Shown here in pieces: positions 1 through 64,000 of a stretch of 64,000 bases of DNA (its first letter is position 1; each line of letters begins with the position of its first letter). A program made the translations under genes and the position numbers. The notes under the pieces were generated by a model that searched no databases, was not told the origin of the DNA, and saw only the letters and a program-made list of their open reading frames with translations. The stretch spans positions 62,001 to 126,000 of the forward strand of contig CATKZI010000001.1 in assembly GCA_949841365.1 (NCBI GenBank). Direction: 5' to 3'. The DNA comes from an uncultured Candidatus Melainabacteria bacterium (GTDB taxonomy: Bacteria > Cyanobacteriota > Vampirovibrionia > Gastranaerophilales > Gastranaerophilaceae).

Positions 1-600
1 ATCTGTAATATAAGCCGTATTGTTCATAATCTGTTCATCCGCAGTCTGAACATGTGTATGCGTACCGAAAAATGCACTTACACCAAGTTCTGAGCAAAAT
101 CTTGCAAAACAGATCTTTTCAGCGGTTGCTTCAGCGTGAAAATCAACAATTACAATGGGAGTAATCTCTTTCAAACGCTTGATTTCATCAGCAAGCAAAG
201 TCCACTGAGATTCCACAGGGCTCATAAATACACGTCCAAGCGCGTTTATTACAGCAATTTTAAGACCATCTTCAAGTTCAAAAACATGACTGCCCTGCCC
301 GATAGTATCGGCAGGGTAGTTAAACGGACGAATAAGTTTTTCTGCGTCCGAGATGTAGTTAAAAATTTCTTTTTTATCCCAAATATGGTTGCCTGATGTC
401 ATACAATCAACACCATATTCAGATATTTCTTTATAATTTTTTTCGGTTAAACCAAAACCGTGTGAAGCGTTTTCAACATTTGCAATAACAAAATCATAAT
501 CATCCTTATTTTCAGCAAGGAAATCTCGAACGGCAAACCTTCCCGGTTTACCGACCAAATCTCCGAAAAATAAAATTTTTATGTTTTCATTATTCATCAT
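1..600 (-). CDS. ymdB: YmdB-family metallophosphoesterase, C-terminus beyond window
   Basis: Only the first 200 codons are present, read by translating the minus strand from 600 to the window edge. The protein opens with [14 protein letters not shown], followed by [21 protein letters not shown] and, near the edge, [12 protein letters not shown] and [10 protein letters not shown]. These are the metal-binding Asp, Asn and His blocks of the YmdB/TIGR00282 family (about 260 aa), whose studied member hydrolyses 2',3'-cyclic nucleotides. It starts inside the rny stop codon (ATGA overlap), so it is translationally coupled to RNase Y. rny-ymdB is a common bacterial pair, which supports the call. A second in-frame ATG follows immediately (595-597). 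There is no signal peptide, so it should be cytoplasmic. Confidence 0.93.
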
Positions 601-2117
601 TTTGCAATTTCTGTTGTTCTGAATTCTCTTACCACAGTAACTCTGATTTGTCCCGGATAATCCAGTTCATCCTCAATTCGTTTTGCTACATCGCGTGCAA
701 GTTTTTGTGAGGCAAGATCATCAAATCTTTCGGCTTCAACGATAATTCTAACCTCTCTGCCTGCTTGAACGGCGAAAGATTGTTTGATACCGTCATAACT
801 GTTAACGATTTCCTCAATTTTTTGAAGACGTTTGATGTAAATTTCCAAAGTATCGCGTCTTGCACCCGGTCTGCCTGCTGAGATAGCATCCGCAACTTTT
901 ACAAGTACTGCTTCAATAGTATTTGCAACAACATCATCATGGTGAGCTTCAATAGCATGAACGACTTCTGGTCTTTCGCCAAAACGAGATGCAAGCTCTA
1001 CACCAAGCTGAATGTGTGTACCTTCCTGAGTTTGGTCAACTGCTTTTCCTATATCGTGTAAAAGCCCTGCACGTTTTGCAACAGCTTCATTTGCTCCGAG
1101 TTCTGCAGCAAGCATGCCTGCAATATGCCCAACTTCTAAAGAGTGTTTCAAAACATTCTGACCGTAACTTGTTCTGTAATATAAACGTCCTAATGTCTTG
1201 ATAAGTTCTTTATTCAAGCCCATAACGCCCATTTCAAGAACTGCATTTTCACCTTCGGACCAAATCTTTTTGTCGATTTCTTCCTGAGCTTTTTCAACCA
1301 TTTCTTCAATTCTTACAGGGTGAATACGTCCGTCTACGATAAGTTTTTCTAATGCAAGTTTTGCAATTTCGCGTCTTACGGGGTCAAAACTAGATAATAC
1401 AACAGCTTCAGGAGTATCATCAATGATTAAATCAACCCCTGTTAAAGTTTCAAGTGCACGAATGTTTCTGCCTTCTCGACCGATAATACGGCCTTTCATT
1501 TCATCGTTAGGCAAAGCCACGACCGAAACTGTTGTTTCTACAACCTGTTCAATCATACATCTTTGCATAGTTGTAGAGAGAATTTCTTTTGATTTTTCAA
1601 GCGAAATCTCTTTTATTTTAGCTTCATTTTCTCTTATTAACTGCATCTGCTCTTGAGCCAAATCGTGTTTCAACTGTTCAAGAAGCATGTTTTTAGCATC
1701 TTCAGCAGACATGCCTGAAATTCTTTCAAGTTCTGTTGTTTGTTTTTGAACGATTTCAGCCAGATAATCTTCTTTTTCAAGAAGTTCATCTAATTTTCTT
1801 TGAGCCTGCAGGTCTTTTTCTGTATATTCCTGAATTTTATCTTCAAGCATATCCTCGCGTTTAGCAAGTTTTTGTTCTTGTCTTGTTAATTCTTGTCTGC
1901 GTTCTCTTTCTTCCTCGTTAAGTTTTTCTCTGTCATCTTGCAATTCTTCAATTGCTTTGATTTTAGCTTCTTTTAAAAGAAGTTTTTCTTTCTCCTCTAA
2001 GGCCTTTTTGTCTTTTTCAACAGCCAAAAGTACGGATTTTGTCTTGTTCTCGCGAACAAACAGGACAGCGATTAAGGCTATTACCGCAATAACCGCAATA
2101 ATTAATAAAGCGCCCAT
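597..2117 (-). CDS. rny: ribonuclease Y
   Basis: A 506-aa protein with the standard RNase Y order: an N-terminal membrane anchor (residues 1-20, [18 protein letters not shown]), a long charged coiled coil (about 25-180), a KH RNA-binding domain containing [13 protein letters not shown], and an HD domain with [12 protein letters not shown] and LLHDIGKA. The HD pair is the metal centre for endonucleolytic cleavage that starts mRNA decay, at the inner membrane. Length matches the family. It is first of a two-gene unit with ymdB. A divergent promoter region and an 11-bp inverted repeat lie between it and pepA. Confidence 0.98.
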
Positions 2118-2235
2118 TTAATACCTTATCCTTTTCTATTTTTTAAATATACAGGCAATGCCCGATACATGTATCCTATCGAGCCTTCATCTATTCTATT
2201 TAAACGAATTTCATTGCATATATTTCCAAAAAATA

Positions 2236-2295
2236 TTTACCTACTACATCTGTAAATATCATATCACGACATGGAATTTTTGTATAGTAGGTAAA
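2236..2295. promoter_or_regulatory. 11-bp perfect inverted repeat in the rny/pepA divergent region
   Basis: TTTACCTACTA at 2236-2246 is the exact reverse complement of TAGTAGGTAAA at 2285-2295, with 38 bp between. It lies just upstream of the pepA -35 box and within the presumed rny upstream region. It could be a two-site operator or form a cruciform or hairpin. No known operator consensus is recognised. Confidence 0.5.
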
Positions 2296-2303
2296 ATAAA
2301 GAA

Positions 2304-2332
2304 TTTACAAAGATTTTAAAAAGTGTTATACT
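2304..2332 (+). promoter_or_regulatory. sigma-70-type promoter for pepA
   Basis: TTTACA (2304-2309), a 17-bp spacer, then TATACT (2327-2332). A purine-rich ribosome site (AAGGAGAGAG) follows just before the ATG at 2357. Spacing and hexamers fit a housekeeping promoter with a very short leader. Confidence 0.7.
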
Positions 2333-2356
2333 TTTCCTTGTAAGGAGAGAGAAATT

Positions 2357-3745
2357 ATGGAAATTAAAGTTTCACAAGACGTAAAAGAAACAGAAGTTCT
2401 TGTTATTAACAAATTCGAAGGCGAAAAAACTTCTCAAGAACTGGCAAACACTTATGTTGTTGAAAAAGACGGATTTGAAGGTAAATTCGGACAAACATAT
2501 CTTTTGCACACATTAGGACAAACTTCTGCCGATAAAATTCTTGTTATCGGTTTTGGTAAAAAAGAAGAGTTTGATGCAAACAAAATGAGAGAAGCTGTTG
2601 CAAAAGCAGTTAAAAAATTACATCAGATTAAAGCTAAAAAAGCGGTTTTTGATTTTGATGTAACTTGCGATTACGGAAAATCTGTCGCAATCGGTGCTTT
2701 GATTGCTGATTATGCGTTTGATAAATATAAAACGGAAAAAGCTCATCATTTAGATGAGATTACTTTCACCAAATTTTCTCAAGAAGAAGTTAATGAAGGT
2801 ATTATCTTTGGTGAAGCAATGAAATTTACACGCGATCTTGCAAATACTCCCGCACAGATTGCAACTCCCGCAAAACTTGCAGAAATTGCTCAAAATATTG
2901 ACGGAATTGAAACAAAAGTTTTTGAAAAACCTGAAATCGAAAGAATGGGAATGGGTGCATTTCTTGCCGTCGGACAGGGAAGCGTTAATCCGCCTAAATT
3001 TATCCACATGAAATATACAGGGAAAAATCCTAAGAAAAAAATTGCATTAATCGGAAAAGGCATCTGCTTTGATTCTGGCGGACTTGATATCAAACCCGCA
3101 TCATCAATGCTTACAATGAAAGATGATATGTCAGGTGCGGCTTGCGTACTTGGTGTAATGCAGGCTTTAGCAAAATTACAGCCTGATGCGGAAGTTCACG
3201 GAATTATCGCGGCTTGTGAAAATATGCCTTCAGGTTCATCCTATAAACCGGGTGACATTTTGACAGCTAAAAACGGTAAGACAATTGAAGTTGATAATAC
3301 CGACGCCGAAGGCAGACTAACACTTGCTGATGCGTTGTGTTATGCTTGCGAACTCGGAGTTGACGAAGTTATAGATATTGCAACACTTACAGGAGCTTGT
3401 ATGGTTGCTCTCGGAACTGTTGCATCAGGTGTTATGGGTAATGATGATGAAATGATTGCAAGAGTAATCAGAACTGCTCAGGCTTCAGGTGAAACATACT
3501 GGCAATTACCTATGTTTAAAGAATACTTTAACAGCTTGAAATCAGATATTGCAGATATGAAAAACACAGGTTCGAGAAACGGCGGAGCTTCTGCTGCAGG
3601 CTTGTTCCTGCAAGAATTTGTAAAAGATGTTAAATGGACTCACATTGATATCGCAGGAACAGCATATCTTGAAAAACCGCAGAAAGAATTCATTGCAGGC
3701 GCAACAGGTGCAGGCGTCAGAACTCTTTTAAACTATGTTAAATAA
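2357..3745 (+). CDS. pepA: leucyl aminopeptidase (M17)
   Basis: A 462-aa protein with the M17 catalytic core in its C-terminal half: GKGICFDSGG (about 232-241; Lys and metal-binding Asp) and NTDAEGRL (about 314-321; metal ligands and catalytic Arg). The N-terminal half is the less conserved macrodomain-like region. The family removes N-terminal residues from peptides using two metal ions, as a cytoplasmic hexamer, in peptide recycling. The start is fixed by a strong SD 8 bp upstream. It is monocistronic: its own promoter lies upstream and a hairpin follows the stop codon. Confidence 0.97.
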   Translation: MEIKVSQDVKETEVLVINKFEGEKTSQELANTYVVEKDGFEGKFGQTYLLHTLGQTSADKILVIGFGKKEEFDANKMREAVAKAVKKLHQIKAKKAVFDFDVTCDYGKSVAIGALIADYAFDKYKTEKAHHLDEITFTKFSQEEVNEGIIFGEAMKFTRDLANTPAQIATPAKLAEIAQNIDGIETKVFEKPEIERMGMGAFLAVGQGSVNPPKFIHMKYTGKNPKKKIALIGKGICFDSGGLDIKPASSMLTMKDDMSGAACVLGVMQALAKLQPDAEVHGIIAACENMPSGSSYKPGDILTAKNGKTIEVDNTDAEGRLTLADALCYACELGVDEVIDIATLTGACMVALGTVASGVMGNDDEMIARVIRTAQASGETYWQLPMFKEYFNSLKSDIADMKNTGSRNGGASAAGLFLQEFVKDVKWTHIDIAGTAYLEKPQKEFIAGATGAGVRTLLNYVK

Positions 3746-3752
3746 AAAAACG

Positions 3753-3771
3753 GGCGGGATTAATTCCCGCC
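3753..3771. terminator. bidirectional terminator between pepA and the amidase
   Basis: A 7-bp GC-rich stem, GGCGGGA (3753-3759) and TCCCGCC (3765-3771), encloses a 5-nt loop. It is flanked by A-rich sequence on the left and T-rich on the right, so it can end both convergent transcripts. The stem includes the last codons and stop of the minus-strand amidase. Confidence 0.75.
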
Positions 3772-5103
3772 TTTAAAATATTTTTCTAATCCGTCTGCAA
3801 TTGCTTTTGCTATTCTTTTTTGAAATTCGGGATTAACAAGTTTTGCATTATCATCAGGATTTATAAGATACGCTGTCTCTATTAATAAACTCAATGCGTT
3901 TGTATTTCTTGCAAGTGCCATACTTGCCTGCCTTACTTTGTCATTATTCAGCCCCAATTGAGCTGTCATCTCGTTTATCAACACATCTGCAAGCGGTTTT
4001 GCCTGATTATAGTAATAATAAATACTTGTTCCGCTGTTTTTATTAGGGTCTGCACCGTCCGGCAAAGCATTCCCATGAATACTCAATAATACATCCGCAT
4101 CATTTTCGTTTGCTTTTTCAACTCTGTCTTTTAACCCGACATAAATATCGTCATCACGGGTCATTACAACTCTTGCTCCGCGTTTTTTCAGTTCAGTCTG
4201 CAGATATTTTGATATAGAAAGAGCTATATCTTTTTCCTTGTCGCCAAAACACCCGACAGCACCGATTTCAGTTCCGCCATGACCAGCATCAATTGCAACA
4301 GTAAGTCCATGCAAACCTCTGGTTACAGCTTGAGGTTTTCTGACCTTAAAAATAAAATCGTTTCCGTCATATTTTCCGCCGTAACCCTGTAAATGAGCAC
4401 CGTTTGATGCTTCTTTAAACGGGAAATCCATTGTGTAAGCGTCTTTAACATTATAAAATTTTATAACAAGCGGTTCACCTTCAATAATTTCATACGGAAC
4501 TTGTCTTGTCAGATGAAAAATAAACGTAAAATAATCTTTGCTATCTTCGTAATCGTATCCGAGAACTTCTGCTAAATCACATTGTTCGCACAACTTTACG
4601 TTAGTTTTTGCAATCCAGCCGTATTTGTTATTTTCTAATACAACACGATAAAACCCGCTTTTTTCACCGTCAATCGCAAGCCGTATATCCTTTTGCAAAT
4701 GTGCCATACGATTAATCCCCGCATCAAGTGGGGTTGAGCGAAGCGGAGCACCTTCGGTTGTTACATAAACATATTTATTTTCGTCATATTGAATAAATTG
4801 CGGCGGAAGCGTGCATACAGATTTTACTGCAGGTTTTGTAATCACAAAAATCTTTCTTTCATTTTCGGATTGCAGAGTAAAAACATTTTTGCCCTCAACA
4901 AGATTAACAACATAAGCAAAACCGCCTGACGGGTGAATTGGCACATTTTGACCGTTAATTTTTAAGGGTTTGTCGGAAGAACCTATGAAAAATGTTGATT
5001 TTGCATTAATCGTAACATCATTTTTCTTCGGATAAACAATATCAAATGCAAAACACCTGCTCCCCAATAAAAACAAACTCAATAATATAAATAATTTCCT
5101 CAT
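3760..5103 (-). CDS. N-acetylmuramoyl-L-alanine amidase (Amidase_3) with SH3-like domain
   Basis: A 447-aa exported protein. Residues 1-19 are a signal peptide ending near SRCFA. A beta-rich N-terminal region follows, then an SH3-like stretch (about 100-165, including RSTPLDAG and GWIAKTNVKLCEQCD), and a C-terminal Amidase_3 domain (about 265-445). That domain shows DAGHGG, a Glu in GDKEKD, LSIHGNAL and LIETAYLIN, which supply the His/Glu/His zinc site and catalytic Glu. It should cut the amide linking MurNAc to the stem peptide in the periplasm, in cell separation or wall remodelling. The next gene, divergent, is a penicillin-binding protein, consistent with a wall-synthesis neighbourhood. 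Confidence 0.92.
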   Translation of the reverse strand: MRKLFILLSLFLLGSRCFAFDIVYPKKNDVTINAKSTFFIGSSDKPLKINGQNVPIHPSGGFAYVVNLVEGKNVFTLQSENERKIFVITKPAVKSVCTLPPQFIQYDENKYVYVTTEGAPLRSTPLDAGINRMAHLQKDIRLAIDGEKSGFYRVVLENNKYGWIAKTNVKLCEQCDLAEVLGYDYEDSKDYFTFIFHLTRQVPYEIIEGEPLVIKFYNVKDAYTMDFPFKEASNGAHLQGYGGKYDGNDFIFKVRKPQAVTRGLHGLTVAIDAGHGGTEIGAVGCFGDKEKDIALSISKYLQTELKKRGARVVMTRDDDIYVGLKDRVEKANENDADVLLSIHGNALPDGADPNKNSGTSIYYYYNQAKPLADVLINEMTAQLGLNNDKVRQASMALARNTNALSLLIETAYLINPDDNAKLVNPEFQKRIAKAIADGLEKYFKGGN

Positions 5104-5194
5104 AACAAAATTATACTACAAACTTAAAGATATTTAATATTTAATTCTTTTCCGCTTCCTTGTGCTAAAATATTTATAAAAGAGGGATTTGACT

Positions 5195-6934
5195 TTGAGG
5201 GAAAGATTAAGAAATAAGCCGGAAAACGAACCTGAAAAAAGAAGCAGGACATTAGACAGAATAATCAGCACTTTAACCATATTTTTTGCAGGCTTTATGG
5301 TTCTGCTTATAATATATTTATTTTTTATTCAGGTAGTTGACCTCAAAAAATACAGAGCAAAGGCAAGAAGCCAACGTGTTGGCAGAATTTTCTCAATGCG
5401 CGGTGATATTTACGACAGAAACGGAATAAAGCTGGCAACGGATAAGGTTTATTCTGATGTATACGCACATCCCGCAGATTACGACCATACACCCGAAGAA
5501 CTTGCCAAAATGCTTGCTCCGATTTTAAAAATGCCCAAAAATCAACTGTTGCAAAAACTTAAAAAACCCGGTCCCGTAATCACTCTAAAAAAAGATATTG
5601 ACAGAAATACAACAAAAGAAATTGCAAAATTACACCTTCGCGAAATCAGCTTAGGTAAGAAAAATACTCGTGAATATCCGCAAGGTACACTTGCAGCACA
5701 CGTTCTTGGGTATTACAACTTTGATGCCGATATCGCTAACGGAGTTGAGTTTACAGCAAAAGACAAGCTTGAACATATTATAAATACGGTTAAATTCCAA
5801 AAAACACGCGACGGCAAAATCATTTACGATTTTACGACTGACCCCGTTGCAACAACAATGAACCCCAAAGGTGAAAATGTAACTTTAACTATTGATGCGG
5901 CAATACAGCACATATGCGAAAAAGAAATCGAGAAAAAAGTAAACGAAACCAGAGCTGACGGCGGTTCTGTAATTGTTATGAACCCTAAAAACGGAGAAAT
6001 TTTAGCTTATGCGGTCTATCCGACTTTTGACCCTAATAATTACCGAAAAGCAACACAAACTCAGTTAAAAAACTGGACATTAACAGATGTATTCCCGCCG
6101 GGTTCTACATTCAAAACTATTACCATAGCTTCGGCAATGGATTTGGGGAAAATTAATGAACATTCACAAGTTCTTGACACCGGTAAAATGACAATCGGCA
6201 AATGGGAAATTAAAAACCACGACTACCATATCCACCCGTATCCGGGTATGATATCTCTGGAATATTTATTTGAACATTCAAGCAACATCGGCTCTATCAA
6301 TGTTGCAAAAATGATGTCGCCTATGGAATTTTACGGAGCACTTAAAAAATTCGGCTACGGAAGCAAAACAGGAATAGATTTACCCGGAGAATCCAGCGGT
6401 TTGTTGCCATATTGGGCACATTGGGATCAGGGAATTCACGCGACAATGGCATACGGTTACGGCACATCAGTTACCGCAATGCAGATGGCTTCAGCAGTTC
6501 AGGCTATTGCAAATAACGGTGTCAAAGTAACTCCGCACATTATCAAATATTCTCAAGAGGAATACGATAACAAAATCCATTACACTCAGGTTATAAAACC
6601 CGAAACAGCACAGGCAATAACCAGACTGCTTGTTGCAAGTATTGAAAACAGTCAGTCCGTTGTAAAAATGGATAAATATAAAGTTGCCGAAAAAACAGGT
6701 ACTTCAAGAAAGCCAAATAAAAACGGTCCGGGGTATTCACCTTACTTGTATACATCTTCAATCGGTTATATTCCGGCATCAGACCCGCAGGTATTAATTT
6801 ATGTGGTAGTAGACAGCCCGAAAGAAGGTGCAATCTGGGGAAGTACGGTTGCAGCCCCTGTGTTTAAAGAAGTTGCAACACAAGTAGCAAGAATTATGAA
6901 TTTAAAACCGGACAAAGTGCGGCAGCCGGAGTGA
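5195..6934 (+). CDS. penicillin-binding protein 2/FtsI-type transpeptidase
   Basis: About 579 aa. A basic cytoplasmic N-terminus is followed by one membrane segment (roughly residues 23-46), a dimerisation/pedestal region with MRGDIYDRNG, and a transpeptidase domain. The active-site motifs are PPGSTFKT (SxxK, near residue 303), HSSNIGS (SxN) and EKTGTSRKP (KTG). It cross-links peptidoglycan in the periplasm; because it lies directly upstream of murE it is more likely the divisome FtsI/PBP3 type than elongation PBP2. Start choice: TTG at 5195 lies 7 bp after GAGGGA, whereas the upstream TTG at 5189 is only about 2 bp from that site. Confidence 0.93.
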   Translation: MRERLRNKPENEPEKRSRTLDRIISTLTIFFAGFMVLLIIYLFFIQVVDLKKYRAKARSQRVGRIFSMRGDIYDRNGIKLATDKVYSDVYAHPADYDHTPEELAKMLAPILKMPKNQLLQKLKKPGPVITLKKDIDRNTTKEIAKLHLREISLGKKNTREYPQGTLAAHVLGYYNFDADIANGVEFTAKDKLEHIINTVKFQKTRDGKIIYDFTTDPVATTMNPKGENVTLTIDAAIQHICEKEIEKKVNETRADGGSVIVMNPKNGEILAYAVYPTFDPNNYRKATQTQLKNWTLTDVFPPGSTFKTITIASAMDLGKINEHSQVLDTGKMTIGKWEIKNHDYHIHPYPGMISLEYLFEHSSNIGSINVAKMMSPMEFYGALKKFGYGSKTGIDLPGESSGLLPYWAHWDQGIHATMAYGYGTSVTAMQMASAVQAIANNGVKVTPHIIKYSQEEYDNKIHYTQVIKPETAQAITRLLVASIENSQSVVKMDKYKVAEKTGTSRKPNKNGPGYSPYLYTSSIGYIPASDPQVLIYVVVDSPKEGAIWGSTVAAPVFKEVATQVARIMNLKPDKVRQPE

Positions 6935-7014
6935 GCCGGTGTCGGCTTGCGATGAGCAAGACGAGCAGGGCGCAACTCAACGATAGCGACGTAGGATTGC
7001 AGACACGAAGTGTC
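6935..7014 (-). repeat. GC-rich multi-hairpin intergenic element (family member B)
   Basis: Three hairpins are packed between the PBP and murE: GCCG/CGGC (6935-6946), CTTGC/GCAAG (6946-6960) and GACAC/GTGTC (7002-7014). Base composition is much richer in G+C than the flanking genes. On the minus strand it contains TCGCTAT and CCCTGCTCG, blocks shared with the elements at 24281, 38389 and 60484. It may attenuate transcription within the operon or be a mobile mini-repeat. Confidence 0.5.
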
Positions 7015-7055
7015 GAAACCCACAGGAGCAATACAACAAAAGGAGAAACAATAAA

Positions 7056-8570
7056 ATGAAACTTGACGAACTTATTGAATATTTAGACTACAAAGACCTG
7101 ATTAACTTTAAAAATATTGATATTACAGGAATTTCTTACAATTCCAAAACAACCAAAAAAGGTGATATTTTTGTTTGTTTAGTCGGAGAACACACTGACG
7201 GACACGAATTTGCTCAAATGGCAATAGAAAACGGTGCAAACGCACTTTTGGTTGAAAGAAAAGTTGAAGGTACAAAAATTCCTCAAGTTGTAGTTTCTTC
7301 CACACGCAGAAAAATCGCAGATATTGCTGACAGATTTTATTCTAGCCCGTCAAAAGGCATTAATCTTATAGGTATTACAGGTACAAACGGAAAAACAACC
7401 GTTACTCATTTAATCCAAAAAATCTTTGAAGAAAATGAACAAAAATGCGCGCTAATCGGAACTTTAGGATATAAATTAAGTTCAAACGGCGAATACAGAG
7501 ATGCAAAACACACAACTCCGCAAGCTCCCGAGCTTCAAGCGACATTGAGAATGATTAAAGATGTTGAAAAAATTGACAATGTCGTAATGGAAGTAAGTTC
7601 TCACGCTTTAGACCAAAACCGTGTAGGCGGATGCCGTTTCAATGGAGCTGTTTTAACTAATCTTACACAAGACCACCTTGATTATCACATTACAATGGAC
7701 AACTATTTTGAAGCAAAAGCATTGCTGTTCAAAGGGCTTAAAGAGGGTGATTTTGCAGTAATTAATGCCGACGATGCTTACGCTGAAAGATTTCTGAGCG
7801 TTGTTCCCGAAGGTGTCAGAAAATTCACTTACGGTATATTAAAAAATGACACCAAAACCCAAGTGGCGGGTGCAGCGGCTACGCTGCCGGATGTTATGGC
7901 AAAAGATATTAATTTCTCACTAAACGGCGCTGAATTTACACTTGCAGAAAACGGTAAAGAACACAAGGTTAACCTTCATATGAACGGCATGTTCAGTGTT
8001 TATAACGTACTTGGGGCAGTTACCGCATCACTTGCAATGGGAATTGATATTGAAGTTGCTCTAAAAGCTTTGCAAAACGTTAAAGGTGTTGCAGGAAGAT
8101 TTGAAGCAGTTGTAAAAAAACCGCTCGTAATCGTTGATTATGCCCACACTCCCGACGGTTTGGAAAATGTTTTAAAATCTGCAAGAGAAATTACACCAAC
8201 TGACGGCAAATTGATTTGTTTGTTCGGCTGCGGCGGTGACAGAGATGCAACAAAACGTCCGAAAATGGGTGCAATAGCGGAAAAACTTGCAGATAAAATA
8301 GTTATCACAAGCGACAACCCGCGTTCTGAAGACCCGCAGATTATTATCACAGATATTATTGCAGGCTTAAAATCGGTTAATACGGAAAACGTAATCGTAG
8401 AACCCGACAGAGGCACAGCAATCGGTCTTTTGAAAACAATTGCAAACAATAATGACGTTGTTGTGATTGCAGGCAAAGGTCACGAAGATTACCAAATATT
8501 AAAAGACAAAACAATCCACTTTGACGACCGCGAAGAAGCAAGAAAAGTCTTTGAGGGAAGCGTAATTTGA
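7056..8570 (+). CDS. murE: UDP-MurNAc-L-Ala-D-Glu:meso-diaminopimelate ligase
   Basis: A 504-aa Mur ligase. The ATP-binding loop GITGTNGKTT is near residue 105, MEVSSHALDQ and the catalytic Lys region follow, and DNPRSEDP is near residue 420. DNPR is the signature for meso-diaminopimelate rather than lysine, so the wall is DAP-type, as expected for a diderm. The enzyme adds the third stem-peptide residue in the cytoplasm. It has a good SD (AAAAGGAGAAAC). The stop codon overlaps the TTG start of the nagA-like gene (TTGA), so the two are coupled. Confidence 0.97.
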   Translation: MKLDELIEYLDYKDLINFKNIDITGISYNSKTTKKGDIFVCLVGEHTDGHEFAQMAIENGANALLVERKVEGTKIPQVVVSSTRRKIADIADRFYSSPSKGINLIGITGTNGKTTVTHLIQKIFEENEQKCALIGTLGYKLSSNGEYRDAKHTTPQAPELQATLRMIKDVEKIDNVVMEVSSHALDQNRVGGCRFNGAVLTNLTQDHLDYHITMDNYFEAKALLFKGLKEGDFAVINADDAYAERFLSVVPEGVRKFTYGILKNDTKTQVAGAAATLPDVMAKDINFSLNGAEFTLAENGKEHKVNLHMNGMFSVYNVLGAVTASLAMGIDIEVALKALQNVKGVAGRFEAVVKKPLVIVDYAHTPDGLENVLKSAREITPTDGKLICLFGCGGDRDATKRPKMGAIAEKLADKIVITSDNPRSEDPQIIITDIIAGLKSVNTENVIVEPDRGTAIGLLKTIANNNDVVVIAGKGHEDYQILKDKTIHFDDREEARKVFEGSVI

Positions 8571-9463
8571 AAACCAAACTATTAATAGAACAGCATTTTC
8601 ACGGATGTTTCGGTATTGACTTCAATACCGCATCTGTTGATGATGTCTTATATTTGTCAAAAGAGATTTTGAAATATGGTATCGGCGGAATTTTTCCGAC
8701 AATTGTAACTGACAGCGTTGAAAATACTAAACGGGCAATTTCTGTTATAAAAGAAGCTTCAAATCGCCAAACACCCGATATGGCAAAAATTCTCGGCATC
8801 CATCTTGAGGGAATTTTCTTAAATCCCGAAAAAAAAGGAATTCACAATCCAGAACATTTTCTCAAACCAACCGTTGAGAATTTCAAACTTATAGAAGATG
8901 ATTTTATAAAAATAGTTACACTCGCACCCGAACTCGATGAAGGTTTAATTGAGTATCTCAATCAAAAAGGTATAAAGGTTCAGGCAGGTCATTGCACGGG
9001 CGGGAACTTGACAGGATGTACGGGTGTCACTCATCTTTTTAACGCAATGTCAGGGATAACCCATCGCGGTTCATCAACCGCATTATCTGCGCTAATCAAT
9101 GATGTTTATACAGAAATCATTGCGGACGGAATTCACGTTTCTGACGATGCTTTAAAACTTGTCTTTAAAACAAAAGACAAAGTTATTTTAATAAGCGATT
9201 GTCTGCCCTGTACAAAAAGCGATATAAAAGAATTTACCTTTGCAGATGAAAAAGTTTATTATGACGGGACAAAAGCAACTTCAAAAGAAGGAACGATTGC
9301 TGGAAGCACAGCTCTTTTACCTGACATAATCAAACGATTGGCAAAACAAAACTTATTTAATCCCGAATACATAAACAACCCGTACAAATACCATAATATT
9401 GATTTGGACGGATATGTTGAATGGGATGAGGAGTGGAATATTATAAACTATGAAAAGCGATAA
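8567..9463 (+). CDS. nagA: short N-acetylglucosamine-6-phosphate deacetylase
   Basis: A 298-aa amidohydrolase that starts with TTG in a TTGA overlap with murE. It shows the NagA blocks [11 protein letters not shown] (metal His pair), [40 protein letters not shown] (catalytic Asp) and GSTALL. Usual family length is about 380 aa. Here the protein begins almost at the HxH motif, so the N-terminal strand of the small beta-domain is missing and the C-terminal part is also short. The reaction would deacetylate GlcNAc-6-P to GlcN-6-P, feeding amino-sugar recycling beside murE. The core residues are intact, so I infer an active compact enzyme, not a pseudogene. Confidence 0.85.
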
Positions 9464-11051
9464 TATAAAATCTGGTATAGCAAGAACTCCGCACCGCGGA
9501 TTATTGATGGCAACAGGCGTAAGCCGTAAAAATATGAATGCACCGTTTATCGGGATTGCAAGTTCGTTTTCTGATTTAGTTCCCGGACATATCGGAATGC
9601 GCGATTTGGAACGTCAAATTGAAAAAGGTATTCACACAGCAGGCGGACAAGCTTTTATTTTCGGAGTTCCGGCAATATGTGACGGAATTGCAATGGGACA
9701 CAGCGGAATGAGATATTCTCTTCCTTCGCGCGATTTGATTGCGGATTGTGTGGAAAGTGTTGCCGCTGCGCACCAGCTTGACGGGATTGTATTATTGTCA
9801 AACTGCGACAAAATTACCCCAGGAATGCTTATCGGAGCATTACGTTTGAATATCCCTGCCATAATTGTTACGGCAGGCCCTATGCTTGACGGCGAATGCG
9901 GAAATCACCATAAATTAACTATGGTTACGGGTTCATTTGAAGCTGTCGGAAAATTTAGAAAAGGCGAGATTTCGAAAGATGAACTTCTGGCAATGGAAGA
10001 AGCATCTTGCCCGTCTGCGGGTGCTTGTCAGGGAATGTATACCGCAAATACTATGGCTTGTTTAACAGAAGTTATGGAAATGAGCCTGCCATATTGTTCA
10101 ACAGCTTCGGCCGTTTCTGCGCAAAAACGCCGTATCGCTTTTGAAAGCGGAATGCACATTTTAGAACTTGTAAAAAATGACATCAAACCGTCAGATATAA
10201 TTACCCGCGAATGTTTAAGAAAAACAATTAAGGCAGACTTGGCATTAGGCGGCTCTACAAACACATTTTTACATATTCTTGCAATTGCAAACGCTGGCGG
10301 AATTGATATTACATTGAAAGATTTTGAAGAATTAAGCCAAGAAATCCATCAAATTGTGAAACTAAACCCGTCATCAACACTTACAATGACAGATTTTCAC
10401 AATGCTGGCGGAATTCCCGCATTATTGCAGGCACTTAACGGCGAAAATTCAGTTTACAGAAACAAAGAAATTATACCAGATTACGACAAATCAACTTACA
10501 CACAGGCAGGACTGGCAGTTCTTTACGGAAACCTTGCAAAAGATGGCTGTGTAATTAAAACTTCCGGTGTAGATCCCGAGTGTTACTCATTTGAAGGAAA
10601 TGCAAAAACTTTTGATAGCGAAGAAGATGCAATGACTGCATTAGAAAATGATGAAATTAAAGAAGGTGATGTTATCGTAATCCGTTACGAAGGACCGAAA
10701 GGCGGTCCCGGAATGCGCGAAATGCTTGCTCCGACATCACTTTTGGTCGGTAAAGGTTTAGACAAAAAATGTGCACTTATAACTGACGGAAGATTTTCGG
10801 GTGCAACGAGAGGAATTTGTGTAGGACACATCTGTCCGGAAGCCGCAAACGGCGGAGAAATTGCACTGATAGAGAACGGCGACAAAATCAAAATCAATAT
10901 TGAAACACGTTCGATAGAACTTTTAGTAGATGAAAAAACTCTTGAACAACGCCGTAAAAACTTAAAACCTTTTGAACCAAAAGTTAAATCAGGTTATCTG
11001 GCTAAATATGCGAAAAACGTTCAAGACGCTTCACATGGAGCAATAGTGTGA
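9450..11051 (+). CDS. ilvD: dihydroxy-acid dehydratase
   Basis: A 533-aa IlvD/Edd protein. Fe-S cysteines lie in [11 protein letters not shown] and [18 protein letters not shown], and the C-terminal half has GPKGGPGM and [11 protein letters not shown]. It catalyses the third step of valine/isoleucine synthesis (dihydroxy-acid to 2-keto acid) in the cytoplasm. It overlaps the nagA-like gene by 14 bp and the next Fe-S gene by 4 bp (GTGA), so it is translated as part of the same unit. No other ilv genes are in the window. Confidence 0.97.
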
Positions 11052-12046
11052 GAAAACTTCAAGACTTCAAAGATGAAATTAACAAATGTTCCAAATGCGG
11101 ACTATGTCAGTCTGTCTGCCCTGTTTACAAAGAAACGGGAAACGATTGTGCGGTGTCGCGCGGAAAATTTGTTATGCTTGACGGAGTTTTGAAAGGCAAT
11201 TTAAAACTAAACAAAACCATTAACAAATACCTTGATTTGTGCCTAAAATGCGGAAAATGCAAAGATTTTTGCCCGAGTTCAATTGATGTTTGCAAAATCT
11301 TTGAAACTGCAAAATACGAATACATGAAAAGTACACTTTGGGGCAAGATTTATTTCTTTTTACAGTCAAAATTATTGAGAATAAAACGTCTCTCGCCAAA
11401 ACTAAAATCAACAGGCACATTAAAATTATTATATTTCAGAGGCTGCGTAAACAATCTTTTTCAAAACAGAATTTTAGAAAAAATCCCTGATATTGAGATT
11501 ATCGAAAAAGATTTTGAATGTTGCGGCGTTCCGTTTTTATCAAGCGGAAATCTTGAAAGATTTGAAGAAGTAAAACAACACAACATAAAAATGGCAGATT
11601 GCGAATTTGATTATATTTTGACAGATTGCGCAAGCTGTGAAAGCACATTAAAACAATATTTGGATGCGGAATTTATAAGCCTCGGTGAACTAATTGTCAG
11701 ACAGGGAATGAAATTTAAGTTCCCAAAACCGATAAAAGTAACTTTCCATAAGCCATGCCATCTTGAAAGCGATGATTTTCTAAAACCTTTACTTGCAAAT
11801 TGCGAAAACGTCGAATATATAGAAATGAAATATTATGATGCGTGCTGCGGGTTTGCCGGAGAATTTGCAATAAAAAACCATAAACTTTCTATGGCAATTT
11901 CCAAGAAAAAAGCTCAGAATATAATAAATACAGGCGCGGATTATGTCATTACGACTTGTCCTGCCTGTATTTTAGGTTTAAATCAAGGTTTGATGGGAAG
12001 GGTAAAGGTCTTGTCCTTAACCGATTTCATCTCCCTAGCTCGTTAG
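11048..12046 (+). CDS. GlcF-like 4Fe-4S oxidoreductase subunit
   Basis: A 332-aa protein with GTG start overlapping the ilvD stop. Two ferredoxin clusters near the N-terminus, [12 protein letters not shown] and [12 protein letters not shown], are followed by a CCG-type domain with FECCGVPF and [11 protein letters not shown]. This is the layout of glycolate/lactate oxidase Fe-S subunits (GlcF, LutA/LldE-like) and of heterodisulfide-reductase-like proteins. It should pass electrons from a flavin dehydrogenase partner, but no such partner (GlcD/LldD) is adjacent, so the substrate is unknown. Its end overlaps the convergent proC end by 20 bp. Confidence 0.85.
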
Positions 12047-12839
12047 CCTTTTTTGCGGTTTGTTCAATTACGTCATAGAACAATTTTTCCGAATTTTCGT
12101 CGTTCATAACCGTAATTCCGACAAATGTACATCCGCCTTTGGTTGCAACGTTATCAATCAAAGTTTGAACAGGAACTTCTCCCCTTTTCATAACCATTTT
12201 TGCCGAACCAATTGCTGTTTGAACCGCCAATTGTAAAGATTTTTCATAATCAAGTCCGAGTTTTTCTCCCGCACGAGCCATATCCTCCATTACTTTATAG
12301 AAAAATGCAGGACCTGAGCCTGAAATAGCTGTCACAATATCAATTTGATCTTCAGTAACTTCAATCGCTTTACCTATATTGGAAAGAAGTTCTACAACAA
12401 ATTGAGCATCATCCTCAGAGGCATAAGCACCTCTGCAAACCCCGCTCATTCCTTCCAAAACCATAGCGGGAGTATTTGGCATTACGCGAACTACTCGCTG
12501 TTTTCCGATAATTTTTTCAATTTTTGAAGTTGAAACACCCGCACAAATTGAAACCAACAATTTATCAGGTGTCAATTCTCCTTTAATTTCTTCCAAAACA
12601 GCTGCTGCATAATTAGGTTTTGTCGCAACAAAAATAATATCACTGCAATTCGCAAGCTCTTTATTATCTGTAATTACATCGATACCAAGTCTTTGTTTTG
12701 CAAGTTGTGAAATCTCATTATTAACTTCAGATCCTTTAAGATTTTCAGCAGGTAAAAATCCCGAAGATATCACACCTTTAATGATTGCACTTGCCATTTT
12801 ACCACATCCGATAAATCCGATTTTGCATTTTTTGTTCAT
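12027..12839 (-). CDS. proC: pyrroline-5-carboxylate reductase
   Basis: A 270-aa protein of normal ProC length. The N-terminal Rossmann motif is IGFIGCGKMASAII, then MPNTPAMV and the C-terminal signature SGSGPAFFYKVMEDMARAGEKLG. It reduces pyrroline-5-carboxylate to proline with NAD(P)H in the cytoplasm. It is transcribed on its own, convergent with the Fe-S gene; the last 20 bp of both genes overlap, so the two transcripts are complementary at their ends. Confidence 0.97.
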   Translation of the reverse strand: MNKKCKIGFIGCGKMASAIIKGVISSGFLPAENLKGSEVNNEISQLAKQRLGIDVITDNKELANCSDIIFVATKPNYAAAVLEEIKGELTPDKLLVSICAGVSTSKIEKIIGKQRVVRVMPNTPAMVLEGMSGVCRGAYASEDDAQFVVELLSNIGKAIEVTEDQIDIVTAISGSGPAFFYKVMEDMARAGEKLGLDYEKSLQLAVQTAIGSAKMVMKRGEVPVQTLIDNVATKGGCTFVGITVMNDENSEKLFYDVIEQTAKKANELGR

Positions 12840-12936
12840 ATTATTTAACCTGCCTCTCTAAATCTGTTGACTAATAATTTTTTTTAATTTACATTTGAAT
12901 TATACGACAAATATAATTTAAAAGGAAATTAAAACA

Positions 12937-13089
12937 ATGAGACGTACACTAGAAGGAACAAAAATTAAAAGACAACGCGTAAGCGGATTTAGAGCAAGAA
13001 TGTCTACCCCCGGCGGACAAGAAGTTTTGAACAGACGCCGTGCTAAAGGTCGTCATAAATTAGCTATTACAGGTTCTAAAAGAGCTTAA
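12937..13089 (+). CDS. rpmH: ribosomal protein L34
   Basis: A 50-aa highly basic protein, [18 protein letters not shown] at the start and a [14 protein letters not shown] end, read directly from the sequence. This matches bacterial L34, although the usual MKRTYQPS start is replaced by MRRTLEGT, as seen in cyanobacterial-type L34. SD AAAGGAAAT is 8-10 bp upstream. Its stop codon shares one base with the rnpA start, the classic rpmH-rnpA pair. Confidence 0.97.
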
Positions 13090-13442
13090 TGCTTCCAAAA
13101 CAGTATAGACTAAAAAATAAATCAGCTTTCAATGCGACATACAGAGTTAAGAACTCCACCCATCTGGGCGGAGTAACTTTGTTTGCAGGAATTTTAAAAA
13201 AAGATGCCGACACAGATACTCGTGTCGGTTTTGTTGTCAGCAAAAAAACTCATAAACGTGCTGTGAAAAGAAACCGTTTAAAAAGACTTATGCGCGAAAG
13301 CTACAGACTTCTTTTAAAAGAAAATATACTCGGGAATTCCCAAAATTACATGTCATTAATATTTGTAGGTTCAGCACATGCTCTTGATAAAAACTTTGCC
13401 GAAATGCAAAATATAATTAAAACATTACTTAAGAGGCTCTGA
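13089..13442 (+). CDS. rnpA: ribonuclease P protein component
   Basis: A 117-aa basic protein with the RNR signature in KRAVKRNRLKRLMRESYR (about residues 57-74) and VGFVVSKKTHKRAV before it. It binds the RNase P RNA and assists tRNA 5' maturation. It overlaps rpmH by 1 bp and the next gene by 1 bp. The usual downstream yidD and yidC are not here; yidD lies alone at 45571. Confidence 0.97.
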   Translation: MLPKQYRLKNKSAFNATYRVKNSTHLGGVTLFAGILKKDADTDTRVGFVVSKKTHKRAVKRNRLKRLMRESYRLLLKENILGNSQNYMSLIFVGSAHALDKNFAEMQNIIKTLLKRL

Positions 13443-13963
13443 TGCTTGAAGGAATATTTGTCGAAAACGTATTAACTCATCCTAATATAAGACCCTATCC
13501 TCAAGAACCGCAAGAAACTTCAGGTTATTTTGTCGGCTCTCAGGCAATATTCAAATATGCCTTGAAAGATTCGGATTATCCTACAATCATAATCCCCGAT
13601 CCGCTGTATGATAACGACGGAGGAGTAATCAACCCCGGATATTATGAACTTGCGCTTTCCGATAACAGAGAATTCCTTGTTCTTATGCAGTCAAAAAACC
13701 CGCGGGCAATAATTCCCGTAATAAAAATAGAAGAAGATGCAACAGAACAAGAAAGACAAAATAATAAAACTGTCAAGAAACAACAAAAAAAAGAAGCAAA
13801 AGCAAGAGAAAACACCAATAAAAAGCGTGCAAAAACAGGCATGAGCGCAGATGAACCTCAAATCCATATGGAAGCAGATATTGAATACAACCCTAAAGGT
13901 GAATATTATTTAATCAAATATCAAAGGGGTACAATCAAGGCGTGGGGCGTATTTAAAGGATAA
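13442..13963 (+). CDS. unknown protein co-translated with rnpA
   Basis: 173 aa, not recognised. Residues 1-100 look globular (VENVLTHPNIRPYPQEPQ, PDPLYDNDGGVINPGYYELAL, FLVLMQSKNPRAIIPVIK). A Lys/Gln/Glu-rich, probably disordered segment spans about 105-135, and the last 40 residues (YNPKGEYYLIKYQRGTIKAWGVFKG) are beta-like. There is no signal peptide or membrane segment. The ATG overlaps the rnpA stop, so it is coupled to rpmH-rnpA. In that operon position most bacteria have yidD/yidC/jag-type genes; this protein resembles none of them. A role with RNA or the membrane insertase is only a guess from position. Confidence 0.8.
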   Translation: MLEGIFVENVLTHPNIRPYPQEPQETSGYFVGSQAIFKYALKDSDYPTIIIPDPLYDNDGGVINPGYYELALSDNREFLVLMQSKNPRAIIPVIKIEEDATEQERQNNKTVKKQQKKEAKARENTNKKRAKTGMSADEPQIHMEADIEYNPKGEYYLIKYQRGTIKAWGVFKG

Positions 13964-14001
13964 AAGTTAAGAATTGTAAAAAAAACTTTAAATTAGTAAA
14001 T

Positions 14002-14030
14002 TTTCCAAAAGTATATACGTTTTATATAAT
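14002..14030 (+). promoter_or_regulatory. candidate promoter upstream of the adhesin leader
   Basis: TTTCCA (14002-14007), 17-bp spacer, TATAAT (14025-14030). The -10 is perfect, the -35 is weak. It would start a leader of about 160 nt that includes a hairpin and a 2-codon reading frame before the adhesin ATG. Confidence 0.45.
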
Positions 14031-14043
14031 ATGTGCAATATCA

Positions 14044-14093
14044 TGCATTAGTATAGCTAATGCAAAGAATAAAAGGAGTACAATATGTCCTAA
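14044..14093 (+). other. leader hairpin plus two-codon minigene
   Basis: TGCATTAG (14044-14051) pairs with CTAATGCA (14057-14064) across a 5-nt loop. A strong SD (AAAAGGAG, 14071-14078) follows, then ATG-TCC-TAA at 14085-14093. A good ribosome site feeding a Met-Ser-stop frame, in the leader of a large secreted protein, could be a regulatory minigene or the decayed start of a lost gene. Confidence 0.5.
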
Positions 14094-14199
14094 AAACTAA
14101 TTAATATTTCGTAACAAAATGGCAAAAAAAGTTTTTTTCTGCCCTTTATAATTTTACAATAGAATGTGAAAAATAATACCAAAAAAAGGAGTATATCTT

Positions 14200-16800
14200 A
14201 TGAACAAAAAACAGTTGATTGCTGCAACACTTGTTGCCCTGTTATCTGTTTCAACCGCAAATGCAACAGACATTACGGGAGTAACCGGTAACAACGGAAT
14301 CTACAACATCAATCCGGAGCAAATAAACGGTGATGTCGGTTACAGATACTATAATAACTTTAATCTTAGTTCTGGTGACATTGCAAACTTGATTTATGAA
14401 GGCACTAAAAACGGTGAAATCAGAGACTTGAACACATTTATCAACCTTGTTAACAACCAAGTTCAAATTCATGGTTTGTTAAATGCATTAAAAAGTGACG
14501 GAACAGGTCATGCCGTATTTATTTCACCAAAAGGCATGGTTGTAGGTGCTTCAGGCGTATTAAATGTTGGAACATTGTCTGTTGTTACTCCGACACAAAC
14601 AAACTTCGACAAAATGACAACTGAATATGGTTCAGGAAACTTTACAACTATCAACAATATTTCTGCAATGAGAAATAATACACCAACTCACAATAACAAC
14701 TACGGCGGTAACGCTGCTGTTGATATCCAAGGTAAAATCCTTGCAAGAAACGGTGTTGATATCCGCGGTTCTCAAGTAGATATTTCAGGTACTATCGTTA
14801 ATGGTTATAACGGTGTAAATCTTTTGAGCAACAAAGATCAAGCTAATGCAATTTTCAATCAACTTGTTAATACAGACGGAACAATTAAAGCAGGAGCAGC
14901 AAGCTATATTGCAAATAATGACGGTCGTATCGTTATTAAATCAGGTGCAGGTACAGGCGGTATTAATATTACAGGTAAAATCGCAAACCTGAATAATACA
15001 GAAACAGCTATTACAAACCACGGTACTAAAGGTTTAAATATAACCAGAGTCTCAGATACTGATGGTAATCAAATCGGTGGTACTGTTGCTTCAAACGGCA
15101 AATTAAATATTTATAATAACAACGCAAACAGTAAATTAACAATAAGCGGCAGATTAAGTACTCCATACAACGGCACATCTTTATCAAGCACAGGCGGTAT
15201 TGATATTCAAAAAGATGCTTTCGTAAATGTTAACCAAGAGCTTGAAATTGTAAATAAAGGCGGTTCGTTAGTATTGGCAGGTACAGTCAATTCCGGCGGA
15301 AAAATTGATATTGTTAACTCCGGAAACGGCGGCATGAATATTTCAGGGACTGTCGGAAGTTCATCAGCTACACCTTCAGTAAGAATTGTTAACGAAAACG
15401 GCAAACTTGTTTTCTCTGGAAAAGCTAACGCAAAAAATTCTGTTTCTTTGAGAAACTCCGGTGCTCAAGGTATGGAAATCGGCGGAACTGTTAATGCAGG
15501 TGAAGGCGTTTTAGTTCATAACAAAGCAGGCAATGCTGAACTTAGCGGTAATGTAACAGTTACTAAAGGCAACATCGCAGTTATGAATGAAGGTAACGGC
15601 AAATTAACTACAACAGCTACTAACAGATTAAACGGTAACGGTAACATTGCAGTTAAAAACGAAGGCCTCGGCGGTATGGAACTTAACGGTACTATCGTAA
15701 ACCAAAACGCTTATATCGGAAACAAATACGGTGAAACAGCTATTAACAACCTAGCAGGTACTATGGATGTTAACGGCTCAATCACAACTAAAGGCAATAT
15801 GGGTATTATTAACAGAGGCACAGGAGCAATGACTCTTGCAGGTCAAATTGATAATGCCGGCAAATTGAAAGTTGCTAACGTAAACGGTGAAGCTCTTAAC
15901 GTAAACGGAACAATCACTAACAAAAACGGTAACGTAAGCATTTCTAACTACAACGGTGATTTTGAAATCAACGGTGATGTTACTAACTCAAACGGCTACT
16001 TATTCGTTTACTCAAGAGATAACTCAAACGGTTTGAGAACCGGCGTTGACAGCAACATTTCAAATACTAATGGTGACTTAGCTATCAAACATAACGGCAG
16101 AGGCACAAACGAAATGGGCAGAGGCCTTGACCTTAACGGCACAATTACAAAAGCAGGTACAGGCGATCTCGCAATTAACAACTACAACGGTGATATGAAT
16201 GTTGGCGGAACAATCACAACTGATTCAAAAACAGGTATCATCAACAGAGCCGGTGCAGGAGATATGGAAGTAAAAGCTAACATCACATCAACAACTAACA
16301 AAGAATTAAGAATTAAAAATGAAGCAGGTACAGGTGATATTACTGTTGGCGGTACAATCACTCACGACGGCAGATTGAACATTCTTAATAATGATGGTAC
16401 TTTAACTCTTGACGGTACAGTTAACAACAACGGTTCAGACAGAACATATGCAATCTCTAAAGGTCAAGCAGACGGTATTGATGTTACAAATAACTTCAAT
16501 GCATCATCTGAAAACGGTATGATTTATATCTTGAACAAAACAGGTGAAAATGGCTTGAACTACAATGGTACAGCATCATCAACAAACGGTCAGGTTGAAT
16601 TGTACAACAAAGCAGGTAATATGACTGTTACAGGTAATATGAACGGAAAACCTGCAGTAATCCTTAACACAGGTGACGGCTTAACTGTAAGTGATACAGC
16701 AAATCTTCAAGGCGATGTAAAAATCGTAAACAAAGGTTCTGAAAAAGCAACAGTTGCTGATAAATACAAAAACAATTTCCGTGAATCTTTGAAAAAATAA
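14200..16800 (+). CDS. secreted filamentous-haemagglutinin-type adhesin
   Basis: 866 aa. Signal peptide MNKKQLIAATLVALLSVSTANA. Residues 23-150 resemble the two-partner-secretion N-terminal domain: GYRYYNNFNLSSGDIANLIY, INLVNNQVQIHGLLNAL, FISPKGMVVGASGVLNVGTLSVVTP. The rest is a long series of imperfect units of about 20-25 residues built on G-x-I-x-I-x-N-x-G and NGTI/GGTI, predicted to form a right-handed beta-helix. There is no C-terminal autotransporter barrel or LPXTG; the end (ADKYKNNFRESLKK) is short and charged. A TpsB-type outer-membrane partner would be needed and is not adjacent. The gene has a strong SD (AAAAAAGGAG) and a rho-independent terminator. Confidence 0.85.
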   Translation: MNKKQLIAATLVALLSVSTANATDITGVTGNNGIYNINPEQINGDVGYRYYNNFNLSSGDIANLIYEGTKNGEIRDLNTFINLVNNQVQIHGLLNALKSDGTGHAVFISPKGMVVGASGVLNVGTLSVVTPTQTNFDKMTTEYGSGNFTTINNISAMRNNTPTHNNNYGGNAAVDIQGKILARNGVDIRGSQVDISGTIVNGYNGVNLLSNKDQANAIFNQLVNTDGTIKAGAASYIANNDGRIVIKSGAGTGGINITGKIANLNNTETAITNHGTKGLNITRVSDTDGNQIGGTVASNGKLNIYNNNANSKLTISGRLSTPYNGTSLSSTGGIDIQKDAFVNVNQELEIVNKGGSLVLAGTVNSGGKIDIVNSGNGGMNISGTVGSSSATPSVRIVNENGKLVFSGKANAKNSVSLRNSGAQGMEIGGTVNAGEGVLVHNKAGNAELSGNVTVTKGNIAVMNEGNGKLTTTATNRLNGNGNIAVKNEGLGGMELNGTIVNQNAYIGNKYGETAINNLAGTMDVNGSITTKGNMGIINRGTGAMTLAGQIDNAGKLKVANVNGEALNVNGTITNKNGNVSISNYNGDFEINGDVTNSNGYLFVYSRDNSNGLRTGVDSNISNTNGDLAIKHNGRGTNEMGRGLDLNGTITKAGTGDLAINNYNGDMNVGGTITTDSKTGIINRAGAGDMEVKANITSTTNKELRIKNEAGTGDITVGGTITHDGRLNILNNDGTLTLDGTVNNNGSDRTYAISKGQADGIDVTNNFNASSENGMIYILNKTGENGLNYNGTASSTNGQVELYNKAGNMTVTGNMNGKPAVILNTGDGLTVSDTANLQGDVKIVNKGSEKATVADKYKNNFRESLKK

Positions 16801-16820
16801 GATAAACTCAATAAATAAAA

Positions 16821-16850
16821 AACGAGCACTCAAAAGGTGCTCGTTTTTTT
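16821..16850 (+). terminator. terminator of the adhesin gene
   Basis: AACGAGCAC (16821-16829) pairs with GTGCTCGTT (16837-16845) across a 7-nt loop, followed by a T run to 16850. Confidence 0.92.
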
Positions 16851-16916
16851 ATAAAAAATACTTGATTTTTGTTTTTCAGCATTTTATAATAGGTTGCAAG
16901 TAAATAAATTTAATAA

Positions 16917-17011
16917 CGCGGAGTACTCTGCCGAACAAAACGATTAACTATCGTTTTGTGAGAGGGAAAGTCTGGAAGACTGCTCCACGTAGTTTAAATA
17001 AAATTGAATAT
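16917..17011 (+). repeat. tRNA-5'-associated element E1
   Basis: Begins with CGCGGAGT (16917-16924), a copy of the first 8 nt of the tRNA-fMet that starts at 17012. Then ACTCTGCCGA (16925-16934), a perfect 10-bp hairpin ACAAAACGAT/ATCGTTTTGT, GAGAGGG, a small hairpin AGTCT-GGA-AGACT (16969-16981), and an A/T-rich end AAAATTGAATAT. AGACTGCTCCA (16977-16987) is exactly complementary to tRNA bases 17019-17029. The same arrangement occurs before the tRNA at 29798 (E2). It holds no plausible reading frame. Confidence 0.6.
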
Positions 17012-17088
<77 letters not shown>

Positions 17089-17093
17089 TTTAT

Positions 17094-17120
17094 AACAAGG
17101 CTTTTAAGCCTTGTTTTTTT
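17094..17120 (+). terminator. terminator after tRNA-fMet
   Basis: AACAAGGC (17094-17101) and GCCTTGTT (17108-17115) form an 8-bp stem with a 6-nt loop, then a T run to 17120. Confidence 0.9.
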
Positions 17121-17184
17121 ATATAAACTATCCACAATAACTACTAGCAAAATTTTTTATTTTCGTGCATTATAACAATATACC

Positions 17185-17823
17185 ATGATTTCACCAATAA
17201 AAAGTTCAAAAATTGAATATGATATAAGAACATACCGAAATCACAGGAAAGAACCTGCTGATCCGTCTGCTAAGTATAAAGTTGCTGCAGGTGCTGTTAT
17301 CGGGACACTTACTCCTATGGCTTTTATCGCGAAAAAACAAAAAACCAATATTTTTAAAATAAAATACAATACAAAAGAAATGCTCCTATTGAGTACGGGG
17401 GCGATTTTGGGCGGATTAGCGACAGGTTTGCTGACAGGGAAAAAAGAACATCATAAACAAAAAATTAATGAAGGAGTTTTCCAATTTTTAAATGCGACCG
17501 TTCCGACACTTTTAACTGCGAGTTTATTTTCACTAACTAAAAAGGTCAAAAACCTAAATAACATACCTTGCAAAGTATTAAGTGCTTTGACAGGTCTTAT
17601 CGGCGGGATGTTTCTTGCCTCAAAGCTCGCAAACATTATAAATGACCCTTATGACAAAGTTCCCGATAGAAAACTTACCATAAAAGATTCTGTTGCAAAC
17701 ATTGATGATGCAATCGGAATTTTAGTTGTAACAAAGGTACCGATTGCCGATAAGCTTCAAGTAGATAAAGTACTGCCTGCCGTGTACGGTTTGTGCGGTT
17801 ACAGAGCAGGCATGAGCAATTAA
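17185..17823 (+). CDS. unknown integral membrane protein
   Basis: 212 aa, not recognised. Several hydrophobic Gly/Ala/Leu-rich segments alternate with basic loops: VAAGAVIGTLTPMAFIA (about 32-48), LLLSTGAILGGLATGLLTG (about 71-90), FLNATVPTLLTASLFSL (about 102-118) and VLSALTGLIGGMFLASKLA (about 131-150). There is no N-terminal signal peptide. The C-terminal 60 residues are polar (DPYDKVPDRKLTIKDSVANIDDAIG). It is monocistronic; its last 4 bp overlap the end of the convergent small secreted-protein gene. Confidence 0.75.
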   Translation: MISPIKSSKIEYDIRTYRNHRKEPADPSAKYKVAAGAVIGTLTPMAFIAKKQKTNIFKIKYNTKEMLLLSTGAILGGLATGLLTGKKEHHKQKINEGVFQFLNATVPTLLTASLFSLTKKVKNLNNIPCKVLSALTGLIGGMFLASKLANIINDPYDKVPDRKLTIKDSVANIDDAIGILVVTKVPIADKLQVDKVLPAVYGLCGYRAGMSN

Positions 17824-18101
17824 TATTTTATTTTAATTTCGCCGTTTTCATCAATTAATTCAGGCTCTTTTTGGGTTTCAGTATTATTAACAACAGGTTT
17901 TTCGTATGATTTCATACGTTTTTCAAAACGGGCTTTTTCCTCTTGAACCTCTTTATAATCATTAATTTCTTCATGTCTGAATTTTTGTTCTCTAATCATC
18001 TGCATATCATGATTATTAATTACTGGCGCAATTGGCGGTGCATATGAAAATGCAGGCAATGTTGTGCTGAGCATTAATGTACAAATTAAAAACTTTTTCA
18101 T
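17820..18101 (-). CDS. small secreted charged protein
   Basis: 93 aa, family unknown. Signal peptide MKKFLICTLMLSTTLPAFSYA, then a short Pro-rich stretch and a charged, helix-forming region (about 30-72, EQKFRHEEINDYKEVQEEKARFEKRMKSYE), ending acidic. Expected in the periplasm or outside. It follows the SIMPL-domain gene on the same strand after 10 bp, so probably one transcript. Confidence 0.75.
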   Translation of the reverse strand: MKKFLICTLMLSTTLPAFSYAPPIAPVINNHDMQMIREQKFRHEEINDYKEVQEEKARFEKRMKSYEKPVVNNTETQKEPELIDENGEIKIKY

Positions 18102-18111
18102 AAAATTTCTC

Positions 18112-18831
18112 CTATTTTATACGGAATACAATATTTGCAACCGCCGTAACCTTTTTGTCAACAGTTGTTGTGTCGCTTATACCCATATCAGAAACATTTG
18201 TTGAATCCACAGGAGTAATTTGGAATACTCCCATTTGAACGGATTGAATTTTTCCGGGTCTGTTATGAGTTGCTTTAAGCATTGCCGTTGCTCTGGATTT
18301 TGCATCAGTTGTTGCTTCCTGCAAGAGTTTAATTTTCAAATCAGCAAGCTGTGAATAGAAAAATTCAGGCTGCATTACTCGAATATCAATTCCTTTATCT
18401 AAAAGCCCCTGAATATCAACTGATATATCTTTTATTTTTTGAACATCATCAGATTTGATAATAATCGGTTGAGAGAAGTTATGATAAAGAACTTCACCAG
18501 TTGAACTTCCGTTTGCATTATATCTGTAGGTATCATAACCGCTTGCGGATTGAACTTCAATATCTGTAATACCCTTTTCTTCCAAATATTTCATAATAAC
18601 AGGCATTTGAGTTTTTGCTTTGTTATATGCACTTTGTTTATCAGGTGTACGGGTTATCAATTCAAACTCCAGTCTTGCGGAATCTGATTTAACTATCTCG
18701 TATGCAGAACCTGTAACCGTAATTTTATCATTTGACATCGACCTTGTACCTGCTTTAACTGCAATAACAAGTCCTAATGCTAATATAACTGCTAACCATA
18801 CCAATTGTAACTTTTCTAATTTTTCGAACAT
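18112..18831 (-). CDS. SIMPL-domain (DUF541) exported protein
   Basis: 239 aa. An N-terminal signal anchor (VWLAVILALGLVIAVKAG, about residues 9-27) is followed by a SIMPL domain: ITVTGSAYEIVKSDSARLEFELITR, a central region, ATTDAKSRATAMLKATH and a C-terminal KVTAVANIVFRIK strand. SIMPL proteins are periplasmic or outer-membrane-associated and often linked to stress, but no catalytic activity is established. It is first of a two-gene minus-strand unit with the small secreted protein. Confidence 0.88.
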   Translation of the reverse strand: MFEKLEKLQLVWLAVILALGLVIAVKAGTRSMSNDKITVTGSAYEIVKSDSARLEFELITRTPDKQSAYNKAKTQMPVIMKYLEEKGITDIEVQSASGYDTYRYNANGSSTGEVLYHNFSQPIIIKSDDVQKIKDISVDIQGLLDKGIDIRVMQPEFFYSQLADLKIKLLQEATTDAKSRATAMLKATHNRPGKIQSVQMGVFQITPVDSTNVSDMGISDTTTVDKKVTAVANIVFRIK

Positions 18832-18892
18832 AATTTAAACTCCTTTTCCACATTATAAACGATATACAAAAAAAATCAATTGTGTATAATAA

Positions 18893-20661
<1,769 letters not shown>

Positions 20662-20664
20662 TAC

Positions 20665-21420
20665 TTAATCCTTAATGTCAGAAAATTTACATTCATTAAT
20701 ACAAGGTAATTTAATATTGTATGCACTGAAATTCTTTTCATTGCTTTCAACATTAATCTCGCCGTTATGCGCTTCAATTATTTGTTTAGCAAGATACAAT
20801 CCCAAACCTGAACCGACTTTGTCCATTTTTTCAGACGGAGTTGAATACATATTAAACATATTTTGAAGTTTTTCAAATGACATATAAGGGCTTTCAAACA
20901 CAAGCGAGACAAAAACACTTTCTCTGTCACGCGATTTTTTAACCTCGCAGATTACGTTTGTATTTTCGTAAACGCTTAAGACACAGTAATTTATAAGGTT
21001 TTCAAAAGCCTTCTGCAATTGTGTTTTATCTGCAAAGATATTGTAAAACATTTCTCTTGAGCGCAAAATCACTTTAACATTTTTGTCCTCTAATCTTTTA
21101 GATGCACTTGCAAAACATGCATACATAAAATCAAGCATTTCAACTTTTTCTATATCTAATACAAAATCTTTATTTTCATATTTGTATGTGCTTGTTATCG
21201 TCGAGAGCATCTCATACATATAACGGCAAGAATCTAATGTTGAATTTATTATCTCTTTTTGGGCACTGTTAATACTTCCCATACTTTCGTCCAACAAAAG
21301 TTCTAATGCTCTGATTTGTGCTATTGTCGGAATCTTTAAATCGTGGTTTAAAGTCGAAATATAAGTATCCCTCTGTCTTTTTGCTATCGTTTCCATACCG
21401 GCCATCCTTCTTACATTCAC
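20665..21420 (-). CDS. soluble sensor histidine kinase
   Basis: 251 aa with no membrane segment and no sensor domain. It starts almost directly at the HisKA domain: STLNHDLKIPT places the phospho-accepting His at residue 26. The HATPase_c domain has FADKTQLQKAFENLINYC (N-box region) and GSGLGLYLAKQII (G-box). It autophosphorylates and should pass phosphate to a response regulator, but none is adjacent. Input must come from a partner protein or from the cytoplasm. Confidence 0.85.
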   Translation of the reverse strand: MNVRRMAGMETIAKRQRDTYISTLNHDLKIPTIAQIRALELLLDESMGSINSAQKEIINSTLDSCRYMYEMLSTITSTYKYENKDFVLDIEKVEMLDFMYACFASASKRLEDKNVKVILRSREMFYNIFADKTQLQKAFENLINYCVLSVYENTNVICEVKKSRDRESVFVSLVFESPYMSFEKLQNMFNMYSTPSEKMDKVGSGLGLYLAKQIIEAHNGEINVESNEKNFSAYNIKLPCINECKFSDIKD

Positions 21421-21461
21421 ATACTAAATTAAGATGACAAAAAAAACATTCCCCACATGTC

Positions 21462-22319
21462 CTATTTACATCTGTTTTTGCAAATCGGACTTCCGAAAAA
21501 TAAACGAAATCCCCCAAAAGGCTTTTTCATTGTACAATTAAGCCCCGATGTCATTTCATCGACATTGCAAAGAACCTTATTAGCTTTCTGAATTGTACAC
21601 TGTACCTGAGGCATGGTCTTATTGAGTTCATGAGTCATGAGTTTCATATTCTTGCTCATAATCTGAACATTCCTTGCAGTTGTGTTCATTCTTTCTTCTG
21701 ACAATGCTTTGTTTGCAGAGTTTGAAACTTCGGCAAGGTTATTCGTAGTAGTAGTTAAATTCGACGACGCTTTTACAATATTGGGCTTAACTTCTTCTGC
21801 CATAGAATTAAGAGTTCCAAACAAATCACCAAGAGTTTGAACCGTAATGTTCAGATTTTTTACCGTTTCCGCAAAATCACCCTTAATAGCTTCAAGACTT
21901 TCAGGGTCTTGATTTGCGAGATAAGTTTCAAGTTCCACGGTTGTTTTACCTGCAACCCTGTCACCGTCTTTCAAGAAAAATCCTGACGGTTCTTTCGGAT
22001 AAATAATATCTATATAATCAAACTTTTTATCATGCCTGTCTTTTTCTTTTTTCAGAATAACCCCGACATTTGTCGGCAATCTTAAATCGTGCGGGTGAAG
22101 CCACAGAGTTACGATTGTTGCAGTATAATCATCATTTGGGCGAACACGCACAACTTTTCCGATTTTAAACCCGTTATAATAAATCGGAGCTCTGTCATGA
22201 AACGGTCTTAAATTATGAAATTCAGCGGTTACAAAAGTGCTTGTTTTATAAATATAATATGATGCGCCCAAACACATCAAAAGCGCTATTAATATCAAAG
22301 ATTTATACAAATTATTCAT
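21462..22319 (-). CDS. MCE/MlaD-domain membrane-anchored lipid-transport protein
   Basis: 285 aa from ATG at 22319; an upstream TTG at 22361 is in frame but has no ribosome site and would put polar residues before the anchor. One N-terminal membrane segment (SLILIALLMCLGASYYIY, about 6-23), an MCE domain (about 25-110; FHNLRPFHDRAPIYYNGFKIGKVVRV), then a long helical region (about 125-250). MCE proteins carry phospholipids between inner and outer membranes with an ABC transporter (MlaEF type). No permease or ATPase gene is next to it, so its partners are elsewhere. Confidence 0.88.
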   Translation of the reverse strand: MNNLYKSLILIALLMCLGASYYIYKTSTFVTAEFHNLRPFHDRAPIYYNGFKIGKVVRVRPNDDYTATIVTLWLHPHDLRLPTNVGVILKKEKDRHDKKFDYIDIIYPKEPSGFFLKDGDRVAGKTTVELETYLANQDPESLEAIKGDFAETVKNLNITVQTLGDLFGTLNSMAEEVKPNIVKASSNLTTTTNNLAEVSNSANKALSEERMNTTARNVQIMSKNMKLMTHELNKTMPQVQCTIQKANKVLCNVDEMTSGLNCTMKKPFGGFRLFFGSPICKNRCK

Positions 22320-22390
22320 ATTATAAATTTTATTTATCTTACAATTAAAACACATTCCCAAACAGGATAATTTTATAGTACAATTGAGTT

Positions 22391-22843
22391 ATGAAAAAAT
22401 CGGACAAAGCAAGAGAATTATTCAGAAACGGCTACAATTGCGCTCAATCGGTATTCTGCGCATTTGCTGACGAAGTCGGTATGGATTTTGAAACAGCACT
22501 AAAATTATCCTCATCTTTCGGCGGCGGAATGGGACGTTTGCGAGAAGTGTGCGGAACTGTATCTGCGATACTTATGATTGCAGGGTTAAAATACGGTTAT
22601 ACGTCAAACAATGATGATGAAGCAAAAGGAAATCATTACGCATTAGTACAAGAACTTGCAAAAAAATTTGAAGCAAAACACGGCTCTTTAATCTGCCGTG
22701 AACTTCTTGGACTTAACGTAAAACACGACGACCCTAAGCCTGAAAAAAGAACTGAACAATACTACACAACCCGCCCATGTGAAGAATTCGCGGCATCAGC
22801 AGCTGAAATATTAAGTGATTACATATCAAAACATAAAGCATAA
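22391..22843 (+). CDS. C_GCAxxG_C_C family protein
   Basis: 150 aa. It carries the family's ordered Cys/Gly motifs: NGYNCAQSVFCAF (about 14-26), FGGGMGRLREVCGTVSAILM (about 43-62), LICRELLG and TRPCEEFAASAAEIL. The family is thought to bind a metal or redox cofactor and is common in anaerobes, but the biochemical role is not established. It is transcribed alone, divergent from the MCE gene. Confidence 0.9.
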   Translation: MKKSDKARELFRNGYNCAQSVFCAFADEVGMDFETALKLSSSFGGGMGRLREVCGTVSAILMIAGLKYGYTSNNDDEAKGNHYALVQELAKKFEAKHGSLICRELLGLNVKHDDPKPEKRTEQYYTTRPCEEFAASAAEILSDYISKHKA

Positions 22844-22895
22844 TCTCATTATTTCACTAAAAGAAAATTTTTAATTACCTGAAAGAGTTACTATA

Positions 22896-23675
22896 ATGAA
22901 TGATATCCTAAACAAATTTATTGAAATCCCTGAAGTTCAAGCAATCGCCATAGGCGGTTCAAATACTGCAAAAACATCAGACAGTAGCTCTGATATCGAT
23001 ATTTACATTTTTTCTTCAAACGGAGTTCCACTGCAAAAAAGAGAAGAAATAATCAAAAAAGTATCTTCAAAATACGAAATCGGAGAAGAATACTTCGGCT
23101 CAGGCGACGAATTTTTGTACAACAAAACAAATACCGTGATGGATATGATGTATTGGGACATTAACTGGTTTGAAAATATCGTAGAAAACGTATGGATAAA
23201 ACATTATCCTTCAAACGGTTACACGACTTGTTTTCTCTATACTCTTAAAAACTTTAAAATTATATATGACCCGAATAATTGGCTTACAAATCTGCAAACC
23301 AAAATTAAAACAGAATACCCTCAAGAATTACAAAATAACATTATCAAAAGAAATATGATGCTCATGAAAAATAAACCCTTTGCCTCATACTATGAACAAA
23401 TCGAAAAAGGCATCAAACGCAAAGACATCAACAGCGTAAACCATAGAATTTCTGCATTCCTTGCGAGTTATTTTGATGTAATTTTTGCTATAAACAAACA
23501 ACTTCATCCGGGTGAAAAAAGACTTATAAAATATGCAAAAGACAACTGCAAACTTTTACCAAAAGACTTTGAAAAAAATATTACAAAGTTACTAATCCAA
23601 CCAAATTCCGAAACCTTATCAATACTTGATGAGATGTTTGATAATTTAAGTTTTGTAACAACAGAGATTATATAA
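22896..23675 (+). CDS. nucleotidyltransferase-fold protein
   Basis: 259 aa. The N-terminus has the polymerase-beta-type nucleotidyltransferase motif IAIGGSNTAKTSDSSSDIDIYIF (GGS followed by DxD), a third acidic site in VMDMMYWD, and a helical C-terminal half with RISAFLASYFDVIFAINKQLHPGEKRLIKYA. This resembles DUF4037/aminoglycoside-nucleotidyltransferase-like proteins. The acceptor substrate cannot be deduced, and resistance function should not be assumed. Confidence 0.78.
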   Translation: MNDILNKFIEIPEVQAIAIGGSNTAKTSDSSSDIDIYIFSSNGVPLQKREEIIKKVSSKYEIGEEYFGSGDEFLYNKTNTVMDMMYWDINWFENIVENVWIKHYPSNGYTTCFLYTLKNFKIIYDPNNWLTNLQTKIKTEYPQELQNNIIKRNMMLMKNKPFASYYEQIEKGIKRKDINSVNHRISAFLASYFDVIFAINKQLHPGEKRLIKYAKDNCKLLPKDFEKNITKLLIQPNSETLSILDEMFDNLSFVTTEII

Positions 23676-23676
23676 A

Positions 23677-23717
23677 GCACATTCGAAAAACAAAAAAACT
23701 TTATAAATATAAGGTTA
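23677..23717 (+). promoter_or_regulatory. shared GCA-TATA-AAGG leader, copy 1
   Basis: ATAAAGCACATT, about 22 bp, TATAAATATAAGGTTAGG. GCA at 23677 is 34 bp from AAGG at 23711. The same layout occurs upstream of genes at 25928, 34677, 57106 (minus) and 59640. Confidence 0.5.
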
Positions 23718-23718
23718 G

Positions 23719-24129
23719 GTGGTTTTTAACGTGTTTAAATATTTGGCAAAAAAGTTTAATGTATTCAAAAGTTTTGCAGGGAAATATATTCCAACTCCTG
23801 TCAAAACAGAATACAATACAATGAAAACCGGAATTGACACAATTAGAAATCGTTTTCTGGATAATTACACTCAAGCAAGCAGAAATGCAAGGCTTAGTGG
23901 GGATACAAAGCCATACGCATTTACAAAAGGGTTGACATCTGCTATTTCACAAACCCGCATAAGCAAGAACGAAATTCCATCATTATTTGCAATCGCAGGC
24001 GGTTGCAGTTTTCCATACCCCGGCACAACCGAAGCCGGATATGTTATTGGGAAACTCGTTATAAGTAAACCTGTTTATAATACAGGTAGAAAAGTAGTTT
24101 CTGCATTACCAATATTTCGTAAACCATAA
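23719..24129 (+). CDS. unknown basic protein
   Basis: 136 aa from GTG 23719; a second GTG at 23731 has AGGTGG about 8 bp upstream and may be the true start (132 aa). Not recognised. It is basic and aromatic, with KYLAKKFNVFKSFAGKYIPTP near the start and a Gly/Pro-rich hydrophobic patch FAIAGGCSFPYPGTTEAGYVIGKL near residues 91-114. There is no clear signal peptide. The shared GCA-TATA-AAGG leader groups it with other lineage-specific proteins. tRNA-Thr follows on the opposite strand. Confidence 0.6.
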   Translation: MVFNVFKYLAKKFNVFKSFAGKYIPTPVKTEYNTMKTGIDTIRNRFLDNYTQASRNARLSGDTKPYAFTKGLTSAISQTRISKNEIPSLFAIAGGCSFPYPGTTEAGYVIGKLVISKPVYNTGRKVVSALPIFRKP

Positions 24130-24130
24130 A

Positions 24131-24203
24131 AGCCGATAAAGGGACTTGAACCCTTGACCTGCTCATTACGAATGAGCTGCTCTACCAACTGAGCTATATC
24201 GGC
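24131..24203 (-). tRNA. tRNA-Thr (CGT)
   Basis: 73 nt on the minus strand, acceptor GCCGATA/TATCGGC, D arm GCTC/GAGC, anticodon loop TTCGTAA giving CGT, T arm AAGGG/CCCTT. CCA is not encoded. Confidence 0.95.
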
Positions 24204-24222
24204 AACAGAATAAAAATTCAGA

Positions 24223-24277
24223 GGGTTCTCATCCTCTAATATTTTCAACTTACAAATAATCCAGAGGGGATGGGATT
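24223..24277. repeat. 55-bp direct repeat, distal copy (tRNA-Ser 3' end duplication)
   Basis: Identical over 55 bp to 24392-24446, offset 169 bp. It contains, on the minus strand, the last 16 nt of tRNA-Ser plus about 39 bp of its downstream sequence. Duplication of a tRNA 3' end with intervening foreign-looking DNA is typical of attachment sites or of element insertion. Confidence 0.9.
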
Positions 24278-24280
24278 GTC

Positions 24281-24373
24281 TTACTCATTCGCTATTAACG
24301 GGACTTCGGCTTTTCTTTTCACAAGCTCTGCTTGTTCCAAAGAAAACTCCTACGCCCTGAGCTCACTCGCGCC
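24281..24373 (+). repeat. GC-rich hairpin element (family member A)
   Basis: Lies between the two 55-bp repeats. Starts TTACTC-ATT-CGCTATTAAC, contains nested stems TTTTCTTT/AAAGAAAA and ACAAGC/GCTTGT, and ends GCCCTGAGCTCACTCGC. The start and end blocks recur in the same order at 38389-38451. Confidence 0.6.
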
Positions 24374-24391
24374 GAACCCTTAAAAGACCGT

Positions 24392-24446
24392 GGGTTCTCA
24401 TCCTCTAATATTTTCAACTTACAAATAATCCAGAGGGGATGGGATT
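24392..24446. repeat. 55-bp direct repeat, copy overlapping tRNA-Ser
   Basis: Covers the 3' 16 nt of tRNA-Ser (24431-24446) and 39 bp downstream of it in tRNA orientation. It is the probable original; the copy at 24223 has no tRNA body. Confidence 0.9.
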
Positions 24447-24517
24447 CGAACCCACGGTGGAATTGCTCCCACACAACCTTTCCAAGATTGCACCTTAAAC
24501 CGCTCGGACACCCCTCT
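24431..24517 (-). tRNA. tRNA-Ser (GGA)
   Basis: 87 nt, class II, minus strand. Acceptor AGAGGGG/CCCCTCT with discriminator G, anticodon loop TTGGAAA giving GGA, long variable arm GTGGGAGCAATTCCAC, T arm GTGGG/CCCAT. CCA is not encoded. Confidence 0.95.
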
Positions 24518-24568
24518 TGGTCAAAAATAATTGTACCACAAATATCCGTTTTATGTTAATATCTCTTT

Positions 24569-25840
24569 ATGAAAAAAAATGTTGAAAAAATTTTCAAAGG
24601 ACTAAAAGGCGAAATTTCAATACCCTCCGACAAATCTATCTCGCATAGAGCAGTAATACTCTCATCACTTGCCAAAGGAAAATCAATTATTAAAAACTTT
24701 TCAAAAGGGCAAGACCCGCTTTCAACCTTACAAGTTTGCAAAAATTTAGGAATAGAAACTGAATTTAATGACGATTTAATAATCACATCTACAGGGAAAT
24801 TTTCTGCCCCTGCCACAGAACTCGACTGCGGGAATTCAGGAACAACAATGCGATTTATGGCAGGAGTTCTTGCAGGTCAAAATTTTAATTCAATATTAAC
24901 AGGCGACGAAAGTCTTTCAAAACGCCCGATGAAACGTGTTATAGAACCTTTAACACTTATGGGGGCTGAAATTGTATCTGATAATTTTAGAGCACCTTTA
25001 AACATACTGGGTAAAGAATTACACTGCATAGATTACACATCAAAACTTGCATCAGCACAGGTTAAATCCTGTATTCTACTTGCAGGACTTAGTTGCGAAG
25101 GAAAAACTACTTTTACCGAACCTTATACCTCACGCGACCACACTGAAAGAATGTTGAAATTTATGTGCGCAAACATTTCAACTTGCGGGAACACTACAAC
25201 AATTCAAAAATCAGAGCTAAAACCTCAGACAATCGAAATTTGCGGTGATATTTCATCAGCCGCTTATTTTATCACTGCAGGTTTAATCGTTCCCAATTCC
25301 GAAATCATTCTAAAAAATGTCGGACTTAACCTTACACGCACAGGGATTATTGAAATTGTCAAAAAAATGTGTGGGAATATTGAAATCCTTGACTTGCGTT
25401 CTATATCAGGTGAAGAAGTCGGTGATATTAAAATAAGTTATTCTCAATTGAAAGCCTGCACAATAGAAGGTGAAATTATCCCGAAACTTATAGACGAACT
25501 CCCAATAATAGCGGTTCTTGCAACCCAAGCCGAAGGCACTACAATTGTTAAAGATGCACAGGATTTACGCAATAAAGAAAGCGACAGAATTAAAGCTATT
25601 GTAACTGAACTCAAAAAAATCGGTGCAGATATTGAAGAAACTCAAGATGGTTTTATTATCAACGGAAAAACTGAATTACAAGGCGGATGTGAAGTTAAAA
25701 CATACCACGATCACAGACTTGCAATGAGTTTATATGTTGCAGGTTTAATATGCAAAAACCCGATTTGTATAAACGGTTTTGAATGGGTAAACATTTCTTT
25801 CCCTGAATTTGAAAAACTTTGTAACGATTTATTAAGCTAA
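24569..25840 (+). CDS. aroA: 3-phosphoshikimate 1-carboxyvinyltransferase (EPSP synthase)
   Basis: 423 aa of normal length. Motifs in order: IPSDKSISHRAVI (about 18-30), LDCGNSGTTMRFMAG (about 88-102), RPMKRVIEPL, SAQVKSCILLAGL, LRNKESDRIKAI and YHDHRLAMSLYVAGL. It joins shikimate-3-P and PEP in the cytoplasm, sixth step of chorismate synthesis. The Gly in the NSGTT loop is retained. It is transcribed alone, starting about 50 bp after tRNA-Ser on the opposite strand. Confidence 0.97.
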   Translation: MKKNVEKIFKGLKGEISIPSDKSISHRAVILSSLAKGKSIIKNFSKGQDPLSTLQVCKNLGIETEFNDDLIITSTGKFSAPATELDCGNSGTTMRFMAGVLAGQNFNSILTGDESLSKRPMKRVIEPLTLMGAEIVSDNFRAPLNILGKELHCIDYTSKLASAQVKSCILLAGLSCEGKTTFTEPYTSRDHTERMLKFMCANISTCGNTTTIQKSELKPQTIEICGDISSAAYFITAGLIVPNSEIILKNVGLNLTRTGIIEIVKKMCGNIEILDLRSISGEEVGDIKISYSQLKACTIEGEIIPKLIDELPIIAVLATQAEGTTIVKDAQDLRNKESDRIKAIVTELKKIGADIEETQDGFIINGKTELQGGCEVKTYHDHRLAMSLYVAGLICKNPICINGFEWVNISFPEFEKLCNDLLS

Positions 25841-25854
25841 ATTTTACATGATAA

Positions 25855-25897
25855 GCAATTTTCTTTTCCAAAAATTTTTTATATATACAAGGTTAGG
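25855..25897 (+). promoter_or_regulatory. shared GCA-TATA-AAGG leader, copy 2
   Basis: AAGCAATTTT at 25853, then TATATATACAAGGTTAGG ending at 25897; GCA to AAGG is 34 bp. A second AAGGTAGG sits directly before the ATG (25915-25922). Confidence 0.55.
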
Positions 25898-25927
25898 TTA
25901 AATTAAATTTGGAAAAGGTAGGTTATT

Positions 25928-27001
25928 ATGACAATGGGCACTTCTATGTATGGTTTCAATCCGTATATGAACACAGGATTAAATGCTGATTTTATGTCAA
26001 CAGCAACAGCAAATCCTTATACAAATCCTTATGCTGATCCGTATTCTCAATTGGCAGCACTTCAACAACCAACAGCAGATACATTCCAAAAATCAGAAGG
26101 CGGCTCAGGATTAAACTCAGGTCTTAAGCTTGCAGCAGTCGGCGGTGTTGGCGCAGGTGCAGGAGCTTATTTCTTTGGTGATAAATTAGGTACAACATTC
26201 ACAAAAGATGGTAAAACTTTCTCTGATGATATCTTGAAAGCATTTCAAACTGAAACTCCGGAACAAATTGCGAAAGCAAAACTTCCTGAAGTACTAACCG
26301 GCAAAACTCAAGAAATATTATCCAGATATCATATTAATAATGCAGAACAATTACAAGCAGTTCAACAGTATCTTACAGCAGAAAACCCATCTGCACTTTC
26401 AGAAGAAATAAAAAATCTTGTTCCGGAGCAATATAAAAACAATCCAAATGCTCACAGAAACTATTTAAAGTTACAAAGTGAACTTGGTTCCACAGTAATT
26501 GGACAGGAACAAGCATATAATTCACTATTGGCAGAAGCAAGAACTGGCAACTTGGCTTATCAAACAGAACATCTTACAAATCTTGGCAAACGGAAAACAT
26601 TATTGGAAGGACTTGCAAAAGATGCAAAAACTGATCAGATAAAAGATTTAATCGCTAAAAATCCTGCAGCATTCGGTATTGAAAAAACAGCAGAAGCTGA
26701 AATTCAAGCAGAAGCCAAAACAATAGCAGAAAGATTAGGAAAAGACAAAACTACTGCAGTAAACACAATTACTAATGATATCAAGGCTGTTGAAACTAAT
26801 GTAGGCAACTTACGTAAAACTTTAAACGATCAAGTTGCAGTTCACTGGGATGATACAGCAAAAGCATTCAGAGAAAGTGCGCCAAGCCAATTGAAAAACG
26901 CAACAAAAAGCTTCAAATGGGCTAAAGCAGGAAAATTTGCAGCAATCGCAGCAGGTGCAGGTCTTGTACTCGGATGGATGTTCGGCGGAAATAAATCATA
27001 A
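25928..27001 (+). CDS. unknown protein with C-terminal membrane segment
   Basis: 357 aa, family not recognised. The N-terminus is low-complexity Asn/Tyr/Pro (GFNPYMNTGLN, NPYTNPYADPYSQ), then a Gly/Ala hydrophobic stretch LKLAAVGGVGAGAGAYFFG (about 64-82), a long polar alpha-helical body (about 90-335), and a final hydrophobic segment FAAIAAGAGLVLGWMFGG. The two Gly/Ala segments could be membrane-inserting, with the helical body between them. SD AAGGTAGG is 6 bp before ATG. It belongs to the group of genes with the shared leader. Confidence 0.75.
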   Translation: MTMGTSMYGFNPYMNTGLNADFMSTATANPYTNPYADPYSQLAALQQPTADTFQKSEGGSGLNSGLKLAAVGGVGAGAGAYFFGDKLGTTFTKDGKTFSDDILKAFQTETPEQIAKAKLPEVLTGKTQEILSRYHINNAEQLQAVQQYLTAENPSALSEEIKNLVPEQYKNNPNAHRNYLKLQSELGSTVIGQEQAYNSLLAEARTGNLAYQTEHLTNLGKRKTLLEGLAKDAKTDQIKDLIAKNPAAFGIEKTAEAEIQAEAKTIAERLGKDKTTAVNTITNDIKAVETNVGNLRKTLNDQVAVHWDDTAKAFRESAPSQLKNATKSFKWAKAGKFAAIAAGAGLVLGWMFGGNKS

Positions 27002-27022
27002 TAATCAACCCCTAATATAATC

Positions 27023-27051
27023 AAAAGCAAGGTTACACACCTTGCTTTTTT
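27023..27051 (+). terminator. terminator after the 357-aa protein gene
   Basis: AGCAAGGT (27026-27033) and ACCTTGCT (27039-27046) pair across TACAC, followed by TTTTT. Confidence 0.9.
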
Positions 27052-27076
27052 GCTTTGCTTCAAATAAAATTAGCTT

Positions 27077-28510
27077 ATGAAAGTTACAGCTTTGTCTTTC
27101 AAACAGGGATATTACAAAAAACAAAACAATCACAAGGTCTCTAATAAAACACAAACTTCAACTGCGCCTGTATTCAAAGATTTTGGCGACAGACATTTGC
27201 TGTTGTCTTTTAAGGGGTATTACGGCGACCAACAGCCATTGAAAAAACTTTTTTGGATTAGTACAAACAGAAATGATGTATACGAAGATAATTGGACAAA
27301 TGAGCGTATTTACCGTGCAGGCATGACAAAATGGGTAAACGCATCACCTGCAGAACTTTTAACCAGAACTCCCGAGCAAGTAATTCAATCTGTTTGTACA
27401 TTAACAAAACCAAACAGCCAATATCCGGGAATACCTTCATATATTCCATCTCCGGATTATGGTGACAAATGGGGCAGACATGCAAATTATATTGAAATAA
27501 ATCCGCGTCTTTGTGCAAAATACGATGGAGACAGAGTCTCAGAAGGGCTTTTTGGGGTTATGAAACTTATCCCCGCAATTCCTCCGCACTGCGGAAAAGG
27601 TGCAAACTGTATTATTCTTTCACAGCTTTATCCTGCAATCGAAGGTGACGGAAGCGTTTTTGACGGTTCACTTTATTGTACAAATCTTCACAGCGGAATC
27701 AGCAACACCCTAACATCCCCAGGACTTTTTGGAAAAATGGGGGCTGATGAACAGGTAAAAGCATTTAATGACCTTGCCCATCTGCACGGTTTAAAAACAG
27801 GTATAAGACTTCCGCTGTCTGCAGGGCAATTAAAAGTTCAGGGTCGAGAATTCAATTGGTATGACCACGAAAAAGCTTATATCGATGCGTGCGTTTGGGC
27901 TGTAGATTTAGGATTTGATGCAATATTTTTTGACAGTGCCAAACATATAATTGATTACGACGGCTATATGGGGCATGGTGAGCTTCCAAACGAGAAACAA
28001 ATGGCATATATTCTATACAAAATACGAAATCAAACAGGCAGAAACGACCTATCATTTATCGGAGAAAAATGCAACAATGATTACCGCTATAAAGAAATGG
28101 GCTTTACGGCAGGCACTGACTGGGGCAGGGCAGATGATATTTCAAGCGTAAAATATGAATCCGAAAGACAAGCATATAACAGAGAATACGCAGGAGGTCC
28201 ACAGGTTTCCGACGACAATGATTACGGAGGATTAAGATTTGAGGACAGATTGAACAGAATTAATTCATGCCTGTGGGGATACGATAACAGATATAATAAA
28301 CTGCCTACATTTATGCAGATTAATGATATTTTTCCGCTTTCACCGTATCTTAATACGCATGAAATAATGATGCATCCGAAAAAAATGAGCGGTTCTGATG
28401 CTTGGACAGATTGTGAACGCCACTGGGCAGGAGTATTTAACACATCCCACGAAGCAAGAGAATACACCAATTCCGTTTATCATATTTTTGAAAATGCAAT
28501 AATTAAATAA
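27077..28510 (+). CDS. alpha-amylase-superfamily (GH13-like) barrel protein
   Basis: 477 aa, no signal peptide. The first 55 residues are polar and lineage-specific. From there the protein reads like a TIM barrel: FNDLAHLHGLKTGIRLPLS (beta4-like), AVDLGFDAIFFDSAKHI (about 275-290; Asp in the position of the GH13 nucleophile), LSFIGEKCN (candidate acid Glu), and TFMQINDIFPLSPYLNTHEIM near the C-terminus. The usual four GH13 regions are only partly conserved, so substrate and even activity are uncertain. It could be a glycogen or oligosaccharide enzyme alongside malQ (36439), or a degenerate barrel. Confidence 0.6.
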   Translation: MKVTALSFKQGYYKKQNNHKVSNKTQTSTAPVFKDFGDRHLLLSFKGYYGDQQPLKKLFWISTNRNDVYEDNWTNERIYRAGMTKWVNASPAELLTRTPEQVIQSVCTLTKPNSQYPGIPSYIPSPDYGDKWGRHANYIEINPRLCAKYDGDRVSEGLFGVMKLIPAIPPHCGKGANCIILSQLYPAIEGDGSVFDGSLYCTNLHSGISNTLTSPGLFGKMGADEQVKAFNDLAHLHGLKTGIRLPLSAGQLKVQGREFNWYDHEKAYIDACVWAVDLGFDAIFFDSAKHIIDYDGYMGHGELPNEKQMAYILYKIRNQTGRNDLSFIGEKCNNDYRYKEMGFTAGTDWGRADDISSVKYESERQAYNREYAGGPQVSDDNDYGGLRFEDRLNRINSCLWGYDNRYNKLPTFMQINDIFPLSPYLNTHEIMMHPKKMSGSDAWTDCERHWAGVFNTSHEAREYTNSVYHIFENAIIK

Positions 28511-28537
28511 AAAACAGGCATAAAGCCTGTTTTTTAT
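28511..28537 (+). terminator. terminator after the GH13-like gene
   Basis: ACAGGC (28514-28519) and GCCTGT (28525-28530) pair across ATAAA, with an A run before and a T run after, so it may serve tRNA-Lys on the minus strand as well. Confidence 0.85.
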
Positions 28538-28539
28538 TT

Positions 28540-28612
<73 letters not shown>

Positions 28613-28683
28613 ATGCAATTTAAATTATACAACTTTATTTTAAATTTGCAATAAAATATTTTTTAAAGTATTATAAATATAAT

Positions 28684-29679
28684 ATGAGTAACGTTACAAA
28701 AGCTATGATTATGTCTGCAGGTGTCGGGTCCAGATTAGAACCTTTAACTAAGCTTGTGCCAAAGCCTTTAGTGCCGATTGCTAACAAACCTGTTATGGAC
28801 ATTCTTTTTGAAAAACTTTATTCCATCGGAATTAAAGATGTGATTTGCAACACTTACTATCTTGCAGATAAAATTATTGAACGCTACACATACAATACTA
28901 TTGGAATTAATTTCAATTACATTCAAGAAAAAACTCTTTCAGGAACTGCAGGGGGAGTAAAAAAATGTCAGCACTTCTTTAAAGACGGTGAAACTTTTTT
29001 GGTATTATCAGCAGACGGGCTTACTAATGCAGATCTTGAAAAAGGAATTGCAATCCATAAAGAATCAAATGCAATCGCAACTATAGGAATAAAACAAATC
29101 GACAAATCTCAAGTTCCACATTTTGGCGTTGTTGTAACAGATGAAAATGGATTTATTACGGAATTTCAGGAAAAACCTCCTATTGAAGAAGCTAAAAGTA
29201 ACTTTATAAACACAGGAATTTATATCTTCGATTACAAAATCTTTGAATATATTCCTGAAAATATGTTTTATGATTTTGCAAAAAATGTCTTTCCAAAATT
29301 ACTGGCAGAGCATGCCATAAATACTTTTGAAGTAAACGAATACTGGAGTGATATCGGAACATTAGAGCAATATAAACAATCAACACAGGATTTATTTAAC
29401 GGTAAATGTAAATTTGAGCATTCCGAGATAATCTCATGCCCGCAAGGTTCTTATATCTCCGAAAGTAATATTGATGATACAGTCAAATTTATCGGGAATT
29501 CTACAATCGGTAAAAATACAATTATCGATAAAAACACAGTCATTGAAAATTGCATAATCTGGGATAACGTAAAAATAGGTTCAAATTTACACATATCAAA
29601 CAGCATAATAGCTTCTGACTGTATAATAAACAGCGATATAAAAAATGAATATATAACACTTGATTTTTTGAAGGTTTAA
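28684..29679 (+). CDS. sugar-phosphate nucleotidyltransferase with hexapeptide tail
   Basis: 331 aa. The N-terminal signature MIMSAGVGSRLEPLTKLVPKPLVPI (residues 9-33) is the nucleotide-binding loop of sugar-1-P nucleotidyltransferases; VLSADGLTNADL and EFQEKPPIEEA follow. The last 85 residues contain hexapeptide repeats (IGNSTIGKNTIIDKNTVIENCIIW) forming a left-handed beta-helix. This architecture fits mannose-1-P guanylyltransferase or glucose-1-P adenylyl/thymidylyltransferase-like enzymes; the sugar and NTP cannot be fixed here. It is transcribed alone. Confidence 0.88.
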   Translation: MSNVTKAMIMSAGVGSRLEPLTKLVPKPLVPIANKPVMDILFEKLYSIGIKDVICNTYYLADKIIERYTYNTIGINFNYIQEKTLSGTAGGVKKCQHFFKDGETFLVLSADGLTNADLEKGIAIHKESNAIATIGIKQIDKSQVPHFGVVVTDENGFITEFQEKPPIEEAKSNFINTGIYIFDYKIFEYIPENMFYDFAKNVFPKLLAEHAINTFEVNEYWSDIGTLEQYKQSTQDLFNGKCKFEHSEIISCPQGSYISESNIDDTVKFIGNSTIGKNTIIDKNTVIENCIIWDNVKIGSNLHISNSIIASDCIINSDIKNEYITLDFLKV

Positions 29680-29698
29680 TGATAAAGTAAAAGAGTTG

Positions 29699-29794
29699 CG
29701 CGGGACTATGGCACTCTGCCGACGATAAAGATTGAGTATCTTTCGAGGAGAGGGCAGGTAGCGCAAGCTAAATCCCCAAAAAATTAAATATTAC
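29699..29794 (+). repeat. tRNA-5'-associated element E2
   Basis: Starts with CGCGGGACTATGGC (29699-29712), an exact 14-bp copy of 29795-29808, i.e. three bases before plus the first 11 nt of the following tRNA. Then ACTCTGCCGA (29713-29722), hairpin CGA-AAGAT/ATCTTTCG, GAGAGGGCAGG, GGTAGCGCA (also present in the tRNA D arm), and an A/T-rich end AAAATTAAATAT. Same plan as E1 at 16917. Confidence 0.6.
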
Positions 29795-29797
29795 CGC

Positions 29798-29869
<72 letters not shown>

Positions 29870-29875
29870 AATAAG

Positions 29876-29901
29876 GAAGCCTTTTACAGGCTTCTTTTTT
29901 T
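29876..29901 (+). terminator. terminator after tRNA (CAT)
   Basis: GAAGCC (29876-29881) and GGCTTC (29889-29894) with a 7-nt loop, then a run of T. Confidence 0.85.
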
Positions 29902-29902
29902 A

Positions 29903-30301
29903 TTAACGAACTCCACTAAAGAGTTTTTTGAGAGCTTTCAAAAAATTATTAGCACCAGTTGAAATAAATTCACTTTTTCCGGTTTTTATAATCTGACAAT
30001 CTCCACAACTAAGATAATCAAAACCATTATTTTTCAAAAGTTGCCAACCAACTAAATTTTTTCCATCTTTAGAAAAATTTATAGTCCGTCTGCCAATAAA
30101 ATCTTTTCCACAAAGATTATCTTGTCCATACTGCGTAACAGATATAGTATCAATTCCAAGCTTCTGAAGTTTACTACTTTCAGGCAATCTTATAGTTTTG
30201 GTTTTATATCGATTATCACAATACCACTCAACTACTGTTCCATTTTGAAAAGTTTCTCTGGATTGATATGTTTCACCTGACAAAATAGTATTAAAATTCA
30301 T
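29903..30301 (-). CDS. unknown small protein
   Basis: 132 aa, not recognised. Strong SD (AAAAAAGGAGAAATT before the ATG) supports translation. No signal peptide or membrane segment. Beta-rich sequence with many Thr/Ser and three cysteines, two in YLSCGDC (CxxC), which could bind metal; a helix LKALKKLF ends the protein. The repetitive text (e.g. INFSKDGKNLVGWQLL) suggests a beta-sheet surface. Transcribed alone. Confidence 0.7.
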   Translation of the reverse strand: MNFNTILSGETYQSRETFQNGTVVEWYCDNRYKTKTIRLPESSKLQKLGIDTISVTQYGQDNLCGKDFIGRRTINFSKDGKNLVGWQLLKNNGFDYLSCGDCQIIKTGKSEFISTGANNFLKALKKLFSGVR

Positions 30302-30418
30302 AATTTCTCCTTTTTTAAATATTCAAAACTTCTAAAAATAATTATTGCTTAATAAAAACAATATTTTACAAATATTCACACTATAACCAACAATTCCATT
30401 ATAGACTATAATTTTTTT

Positions 30419-31102
30419 ATGAATGCAGTACAAGAACTACTAAACTTAAAAGATGAAGAACAGGCAAAGCATTTAATGCAGTTTTTCAAAACAGGCAAAG
30501 GTCAGTATGGTGAAGGCGACAAATTTCTAGGTATACGCGTTCCGCAGACAAGAAATATAGTAAAAAAATATTATAACAATATTAATTTCGACCAAATTCA
30601 GGAAATGCTTGACAGCCCGTATCACGAAATCAGACTTTGCGCTCTGCTTATAATGGTTTCACTATATAAAAAAAATAATGATGAACGCATAGTTAAACTA
30701 TATATTAAAAACGTAAAAAATATTAACAACTGGGATTTAGTCGATTTGACTGCACCTAAAATAATAGGTACATATTACCTTAAAACTCACGACAGAACTA
30801 TAATAGACAATCTCGCAGACAGCGGTCATTTATGGTCTGAGCGTATTGCAGTTGTATCTCAATGGAGTGTTGTTAAAAACGGCGAATTTGACCTGTTGTT
30901 GGAACTTTGCGAAAAATTTCTAACCCATAAACACGATTTAATGCACAAAGCTACAGGTTGGATACTTAGAGAAGCAGGTAAAAAAGACGAAAAAGTCTTA
31001 TTAGGATTTTTAGATAAACACGCAAAGGTTATGCCAAGAACCATGTTAAGATACTCAATTGAAAAACTTACACCCGAACAGCGAAAGTTTTATATGAGCT
31101 AA
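30419..31102 (+). CDS. AlkD-like DNA alkylation repair protein
   Basis: 227 aa. HEAT-repeat alpha-solenoid of the DNA_alkylation family: KGQYGEGDKFLGIRVPQTR near the N-terminus, NINNWDLVDLTAPKI, LWSERIAVVSQW, and HKATGWILREAGKKD. Trp and Asp residues in these blocks match the alkylbase-binding groove of AlkD glycosylases, which remove 3-methyladenine and 7-methylguanine. The end overlaps the convergent YqeG-like gene by 4 bp. Confidence 0.92.
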   Translation: MNAVQELLNLKDEEQAKHLMQFFKTGKGQYGEGDKFLGIRVPQTRNIVKKYYNNINFDQIQEMLDSPYHEIRLCALLIMVSLYKKNNDERIVKLYIKNVKNINNWDLVDLTAPKIIGTYYLKTHDRTIIDNLADSGHLWSERIAVVSQWSVVKNGEFDLLLELCEKFLTHKHDLMHKATGWILREAGKKDEKVLLGFLDKHAKVMPRTMLRYSIEKLTPEQRKFYMS

Positions 31103-31578
31103 TTTTTAACAGAGCATCTTTCAAGCCATCTTGCAATACGTACGATGGGCTTTTCAATGTCAGCAGTGATTGAATCTACAAGGATAGTTTTACAGCCCAA
31201 TCTTTGACCGCAAATAATATCTGTTAACGGTCTGTCACCAACAAATGCCGTTGTTTCGGGTTTTAAATTATGTTCCACCATAAACGCTTTTGCAATCTTT
31301 ATATTAGGCTTGTGAGCGCTGAAAACAACAGGAAAATCCGAGCAAGCCGTAACTTTTTCAATATATGCAGGATTTCCGTTATTTGAGACAACACCGACAA
31401 AAAAATCTTTTTTAACTTTTTCAAGCCATTCAAGAGTTTCAGGTGTATAACATCCTGTCTTAGAACCCATTAATGTACTGTCTAAATCAAACAACATGGC
31501 ATTAATTCCAAGAGATTTAAGCTCATCAAGGTTAATCTCATATATATTTTTTAAATTGTAATCAGGTTTAATGAACAT
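31099..31578 (-). CDS. YqeG-family HAD phosphatase
   Basis: 159 aa. HAD motif I is MLFDLDSTLM, motif II VVSNN, and the end GDRPLTDIICGQRLGCKTILV supplies motifs III/IV. This is the HAD IIIA type like YqeG/Gep4, related to phosphatidylglycerophosphate phosphatases; the true substrate is not shown here. It overlaps the upstream U32 gene by 11 bp, so it is coupled to it. Confidence 0.9.
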   Translation of the reverse strand: MFIKPDYNLKNIYEINLDELKSLGINAMLFDLDSTLMGSKTGCYTPETLEWLEKVKKDFFVGVVSNNGNPAYIEKVTACSDFPVVFSAHKPNIKIAKAFMVEHNLKPETTAFVGDRPLTDIICGQRLGCKTILVDSITADIEKPIVRIARWLERCSVKN

Positions 31579-32806
31579 TTTTTATACCTATAGTTCTAAC
31601 AAGTGCATATTTTGTATCTTTCGGTGATTGTGAAAACTTGATATAGACATCATCATTTGTGTTGCCGAGCGATAATTCCTCACCATCAGCATTTTTAACG
31701 GCTTCTACAGTTGCGGTAAACTGTTCATCAGGTGTAATAATTTCAACTTCATCACCAACAAGCATTTTGTTTTTGATTTTTACCAAGTGATAATCGCCTT
31801 GTTGTTCGCCTTTATACTCACACAAGAAATCAGCTCCGGCAAGACCTTTTGAAATATCATAGCTGTAGCTTTCGCCGTTATTGTCTCCGAGTGCAAAACC
31901 TGTAGTATATCCGCGGTTTCCAACCTTTTGAAGCTCTATAAAATATTTTTCCAGATCCGCGGATGGATTTTTTACAACCTCATCAATTGCCTGTCTGTAA
32001 GCTTTTGCAACCGCTGAAACGTAATATAAACTTTTCGTTCTGCCTTCAACTTTGAAAGAATCAATTCCCGCATCAATCAATTCAGGCAACTGTTTTACAA
32101 GACACAAATCTTTCGGACTGAGAATATGAGAGCCTCTGCCGTCTTGATTAATCTCTAAAAACTCATTTGGCCTTGTTTCTTCAACAAGTCTATAGCTCCA
32201 TCTGCAAGGCTGAGAGCAGTTTCCGTGATTTGCTTTTCTTTCTCCCTTTGAAAAATAATCACTCAACAGGCATCTTCCTGAAAAAGATACACACTGTGCA
32301 CCATGAACAAAGCTTTCGAGTTCAACATCCGGAACATTTTTTCTGATTTCTGCAATATCTGCAATCGGAAGTTCACGCGCAAGAATAACGCGTTCTGCGC
32401 CCAAATCACGCCAAAATTTAACACTTTCGTAATTCAAAGTATTAGTTTGAGTGCTTATATGAACAGGAATTTCAGGAATATATTTTCTCACCAGATTAAA
32501 AATACCATAATCGCTTATAATAAACGCATCGGGCTTTGCATCTTTAAATCTGTCAATACAAGCTTCCAACTGTTTTATATCGTTATTAAACGCAAAAATA
32601 TTAATCGTAACATACGCCTTTGCCCCGAGTTTATGCGCCAAATCAACAGCCTCTTTCAAGTTATCCATTGTAATAAGGCTGCCTTTTCTCATAGCGCGCA
32701 GGCTAAAATCCACAACTCCGAGGTAAACAGCATTTGCGCCATACTTAACCGCATACTCTAATTTTTCCAAATTGCCCGCAGGCATCAATAGTTCTAAATC
32801 TCGCAT
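31568..32806 (-). CDS. U32-family protein (RlhA/TrhP-like)
   Basis: 412 aa of typical U32 length. PAGNLEKLEYAVKYGANAVYLG at the start, then ESFVHGAQCVSFSGRCLLSDYFS, NHGNCSQPCRWSY and GIDSFKVEGRTKSLYYVS. The four-Cys pattern (C in QCVS, RCLL, NCSQ, PCRW) binds an Fe-S cluster in studied members, which hydroxylate rRNA or tRNA with prephenate-derived groups. The old peptidase name is probably wrong for this group. First gene of a two-gene unit with yqeG-like. Confidence 0.92.
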   Translation of the reverse strand: MRDLELLMPAGNLEKLEYAVKYGANAVYLGVVDFSLRAMRKGSLITMDNLKEAVDLAHKLGAKAYVTINIFAFNNDIKQLEACIDRFKDAKPDAFIISDYGIFNLVRKYIPEIPVHISTQTNTLNYESVKFWRDLGAERVILARELPIADIAEIRKNVPDVELESFVHGAQCVSFSGRCLLSDYFSKGERKANHGNCSQPCRWSYRLVEETRPNEFLEINQDGRGSHILSPKDLCLVKQLPELIDAGIDSFKVEGRTKSLYYVSAVAKAYRQAIDEVVKNPSADLEKYFIELQKVGNRGYTTGFALGDNNGESYSYDISKGLAGADFLCEYKGEQQGDYHLVKIKNKMLVGDEVEIITPDEQFTATVEAVKNADGEELSLGNTNDDVYIKFSQSPKDTKYALVRTIGIKNVH

Positions 32807-32907
32807 AGTTGTATATTATCCCAAAGGATAGAAATAATCAACCGATTAGGTGATGCCTTTTTACGGTTAACATATAAGATAGAAATATAGAATTTTGGAG
32901 AAGAAAG

Positions 32908-33042
32908 ATGCAAACAATAGAAAATGCTGCGACAACAATAAAAGAAATCTGGGAGTATCAACACCCCGTAATGCACACCTGGTTTGTTTTGAGTTCTTTA
33001 TCTTTGTGTGTTATGTTCGCTTTATTATATTTTGTAATCTAA
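32908..33042 (+). CDS. 44-aa single-pass membrane peptide
   Basis: Found by reading after GGAGAAGAAAG at 32897-32907, a good SD. MQTIENAATTIKEIWEYQ is polar, then HPVMHTWFVLSSLSLCVMFALLYFVI forms one membrane helix to the stop at 33042. Its stop overlaps the end of the convergent pilin gene by 4 bp. Family unknown; it resembles small membrane subunits or regulators. Confidence 0.6.
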   Translation: MQTIENAATTIKEIWEYQHPVMHTWFVLSSLSLCVMFALLYFVI

Positions 33043-33757
33043 GGCAGACATTCCCAATACGTTTTACCACTATCGTCAGGACAGGTATTTTCAACTGCGA
33101 AATGGGAACAACCGGCACCGTTTTGTGCATGTGTTGAGCTTTTTGAACAATAATTAGCATCCCCTTTCATTTCCCAATGTCCGTATTCTTTTGATCCTAT
33201 AGGAATTAATTTTCCCTTATTTGATAATGAAAAATAAAATATATCATGCCCCATAGCATTTGGTTTAGCTTTTGGTCCGTTAGTATCAATAACAATCCAA
33301 TTACCAAAACAATTATACATCCCGCCAATAGCAGATCCGTCAGAAACAATTCTCGACGGTAATTGAGCACATTGATTATAGCTGCCTTCTTTTTTAGTAT
33401 AAGTCTTTATATCCCATTTACGATTAACATAGTATAATCTGGAAACATTTTTATCATTTATGACTTTATATTTGCTGTATAAATCCGCAAAAAATTCGGT
33501 ATTGGTATCACCCGAATTACCGGAAAGAGTTGCATACATATCAGGGTCAATAGAAAATAATGCCTGCTGTAAAGAAGAATAGGCCTTTTTAAATTGAGCT
33601 TCCATCTGTTTTTGATGATGCCTTGCCATAAGTGACGGCATTGTCATTGCCGCAACAACTCCTATAACTCCCAAAGTAATTAAAACCTCAGCAAGGGTAA
33701 AAGCTAAGCTATGAGTGCCCCCCCCCCGAAATTCTGACAATTATATATTTTATTCAT
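33039..33757 (-). CDS. prepilin-type protein, out of frame at a poly-G tract
   Basis: The best start is ATG at 33757, 9 bp after GGAGG. From it the frame reads MNKIYNCQNFGGGAL, then stops, because of a 10-G tract (33718-33727). With 11 or 8 G the frame joins the long open frame (33039-33740): THSLAFTLAEVLITLGVIGVVAAMTMP, a type IV prepilin leader with the processing site before F, followed by about 200 residues of pseudopilin body with Cys-rich end (NGAGCSHFAVENTCPDDSGK). A TTG at 33740 is the only in-frame start as written and has no SD. I read this as a phase-variable gene in the OFF state. Confidence 0.8.
33718..33727 (-). repeat. poly-G(10) tract in pilin leader
   Basis: Ten C on the plus strand (G on the coding strand), located at codons 11-14 of the pilin reading frame. 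The window is AT-rich, and the only other such run is at 53772, at the same place in another pilin. Confidence 0.9.
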
Positions 33758-33796
33758 AAATAAGCTCCTCCCTTTCACTTATGATATAATAATTTT

Positions 33797-34609
33797 ATGA
33801 AAAAGGCAAGAATATTTCTAGGTTACCTGACACTTATACTGATTGCGATTAGTATGTTATATCCGTTTTTTACAATGGTAAGATTATCCTTTGCAGGTAA
33901 CAACGAAATATTTTCAAACACAGGGTACGGTTTTACATTTGCTAATTACAAGAATGTTTTTAGAGAAATACCTTTAAGCACATATTTCTTGAACAGCCTG
34001 ATTGTTGCCGTTATAACTACAATCGGACAAGTTATTTTTGCATCTATGGCGGGGTACGCGTTTGCAAGAATGAAATTTAAATATAGAGATGTGATATTTT
34101 TGATTATTTTGATAACTATGCTAATCCCGCCGCAGGTAAATATTATTCCACTATTCTTTTTAATGCGTGAACTGCATTTAATAAATACCTATCAGGCATT
34201 AATTCTGCCTGCACTGTTTGGCGGATTTGGCGTATTTTTGATGCGTCAGTATTTTTTAGGACTGCCGAAGGATCTTGAAGAATCTGCAAAAATCGACGGA
34301 TGTAACTTGTTTCAAACATTTTTTAAAATCGCTTTGCCTCTTGCACTGCCGACAATTGCAACACTTGCTATTTTCACATTTGTCACAAGCTGGAACAGCT
34401 TTATGTGGCCCCTAATCGTCACAAATTCAGAGAGCATGCGCACCCTTCCCGTCGGACTTGCAATTTATAAAGGAAGTTTTCGCGAAATCACACAATGGGG
34501 CGAGCTTCTTGCGTGTTCTGTCATCTGCACAATCCCCGTAATCGGAGTTTTTCTTTTAGGCAAAAAATACTTTATTTCTGACATTCTACAAGGAGGAGTT
34601 AAGGAGTAA
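33797..34609 (+). CDS. sugar ABC transporter permease (MalG/UgpE type)
   Basis: 270 aa with six predicted membrane helices: first GYLTLILIAISMLYPFFTMV, last VICTIPVIGVFLLG. The cytoplasmic EAA loop is EESAKIDGCNLFQTFFKIALPLALP (about 164-188). Family members pair with a MalF-like permease, ATPase and binding protein. None of those is adjacent, so this is an orphan permease here. It could serve oligosaccharide uptake linked to malQ (36439). Confidence 0.93.
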   Translation: MKKARIFLGYLTLILIAISMLYPFFTMVRLSFAGNNEIFSNTGYGFTFANYKNVFREIPLSTYFLNSLIVAVITTIGQVIFASMAGYAFARMKFKYRDVIFLIILITMLIPPQVNIIPLFFLMRELHLINTYQALILPALFGGFGVFLMRQYFLGLPKDLEESAKIDGCNLFQTFFKIALPLALPTIATLAIFTFVTSWNSFMWPLIVTNSESMRTLPVGLAIYKGSFREITQWGELLACSVICTIPVIGVFLLGKKYFISDILQGGVKE

Positions 34610-34627
34610 TATAAATTTACAATATAA

Positions 34628-34670
34628 GCAATTTTTTCGGATAAAAAACGTTTAATTATATATAAGGTAG
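34628..34670 (+). promoter_or_regulatory. shared GCA-TATA-AAGG leader, copy 3
   Basis: ATAAGCAATTTTTTCGG, then TATATATAAGGTAGG; GCA to AAGG 36 bp. The first 20 bp are nearly the same as the copy at 25855 (TTTACAxxATAAGCAATTTT). Confidence 0.55.
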
Positions 34671-34676
34671 GTTATA

Positions 34677-35570
34677 TTGATTAATGGTGTAAATTTTAAT
34701 CCGAATATTGCACAGTCGTGTCCAAAAACTGATGCTCCGGTTACTCAACCATCGTTTGTGGGAAATCATGAAATGTCACCGAAAGTCAGCAGTGCATACA
34801 GAGCATACGGACAAGCAATATTAAGTTCAAAACCAGCAAATACCAAAATCATAAAAACAATTGATGGCAGAGAAATTTATGAAAACAACAGAATCAGCCG
34901 TGTATTTCTGGAAGATGAACATGGTGCAATCCGCCAAACAATAAATTACTATTATAATGATAACATTCCACAAGGACAATTAACCCTTGACGGTTTCACT
35001 CATCAAACAACTCCAAAAGAATATATACAATATTTAAAAGACAATAAAATACATTATGAAATAAAAAAAGATAATCAAAAGAACTCAATTGCAATTACAG
35101 AATTTTCAGAGGACGGAGATGTTCAAACAACAGAATGGTCCGGACTTGGAAATCCGACAAGACATATACTTAATTCCAAAGGACAAGAAATTAAGACTAT
35201 GACATTTGAAAAAGACAAGACTATTGTAGAAAATTATCTTGTCAGACAAAAAATAAGAAATATTGATGTAACACAATTCCCGCAAGAAAAATTTACAGAA
35301 GAAAACATAACTAATTCAACCCGCCCACAAGATTATATAACATATTTAAAACAAAATAATAAACCATTCAAAATAAATAACGCTCAAGATTTTGTAGAAA
35401 TAACAGAATTTAACTCAAATGGTGAAAAACAGAGTACTATATGGACAAATACAAAAGGCGAGTTTGTACCTATAAGAACTTATCATGATAAAGACGGTAA
35501 TATTACCCAAAATATCATATTTTTTAAAGATACAACACAAGTTGAATATCCTGAATTTGAAAAACTATAA
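34677..35570 (+). CDS. unknown repeat-containing protein
   Basis: 297 aa from TTG at 34677, 7 bp after AAGGTAGG. Not recognised. The N-terminus is INGVNFNPNIAQSCPK, in the same Asn/Pro style as the 357-aa protein at 25928. Two internal repeats of about 100 residues are visible: PQGQLTLDGFTHQTTPKEYIQYLKDNKI ... ITEFSEDGDVQTTEWSGLG and PQEKFTEENITNSTRPQDYITYLKQNNK ... ITEFNSNGEKQSTIWTNTK. There is no signal peptide or membrane helix. It belongs to the shared-leader group. Confidence 0.7.
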   Translation: MINGVNFNPNIAQSCPKTDAPVTQPSFVGNHEMSPKVSSAYRAYGQAILSSKPANTKIIKTIDGREIYENNRISRVFLEDEHGAIRQTINYYYNDNIPQGQLTLDGFTHQTTPKEYIQYLKDNKIHYEIKKDNQKNSIAITEFSEDGDVQTTEWSGLGNPTRHILNSKGQEIKTMTFEKDKTIVENYLVRQKIRNIDVTQFPQEKFTEENITNSTRPQDYITYLKQNNKPFKINNAQDFVEITEFNSNGEKQSTIWTNTKGEFVPIRTYHDKDGNITQNIIFFKDTTQVEYPEFEKL

Positions 35571-36422
35571 CTTATACCTCAACACAGAATTTGAGCCTTG
35601 AGATGATACAAACAGCATGCCGTCAGTAACATTCATACCGTATGGTTTTTCAACATTATTGATTAAAACCGAAATCAATCCCGATGGCGTAACTTTCAAG
35701 ACATTATTGCTGTTATAGTTTGAAATATAAATATTTCCCGCAAAATCACTTACCATAGCAATCGGACCGTCGATTTTTTTGTCTTTGATAAACACCATTT
35801 GTCTGCCGTCAGGTGTAACCTTATAAATCATATTATCAGAGAATGATGCAATATAAACATTTCCCTGCGTATCTGTTGTAATTCCTGTCGGGCTCGGAAT
35901 ATTATTGTACATTCCGTTCGTACGGTTAACGTTTGATACTTTTTCTGGCTCTAAAATCGGCTGAGTTTCTTCAATTTCAGGTTCAGGTTCTTTCACAACA
36001 GGTGCAGGAATTGTTGAAATTAAAGCCTGTGCCTTTGAAAAAACGGAACTGTTTGCTGGAATTAATTCCAAATAAGATTTTGCCTTATCGTTTTGACCAA
36101 GCTTAATACTTAAATTTCCAGCCTTGTAAACAGCCTCATAATCATCAGGTTTTCTGACAATAATCTGCTTAAATACAGCAAGTGCCGCATCGTCCTGATG
36201 CAAATATTCCAATATTGAACCAAGATTATAGTATGCATCTATATAATTCGGATCAAGCTCTATTGCCCGTCTGAAAGATGCCATGGAACGGTCATATTGT
36301 CCGATTTTATAGAAATCATAACCTCTGTTATATTCTAATTTAGCTTCATTGCTTACAGGTTCTGCAAGAACCGCAAAACCTGTACAAGCCGTAACCAATA
36401 ATGCAACTAAAATCTTTTTCAT
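35565..36422 (-). CDS. exported TPR plus NHL-like beta-propeller protein
   Basis: 285 aa. Signal peptide MKKILVALLVTACTGFAVLA. TPR helices from about 25 to 135 (RGYDFYKIGQYDRSMASFRRAIELDPNYIDAYYNLG). A Pro/Glu linker (PAPVVKEPEPEIEETQPILEPE). Then four NHL-type blades (PTGITTDTQGNVYIASFSDNMIYKVTPDG, repeated). It probably binds peptides or other proteins in the envelope. Its end overlaps the previous convergent gene by 6 bp. Confidence 0.82.
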   Translation of the reverse strand: MKKILVALLVTACTGFAVLAEPVSNEAKLEYNRGYDFYKIGQYDRSMASFRRAIELDPNYIDAYYNLGSILEYLHQDDAALAVFKQIIVRKPDDYEAVYKAGNLSIKLGQNDKAKSYLELIPANSSVFSKAQALISTIPAPVVKEPEPEIEETQPILEPEKVSNVNRTNGMYNNIPSPTGITTDTQGNVYIASFSDNMIYKVTPDGRQMVFIKDKKIDGPIAMVSDFAGNIYISNYNSNNVLKVTPSGLISVLINNVEKPYGMNVTDGMLFVSSQGSNSVLRYKL

Positions 36423-36438
36423 ATTTTAAACTCCGCTT

Positions 36439-38322
36439 TTAAGCAATTTCATCTAACTGCTCAATTACCTTTTTATTTTTTTCAGCAAATTCATGCCCTC
36501 TTGCAATTATAGCTAATTTTAAAATATTTGCAAGATTTATTGCACAAAGTTCTTTATAATTATCAGGCAATCTCAAAGACCAGTTTGCATCACCCGAAGT
36601 TCCCGGGCGATTGTAAACATCATAAACATTGAAATAATCCGTAAAGAAAATTTGTACATTTTCCGCATTTGATGCAAATAATTCAACCAACTTGGTTTGC
36701 GCCAAAAATTCCGCATCATCTGTAAGTCTGACAATGATGTCATCTTTATTTTCACATTCTGCAAACAAATCATCTACAAGATTTTTGGCATGCAAATAAC
36801 CTGTGTGAGTGTGAATATTTTGATCAGCCCACATTTTTATCGGTTCGTTGTCATGAGTTCCAACCATTGCCCAGCATTTTTTGCCGATATTACAACATCT
36901 GTAAGGGTCTTTGGGCTTATCTGCTTCAACAAACTGAGTCAGTTTCATGCCCTGCAAACCGAATTGTTCCATAACCGATGCTACAGGATTTGTTAAAGTA
37001 CCCAAATCCTCACATACGATTGCATCTTTATCCAAACCTTCTTCTTTGGCTGCGGCAATAACAATTCTTTCAATCAATCTGCCATAATCTCTGATTTGTT
37101 CTTTTGTCAGAGTTTTTACTCGTTTTTCTTTATCTGCGGTAACTTCCTCATTCAAATCTTCCATTTTTGCAATTGCATATTTTGAAAGTTCGGGATGTTC
37201 GGGAGATGAATACAATCTGCCTGCACCTTGTTCAATTTTAGGTTTTTTACCGGCTTTATAAACCCAAGGATCAATAAGTCCTACAATATGGTCAATTCTG
37301 ACACCACCGGGGTTTTCTTTGAACATTTTTTTATAAAGATTTTTTAAAAGCATTCCGCCTTCGTCTAATGAACCGTCAGCATTGTACATTCTGTCAGGAG
37401 CCATAACAGGGAATCCCCAAGCCTGACCGTCTTTTGAAAAATAATCAGGAGGACAGCCCAAGCACCAGCCTTTCAGGAATAATGACTGATATGCCCATGT
37501 GTCGCGGTCAGAGAATGCAACCTGTCTGTCTGCAATCATTTTAATGTCATGTTTTTTAGCAAATTCGCGAGTTTCTTCATTTTGTTTGCTTATAATGAAT
37601 TGAACAAATTTGTAAAGTTCAATTTCATTTGAATATTTGCTTTCAATTTCTTTAATTCTTTCGGCAAACTGCATTTTTTCTTCGTTAGATTGAGGATTAA
37701 AAAGATTTTTATCGGTTTCTGAATTCCACAAAGGCCAATAATCATTTCCATGCTCAATTGATAAAGCTTCATATAAGCTATCCTTATCTAACCAGAAATC
37801 ATTTTCACGTTTAAATACTTCAAATTCTTTTGCAAGTTTTTTAACGGGATTAACTTTAAAATTATTCCACGCTTCTTCTAAAGCTTGATTATATTTATTA
37901 TAAACATAAGAATAAGCTGTTTTGTTTGTATCTTTGTTAGGATTATTACTTACAATTTCATAATACGTAGTTTCTGAAAGTATATTTCCCCATGCTTTTT
38001 CGGTTAATTCTTTCAGATTAATAAACAACGGATTTCCTGAAAAAATTGTACCGGTATAAGGTGAAGAATCACAGCTTTTAGTTTTACCTGCAGGTCCAAG
38101 CTGAATTGCATCAAACAAACCGTGCGCATATTCAATAAACTCTTTACCTCCGTCAGTATTTACACTGCCAAAACCTGTATTTTGATTTTCAGCAGACGGG
38201 AAACTGCCATTGTGCATAATAAATGCAATATTTTTTTTACCAAGAGCCTTAAGAGCTTTTCTAATAGTTTTTTTAGCTTTTTCGTCCAAAACGTTAGATG
38301 TTTTTTCTAAGATACAATTCAT
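36439..38322 (-). CDS. malQ: 4-alpha-glucanotransferase (GH77)
   Basis: 627 aa from ATG at 38322, preceded by AGAGGGG; the longer frame to 38373 has no ribosome site. GH77 blocks: SSPYTGTIFSGNPLFINL, GGVRIDHIVGL (nucleophile Asp region), VCEDLGTLTNPVASVMEQFGLQGMKL (acid/base Glu region), WAMVGTHDNEPIKMW (stabilising Asp). It rearranges maltodextrins in the cytoplasm. A good match to bacterial MalQ, with an inserted helical segment (about 130-290). The gene is alone. Confidence 0.93.
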   Translation of the reverse strand: MNCILEKTSNVLDEKAKKTIRKALKALGKKNIAFIMHNGSFPSAENQNTGFGSVNTDGGKEFIEYAHGLFDAIQLGPAGKTKSCDSSPYTGTIFSGNPLFINLKELTEKAWGNILSETTYYEIVSNNPNKDTNKTAYSYVYNKYNQALEEAWNNFKVNPVKKLAKEFEVFKRENDFWLDKDSLYEALSIEHGNDYWPLWNSETDKNLFNPQSNEEKMQFAERIKEIESKYSNEIELYKFVQFIISKQNEETREFAKKHDIKMIADRQVAFSDRDTWAYQSLFLKGWCLGCPPDYFSKDGQAWGFPVMAPDRMYNADGSLDEGGMLLKNLYKKMFKENPGGVRIDHIVGLIDPWVYKAGKKPKIEQGAGRLYSSPEHPELSKYAIAKMEDLNEEVTADKEKRVKTLTKEQIRDYGRLIERIVIAAAKEEGLDKDAIVCEDLGTLTNPVASVMEQFGLQGMKLTQFVEADKPKDPYRCCNIGKKCWAMVGTHDNEPIKMWADQNIHTHTGYLHAKNLVDDLFAECENKDDIIVRLTDDAEFLAQTKLVELFASNAENVQIFFTDYFNVYDVYNRPGTSGDANWSLRLPDNYKELCAINLANILKLAIIARGHEFAEKNKKVIEQLDEIA

Positions 38323-38388
38323 AATTACCCCTCTTTCGAAAAAAATGATAACATGAGGTAAAAATTTTTTCAAGAAACTTTTTCTTGG

Positions 38389-38451
38389 TTACTCGCGATT
38401 AACTGGTCTACCGGCAAAGCTCAACGCTTTGACCGTTTGCCCTCAGCTCGC
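38389..38451 (+). repeat. GC-rich hairpin element (family member C)
   Basis: TTACTCGCGATTAACTGG at the left, hairpin CAAAGC-tcaac-GCTTTG (38415-38431), GCCCTCAGCTCGC at the right. Same order of blocks as element A (24281-24373). Confidence 0.6.
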
Positions 38452-38511
38452 AATCCGCAAATCTAATCCTTAAGAATTAGTTAAAAATAATTAATATTTT
38501 ATGTAAAATAC

Positions 38512-38540
38512 TTGACAAATTTGAACTTAAATAATAAAAT
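38512..38540 (+). promoter_or_regulatory. strong promoter for the 220-aa pilin
   Basis: TTGACA (38512-38517), 17-bp spacer, TAAAAT (38535-38540), giving a leader of about 115 nt. The paralogous pilin at 60658 has TTGACA-17-TAAACT, so both are under sigma-70-type promoters with long leaders. Confidence 0.8.
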
Positions 38541-38661
38541 AAAAATAAGAGAAGATTTTTTCAAGATAGTTTTATGCACATTTTAGTATTAAGAGATTCG
38601 AGTTTAGGACATAAAATATATTGAGAGATCGCAAGATTTACAAAAGAAAGGTGAAAAGATT

Positions 38662-39324
38662 ATGACAAAAAGATTCGGCTTCACACTTGCAGAAGTGTTG
38701 ATTACATTAGGTATCATCGGGGTTGTAGCAGCAATGACTATGCCTACATTGATGAACTCAACTCAAGGTGCTCAATACAAAGCAGCTTACAAAAAAGCTT
38801 TGTCAGCTTTAGGTCAAGCAGTTACATTGAACGTTGCATTGGACGACAGCAGTTTCGCTGATACTGACGCTGGTACAGCAGGTTCTGCAGATGCAGCAGG
38901 CACAAACAAAGACATACCTACTATCGGTAGTATCTTGAATGCACGTATGAACGTTGTTAAAGTAACTAAAGGTGACGGTGTTGGTTATACTATTACTGAT
39001 GCATCACTTCCATCAGCTACAAAACTTTCTCAAGCTGGAACAAATACAACATTGTTCTTTAACGATGGTATTACATTTACATTCGTTGCAGGTGACAAAG
39101 GATGTTCTTCAGGATTAGCTGGTACAGCTGACAATATTTGTAAAGGTTACATCGACGTAAACGGAGCTAAAGGACCTAACAAAGTTGTTTCTTGTTCTAA
39201 CGCTAATGCTACAGCAGAAAACTGTGTTGCAGAAAACCCAACAGACGTATATCCTGTTAAATTCTACAACCAAACAGTATTACCAAACTCTCCTGCAGCA
39301 AGAGCTGTTCTTTACGGAAAGTAA
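38662..39324 (+). CDS. type IV pilin-like protein
   Basis: 220 aa. Leader MTKRFG, then FTLAEVLITLGIIGVVAAMTMPTLM, the N-methylation-type prepilin helix with Glu at +5. The body is Ala/Thr/Asp-rich with four Cys near the C-terminus (GCSSG, NICKGY, VSCSN, ENCVAEN) and a closing motif YPVKFYNQTVLPNSPAARAVLYGK shared with the 60658 protein. It should be cut by prepilin peptidase and assembled at the inner membrane. Leader SD AAAGGTGAAAAG is identical to that of the 60658 paralogue. Confidence 0.92.
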   Translation: MTKRFGFTLAEVLITLGIIGVVAAMTMPTLMNSTQGAQYKAAYKKALSALGQAVTLNVALDDSSFADTDAGTAGSADAAGTNKDIPTIGSILNARMNVVKVTKGDGVGYTITDASLPSATKLSQAGTNTTLFFNDGITFTFVAGDKGCSSGLAGTADNICKGYIDVNGAKGPNKVVSCSNANATAENCVAENPTDVYPVKFYNQTVLPNSPAARAVLYGK

Positions 39325-39342
39325 TCTGTATAAAGATAACAA

Positions 39343-39370
39343 AAAAGAGAGCCGATTGGCTCTCTTTTTT
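39343..39370 (+). terminator. terminator of the 220-aa pilin
   Basis: AAAAGAGAGCC (39343-39353) pairs with GGCTCTCTTTT (39358-39368) around GATT, followed by T. Confidence 0.92.
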
Positions 39371-39483
39371 TATGATATAATCATTCTGCAGGGTAAAAGA
39401 AATCCAAACTTTTAAAGAAACATCAGCAACAACAAAAATACGTCAGTTTCGGCTGATAGTTCAATGAAAGGTGGATTGATATT

Positions 39484-39564
39484 ATGGAAAACTTCAATTT
39501 GAGTTTATTTTTAATTCTTTTGATTTTATACGTAATAAAAAATGATACCCACCTGAACAGATGA
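39484..39564 (+). CDS. 26-aa hydrophobic peptide
   Basis: ATG at 39484, 9 bp after AAAGGTGG. The peptide is MENFNLSLFLILLILYVIKN followed by DTHLNR: one short membrane helix with a charged tail. TATAAT at 39376-39381 could start its transcript, and a hairpin follows the stop. Size and layout resemble type I toxin peptides; no antisense RNA has been shown. Confidence 0.5.
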   Translation: MENFNLSLFLILLILYVIKNDTHLNR

Positions 39565-39568
39565 GTAT
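39540..39568 (+). terminator. imperfect hairpin over the end of the 26-aa ORF
   Basis: TGATAC and GTATCA at the ends with inner CA/TG and CTG/CAG pairs around AA. There is no clean T run, so it may be a structural or processing hairpin. A second hairpin GGTAGT/ACTACC follows at 39592-39610. The rest of 39565-39649 holds nothing recognisable. Confidence 0.4.
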
Positions 39569-39649
39569 CACGTCAATTTCTTAAAGGATTTCGGTAGTCT
39601 GGTAAACTACCACCCTGTGATTATATTATTTACGATTTTTTTCAATTTG

Positions 39650-41281
39650 TCAAGTATTAAAAAACTTATTTAATAAAAGCGGAACAAATTTTGCATTCAA
39701 CGCACTGAAATCAAATACAAATTCGTTAACTCCCGCTTTTGAAAGTTCTTCCAACTCCTCAAAACGCTCCATTATAGTATCTTCAAACATGTGCATACGG
39801 CAGAAACCGTCGCAGGTAAACGGCAGCAATTTATCCAAAGACGGATCGTGAAGCGCAAACCCTCCTCTGTGACACGGAGCTTTGCAAGACAAACGGGAAA
39901 TTATTGCACTGTCGTTATTTAAAGGACACAACCCAAGACTCGGGACTCTTATATTCCCTGCAATTGTATATTTTTTGTTCGGAATGTCATTTTTAATCTT
40001 TTTAATCGTTTTTAAATCCGCAAATGTCGTAAAGTCAATTGTATTAATCTGCGACAAATTATTCAAACATTTTATGGAAAGACTGTTTAACAGATTAATT
40101 CCCTGACCTATTTCAATAGGAATATGATTAATTTCAGGGTCATTAATAGCTGTCCAAAAATATCCGATATTATTTATAATAAGACTATCTGGCGCAGGAT
40201 TTGAGAGCAAAATTTGTTTTACATACTCGTACACCCTGTCAAAGTCGCGTTCAATAAGAATTCTCGGCGTTGAGAGCTGAAATTTTATCCCGTATTTTGT
40301 ACAGAATTTTTTAACCTTCATAATAATATCGTTAAAACTGCTCACTGCAAGATCTGCAGTAGAGAGAATTTCGCCGTATTCAATCGAATAAACGGGATTA
40401 ATTCCTGTCTTTTTAATAAATTTTTCGAGCTCTTTAATCTGTGCTAGTTCCGACAAACGAAAATTAATCTTATACAAATCTTTTTTGGAATAATCCGTAT
40501 CTTTTTTAATACGTGTTGTTTTAATATCCCATTCAAAATTTTTAATATTACGGCTGAATTTAAAATCCTGTCCTTCAGCGCTTTCCACTACTCCCAAAAA
40601 ATGATTTGTGCGATAAATACTTTTTCTTACGTGCTTGAACGGGAGCTTTTGATTTTTGAATAGTTTCGGTTTATCGAGAATTTTTTGGATTAATTCAATC
40701 CCTTCAAGAATTTCTTCGGAGCTATTGAATTTTCCTTTAATAACAACCCTATCAATTGCCTTCATTTTTTTGATATCTTCTGCGCAGAAAGGCAGATTGT
40801 CGCTGTCGATTGCAAGCGGAAGTTTTGTGTACTGCTTAATTTTAGCAATATTTTTTAGATAAATTTCCTCTGTAATAATAATTTCGTCAACTTTATGGAA
40901 ATTACTGATAAAATCAATTCCCGCAAGGTTATGAATATCAAAATAGGAATCTACAATTACCTTAAAAGGCAAATTAAAAACTTTTATCGCCTCAAGGATT
41001 GCAAAACTGTTTATAAAAATCCCGTCGATACCTGCCGTTTTCAAAAACTTCAGCATCTTTTTAATTTCAGGCAAATTTTCCTCTGTAATATCATGTTTAA
41101 AATTAATGTAAATCGCACAGCCCGAGCGTTTTGCCATATCAACAAATTCGTTGACATATTCAAAATTGCTGTTCAAAAACTTTTTGTAATAAACGTAAAA
41201 ATCCCTGCATTTGGATGCTTTTGAGAAAACTTCAATATCTTCCGGCTTTTTTACCGGCGCAACTATTCTTATATTTTCCAT
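39650..41281 (-). CDS. divergent U32-like protein
   Basis: 543 aa. The N-terminal half resembles the U32 barrel (IYINFKHDITEENLPEIKKMLKFLKTAGIDGIFIN, LPLAIDSDNLPF), but the standard four-Cys block is altered. A C-terminal Cys cluster is present: SLGLCPLN, LSCKAPCHRGGF, FTCDGFCRMHMFED. Such a cluster could bind an Fe-S centre. It may act in RNA modification as other U32 proteins do. Transcribed alone, divergent from the giant gene at 41322. Confidence 0.6.
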   Translation of the reverse strand: MENIRIVAPVKKPEDIEVFSKASKCRDFYVYYKKFLNSNFEYVNEFVDMAKRSGCAIYINFKHDITEENLPEIKKMLKFLKTAGIDGIFINSFAILEAIKVFNLPFKVIVDSYFDIHNLAGIDFISNFHKVDEIIITEEIYLKNIAKIKQYTKLPLAIDSDNLPFCAEDIKKMKAIDRVVIKGKFNSSEEILEGIELIQKILDKPKLFKNQKLPFKHVRKSIYRTNHFLGVVESAEGQDFKFSRNIKNFEWDIKTTRIKKDTDYSKKDLYKINFRLSELAQIKELEKFIKKTGINPVYSIEYGEILSTADLAVSSFNDIIMKVKKFCTKYGIKFQLSTPRILIERDFDRVYEYVKQILLSNPAPDSLIINNIGYFWTAINDPEINHIPIEIGQGINLLNSLSIKCLNNLSQINTIDFTTFADLKTIKKIKNDIPNKKYTIAGNIRVPSLGLCPLNNDSAIISRLSCKAPCHRGGFALHDPSLDKLLPFTCDGFCRMHMFEDTIMERFEELEELSKAGVNEFVFDFSALNAKFVPLLLNKFFNT

Positions 41282-41321
41282 AAATTAATTATACCACAGA
41301 ATTTGTGATATAATTTTATAC

Positions 41322-44300
41322 GTGGGCAGGATTATAAAAATTTTACTTTTAATATTTACAATATTGTACGGAGCTTATTATTGGGCTGTACCCGCACTTG
41401 TTAAGCTACCCGAAAACCTTGACCTTGAAGGTTACAAAATCTCAATGGAAAACCCTAAAATAAAAACAGGTTTAATTCCGTCAATAGAATTTTCTGCCCA
41501 AAATGTCTCACTACTCAACGATGACAGCACAAAAGCTCTTGAAATTAAAAATCCCGATATTAACATAAGACTTTTGCCGTTACTGCTGAAAAAAGTTGAT
41601 ATACAAAATTTTACGGCTGATGAGATTAATGCCGATTTAATTCTCGACACCGACAAAACTTTAAAACTCGGTCAATACAAACTTGAAAGCAATTCTCCCG
41701 CGCCATCTTTAACACTTCATCAAGCATTGGTTGAAAAATACAACCTGAGTTTTGATAACAAAATTTTAAATCAAAAAATGTCACTGACTGCCAAAACTGA
41801 AACCACACAAGAAGGACACCAGCTTATTACGGCAGATGTAAGCAAAGTTAAAATTATTTCTGACATAAATTTTATCAATAACGGGTTGAAAATCAATGCA
41901 TTAAAAGTTTCAGGTGACAATATCAGTGCATTTGCATCAGGTAAAATTACTCATCAAGATGCAAAGTTACCGCATCTTGATATGAAAATCGGTGTAAATA
42001 ATTCAAAAGCGGAAAATATTTTACCGTTAATCCCTGATATTCCAAACCTATCGCCTGATATGGACTTAATCCTTTTAAAACAAACAGGCTTCTGGGGTGA
42101 TGCATCCGCAAACTTGGAAATCAAGGGAAAAGCCGATTATCCGAATGTTTACGGACAAGTACTTGTAAAAAATGCCTATATGGTTCAACCTATCCCAAAC
42201 GCTGAAAAAGCTACGATAAAATTGGCATTTCGCGGTGACAAGATGGATTTAGACGTAAAAGTTCCGACAAGCCCGACACAAACTGTTTGGGTAAACGGCC
42301 CGATTAACCTGGATAAAGAAAGAACCGCAGATTTACATATCACTAGTACAAAAGATGTTGATTTAAAAACTGCTCAAATTGTACTTAATCCGCTTCATGA
42401 AATCCTGCATTTTGACATTGGACCTGTACCTATTATGGATATCAAAGGTAAAGGCGGAATTAATCTCCATGTTATAGGAACGCGCAAAAACCCGCACGGT
42501 TGGGGACAATTTACATTCAAAAATGCAACGGTATCGTTTTTAGATATTCACAATATGGTTCTGACTAACGGCTCGGGAACACTTGATTTCAAAAACCAGG
42601 ATACGTTATTCCAGACAAAAACCGCAACACTAAACGGCAAACCGATTTCTGTCAAAGGCACATGCTCACTTTTAGGCAATCTTAACTTTGACGTAATTTC
42701 AAACGGACAGGATTTAGCAAAACTTTTGACTACAATAAGAACATCTCCGATGCTTGAAGATATTCAAAAACTGCTCACACCGCTTGAAAAAATTTCGGGC
42801 AATGCAAATGTAAAAATAAACCTTTACGGACAGGTGAAAGATATTAATGATGTTGTCTTCAACAAAAATATTTTTGCAAAAGGAACAATTGAACTTCTTT
42901 CGGATTGGCTTAAATTAAAAGACACACCTGCCGTAAAAACCTCCGGCACAGTAAACTTTGACAACTTAAATGCCGATTTCAATCTTCAATCCGCAATAAA
43001 TACGTCTAAACTGGACATTACGGGAAAAATTAAAGACAATTACGGAAACATAAAAGTCGTTTCAAACCGCTTTAATCTCGGTGACGTGATTAAAACAGTG
43101 AAAGATTTATCTACAATAAACTCAAGCTTTATCGCAAAATATGACGGAAAAATCGACAATATAGACTTGAACAAACTCTGGGTAAAAGGCAAAATTTACA
43201 ACAATAAAGGTTCAAAAAGCTCAATTATCGTAAACAACAGCGATTTTGAACTAAAAAATTCAACCTTCAAACTTGGAAAAATTAATGCGAAATTCGGTCA
43301 AATGCCTTTACTCGTTGAAGGCAGAGTGACAAATATTGCACAAAATCCAAATCTCAATTTATACGTAAATGCAAAGCCTTCACAAGACTTTTTTGATGAA
43401 TTTTTCAACAAAAAATCAGTTTATCCGATAAAACTTAAAGGTGATGCAAATCTTTCATCAAGAGTTACGGGAACTGTTAACAACCTGAATACAAAAACTG
43501 TCCTGAATATTTCCGAAAATTCAAATATCTACTATATGGGCGCAACAATCGGTGATGTCGAAAATCCTGTAAGGATTACGGTTGATAATACACTTTCGGG
43601 CGACAAATTAAAAATTAATAATCTTCAATATGATAAAATAATTACTTCACAAAACAACAGAGCATATACAGCAACACAGCTGAATGCTTCAGGAACATTA
43701 CAAATCCTGAATGACAATAATATTGCGTTTAATAATTTCAGGATAAAAACCCAAACGCCGTCAGATGCAAAGATTTTCAACATAATTTTCAGAAAACCGT
43801 TTATGAAACAAGGTGTTTTTACATCTGATTTAGTCCTGAACGGAACTTCACTAAACCCGAAAATCCTCGGCAGAATGGATATTACAAGCATTGATATCCC
43901 GTTTTTCGATTCCACAATCCGCGATATTAATCTTAATTTCAAACCCGACAAGATTTACATAAAATCTAAAGGAACGGTTTTGACCAACGAAATTCAGCTT
44001 GATGCGCAAATGAAAAACAATCTCATTTCGCCTTATATTGTGGACACGGTCAACGTAAAACTCGCGGATTTGGATATCAACAAAATCACTGATACTTTGA
44101 GAGATTTGGAAGCCGAAGCAACAAGAAAACCAACTTCACACAAAACAAATTCTCAATTTGATATCTCACAGCTTGTCATAAATAATGCAAATATTGAAGC
44201 TGACAAAATTAAGGTCAGAAACATAAACGCTGATAATTTTACCGCAAAACTTAAGCTTGATAACAAAAACCTGCTTGATGTAAGTAATTTCAAATTTGAT

Positions 44301-45041
44301 ATTGCACAAGGGTCTGTACTTGGAAATTTACAGCACAACCTGTTAAATCACAGAACAGATTTGGATATTCACCTTAACAATGCAAACGCTCTGATTATGT
44401 CGGAGGCTTTATTTGATTTGAAAGGACAGGTTTACGGACTTGTAAACGGTGATTTTACATTATCCTGTAAAGGTGACACGCAGGATGAATGCTTCAAAAC
44501 ACTTGGCGGAAACGGAACTTTCAAAATCGCAGACGGAAGAATGCCAAAACTCGGGTCGCTTGAATACCTTTTAAAAGCTGGAAATCTATTTAAAGGCGGA
44601 ATTGCAGGCTTATCCATAAACAGCATAATCGATTTGGTAACTCCTTTGAAAACAGGAAACTTTGAAAGTATATCGGGTGATATGCACCTTGCAAACGGTA
44701 TTGCAGACAAGATAAATGTTTATTCAAGCGGAAACGATTTGAATATGTATATGACAGGTTCATATAATGTAGTAACTTCGGTTGCTGATATGCAGATTTT
44801 AGGAAGCTTATCTAAGAATATTACAACAGTGTTCGGGAAAATTAAAAACGCATCCTTGAATACTTTGTTTAACACAATTCCGGGGGTTAACGACCAGACA
44901 GAAAAGCTTTTGATGCAGGAAGATATCTCAAAAATTCCTAACATCAAAAATGCAACGGATATCTACAGAATTTTTGCCGTAGAGATTAACGGCGACATCA
45001 ACGGCGACAAATACGTTAAAAGCTTCAAATGGGTCAAATAA
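41322..45041 (+). CDS. TamB/AsmA-like bridge protein
   Basis: 1239 aa from GTG. One N-terminal membrane segment (IIKILLLIFTILYGAYYWAVPALV), then about 1200 residues of alternating beta strands, the beta-groove architecture of AsmA/TamB/YhdP family proteins. The C-terminal 250 residues include LGSLEYLLKAGNLFKGGIAGLSINSIIDLV, VVTSVADMQILGSLSKNITTVFGKI and a closing region, recalling the AsmA_2/DUF3971 C-terminus. Such proteins bridge inner and outer membranes and carry phospholipid. Together with the MCE protein it implies a true outer membrane. Confidence 0.85.
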   Translation: MGRIIKILLLIFTILYGAYYWAVPALVKLPENLDLEGYKISMENPKIKTGLIPSIEFSAQNVSLLNDDSTKALEIKNPDINIRLLPLLLKKVDIQNFTADEINADLILDTDKTLKLGQYKLESNSPAPSLTLHQALVEKYNLSFDNKILNQKMSLTAKTETTQEGHQLITADVSKVKIISDINFINNGLKINALKVSGDNISAFASGKITHQDAKLPHLDMKIGVNNSKAENILPLIPDIPNLSPDMDLILLKQTGFWGDASANLEIKGKADYPNVYGQVLVKNAYMVQPIPNAEKATIKLAFRGDKMDLDVKVPTSPTQTVWVNGPINLDKERTADLHITSTKDVDLKTAQIVLNPLHEILHFDIGPVPIMDIKGKGGINLHVIGTRKNPHGWGQFTFKNATVSFLDIHNMVLTNGSGTLDFKNQDTLFQTKTATLNGKPISVKGTCSLLGNLNFDVISNGQDLAKLLTTIRTSPMLEDIQKLLTPLEKISGNANVKINLYGQVKDINDVVFNKNIFAKGTIELLSDWLKLKDTPAVKTSGTVNFDNLNADFNLQSAINTSKLDITGKIKDNYGNIKVVSNRFNLGDVIKTVKDLSTINSSFIAKYDGKIDNIDLNKLWVKGKIYNNKGSKSSIIVNNSDFELKNSTFKLGKINAKFGQMPLLVEGRVTNIAQNPNLNLYVNAKPSQDFFDEFFNKKSVYPIKLKGDANLSSRVTGTVNNLNTKTVLNISENSNIYYMGATIGDVENPVRITVDNTLSGDKLKINNLQYDKIITSQNNRAYTATQLNASGTLQILNDNNIAFNNFRIKTQTPSDAKIFNIIFRKPFMKQGVFTSDLVLNGTSLNPKILGRMDITSIDIPFFDSTIRDINLNFKPDKIYIKSKGTVLTNEIQLDAQMKNNLISPYIVDTVNVKLADLDINKITDTLRDLEAEATRKPTSHKTNSQFDISQLVINNANIEADKIKVRNINADNFTAKLKLDNKNLLDVSNFKFDIAQGSVLGNLQHNLLNHRTDLDIHLNNANALIMSEALFDLKGQVYGLVNGDFTLSCKGDTQDECFKTLGGNGTFKIADGRMPKLGSLEYLLKAGNLFKGGIAGLSINSIIDLVTPLKTGNFESISGDMHLANGIADKINVYSSGNDLNMYMTGSYNVVTSVADMQILGSLSKNITTVFGKIKNASLNTLFNTIPGVNDQTEKLLMQEDISKIPNIKNATDIYRIFAVEINGDINGDKYVKSFKWVK

Positions 45042-45044
45042 TTC

Positions 45045-45512
45045 TTATAAATCTATTTCATCAGAAGTATATAATATATGTTCAACACCAGCAGGGATCT
45101 TACCATCATTTCCTTTTACAAAAAGTACTGGAAATAGAAAAAACCAACCAATGTGTGCCCAATATTTACCCTCACCTTTATCCAAAATATTACCTCTAAG
45201 ATAAATAATATTACCATTAGATTGAACTATTTTAAAATTACTTATTTCTAATTCTCCAGGGATACCGAGAATAAAATTATTTTTCTTGGCTATAACTTGC
45301 CCTGTAACTTCAGTATCTGGTTTTATTAAAGTTTGCTTATTTACTTTCACAGGCACTGCTACAGCCAATTTAACATCTTGCCCAACTCGAACACTATCTG
45401 CATCTATCTCTCTTTTAGGTTTGATAATAACTGGTGTACCTTCAGGCAACACAACCGCAAATACTTCAACTTGCAGACACAACAACATTAACAATACTAA
45501 TATCTTTTTCAT
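45045..45512 (-). CDS. unknown exported beta-rich protein
   Basis: 155 aa from ATG at 45512; the longer frame overlapping yidD is not credible. Signal peptide MKKILVLLMLLCLQVEVFA, then a beta-rich domain: PEGTPVIIKPKREIDADSVRVGQDVKLAVAVPV, LIKPDTEVTGQVIAKKNNF, GELEISNFKIVQSNGNIIYLRG. This resembles the repeated structure of outer-membrane-associated or OstA/SpoVID-like beta proteins, but no family is certain. It is last in the minus-strand group downstream of the export cluster. Confidence 0.7.
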   Translation of the reverse strand: MKKILVLLMLLCLQVEVFAVVLPEGTPVIIKPKREIDADSVRVGQDVKLAVAVPVKVNKQTLIKPDTEVTGQVIAKKNNFILGIPGELEISNFKIVQSNGNIIYLRGNILDKGEGKYWAHIGWFFLFPVLFVKGNDGKIPAGVEHILYTSDEIDL

Positions 45513-45570
45513 AATTTTCTCTTTCTTTTCTTGTTCAAGATTATAACACAATAAAAAAATATACAAGAAT

Positions 45571-45777
45571 TTACGGTACAGGATCATATCCACCCTCGTT
45601 ACCCGGGTGGCATCTTGCAATCCGCTTAATTCCGAGCCAACCGCCTTTCAAAACTCCGTATTTTAAAACAGCCTGCTTTGTATACTCCGAACACGTCGGA
45701 TAAAACCTGCACACCGAAGGCGTAAGTCTTGAAATCTTTTGATATATTGAGATTAAAAATAAAAAAACTTTTTTCAT
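45571..45777 (-). CDS. yidD: membrane protein insertion efficiency factor YidD
   Basis: 68 aa with the family pattern [28 protein letters not shown] and [28 protein letters not shown]. It assists YidC in membrane-protein insertion. It is usually between rnpA and yidC; here it lies apart, overlapping the end of the TPR gene upstream by 1 bp. Confidence 0.95.
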
Positions 45778-46796
45778 TATTTACCCAATGTATCCTTTAC
45801 GAATTTTTCCAAATGTACTCTTACCTCAGGCTTTTTAGCCTCAAATTGCTGTTTATCAGTTGTAATTTTACCATTATTTGTAAATACTTCCATCCCGTGA
45901 TAACAAATCCATTCCGGACTTGGTCTGTTTGGGTTTTTAAGATCCCAATCCAAAACCTTTTGAGTTATTTCTGCCCGATATTTTACACCTTTATCAGACA
46001 TATATTTTACGGTATTTGGAGCAAGCAGCGGTTCCATTTGAACAGCACCCGCAGCCGAACGATCTTTACAAACAAAAACATCTTGCATTGAACGATATCT
46101 ACCTATTGCGTACAACAATGACGCTAAATCTTTATCTTTTGTGAAAATTTCATCTGCAACCGCAACATAATAGACAGGCAAAACGTCCGGAGCAAAGTTT
46201 TTTACCTTGTTTTGAATTTCCTGTTTTTTTCTTGGCGGTGCATTTTGATATTCCTGCCCTAAATAAATAGGGTCTTTAACATAACGATAATTTACAGCTT
46301 TTCCGTTTTGGCTAACTTCAATGATTATGCCGCTTTTTTCCTGAACAGCCCTTTCCCGTTGTTTTTTTGCCAATTCATTGTCAGGATTTAATTTCAATGC
46401 TTTATCATAATCAGAAATAGCTTTGTCATATTGTTTATCATGCCAATATGCCAACCCTCTGTTTTGATACAAATCAACCAGCTTATCCGATGACACATGT
46501 GATATCAAATAAGTATAGGTTTCAATAGCTTTTTTGTAATCACCAAGTTCATCCTGAGCTAAACCTTTAAAAAAATAAGCCATTTCAAAATCAGGATAAC
46601 GTTTTATTGCATCTAGTGATAATTTTTCTAACTTTTCCCAATCTTCACTATAAAACGCTTCTTTTATACTATTTTTATAGAAATTCATTACCTGTTCATC
46701 ATTACCTATCGGTAGACCGTTAGAACAAGCCTTTACGCCTATCAGCAATACAAACAATAAAACAGGAACTACTAAAATATACCATATTTTTTTCAT
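45777..46796 (-). CDS. membrane-anchored TPR protein
   Basis: 339 aa. An N-terminal hydrophobic segment ([21 protein letters not shown]) could be an anchor or a lipoprotein-like signal with the Cys at residue 24, although the residues before it are not a standard lipobox. TPR repeats run from about 40 to 150 ([52 protein letters not shown]). The C-terminal half is unrecognised ([43 protein letters not shown]). It follows flhA after 15 bp, so it may be transcribed with the export genes. An assembly role is possible but only inferred from position. Confidence 0.75.
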
Positions 46797-46811
46797 ATCC
46801 TCTCCTTATAT

Positions 46812-48911
46812 TTATTCCATAGAATACGATTCGCCGACCGAATCTATCGCCTCAACCTTAATATCTGTAATCAATTCAGAATAAGAGATTACAACAATTG
46901 TCGGAATATGACGTTCAAGAAGCTGGTACAACGGCAATCTTATTCTCGGCGAACAAAGGATTACAGGCTGTTGTCCGCAAGCCTGATGCGCGCGCATCAA
47001 TGTCGTTGCTGTTGTTTCAATCAATTCCTGCACCTGCATTGGATTTAACAGGAACATTGTACCCAACTCGGTTCTTTGACAGCTATCGTCAAGTGTTTTT
47101 TCCCACTCGGGAGAAAGTGTCAAAGCATATAAAACCTTATCATCACCAACATTTGAAAGACAAATCTGGCGACCGAGCGCAGCTCTCAAACGTTCTGACA
47201 AAATATCGGGTTCTTTTGAAAATCTTGCGTAATCGCAAAGTCTTTCAAATACAAATATAATATCTTTAATAGAAACTTTTTCACGAATTAAGTTAACAAA
47301 GATTTTTCTCAAGTCACTTGTAGAAATGATTGTCGGAACAAGGTCGTTAACAAGTGTCGGGTCTTGCGAGCGGACAAGTTCCATAAGTTTCAGGACATCA
47401 GTTTTTGTCATAACTTCATCAACATGTTTTCTTACACATTCCTGCAAGTGAGTAACAATAACGTCTGTTGAATCAACCGCCGTAACCGAACGTGCCATTT
47501 TAGCATCTTCAGGTCCTATCCAGTAAGCCTGAGTTTGATAAGTCGGGTCAATACCAATGATAGCATCTTGCGGAACATCTTTTTTCATAGCGTCCCACTG
47601 ATCTGCAATAACCATTAATTTACCCGGATAAACGTAACCTGTAGCAACAGTGTTACCGCGGATTGAAATCATATATTCATTGGCATCCAACGCAGATGAA
47701 TCCATAATACGAATATTCGGCAAGATATAACCGAGTTCATCAGTAACTCTCTGACGTAAAGCAGCGATTTTAGCAAGCAATTGACCTTCCTGATCAGGGT
47801 CTGCAATAACAAGCAGGTTTGAACCTACCTGCAAGCTCAAAACGTCAACCCCTAAACGTTCATACATTCTGTTCGGGTTAACAAGGTCTTGCATGTTTTG
47901 TCGAACATTTTCCAACTGACCCAATTGAGATTGAACGTCGGCATTAATCAATGTCGAGAAGCCTGCAACACCAAGCCCGATTGCAAATATCGTAAACGGA
48001 AGCCATGGAAGACCTGTAACGGGTGATGAAAAGGCAAGTAACATCAAGAAACCAGCCGCAAGGAACAAAGCGTTAGGCTTGCTCATAATCTGTCCGGTAA
48101 CATCAGAACCTAATGAATTTGCAGCAGATGAACGTGTCATAAATACACCTGCCGCAATTGACATCAATAGCGAAGGAACTTGTGAGGCAAGACCGTCACC
48201 GATTGTTAATGTTGTATATTTTGAAACGGCATCTGCTATCGGCATCTGGTTCATCAAACATCCGATACACAAACCGCCGATAATGTTGATTAATGTAATA
48301 ATGATACCCGCGATAGTATCCCCTTTTACGAACTTCATCGCACCGTCCATACTACCAAACAGGTTTGATTCTCTTTGCAAGTCTTCACGTTTTTTGGTCG
48401 CTTCTTCAGGAGAAATCAATCCCGCGTTAAAATCCGCGTCGATTGTCATTTGTTTACCGGGCATCGCGTCTAATGCGAAACGTGCGGCAACTTCAGCGAT
48501 ACGTTCAGCACCTTTGGTGATTACCATAAACTGTACAACCGTGATGATAAGGAAGATTACACCGCCGACAATCATGTTACCGCCAGTTACGAATGTTCCG
48601 AACGCATGAATTACCTCACCAGCTTCACCTTTTGCTAAGATACATCTGGTTGAAGCAATTGAAAGTACAAGTCTGAACATTGTACCGATAAGAATAATTG
48701 ACGGGAATGATGCAAGTTCAAGAGTTTTCTTTACATACAAAGAAATCATCAAAAGAACTACACCGAGTGTAATATTCAAACAGATAGAAACGTTAATAAC
48801 CCAGTTTGGAAGTTCGCACAGCAAAAGAACGATAAGCAATAAAACGAATATCGCCATAAAAATTTCGCTTAAATTTGTTCCTCCGCCTTGCTGGGCTTGT
48901 TCCTGTGCCAT
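46812..48911 (-). CDS. flhA: FlhA/SctV export-gate protein
   Basis: 699 aa, normal length. Eight membrane helices in the first 330 residues (LLIVLLLCELPNWVINVSICLNI onward), then the FHIPEP-type loop region with KQMTIDADFNAGLISPEEATKKREDLQRE, and the cytoplasmic four-domain part ending in LLERHIPTIVVISYSELITDIKVEAIDSVGE. It forms the nonameric ring that receives chaperones and substrates in flagellar and type III export. The ATG overlaps the fliH-like stop by one base. Confidence 0.97.
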   Translation of the reverse strand: MAQEQAQQGGGTNLSEIFMAIFVLLLIVLLLCELPNWVINVSICLNITLGVVLLMISLYVKKTLELASFPSIILIGTMFRLVLSIASTRCILAKGEAGEVIHAFGTFVTGGNMIVGGVIFLIITVVQFMVITKGAERIAEVAARFALDAMPGKQMTIDADFNAGLISPEEATKKREDLQRESNLFGSMDGAMKFVKGDTIAGIIITLINIIGGLCIGCLMNQMPIADAVSKYTTLTIGDGLASQVPSLLMSIAAGVFMTRSSAANSLGSDVTGQIMSKPNALFLAAGFLMLLAFSSPVTGLPWLPFTIFAIGLGVAGFSTLINADVQSQLGQLENVRQNMQDLVNPNRMYERLGVDVLSLQVGSNLLVIADPDQEGQLLAKIAALRQRVTDELGYILPNIRIMDSSALDANEYMISIRGNTVATGYVYPGKLMVIADQWDAMKKDVPQDAIIGIDPTYQTQAYWIGPEDAKMARSVTAVDSTDVIVTHLQECVRKHVDEVMTKTDVLKLMELVRSQDPTLVNDLVPTIISTSDLRKIFVNLIREKVSIKDIIFVFERLCDYARFSKEPDILSERLRAALGRQICLSNVGDDKVLYALTLSPEWEKTLDDSCQRTELGTMFLLNPMQVQELIETTATTLMRAHQACGQQPVILCSPRIRLPLYQLLERHIPTIVVISYSELITDIKVEAIDSVGESYSME

Positions 48912-49600
48912 TAAATTCCTCTTAAAGCCTCACTAATTACGGACAATTGGGTTTCAATCGTCGCATCTATCACACCGTTTGTAGTTGTAACCATACAACC
49001 GCCTTCCATAATACTTTCATCGGGAACAACCATAACCCTTGCATCCAATCCTGCGTTACTCAAAACTTCCGGAATTTCTGTTTTTACTAAAGAAACCTGA
49101 ACCGGATTTACACGCAAAGTTATTTTTGTTTCTTCTTTAGAAAGCCCGCGCAAAATATCTGTTATATTTTCCATAATCAGCGAGGGATTTTCCTGTATTT
49201 CCTGTTTAATAATTTTTTTAGCAATATCAACACTGATTTCCATAATATTTGGCGCAATGTAATCAAAAACCGCTTGTTTTGCCCCTAAAAATGCGCTCAG
49301 AGAATTTCTCACTTCTTCAATATCAGCTTTTGCCTGATTTAAGCCTTCCTCATACCCTTCTTTTTGAGCAGCTTCTTTAATAGCAGTTGCTTCTTCTCTG
49401 GCACGAGAAATAAGGTTTCTGTCGTCAATTCTTCTGAAACCTCTGCGTCTGTCGCCCCTGCGTCTTTCCTGACGCTGTTTAAAGTCGATATTATCAAGGT
49501 TAAAAAGGTCTATTTCCTTTTCTTCGACTTTAACTTCGGGCTCTTCAATTTTTTGTACAACATCCCCTGCAGGTTTTTGTATTTTCTTTTTTATAATCAT
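48911..49600 (-). CDS. fliH: FliH/SctL-like stator protein
   Basis: 229 aa. An acidic N-terminus, an Arg/Asp-rich patch (RQERRRGDRRRGFRRIDDRN), a coiled coil (EEATAIKEAAQKEGYEEGLNQAKADIEE, with the GxxxG-like spacing seen in FliH), and a C-terminal domain with MEGGCMVTTTNGVIDATIETQLSVISEAL, the clearest FliH signature. It tethers and inhibits the export ATPase (FliI), which is not encoded in this window. Confidence 0.85.
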   Translation of the reverse strand: MIIKKKIQKPAGDVVQKIEEPEVKVEEKEIDLFNLDNIDFKQRQERRRGDRRRGFRRIDDRNLISRAREEATAIKEAAQKEGYEEGLNQAKADIEEVRNSLSAFLGAKQAVFDYIAPNIMEISVDIAKKIIKQEIQENPSLIMENITDILRGLSKEETKITLRVNPVQVSLVKTEIPEVLSNAGLDARVMVVPDESIMEGGCMVTTTNGVIDATIETQLSVISEALRGI

Positions 49601-49611
49601 GATTAATATTA

Positions 49612-50625
49612 TTATACACTATCTTCAAGGTGTGTGGCAATAATATTTGCAACTTTCGGAGCAATTTCATAATACTCACCCTCTAAAGCCGTGAATACGA
49701 ACTTTTTCACCTTGTTTCTTTCCAATCTTAATGTTTGTTCAATTTGCGATCTGTCTAAATATTGCGAAACATTTTGAATTTTATCAACAATTTTATTAGG
49801 AGCTAAAGTAACCTGAGTTTTCGGAATATTAGTTTTAATCTCCTGCAGACATCTCAATACCGCATTAGTATCCATTTTTGCATCCAAATCCTGCATGCCC
49901 ATAAATTTGATAACGGAATTTGCATCATCAGGACTGAATTTATTAAGTATAGATTGAACTTTATCCTGTTTCAAACGATTAAACAACATTGCAAGAGTTG
50001 CGAGTTTAAGCACCTTGGCATCCGCACCCAAAGGAGCACTGACGGGAGCAGAAGGAACTGCGCCCTGAGGCTGAGGCGGTATACCTGCTGATTGTTGAGG
50101 TACAGGCTGTTCCTGATTTTGAGGTTCTTCTTGAACCTGCTGCTGCACCATAGCATCAATATTAGACTGCATTGAAGCTTGTTCCATCAAACCCTGATCA
50201 ATCAAATTTTTGTCTTTTAACTCGGCAATACAGTCAAGATAAGTCTTTTTAACGTGGTGTTCAATAACCTGCAAACACTGATCCTGCGGAAGATTTTGAG
50301 TAAATGCGTTTTTTGCTATTTCAAAAATCGTAAACGCGATTTTCTGCATAATAGGATCCCAATATTGCTGAGGAATCCCTGAACGCACAAGGTCAACCGA
50401 TTTATGGAACGACCATTCTGCAATAATTTGAGTAATCATTACAGCCTGATCAATATTAAACTGACCTTCATCATAAAGAGCCTGCCCTGCAATGGTTGAA
50501 AAATTCAACAAGGTATTTGCAACATAATTTCTTTGATTATCGTTAAAATCGGGCGGAATAAGTTCTAACGCCTGCTGCGCCAGATTTTGTGCAAATTCTT
50601 TATATTCAAACCCTTGTATTGCCAT
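49612..50625 (-). CDS. highly divergent FliG-position protein
   Basis: 337 aa, located between fliF and fliH where fliG normally sits. Residues 1-160 are helical and unlike standard FliG (GFEYKEFAQNLAQQALELIPPDFNDNQRNY). A Gln/Pro linker follows (about 165-200), then KVLKLATLAMLFNRLKQDKVQSILNKFSPDDANSVIKFMGMQDLDA, similar in pattern to FliG N/M-domain repeats, and a C-terminal DRSQIEQTLRLERNKVKKFVFTALEGEY. The FliF C-terminal tail that normally binds FliG is conserved here. I infer a FliG analogue or a type III cytoplasmic-ring protein; identity is uncertain. Confidence 0.55.
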   Translation of the reverse strand: MAIQGFEYKEFAQNLAQQALELIPPDFNDNQRNYVANTLLNFSTIAGQALYDEGQFNIDQAVMITQIIAEWSFHKSVDLVRSGIPQQYWDPIMQKIAFTIFEIAKNAFTQNLPQDQCLQVIEHHVKKTYLDCIAELKDKNLIDQGLMEQASMQSNIDAMVQQQVQEEPQNQEQPVPQQSAGIPPQPQGAVPSAPVSAPLGADAKVLKLATLAMLFNRLKQDKVQSILNKFSPDDANSVIKFMGMQDLDAKMDTNAVLRCLQEIKTNIPKTQVTLAPNKIVDKIQNVSQYLDRSQIEQTLRLERNKVKKFVFTALEGEYYEIAPKVANIIATHLEDSV

Positions 50626-50627
50626 TT

Positions 50628-52310
50628 TTACCCTTGTTCAATCCAACTCTTAATTTTTTCGCCCGCTTCATCATCATCCGCATTTGCAAGTTCGTTAGAA
50701 AGGTTTGAAAGCGTATCGGTCAATCTATTCGGATCAACTAACGATTGCTGTTGTTCAATATAACCTCTCTGCTGCTGTTCAACAAGACCTTGAGCGAGTT
50801 CTGACTGTCTTTCCGCCAATTGTGCCGCACGCATATTAATATCTGACAATTGAGCTTCCTGTTGAGCATTTTTCTGTCTGAGCATTTCAACTTCGCGTTT
50901 GTTAGCTTCCTGTATTTGTTGAACCCTATTTGATATTGCCTTAAATACAATTATTAAACCAATCGCACTCAAAGCAATTGCAAGCCACCAAGGATTGCCT
51001 GTTTCATCAGGTTTCGGAAGATTTGCAGGTCTGTCAGAAGCCAAGTACGGGTCTGTAGAATCTGAAAACGCGATAGATACATTTTCAGCATTAACTTTCG
51101 GACTTGCCGCTCTTGCAATCAATTCTTTTAACTCTTCCAGAGTTGTGTTTGAAGGAAGCGCATTTTTATCCAATGTTACAGCAATTGAAATTTCTTCAAT
51201 CACACCCGGTTTAATATATTCGTTAGTTTGAGTTTTTGTAACACCGAATTGAGTTTCTCTTGCAGTTCTTGAATAGTTTCTGTTCTGGCTTGAATCAGAT
51301 GAACCGTTAGGAAGCCCGTTTGGTAAATAAACGCTTACAGCGTTTGTATTTTTGTTGCTGTCGTTTGTCTGGTCGCCCAAACCTTCCTGAAAAGTTTGTT
51401 CTGTAACGGAAGCTTTTCTTTCAGGATCGTAGTCGATAGTGAATTTTTCAACAGGAGCTTGGCGAAGGAAAGTACTTACGGTTGCAACATAATTTCCCTG
51501 ACCGATAAGTCTGTCCAACTGTTGATTAACTTTTGAAGTCATATACTTATCGTTTTCTTCAAGTCTGCGAAGCATTTCATCTTCAGCATTCATAATACTG
51601 TGATAAGTATTGCCGTTAGTATCTGTAATTGCAATATTTTCAGCTGTCAAACCGTTTACACTGCCCAATAAAAGGTTAGTGATGGCTTTAATTTTTAACT
51701 GGTCAAGCTTGCTTGCATCTTTAGCCAACGTTAATTGAACCGTAGCCGTAACAGGTTTTTGCATTGATGTAAAAATTGTAGTTTCGGGAATTGAAATAAA
51801 TACGGATGCCGTATCAACCCCGTCAATTCTTCTGATTAACCTTGCAAGTTCACCGTTAATAGCACGTGAAAGTCTGATTTTTTTATCTTCTTTTGTTGAT
51901 GTAAAATCACCTTTATCAAAAATTTCCAAACCAACATTTTGATCCATAAGACCGCTTTGTACAATCTGGATTAATGCCAAATCTCTATCTGTTGTGTAGC
52001 AAGCTTTTCTGCCTGTTTTACAATCACCTTTTTTCAAATAAAGAATAGATTTTGTACCGTCAAGTTTTCTGCTTACCGCAATATCGTATTTTGCAAGAAG
52101 TGCCTGAATTTCAATAGCTTTGCCGATATTATCGGTTGTCAAAAGATTTACATCCTCTTTTATAGGCTCACCCGTAATTTCTTTACCGCCTGTTGAACTT
52201 TTTGAACCGCTAGCAATGCCGATTACGATTATAAGCGCCACAACAAGTATAGCACCGCCTATTATGCCGTATAATAAAGGTTTATTTTCAAGTATTTCTT
52301 GCACATCCAT
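50628..52310 (-). CDS. fliF: FliF/SctJ MS-ring protein
   Basis: 560 aa. Membrane segment near the N-terminus (LLYGIIGGAILVVALIIVIGIA), ring-building motifs (AIEIQALLAKYDIAV, DRDLALIQIVQSGLM, RAINGELARLIRRIDGVDTASVFISIPE), a second membrane segment (WWLAIALSAIGLIIVFKAI, about 443-461), a Gln-rich coiled coil, and a C-terminal acidic tail (DDDEAGEKIKSWIEQG) of the kind that binds FliG. It forms the MS ring in the inner membrane. The stop is 2 bp from the next gene. Confidence 0.93.
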   Translation of the reverse strand: MDVQEILENKPLLYGIIGGAILVVALIIVIGIASGSKSSTGGKEITGEPIKEDVNLLTTDNIGKAIEIQALLAKYDIAVSRKLDGTKSILYLKKGDCKTGRKACYTTDRDLALIQIVQSGLMDQNVGLEIFDKGDFTSTKEDKKIRLSRAINGELARLIRRIDGVDTASVFISIPETTIFTSMQKPVTATVQLTLAKDASKLDQLKIKAITNLLLGSVNGLTAENIAITDTNGNTYHSIMNAEDEMLRRLEENDKYMTSKVNQQLDRLIGQGNYVATVSTFLRQAPVEKFTIDYDPERKASVTEQTFQEGLGDQTNDSNKNTNAVSVYLPNGLPNGSSDSSQNRNYSRTARETQFGVTKTQTNEYIKPGVIEEISIAVTLDKNALPSNTTLEELKELIARAASPKVNAENVSIAFSDSTDPYLASDRPANLPKPDETGNPWWLAIALSAIGLIIVFKAISNRVQQIQEANKREVEMLRQKNAQQEAQLSDINMRAAQLAERQSELAQGLVEQQQRGYIEQQQSLVDPNRLTDTLSNLSNELANADDDEAGEKIKSWIEQG

Positions 52311-52445
52311 ATTTTTAACCCTTTGCGTAGATTTTGGTTCTACTTTTTATATCTTGGTCAGTCACTTCGCTTTTGTACAATTTAAATTAATTAAAATTAA
52401 AGTCCAAACGCTCGTTCCCGCTTTTACCCCAGTCTGTTATTTATT

Positions 52446-52784
52446 CTACACCTGAATTTGCATAACTTTATCATACGCTTGTATGACTTTTCCAGTAATT
52501 TGAGTTGCTACGTTGATTGTAATCTCAGATTTTGCCATCGCAGTCATAACATCATGGATATCTACGTTTTTTGAACCGGACATAACATCTTTCAACATAT
52601 TGTCAGGAGCGTTGAGTTCTGTGTTAAGGTTTTCCACCAATCCGGAAAAAACTGCTTTAAAATCAGGGCTGTTTTGAGTTTCTACTCTCTGCATTCTTGC
52701 TGCCGGAATACCGTTGAACCCACTGTCCATTTTAGTATGCTGAATTCTTCCCGCTAAATCATATTGAGGATAAAAATTGCTCAT
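52446..52784 (-). CDS. fliE: FliE, MS-ring/rod junction protein
   Basis: 112 aa from ATG at 52784 with SD AAAGGAA 5-6 bp upstream; upstream Met codons in the longer frame have no ribosome site. The C-terminal half carries the FliE signature: DVMSGSKNVDIHDVMTAMAKSEITINVATQITGKVIQAYDKVMQIQV. FliE links the MS ring to the rod and is an export substrate. First gene of the export cluster; 135 bp separate it from fliF. Confidence 0.88.
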   Translation of the reverse strand: MSNFYPQYDLAGRIQHTKMDSGFNGIPAARMQRVETQNSPDFKAVFSGLVENLNTELNAPDNMLKDVMSGSKNVDIHDVMTAMAKSEITINVATQITGKVIQAYDKVMQIQV

Positions 52785-52891
52785 AGATTTCCTTTCTATA
52801 ATTATCATAACGTATTTACACCTGATTTGTACAGTTTTACAGCAAAAAATCATACAAATTCAGTATAGTTTTAATGATAATTTATAAAAAA

Positions 52892-53802
52892 TCAATCATT
52901 TAAATATTTATAACTGCAGCCCGCTCCTGCAATACATTCAATAGAGTGGCAACTAGCATAACCTATATCTTTTGAACAACCTGAAGAACCATAAGCCGAA
53001 TTATCATATCCGTCTGAACCGATTGCACCGAGCGGAACCATCTTATTTTCAAAGAGTTGAACTCCAAACACATCTTTTCCTACCATATTCGGTCCCTTTT
53101 GCCATCCGTTAACATCTGCAACAACTGCCGGTTGTCCTTCTCCGCCAAAATAAAGTACAGTACCATCTTCCAGCAATACAGCCTGTAAATCAATTGCTTC
53201 CCTACCCAATGAAAAACCCGATTGAGGACCTTTATATGATATATCAAATCGTTTTCCGGCATAACCGCGTCTATATATTTGATATTTCCCACCTAAAGAT
53301 GTATAGCAACTGCCCGAATAACAATACCATACATGAGCATCAACCCCATCTTTACATTTATAATCTGTAAATGTATACGAGTCATAAGAACTGCAAGTTT
53401 TAACAACTTTCAATTTAGACAAAAACTCATACATAAATTCAGGATTCCAATAACCATAGCTCAAATCTCCAATAGGGTTTCCGTTAGTACACTTATTCCA
53501 ATCATATTTTAAGTGCGTAGCGCAAACTTCAATATCTTGAGCCTTTACTTGATTGTATGCATTATGAAGTATAGAATAAGTCTTTTTCCATCTGGTAATA
53601 TTTATTCTATCTTGAATTTTTGCAACAATCACAGGCATTGTAACTGCAGCAACAACTCCAATTATCCCAAGAGTAATCAAGACCTCAGCGAGAGTAAAAG
53701 CCAAGCGTGACGCTTGACCCGCCACATGGATTTTGGAAAAGCTTTCAAACAATGGAGACTTGCTTAAATTGCCCCCCCCCCGAAGCTATGCAAATTTTTC
53801 AT
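52892..53802 (-). CDS. prepilin-type protein, out of frame at a second poly-G tract
   Basis: ATG at 53802 follows GGAGG by 5 bp. It reads MKNLHSFGGGAI-stop because of a 10-G tract (53772-53781). One more G (or two fewer) joins the long frame, giving a 302-residue protein whose leader is about 32 residues (GNLSKSPLFESFSKIHVAGQASRLA) before FTLAEVLITLGIIGVVAAVTMP. The body has at least ten Cys (e.g. VKTCSSYDSYTFTDYKCK, WYCYSGSCYTS, YASCHSIECIAGAGCSY), suggesting several disulfides. As written only a TTG at 53752 could start it, with no SD. Same gene design and same tract length as 33039-33757. Confidence 0.8.
53772..53781 (-). repeat. poly-G(10) tract in second pilin leader
   Basis: Ten C on the plus strand, within the context TTCG(10)CA on the coding strand, which is the same context as the tract at 33718. 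Confidence 0.9.
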
Positions 53803-53810
53803 ATTACCTC

Positions 53811-54254
53811 CTATTCTTCCAGTTCTTTTCTTATATCATCAACAGTTACATGTAAAACAGGAGAATTTTCATCCTTGCGTAAAACTACGTTCTTAATCCC
53901 CGATTGTACAATAAACCTTTTACACAAAATACAAATAAAATTATGTCCCCAAATATACATTGTAGCATCTTTACAGCGGTCTTGACCTGCCTGAATTATA
54001 GCATTCTGTTCGGCATGAATTGAACGGCAGGTTTCATAACAAGTCCCTGATTTAATATTATTTTTAATTCTGTAACATTCTCCGCGCTCATAGCAGGATT
54101 CAACCTTAGAGGGAGTTCCATTGTAGCCTGTTGCCTTAATCTTTTTATCTTCACCGACAATAACAGCACCAACCTGCGCTCTGATACAGTTTGATCTGCT
54201 TGCACAAGTTTTAGCCAAATCTAAAAAATAATCTTCCCATGACTTAATTTCCAT
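53811..54254 (-). CDS. deoxycytidylate deaminase family protein
   Basis: 147 aa. Zinc-binding motif HAEQNAIIQAG (about residue 75), and FICILCKRFIVQSGI supplies the two Cys (CxxC, usually PCxxC). N-terminal LAKTCASRSNCIRAQVGAVIVGEDKKI is typical of dCMP deaminase/ComEB. It converts dCMP to dUMP for thymidylate synthesis. The gene ends 8 bp from the pilin start region, on the same strand. Confidence 0.92.
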   Translation of the reverse strand: MEIKSWEDYFLDLAKTCASRSNCIRAQVGAVIVGEDKKIKATGYNGTPSKVESCYERGECYRIKNNIKSGTCYETCRSIHAEQNAIIQAGQDRCKDATMYIWGHNFICILCKRFIVQSGIKNVVLRKDENSPVLHVTVDDIRKELEE

Positions 54255-54306
54255 ATATATTCCTCTAAATTAACTCCAAAACCGAGTGTGGAGAGTGGCT
54301 TCGCCA

Positions 54307-55812
54307 CTACTGCCTGTAGTTTCTAATTCCTGTCGTAATCATTGCAATTCCGTATTTGTCGCATACTTCTATAAGTTTTTGGTCTTTAATCGAACCGCCC
54401 GGTTGAATAATCAAACTTATTCTTCCCTGTACTGCCGAATAAATACAATCTTCCGATGCGAGTACCGTATCAGAAGCCAAAACCGCATCTTTTGAACCGT
54501 CACAAGCATAATTCAGCGCACTTTCCAATGCTGATAATGCATTAGTCTGTCCCTGAGCTATTGCAGAAGTTTTAAAATCTCTTGCAATAACTACAGAATT
54601 TGTTTTGGCATGCTTTACGGTTTTCCAAGCAAAAATTGCATCTTCAATCTGTTCTGCCGTAGGTTTTTCTTTTGTCACAACCTTGAACATTTCTTTATTA
54701 AGCTCACTGTTGTTTCTATCCTGAACTAATGCTCCAAAAGGTGTGATAATAACTTCTTCAACTGTCAAACGTCTGTAATCCTTTAATGAAGTATTAAGTT
54801 TTACCAATTTAATATCAGGATTATCTTCAAATAACTCAACCGCCTTCGGCTCAAAATCAGGAGCAACAACAACCTCTACTGCCATAGAATTCAAATGTTT
54901 TGCAACCTCTATGTCAACAGGTTTTGAAAAACCTGCCACCCCATAAAAAGAACTGACAGGGTCACAGTCAAAAGCTTTTGTATAAGCTTCATACAAAGAA
55001 CGACCTAGAGCAACACCGCATGGTTTATTATGCCTGATAATTGCAACAGCATTAACATCATAAAATTCACTTACAATATTGACAGCCTCAGCTACATTCA
55101 AAATATTGTTAAATGAAAGTTCTTTACCATTAATAACTTCATAATCAACCATATTGTCAAGTTTATACAATGAAGCTCTCTGATGCGGGTTTTCACCGTA
55201 TTTTAAATCTTTAAGTTTTTCAAAATTGAATGTTTTGAAAGGCATATCTCCTAAATGCTCAGCAAGTTTAGTACAAATCTGCCTGTCATAATTTGAAGTA
55301 AAATTAAAAGCTTTAAGGGCAAGTTTCATTCTGCCGAAATCATTTGCATTCAAAGCAACATAATAATCAACTTTATTTGTAATTACCGTTACATGTTTAT
55401 AATTTTTAGCAGCTGCACGTAAAACAGCCAAACCTGCAACATCAATTTTAGAAAGAGCTTCATCCGCATCAGCAGAATTAGCAATTATTTCATCAATAGG
55501 ACGCAAATTTACAACAACCATGTCAAAAGTTTTAACAACAGCTCGTTCCAATTCGTTAAGTTCCATTGAATCTGAACTGTCAGCCAGAATTGATGCAAAA
55601 ATTGTTTCGTTAAGACAGTCGTAATCTTTTATAAGAAGTCCGCCATTTTGAGAACAATCTGCAACATTAACCGCTTCAATACCTGCTTCTTTTAAAACTT
55701 CATAAGTATCATTTCCCGCAACGATTTCATACTCAAATTTTTCAGACAAGTTTCTTGCAAAATCTTCTAACCCTGTCTTGTCGTATACACTAATAAACGC
55801 TCGTCTTTTCAT
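54307..55812 (-). CDS. purH: bifunctional AICAR formyltransferase/IMP cyclohydrolase
   Basis: 501 aa. MGS-like cyclohydrolase domain (RAFISVYDKTGLEDFARNL, VNLRPID) followed by AICARFT (LKYGENPHQRAS, IIRHNKPCGVA, DPVSSFYGV, AWKTVKHAKTNSVVIARD, QPGGSIKDQKLIEVCDKYGIAM). It makes the last two steps of IMP synthesis. The start at 55812 has GAGGT 4-5 bp upstream; the earlier ATG at 55827 would lie at or before the predicted transcription start. Confidence 0.96.
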   Translation of the reverse strand: MKRRAFISVYDKTGLEDFARNLSEKFEYEIVAGNDTYEVLKEAGIEAVNVADCSQNGGLLIKDYDCLNETIFASILADSSDSMELNELERAVVKTFDMVVVNLRPIDEIIANSADADEALSKIDVAGLAVLRAAAKNYKHVTVITNKVDYYVALNANDFGRMKLALKAFNFTSNYDRQICTKLAEHLGDMPFKTFNFEKLKDLKYGENPHQRASLYKLDNMVDYEVINGKELSFNNILNVAEAVNIVSEFYDVNAVAIIRHNKPCGVALGRSLYEAYTKAFDCDPVSSFYGVAGFSKPVDIEVAKHLNSMAVEVVVAPDFEPKAVELFEDNPDIKLVKLNTSLKDYRRLTVEEVIITPFGALVQDRNNSELNKEMFKVVTKEKPTAEQIEDAIFAWKTVKHAKTNSVVIARDFKTSAIAQGQTNALSALESALNYACDGSKDAVLASDTVLASEDCIYSAVQGRISLIIQPGGSIKDQKLIEVCDKYGIAMITTGIRNYRQ

Positions 55813-55830
55813 TTTTACCTCACGCATTCT

Positions 55831-55839
55831 ATTATACCA
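55831..55839 (-). promoter_or_regulatory. extended -10 promoter for purH
   Basis: TGGTATAAT on the minus strand (55839-55831), an extended -10 box; no clear -35. The expected transcription start is about 55824, leaving a leader of only about 12 nt that carries the SD. Confidence 0.6.
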
Positions 55840-55918
55840 TAAAAAATCTTAGCATTTCGTAAACTTTTATTTTTTTATTTCTTTGTTATGATTATAATTA
55901 GGAAAAGAGGATTAATTG

Positions 55919-56458
55919 ATGAATAAAATAACTGAAGGCGTAGGCAAAAAAATAGTTGAAGCATTAAAACAACAATCTGATATAGAAATTCAAAACGTAG
56001 TGGAAAATCCCGCTCCTGTTGAAGATGAATTCAACACATTTGAAGAACCTGATAATTCGTTTATTGAAGAAACTCCAATAATTACACCAACATTCACTCC
56101 AATGACATTTGCTAAAGATACAGAAGCTTTTGCAAACGATTTAGACGGAGTTGAAATTCCGACAAATGTCATGGTTTTAAAACAGCTTATTAACCAGCTT
56201 CCTTCAGGTGTTTCAAAACAAACAGGTGCACAGATTATTAAACAGACAATGGAAGCTCTCGGAATTTCTATGAAAAGTGTATTACAGGAAGCTCAGGGGG
56301 TTCAGGAAAGCTTAAATAATTCATCAAGAGAATGCCAATCCTCGATTATGGAATACAAAAAACAAATAGGCGTACTTGAAAGACAAGCTCAAAAATATCA
56401 ACGTCAATCTTCGGCACTAAATGATATAATAAGTTTATTTGTTCAAACTAATTTATAA
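55919..56458 (+). CDS. unknown coiled-coil protein
   Basis: 179 aa from ATG at 55919 (GAGG 8 bp upstream), not recognised. N-terminal helix MNKITEGVGKKIVEALKQQSD; acidic Pro/Thr-rich linker (about 25-72); a conserved-looking core VEIPTNVMVLKQLINQLPSGVSKQTGAQIIKQTMEALGIS; then a coiled coil SRECQSSIMEYKKQIGVLERQAQKYQRQSSALNDIISLF. No export signal. Neighbours of the same style follow on the other strand, so a role with the export machinery is possible but unproven. Confidence 0.75.
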   Translation: MNKITEGVGKKIVEALKQQSDIEIQNVVENPAPVEDEFNTFEEPDNSFIEETPIITPTFTPMTFAKDTEAFANDLDGVEIPTNVMVLKQLINQLPSGVSKQTGAQIIKQTMEALGISMKSVLQEAQGVQESLNNSSRECQSSIMEYKKQIGVLERQAQKYQRQSSALNDIISLFVQTNL

Positions 56459-56460
56459 CA

Positions 56461-56487
56461 AAAAAGACCTCTTTAAGAGGTCTTTTT
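56461..56487. terminator. bidirectional terminator
   Basis: AAGACCTC (56464-56471) and GAGGTCTT (56477-56484) with a 5-nt loop, A run before and T run after. It separates the convergent 179-aa and 109-aa protein genes. Confidence 0.9.
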
Positions 56488-56489
56488 TG

Positions 56490-56819
56490 TTATCGTCCGT
56501 ATGAGAACGAACTTTGTATATTCTTATCTCGCATTGCGACTGCTGATTCGTATTCTGTATCAACCATTTTCAACCTTGTTTGGTATTGTGCCATTTGTTG
56601 ATCAAGTTTTTGTTCCAATACCTTCAACTTCGCCTGCCGCTGCTGGAGCATTTTGGTCGTTGGCGATTCGGGATCATAATCATTTCCGACTTGCATCAAA
56701 TCACTTACGGATTGCGATAACCCCATTTTTGCCTGAGTTATCAATTGAATTTTGTATTCCAAATCCAGCCTTAGCTGTTGGAGATACATTACCCTGATAT
56801 GTGATACAATTAATCCCAT
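56490..56819 (-). CDS. small coiled-coil protein of the MGxxxSxxR family
   Basis: 109 aa, all helical. The N-terminus MGLIVSHIRVMYLQQLRLDLEY and the C-terminus KNIQSSFSYGR match, without gaps at the start, the 417-aa protein at 58115 (M1, G2, S6, R9, L13, E21, Y22, Q25, Q29, A30, L34 identical). Between them is a coiled coil (LQQRQAKLKVLEQKLDQQMAQYQTRLKMVD). There is no Sec signal. The size and helical hairpin design recall type III needle or rod subunits, an inference from architecture and neighbourhood. SD AAGGA upstream. Confidence 0.7.
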   Translation of the reverse strand: MGLIVSHIRVMYLQQLRLDLEYKIQLITQAKMGLSQSVSDLMQVGNDYDPESPTTKMLQQRQAKLKVLEQKLDQQMAQYQTRLKMVDTEYESAVAMRDKNIQSSFSYGR

Positions 56820-56833
56820 TTTAGATTGTCCTT

Positions 56834-57106
56834 CTACCTTGTTTCGTTGAGGTTGTTACCCCTCAAGAATGTATGCTGATTGTTTTCTGCTATCAGCTGT
56901 TCCATCTTTTGAAACTGGTGGCGGTGGTAATTCAACCTGTACTGCGCCATTTTCCGTTTCTTATTCATTGTAAGAAATTCTTTTATTCCTTCTACAAATG
57001 AATCTTGCATAGATTTTATAGGATTCTTTCTTATCAGAAAGTTTTTTGAATATATTAAGAAGTCAATTATTCTTTTTATATTCATTTCTAAAGTTTCTCG
57101 AAGCAT
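56834..57106 (-). CDS. unknown small basic protein
   Basis: 90 aa with excellent SD (AAGGAGAAAA). Not recognised. N-terminal amphipathic region ETLEMNIKRIIDFLIYSKNFLI, then a basic helical C-terminus (MNKKRKMAQYRLNYHRHQFQKMEQLIAENNQ). The size and charge would fit an export chaperone or regulator, with no direct evidence. It is first of a two-gene unit with the 109-aa gene (14 bp gap) and has the shared GCA-TATA leader. Confidence 0.65.
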   Translation of the reverse strand: MLRETLEMNIKRIIDFLIYSKNFLIRKNPIKSMQDSFVEGIKEFLTMNKKRKMAQYRLNYHRHQFQKMEQLIAENNQHTFLRGNNLNETR

Positions 57107-57126
57107 TTTTCTCCTTACACTTTAGA

Positions 57127-57166
57127 CCTACATGTATATAAAAACAATTTAAACCCAAGAATTGCC
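57127..57166 (-). promoter_or_regulatory. shared GCA-TATA-AGG leader, copy 4
   Basis: On the minus strand: GGCAATTCTTGGG, then TATATACATGTAGG. It aligns with the leader at 59541 on the plus strand (GGCAATTTTTTGGG ... TATATACATAAGG), including the GGG after the box. Confidence 0.55.
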
Positions 57167-57268
57167 ATGATTTGAGGCACTTGTTTAACATGTCTTAACA
57201 TTTCAGTCTATAAGTTTCACTTCCTTTAATTACGGACAAATTTACAAAATCTTTAACAACAATAAAAA

Positions 57269-57291
57269 ACTTGTAAATAAAATTTACAAGT
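57269..57291 (-). terminator. terminator of the 272-aa protein gene
   Basis: ACTTGTAAA and TTTACAAGT pair around a 5-nt loop; on the minus strand T follows. The stem overlaps the last codons of the gene. Confidence 0.75.
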
Positions 57292-58102
57292 TTTGAATTG
57301 CTTTGCTGTCGCCTTCAATTGATTCTTTAAGCATCTTTTTGACGACATCGCCCTGTGTATCAAGCATTTTACACACAGTTTCTATGTTTCTGACCTTTTG
57401 GGACAAAATGGTATCTGCATTTGCGGTAATATTTCCCGTTACATTTTGATAAGCAGATAACGCGGCAGAAGTAGTACCCTGCATTAAGTTACCCATAACA
57501 AGTGCGGGAAGCCCGTATTCACCCAAATAAGGAGCTGCAGCCTGCATAATACCGCCCCATCCTGAAATTACACCTGCAACAGGTAAAACCAGATTTTTCA
57601 TAGAAAAGCCGTAACCGTTAGCAGCACCTAAACCATACGCAGCGGCACTTGCAACATCGGCAATTCCGCCAATACCTGATGCATAACCCGTTGCAGTACC
57701 CATGTCACTGCCCCAGCCGCTTACAATTGATGATGCACCGCCTGTTGCAAATCCGTTAAGCCCCCATGAAATCGGAGCCGCACCACCGGGGAAACCCGAA
57801 TAGTTATATAAAGAATCCAAACCGTATGAAGAACCGCCGTTGAATTTAGATGCATAAGAAGTTCCCGGAACATTCATAGCTTCAGAAGCACCGAATACTG
57901 TTGCAAACGATGACGGAGCAAGCAAACTTGCAAGGTTATATAAAAATCCGCCTGTGGATTCGAAACCTGTTCCCATACCGCTTCCCGAAACTGTTAAATC
58001 ACGAAGCTTGTCGTAAGTTTCCCACAACTGAGCTTTTGCATCTGACCCAGCAGATCCGAATTTGTTTGCTATTACTAAATAACTGTCGTTCTTGTAAGAC
58101 AT
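57284..58102 (-). CDS. unknown Gly/Ala-rich protein with possible membrane-inserting region
   Basis: 272 aa. Short charged N-terminus (MSYKNDSYLVIANKFGSAGSDAKAQLWETYDKLRDL), then about 180 residues rich in Gly, Ala and Ser (GMGTATGYASGIGGIADVASAAAYGLG), a hydrophobic segment NLVLPVAGVISGWGGIMQAAAPYLG (about 170-194), and a charged helical C-terminus (KVRNIETVCKMLDTQGDVVKKMLKESIEGD). There is no Sec signal. A hydrophobic centre between helical ends is the plan of type III translocators (e.g. YopB/SipB), but sequence similarity is not seen. Follows the 417-aa gene by 12 bp, SD AGAGG. Confidence 0.6.
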   Translation of the reverse strand: MSYKNDSYLVIANKFGSAGSDAKAQLWETYDKLRDLTVSGSGMGTGFESTGGFLYNLASLLAPSSFATVFGASEAMNVPGTSYASKFNGGSSYGLDSLYNYSGFPGGAAPISWGLNGFATGGASSIVSGWGSDMGTATGYASGIGGIADVASAAAYGLGAANGYGFSMKNLVLPVAGVISGWGGIMQAAAPYLGEYGLPALVMGNLMQGTTSAALSAYQNVTGNITANADTILSQKVRNIETVCKMLDTQGDVVKKMLKESIEGDSKAIQNL

Positions 58103-58114
58103 AAAAAACCTCTA

Positions 58115-59368
58115 TTATTCAAACGTTTTAAACGTAGATTCGATATTCTTTTCAATAACCTTTTTAACCGCTTCCATTTCTGTTTGAAGCGCATCTTGCT
58201 CTGTATCAAGCTGTCTTAATCTCAATTCAAGAGTTCTATCCTGTTCTTGAATTTTTTCGGTCTTAGCATTGATATCAGCAATTTTCTTTTCATAAACCTG
58301 CATATCATAGTTATACTGGTTCATCGCATCATTATATGCATTTTCATCAGTTATAGTTTCAGTATTTAGAGTGTATGTAATTGTAGAATCTTCAAATCTT
58401 ATACTTTGAGGTCTGCCAGTATCATCCAAATCCACAAATGCTCTCTGTTTTCTTTCAATTTTTGTTTTAACGTTTTCCGCATCATAAACCGGCAATTTAT
58501 TTTGATTTTCTGTCGGTTTTGTTTTGTCGGGCGCGCTGTCAGCCGCAGCCTGCAAATCCTCTAAAGTTCCGAAATACGTAGTTCCCTGAAACTTCCAAGT
58601 ATAAATTTTATCTGATTCAGAAATTGATTCCGCAGGGAAATCTCTGCAAATCTGTTCATAAGCCGCTTTCATATCAGGATCAAGCGAATCATAAGGCAAT
58701 ACACTGTTGTTTCCAACATAAGACGGAACATTATCATTTACCGTATATGTCGCCAAATCTGAACTTCCGTTAGCGGCTTTTTTCAAATCCGATCTTGAAG
58801 CAAATTTCAATTTGCCATCAGTATCGGTGAATGTAAACACATCATCTACCGCAAATTTTGTAAAATCTGAATAGTCAGCCACTATTTGCGAATAAGCTTT
58901 TTTCTGTTCTTCAACTGACGGATCATATTTTGTCAAAGTTTGTCCGTTAACGGTATAAGTATCAGTTGCCGTATCATAAGTAACATTATCTTTTGAAATC
59001 GGTTCTTTAGCGGCTTTAGTACCAAAACTTACCTGAGGATTAGTTTTCATGGTCTGTACACCTGTAAACACATCCGAATAATGATAATGTGTAATCATAT
59101 AGTTGTAACCGTCAGGATCATTAATCAATTCTGCCATATCGGTAATTGTTTCACCGTTAACACCATCCTGATAAGAATACTGCAATGTTGTATAATCCTG
59201 AGTACTCGGAGCAGTAGGAACTTCAAGTGCAAGAAGTTCATTAAAAGTATTTGCACTCTGGTTTGCCAACGCAGTACGTGCCTGGTTAACCTGCTGTCCT
59301 TCATATTCAACGTTAGTCTTTCTTGCTGTTAAGCCTAAATATCTTGCTTGTGAAGCTGCCATACCCAT
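58115..59368 (-). CDS. large MGxxxSxxR-family protein, possible exported axial protein
   Basis: 417 aa, SD AAAAGGAGAG. Conserved start MGMAASQARYLGLTARKTNVEYEGQQVNQ (helical, reminiscent of N-terminal D0 helices of rod/hook proteins), then a variable domain (about 60-350, beta-rich with TYTVNGQTLT and IYTWKFQGTTYFG repeats), and a C-terminal coiled coil (NAYNDAMNQYNYDMQVYEKKIADINAKTEKIQEQDRTLELRLRQLDTEQD) closing KNIESTFKTFE. Conserved helical ends plus a variable middle is the plan of flagellar axial proteins. Whether it is a hook-like, filament-like or needle-like subunit is unknown. First gene of a unit with the 272-aa gene. Confidence 0.7.
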   Translation of the reverse strand: MGMAASQARYLGLTARKTNVEYEGQQVNQARTALANQSANTFNELLALEVPTAPSTQDYTTLQYSYQDGVNGETITDMAELINDPDGYNYMITHYHYSDVFTGVQTMKTNPQVSFGTKAAKEPISKDNVTYDTATDTYTVNGQTLTKYDPSVEEQKKAYSQIVADYSDFTKFAVDDVFTFTDTDGKLKFASRSDLKKAANGSSDLATYTVNDNVPSYVGNNSVLPYDSLDPDMKAAYEQICRDFPAESISESDKIYTWKFQGTTYFGTLEDLQAAADSAPDKTKPTENQNKLPVYDAENVKTKIERKQRAFVDLDDTGRPQSIRFEDSTITYTLNTETITDENAYNDAMNQYNYDMQVYEKKIADINAKTEKIQEQDRTLELRLRQLDTEQDALQTEMEAVKKVIEKNIESTFKTFE

Positions 59369-59540
59369 AAAGCTGCTCTCCTTTTAATACTACCTGTTTT
59401 TGTTTTAATGATGCTTAATAAAAAGTCAACATTACTATAAAAATTATACGGTATTAAATGAAAAATATATATACAAACCCCTGAAAAATCATACGTTTAG
59501 ATGATATGTAAACAAATGTTAACAATAGCAATTAAAAAAG

Positions 59541-59580
59541 GCAATTTTTTGGGAATGAAATACTTAGTATATACATAAGG
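59541..59580 (+). promoter_or_regulatory. shared GCA-TATA-AAGG leader, copy 5
   Basis: GGCAATTTTTTGGG then TATATACATAAGG; GCA to AAGG 36 bp. The 271-bp gap 59369-59639 otherwise shows AT-rich sequence and a TTAATACCG-TATAAT-like stretch on the minus strand for the 417-aa gene. Confidence 0.55.
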
Positions 59581-59639
59581 AATATTTAAGATATTTTCTC
59601 ATCAATAGGATATACAATTCAATTTAAGGGAGGATCTTC

Positions 59640-59876
59640 ATGGCAATAGGAGCTGAGGATTACATTGACCAACTGCTGGTCAAAAAATATGCAGAAGAAA
59701 AAGTCGATAACCACGAGAACATGGAATCAATGGTAGACCCGCAAAAAATGATGGATGCCATGAATGATTATGCAAGCATGTATCGAAATATGATGAACCT
59801 AAAACAAAGGCTCAATATTGCCTGCTACGCGATTAACGCCCGCACAGCACGATATACTCGAACCCGCGCGAGATAA
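59640..59876 (+). CDS. unknown small helical protein
   Basis: 78 aa, SD GGGAGG 7 bp before the ATG. MAIGAEDYIDQLLVKKYAEEKVDNHENMESMVDPQKMMDAMNDYASMYRNMMNLKQRLNIAC, then an Arg/Thr tail (INARTARYTRTRAR). Met-rich, helical, no Sec signal. It is divergent from the 417-aa gene and shares the leader motif with the 90-aa gene, so the three units are probably co-regulated. It could be an export chaperone or a small ring subunit; function unknown. Confidence 0.6.
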   Translation: MAIGAEDYIDQLLVKKYAEEKVDNHENMESMVDPQKMMDAMNDYASMYRNMMNLKQRLNIACYAINARTARYTRTRAR

Positions 59877-59930
59877 AAGTTTTCTGTTCAAACTTTTTGG
59901 TGTAAAATAACATCAGAAAGCGAGAACAAA

Positions 59931-60482
59931 ATGGTGGGAAAAATCATCCTGGCTTCTTCTTCTCCCAGAAGAGCCGACATTATGAAAAGGACAAAAATTA
60001 AATTTGAAATTATGCCGTCTCCGTACGTGGAAGAACATACGACGACGGTTTTTTCTTATGAATTTATAGAAAATCTTGCCTATAATAAGGCAAAAGCGAT
60101 TGTTACAGACGAACCGGCAATAATTATCGGAGCAGATACAGTTGTGGTTTTAGATAACGAAATTTTAGGCAAACCCGAAGGACGTAACGGCGCATTTGAA
60201 ATGCTCAAAAAACTTTCGGGAAAAACTCATCAAGTCGTTACAAGTATTGTTGTAATAAATTCCGAAACAGGTGAAATTAAAAAGAATTCCACAACAAGCC
60301 ACGTAACTTTTGAAAACCTCACAGATGAGCAAATAAATTATTATATAGATAATTTCAAACCTTTTGACAAAGCCGGTTCATACGGGATACAAGAAATGCC
60401 CGAAGGATACATAAAATCCTATACAGGCGATTTGGAAAATATAATCGGAATGAGTTCAAAATCACTAATGAAACTCCTATAG
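59931..60482 (+). CDS. maf: Maf-family nucleotide pyrophosphatase
   Basis: 183 aa. N-terminal signature ILASSSPRRADIMKRTKIKFEIMPS (residues 5-29), then AIIIGADTVVVLDNEILGKP and YIDNFKPFDKAGSYGIQE. Maf proteins hydrolyse non-canonical or canonical NTPs to NMPs and can slow septation. Cytoplasmic. It follows the 78-aa gene by 54 bp. Confidence 0.95.
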   Translation: MVGKIILASSSPRRADIMKRTKIKFEIMPSPYVEEHTTTVFSYEFIENLAYNKAKAIVTDEPAIIIGADTVVVLDNEILGKPEGRNGAFEMLKKLSGKTHQVVTSIVVINSETGEIKKNSTTSHVTFENLTDEQINYYIDNFKPFDKAGSYGIQEMPEGYIKSYTGDLENIIGMSSKSLMKLL

Positions 60483-60483
60483 A

Positions 60484-60590
60484 CACTCGCGTAAAACAGT
60501 ACCGCTCACAATCAAAGCGAAAAACGCGGTTTCCGCTTATGATTGTTCGACTTTCGCACAATGTGCTCATACCTCTGCTCGTGTCTAAAA
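60484..60590 (+). repeat. GC-rich hairpin element (family member D)
   Basis: Starts ACTCGCGTAAAACAG, contains an 11-bp stem CAATCA-AGCG / CGCT-TGATTG with an 11-nt-plus loop, and ends CCTCTGCTCGTGTC. The ends resemble those of element C (ACTCGCGATTAAC and CCTCAGCTCG). It lies between maf and a convergent pilin gene. Confidence 0.5.
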
Positions 60591-60593
60591 ACA

Positions 60594-60615
60594 CGGCGAG
60601 GTGAAAACCTCGCCG
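60594..60615 (-). terminator. terminator of the duplicated-leader pilin
   Basis: CGGCGAGGT and ACCTCGCCG (9 bp) with a 4-nt loop. On the minus strand TGTTTTTAG follows. A second small stem ATTCCC/GGGAAT is at 60643-60656. Confidence 0.8.
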
Positions 60616-60657
60616 ACAAAAAGATTCGATTTTTGTTTATTCCCGTGGGAATTGTTT

Positions 60658-61422
60658 TTACTTACCGTACAATACAGCTTTAGCTGCAGATGATGCAGGA
60701 AGTACAGTTTGATTATAGAATACTACAGGATAAATATCTGTAGGATTTGAAACTTTACAAGTTTGACCTGATGTATCTTTATCACAAGCAACTACTTTGT
60801 TAGGACCTTTTGTGCCATTTACATCAATTACACCATAACAAGGCGCATCAGGTACACCTGAGGCATCATCTTTAATACAGCCTTTCGCATCAGCAGCTTT
60901 ATATGAAAACATTATGCCGTCGTTAAAGAACAAAAATGTATCAGGAGCTATTGCATTTGTTGCTTCCGTACATGTTTCTTTACCTTCTGTTGTTGTACAA
61001 GTTTCAGATTTAACAGCTGCGATTTTTGTTTTTGCAGCCTCATCATAACCACTTTCTGCAGCAGTAGCAGCTTTAACAATATTCATTCTTGAATTTAAAA
61101 TACTTCCAACTGAATCACCATCTGTACCTTTATCAGTTTTACCGGTTGTACCAGCAACTGTATCTGCAAAGTTAGCACCATCTAATGCCACATTTAATGT
61201 AATTGCCTGTCCTATTGCTGATAATGCTTTTTTGTAAGCAGCCTTATACTGTGCACCATTTGTCTGGTTCATCAATGTCGGCATTGTCATAGCTGCTACA
61301 ACCCCGATAATACCCAAAGTAATCAACACTTCAGCCAGAGTAAACCCGAAGTTTAGTTTGCTGTTCGGCATGGCTACGTGCGTAGCACCTTCTGCCAGTG
61401 TGAAGCCAAAACGTTTTGTCAT
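60658..61422 (-). CDS. type IV pilin-like protein with doubled leader
   Basis: 254 aa from ATG at 61422 (AAAGGTGAAAAG upstream, identical to the 38662 pilin). It begins MTKRFGFTLAE, then an insertion GATHVAMPNSKLN, then FGFTLAEVLITLGIIGVVAAMTMPTLM. So the F-T-L-A-E processing motif occurs twice, 20 residues apart; only the second precedes the hydrophobic helix. The body and closing motif (YPVVFYNQTVLPASSAAKAVLYGK) match the 38662 protein, including the Cys pairs. It should still be processed at the second site, giving a 24-residue leader. The two FGFTLAE copies differ at silent sites, so this is not a recent tandem duplication. Confidence 0.88.
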   Translation of the reverse strand: MTKRFGFTLAEGATHVAMPNSKLNFGFTLAEVLITLGIIGVVAAMTMPTLMNQTNGAQYKAAYKKALSAIGQAITLNVALDGANFADTVAGTTGKTDKGTDGDSVGSILNSRMNIVKAATAAESGYDEAAKTKIAAVKSETCTTTEGKETCTEATNAIAPDTFLFFNDGIMFSYKAADAKGCIKDDASGVPDAPCYGVIDVNGTKGPNKVVACDKDTSGQTCKVSNPTDIYPVVFYNQTVLPASSAAKAVLYGK

Positions 61423-61452
61423 AATCTTTTCACCTTTCTTTTTAAAATAACC

Positions 61453-61514
61453 TTTCAAAAACTATCCTTATCAATCCTCTATGTTTCTATATGTATAAAT
61501 CATAGTTTTTGAAA
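61453..61514 (-). promoter_or_regulatory. 13-bp inverted repeat in the pilin leader
   Basis: TTTCAAAAACTAT (61453-61465) and its exact reverse complement at 61502-61514, inside the transcribed leader. A palindrome TAGTTTTT-G-AAAAACTA overlaps at 61503-61519. A leader hairpin could control translation or stability. Confidence 0.55.
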
Positions 61515-61533
61515 AACTAATACATGTACATGC

Positions 61534-61562
61534 AGTTTAAACTATTTTTGTGAGTTTGTCAA
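61534..61562 (-). promoter_or_regulatory. promoter of the duplicated-leader pilin
   Basis: On the minus strand TTGACA (61562-61557), 17-bp spacer, TAAACT (61539-61534). The leader to the ATG at 61422 is about 105 nt. Confidence 0.8.
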
Positions 61563-61651
61563 GGGGTAGTACGAGAATAACTTGTAATTAAAGGGCAAAA
61601 TAATGATACTGTCACTTACTTATTAGAAAAAACAAAGGTAATATAATAGTT

Positions 61652-61975
61652 ATGGATAACAAAAAATTGTTAGGCAAAAGAATAAAAGAACTCAGAAAAC
61701 ACAAAGGATTGACTCAGGAACAGCTTTCAGAAATGCTTGATATTGAACCCGGGTCGCTTTCTGGAATTGAATCAGGAAGATTCTTCCCTTCACTCCACAA
61801 TCTTGACAAAATGTCAAAAATATTTAATGTCGAACTTGTTGAATTCTTTAAATTTTCCACAGTTGATGTACCTCAAGACCTTGATAAAGAACTTGAAGCT
61901 ATAATTAAAAACCAAAACAGCCAAAATAAAGCTTTGATTTATAAAATCTTAAAATCTGCGTTTTCAGTGGTATAG
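61652..61975 (+). CDS. XRE-family transcriptional regulator
   Basis: 107 aa. A helix-turn-helix domain occupies residues 6-62 (LGKRIKELRKHKGLTQEQLSEMLDIEPGSLSGIESGRFFPSLHNLDKMSKIFNV). The remaining 40 residues are short and charged, without a known sensor or peptidase domain. It is divergent from the doubled-leader pilin, 229 bp apart, so it is a candidate regulator of that gene, by position only. Confidence 0.92.
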   Translation: MDNKKLLGKRIKELRKHKGLTQEQLSEMLDIEPGSLSGIESGRFFPSLHNLDKMSKIFNVELVEFFKFSTVDVPQDLDKELEAIIKNQNSQNKALIYKILKSAFSVV

Positions 61976-62016
61976 TAGCACCCACCCCTCAATCTCCTAA
62001 AGGGCTGGGAAGTATA

Positions 62017-63288
62017 TTACAGGTTTGCGCCACAACATTTCTTAAATTTTTTACCGCTTCCACAAGGGCAAGGGTCATTTCTGCCGACTTTACTTAAATC
62101 AATTCCCTCTAAAGACGGTTTTTCAACTTCTTCCTCTATAATACCCAGAGTTTTTGAAAATGCTTTTGACTTATACAAAACTGTAGTTGATGAGAAAATC
62201 TTGTTTTCCAAATATCTAGATTTGTAATGCTCTAAAAGCTCATCAAATGTAAATTTAGTTCCCAACAGATTATTCACAACATCCATAAAGTTTTCATGAC
62301 GTTCTGCAATCCTTTTAATTATATTTGCAGAGAATTTATCATTGTTTAAGAAAAATTCCACACAAGCTTTTGCATTTTCAATTTTTTCAGGGTTTTCAAT
62401 AATTTTATTGAATGTTTCAAAGAACGGCACTGCATAAAGTCCCAATTCTTTATCAAAAATAATACCTACGTCATAAACTTCTTTGTGAGAAGAAAAGCCG
62501 CCCAATGAATTTTCCAAGAAATTATCATAAGAATTATTAAACTCACTTACATTGAAGAACTTATACTCATCCAAAGTTTGAATTTTATCTAAAATATCAA
62601 CTTTTTCTCCGCCTTCCGCGAAATCATTGAATGCACCGATTAAATCATCCGCAAAACGGTTCGTTGTCACAACTTCATCAGTTCCGAAAAAGTCGATAAA
62701 TTTTTTGTATATAGACTTAATCTCTTTTTCAATCTCTTTTTGCTTTTCTGGGTTATCCAGATAAACAAGTTCGGGATTTTGGATAATCTTTGCAACCGAA
62801 TATCTCAAAGCATCATCACGTCTTGCTGACGGTAGAACTCCTGAAATTTCAAGCAGATAATATGCATCTTCAAATTTAAAAATACGTGCTACAACATACT
62901 GCCCTGCACCAATTCCGCGGAAAGAAGTCATTTTAACCAAAGATAAAACATTATAGTTTCTTTCGTTGATAATATTATTTAATTCAAAACCGTTCTGCAG
63001 AACTCTTTTAATTTCAAATATTGAAGAAATTGAATTCATCAATGCTTTTATAATCTTTTTAGAAGATGCAGGCACTTTTTTAGTATTTTCCAAATACAAA
63101 GTCAAAATACTTTTATTATCAAGATTTCTTTCAAAGATATAAGTAAAACAAGCAGATTGAAGGTTCATATTCCCGATAGTTTTCAAATATTCTTCAAAAT
63201 CAGGTTTTACTCTTTCGTCGTTTTGAATAAATACTGCCAAGTCTTTTATAACATCATTAATTTCTTTCAAGTCTTCTAAAATAAGCAT
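62017..63288 (-). CDS. SEC-C motif protein of unknown function
   Basis: 423 aa. Only the C-terminal 20 residues are recognised: [19 protein letters not shown], the zinc-binding SEC-C motif found on SecA and many other proteins. The rest is mostly helical ([28 protein letters not shown] onward), with no membrane segment. It could be a ribosome- or translocon-linked accessory, but that is speculation. Confidence 0.75.
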
Positions 63289-63357
63289 TATAACTCTCCT
63301 CTTTAATTCAAAGATACTTTAAAAAATTTTAAAACTCAATACTATAACAGGTTAATA

Positions 63358-64000
63358 TTATGGTCTACGAACAAGGTTTGTATCAAAATTATATTCACAA
63401 TCTGCACACATTTTTCTTGCTATTTCCGTATCAACACGAGCACCTTGAGTATCACCGGTCAATGTTCTGGCTTGTCCTCTGTTAAAATAAATTTCATCAG
63501 GCGCAAACGCAATATCTTCACGAGTTTTATATGCATTAATCAACTCATTATAAATTGCCAAAGCCTGATTATATTTTTTATTTTTCATTAAGTAGTTTGC
63601 TTTTTCAGCCATTAAAAATTGTCTCTCAATCTTTTTATCACGTCTTGCAATTTCAGCATCAAATTCATTTATCATTGCATCAAAAGACAGATAATAAGTC
63701 TTTACACCTAAAATATCCAAATTAAAAATATTTGACAGGCTGTAATCATTAGCTAAACCATAATCTTTAACAGCATTTTCATATTTTCCAAGTTTAAATT
63801 CAGCATAAGCTCTCTGTGCATAAACATCCGGAGAAATAGGAACAAACTTAGAATATACATTAGCCGATTTCACAGCTTTTTCATACTTTTCAGCAGAAAC
63901 CTGACTATCAATAATCATAGGCATTAAAGCATAATAAAGAAATGCAATCATCATAATAGCCATGACATAAACACTCTTTTTGGGAGTTTTTCTGTATGCC
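63358..64000 (-). CDS. membrane-anchored TPR protein, N-terminus beyond window
   Basis: At least 214 codons; the frame stays open to the window edge (AYRKTPKKSVYV before the first internal Met), so the true start lies outside. A membrane segment (VYVMAIMMIAFLYYALMPMIID) is followed by TPR-like repeats (AQRAYAEFKLGKYENAVKDYGLAND, LMKNKKYNQALAIYNELINAYK, FNRGQARTLTGDTQGARVD) facing the periplasm or cytoplasm. The cysteine pair in MCADCEYNFD near the end is unusual. Function unknown. Confidence 0.75.
   Translation of the reverse strand, partial: AYRKTPKKSVYVMAIMMIAFLYYALMPMIIDSQVSAEKYEKAVKSANVYSKFVPISPDVYAQRAYAEFKLGKYENAVKDYGLANDYSLSNIFNLDILGVKTYYLSFDAMINEFDAEIARRDKKIERQFLMAEKANYLMKNKKYNQALAIYNELINAYKTREDIAFAPDEIYFNRGQARTLTGDTQGARVDTEIARKMCADCEYNFDTNLVRRP

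What the first reader, a model, noticed from the sequence alone, without database searches (positions are those of the whole stretch)
53772..53802. Second pilin with the same 10-G switch at the same position
The 302-residue, Cys-rich prepilin at 52892-53802 also has ATG with strong SD, then TTCG(10)CA and a premature stop. Two independent genes with the same tract length, context and effect make a sequencing error less likely and point to a system of switchable pilins in this lineage.
Basis: partly seen in the sequence, partly recalled or inferred. Interest (0 to 1): 0.75.

Follow-up and report, generated by a model that had tools for sequence, protein, structure and literature searches.

The report
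Mostly-off bank of switchable pilins
In this gut bacterium's genome 39 of 63 pilin-like genes carry a short run of G:C letters just after their start, usually ten long, and 34 of those 39 are out of frame, so each such pilin would be made only in the occasional cell in which the run has likely slipped to another length, giving cells of one strain different surfaces.

Summary
Confirmed, and larger than described. At 53772-53781 (-) a G10 run lies between a well-placed ATG and the FTLAEVLITLG prepilin motif and puts the pilin out of frame; the 33.7-kb pilin shows the same. The genome has 63 prepilin motifs, 39 with such a run in the leader; 34 of 39 are out of frame. Pooled with relatives, 137 of 148 FTLAEVLxTLG prepilins are in frame only at n mod 3 = 2, in every codon phase and with G or C on the coding strand; length is 10 in 90 of the 105 not fixed by the search. 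Controls argue against sequencing error: FTLAEMMVV prepilins are in frame in 7 of 7, and within the genus and named set 11 of 14 genes with internal runs are in frame at length 10. A database protein 100% identical to the 33.7-kb pilin has an in-frame leader implying G8. Best reading: slipped-strand phase variation with a default-OFF pilin repertoire in Gastranaerophilales. Open: expression, switching rates, frameshifting as an alternative, and why the G lies on the G-rich strand in this genus.

The parts
53772..53781 (-). G10 run in the prepilin leader (the finding)
53800..53812 (-). ATG (53802-53800) and Shine-Dalgarno AGGAGG (53812-53807) of the 53.7-kb prepilin
   Evidence: read from sequence
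52892..53752 (-). open prepilin frame downstream of the run (286 codons from a TTG), FTLAEVLITLG with F codon at 53698
   Evidence: TIGR02532 16.8 bits against cut-off 16.3; Pfam N_methyl 16.5 bits, below its cut-off 21.2
53702..53716 (.). palindrome CAAGCG-N3-CGCTTG next to the predicted cleavage site
33718..33727 (-). G10 run in the leader of the second window prepilin
33755..33773 (-). ATG (33757-33755) and Shine-Dalgarno AGGGAGGAG (33773-33765) of the 33.7-kb prepilin
   Evidence: read from sequence
33039..33740 (-). open prepilin frame downstream of the run; a database protein 100% identical over 98% of it has an in-frame leader
   Evidence: this fragment is just below the TIGR02532 cut-off (14.7 against 16.3), the locus is over it (18.2)
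38662..39324 (+). prepilin without a run (control)
60658..61458 (-). prepilin without a run (control), leader with a duplicated FTLAE stretch

Best explanation
The G10 run at 53772-53781 puts this prepilin out of frame, and it is one of 39 leader runs in this genome that likely work as slippage switches, each predicted to turn its pilin on only in the minority of cells in which the run has another length. Shown: position between ATG and prepilin motif, frame states, the shared frame rule, length differences between loci and genomes. Inferred: the runs change by slipped-strand mispairing during replication; ten is a resting length and the pilin genes are selected to be out of frame there; prepilin peptidase removes the leader together with the Gly (or Pro) stretch, so the mature pilin would be the same at any in-frame length; each lineage of cells would display a small, changing subset of about 37 pilins. 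Untested: transcription, protein, switching rates, surface display.
For: 39 of 63 prepilin motifs in the genome carry a run, 34 of 39 out of frame. 137 of 148 VL-type prepilins share the need n mod 3 = 2 in all three sum-preserving codon phases and both run orientations, so the sum of the frames is what is kept, which ties the upstream ATG to the pilin. Lengths spread around 10: 90 at 10, 7 at 9, 5 at 11, 2 at 12, 1 at 13 of 105. FTLAEMMVV prepilins in frame 7 of 7, including two with need 2 that stand at n = 11. P0122 implies a G8 in-frame allele of the 33.7-kb pilin. In a genome of another genus with other flanks, 10 of 10 classified prepilins are out of frame at 9 or 10. Pilus machinery present: one prepilin peptidase and four ATPase matches over cut-off. 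No stop was reported inside any of the 63 prepilin matches.
Against: All lengths are consensus calls of assemblies, without reads. Only one same-locus length difference was found, its source is hidden, and G8 is deduced from the protein; two other searches gave no in-frame allele. Need 2 far outnumbers need 0 (137 to 5), which a bare 'off at ten' rule does not predict. MutS1 is present, though G10-G13 runs in meningococcus switch alike with and without mismatch repair (PMC4085013, passages). Outside the genus and named set, internal-run genes show no rule (2 of 6 need 1). No PDB fold match.
Confidence: 0.74

Rival explanations
1. Programmed slippage at expression: RNA polymerase adding a base, or the ribosome slipping back by one, at G10/C10 would make a low level of every pilin in every cell without any DNA change.
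For: Need 2 at n = 10 is exactly one such slip away, and need 2 outnumbers need 0 by 137 to 5.
Against: Runs of 9, 12 and 13 occur, and two FTLAEMMVV prepilins with need 2 stand at n = 11 rather than 10. All codon phases are used, and the same rule holds whether the mRNA would carry G10 or C10. The link to the G-rich replication strand points to DNA.
Confidence: 0.17
2. Sequencing or assembly error: runs are really 11 and are called one short.
For: MAG consensus; nearly every VL-type pilin would be intact at 11.
Against: FTLAEMMVV prepilins are in frame as assembled 7 of 7, five of them at 10, and 8 genes with long coding sequence on both sides of a run are in frame as assembled at 10; one more there is in frame at 9. 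Orthologues of L021 keep ten bases with interruptions. The named records carry contig names of different assemblies (NODE, k127, k141, CAG scaffolds).
Confidence: 0.04
3. The pilins are silent donor cassettes or dead genes, and the G run is a recombination signal as at Neisseria pilE.
For: Most copies are unexpressed as assembled and many; leaders carry repeated inserts.
Against: No stop was reported inside any of the 63 prepilin matches. The 39 run-bearing prepilins of this genome have an ATG with a Shine-Dalgarno-like sequence by the script's rule (that rule was part of the classification), and a recombination signal would need no reading-frame rule. A single G10 run is not a four-run G4 motif (recalled).
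Confidence: 0.05

Closest known systems
Neisseria Opa proteins (CTCTT repeats in the leader-encoding sequence of each opa copy; PMC3745409, passages)
   Same: A dispersed family of surface proteins, each with its own repeat in the leader-encoding sequence, switched by frame.
   Different: There 11 copies in strain FA1090 and a pentamer; here 39 prepilins in one genome, a G:C run, out of frame at the common length; organism, protein family and repeat are unrelated.
Campylobacter jejuni poly-G/poly-C contingency loci (PMC4965091, passages)
   Same: Dispersed G/C runs of about 8-12 in surface genes; 29 loci in NCTC11168.
   Different: Not a pilin repertoire; no shared default-off frame rule that I saw in the passages read.
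Neisseria pilE/pilS antigenic variation (recalled, with the reference list of PMC3745409)
   Same: Variation of type IV pilins; a G-rich element near pilE.
   Different: Works by gene conversion into one expression locus; here the copies have their own starts and no expression locus was found or sought.
Type IV pilins and pseudopilins
   Same: N-terminal motif, predicted long helix (residues 14-71), profile matches to geopilin and PilA chains over the N-terminus.
   Different: The rest of the protein has no significant PDB match; leaders are up to tens of residues long with inserts.

Membership tests
SSR-mediated phase-variable (contingency) loci | Simple repeat inside the gene whose length sets the frame | tested here: met
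SSR-mediated phase-variable (contingency) loci | Repeat length differs between isolates at the same locus | tested here: inconclusive
   One case: G10 here, G8 deduced from P0122; spread between loci and genomes is clear
SSR-mediated phase-variable (contingency) loci | Reversible switching at high rate | not testable with these tools
   needs reads or cells
Type IV pilin-like proteins | Prepilin motif with conserved Glu and hydrophobic helix | tested here: met
   Pfam N_methyl below its cut-off for both window fragments
Type IV pilin-like proteins | Prepilin peptidase and assembly ATPases in the genome | tested here: met
Type IV pilin-like proteins | Pilin fold matching solved structures | tested here: inconclusive
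   Foldseek: nothing at E <= 0.001; profile search matches N-termini of pilins
Type IV pilin-like proteins | Assembly into a filament | not testable with these tools
   -
Programmed frameshift genes | One fixed slippery length and phase | tested here: not met
   lengths 9-13 and all three phases; the preference for need 2 remains in its favour
Neisseria-type pilin gene conversion | Four-run G4 signal and silent cassettes without starts | tested here: not met
   single G10 run at each window pilin, each with ATG and Shine-Dalgarno; the definition is recalled

The most novel reading that the evidence does not exclude
Gut Gastranaerophilales keep a chromosome-wide bank of dozens of pilins, each held out of frame by a G:C run that rests at ten, so that random slippage dresses every clone in a different few pilins; the runs are tied to the replication strand, with G on the G-rich strand whichever way the gene points, which makes replication itself the dealer of pilin combinations.
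Probability: 0.45. Interest if true: 0.85.

Novelty: new variant of a known kind. Interest (0 to 1): 0.76.

Why it matters
If right, an uncultured group of gut bacteria has a very large slippage-switched surface repertoire (151 runs of nine or more G in one genome), aimed at type IV pilins and built to be off by default. It would explain why database pilins of this group often begin downstream of the run, would make MAG comparisons of missing pilins misleading, and gives a natural case for asking how resting length, slippage bias and replication strand set the fraction of cells that express a gene.

Tried and rejected
Mobile-insert origin: orthologues of a non-prepilin run gene (L021) in two relatives keep the same ten-base length with substitutions (GAGATAGGGG in G213, GGGGGAGGGG in G198), so no insertion was seen there; a third, 33% identical relative (G207) has no such stretch. 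Loss of MutS as the cause: MutS1 matches in 191 of 191 family genomes, over cut-off in 153, the own genome among them. Close orthologue of the 53.7-kb pilin in the genus: none in the 32 other genomes searched (best 53% identity), so no locus-by-locus comparison. The search for related loci in genome contigs confirmed no relative. A third pilin search gave no in-frame allele. PDB fold search gave nothing significant. Strand rule outside the genus: not found in three genomes of another genus (adjacent listed pairs on the same strand 7 of 18, 7 of 16, 5 of 15).

Literature: 0 papers held 'Gastranaerophilales' with 'phase variation'; 'Melainabacteria' with 'pilin' 6 and 'Gastranaerophilales' with 'pili' 9, listings only; seen as listings. 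Passages were seen of PMC3745409, PMC4965091 and PMC4085013 and outline and abstract of PMC2831843. That this is not in print rests on these searches of an open-access subset only.

Full report
What was checked. The run at 53772-53781 (-) is ten G between TTC and CA, 18 bases after an ATG with a strong Shine-Dalgarno sequence. At this length the frame stops within about a dozen codons, while FTLAEVLITLG and the pilin body lie in another, open frame. The window pilin at 33.7 kb has the same arrangement. Chance gives 0.05 G9 words per 64 kb against four found (two runs), or 0.18 runs of eight or more against two.

The genome. The window is part of a 1.69-Mb, 19-contig assembly, 99% complete. It holds 50 runs of eight or more G. 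TIGR02532 finds 63 prepilin motifs (62 over cut-off); 39 have a run within 300 bases upstream and 24 do not; among the 39 the coding strand carries G in 22 and C in 17. Of the 39, 37 are of the FTLAEVLxTLG type (34 out of frame, 3 in frame) and 2 of the FTLAEMMVV type (both in frame). One prepilin peptidase and four type II/IV ATPase matches are over cut-off. The prepilin at 166.8 kb of contig 1, in the same 20-kb stretch as two of the ATPase genes (155 and 163 kb), has no run.

The frame rule. The script asked for a start codon with a Shine-Dalgarno-like sequence before the run and a prepilin motif after it. It was run on 292 deduplicated runs: own genome 49 (of 50; one at a contig end dropped for short flank), two genus genomes 61, other genus loci 53 (29 loci around runs and 29 fetched as relatives of the window pilin), named public genomes 96 (fetched with a pattern that fixes G10), other family genomes 33. 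162 were prepilins with a start, 8 had a prepilin motif but no start, 122 had neither; the last group includes long-leader prepilins and runs near contig ends. Of the 162, 148 are FTLAEVLxTLG, 9 fell in the MMVV class and 5 have other motifs (1 in frame, 4 out; not counted further). Of the 148, 137 need n mod 3 = 2, 6 need 1 and 5 need 0; 137 are out of frame and 11 in frame; 146 had one candidate frame, 2 were ambiguous. By group the out-of-frame share is 34 of 37, 38 of 40, 22 of 25, 40 of 43 and 3 of 3. Need 2 occurs in sense phases (0,1) 63, (2,2) 13, (1,0) 13 and antisense phases (1,0) 35, (2,2) 9, (0,1) 4, so it is not one copied cassette. Without the named set, lengths are 10 in 90, 9 in 7, 11 in 5, 12 in 2 and 13 in 1 of 105. 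Against an even choice of frames the binomial chance is 7e-52, but these genes are related, so this is descriptive only.

Controls. Prepilins reading FTLAEMMVV are in frame 7 of 7: five at n = 10 with need 1, two at n = 11 with need 2. Pfam finds YadA_head repeats in one (1.1e-51), and YadA-like repeats are visible in the four whose sequence continues; the other three end soon after the motif with their contig or locus. Two large prepilins reading YTLAEIVIV (L154, L242), which the script put in the same class, are out of frame. Genes with long coding sequence on both sides of a run (own genome, genus and named sets): need n mod 3 = 1 in 11 of 14; as assembled 9 of the 14 are in frame, 8 at length 10 and one at 9. 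The three exceptions are the run at 13556 of L146, the n = 9 run of an N-masked L146 gene with two runs, and L126. In other genera (6 such genes) there is no rule: needs 1, 2, 0, 1, 2, 0. The genes include a glycosyltransferase-like, an autotransporter-like and a hexapeptide protein. So within this genus ten is a length at which ordinary genes work and the pilin bank does not.

Polymorphism. P0122 is 100% identical to the 33.7-kb pilin over 98% of the query and carries the leader MNKIYNCQNF-GGG-THSLA; with the same flanking codons that means G8. It stands for 13 member sequences on one 3766-base contig; its source is not shown. P0001, 95% identical to the 53.7-kb pilin, has another leader. Several database homologues begin just downstream of where the run would be, as expected where gene callers meet an out-of-frame leader.

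Relatives. Runs of nine or more G occur in 159 of 191 family genomes and 20 of 20 genus genomes, up to 151 in one. In a genome of another genus (G123), with other flanks (mostly TAC or CAC before, TAA or TAG after), 20 runs gave 10 classifiable prepilins, all out of frame at 9 or 10, 8 with need 2 and 2 with need 0; runs in G077 and G185 gave no classified prepilin.

Strand. In the own genome adjacent runs on a contig share a strand in 38 of 39 pairs; the exception lies between 260 and 298 kb of contig 1. GC skew of the sampled pieces is negative in 12 of 13 before 262 kb (24-44 kb is positive), near zero from 262 to 302 kb, and positive in 7 of 7 from 306 kb. G192 68 of 69, G172 12 of 12, G200 3 of 3 (listed places only); G123, G077 and G185 7 of 18, 7 of 16, 5 of 15. 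Skew over loci of up to 8 kb agreed with run strand in 80 of 97 in the named set. So within this genus G tends to lie on the G-rich strand whichever way the gene points. I have no tested explanation; run birth or slippage depending on the replication template is the obvious idea.

Mechanism. Slipped-strand change of run length fits the spread of lengths, the intact controls and the G8 allele. MutS is present, but in meningococcus no difference was seen between mismatch-repair mutants and wild type for G10-G13 runs (PMC4085013, passages), and C. jejuni runs switch at about 1e-3 per division (PMC4965091, passages). The encoded Gly or Pro stretch is predicted to be cut off with the leader; the repeats of opa genes likewise lie in the leader-encoding sequence (PMC3745409, passages). 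Beyond ordinary phase variation, the near-universal need 2 and the default-off state want explaining. Selection for rare expression explains off at ten; the preference for 2 over 0 could mean that switching on by contraction would be too frequent, or that slippage at expression contributes. I keep that second reading at 0.17.

Structure. AlphaFold2 on the downstream frame with 29 homologues gives pLDDT 85 with a long N-terminal helix (14-71) and a beta-rich body; no PDB match at E <= 0.001; a profile search matches N-termini of geopilin and PilA chains.

Limits. Consensus assemblies, no reads, heuristic starts, related genes counted as separate cases, one same-locus polymorphism.

Noticed in passing
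whole genome (G000) and G192, G172, G200: G runs lie on one strand per contig, following GC skew, whichever way the gene points; three genomes of another genus do not show this.
   Followed up: partly
flanks of the runs, e.g. 53760-53785 and L010-L058: Runs are bounded by C on both sides and often followed by a T-rich stretch and AGC, in both gene orientations and also in most non-prepilin genes; no explanation.
   Followed up: partly
53702-53716 and five other genome sites: The palindrome CAAGCG-N3-CGCTTG occurs at six sites in the genome, all six right beside a prepilin motif.
   Followed up: partly
61344 and L102, L104: Prepilin leaders with a second FTLAE stretch and an insert such as GATHVAMP before the real motif.
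   Followed up: no
L016, L018, L113, L119: Prepilins fused to YadA-head-like adhesin repeats, also with G runs, in frame.
   Followed up: partly
L023, L041, L042, L052, L032: G or C runs inside a glycosyltransferase-like gene, an autotransporter-like gene, an acyltransferase, a hexapeptide protein and a membrane protein.
   Followed up: partly
G192 C54, C64, C70: Pairs of G runs 27-29 bases apart.
   Followed up: no
family genomes: Some genera with weak MutS1 matches (for example g36) have almost no G runs; seen by eye, not tested.
   Followed up: no
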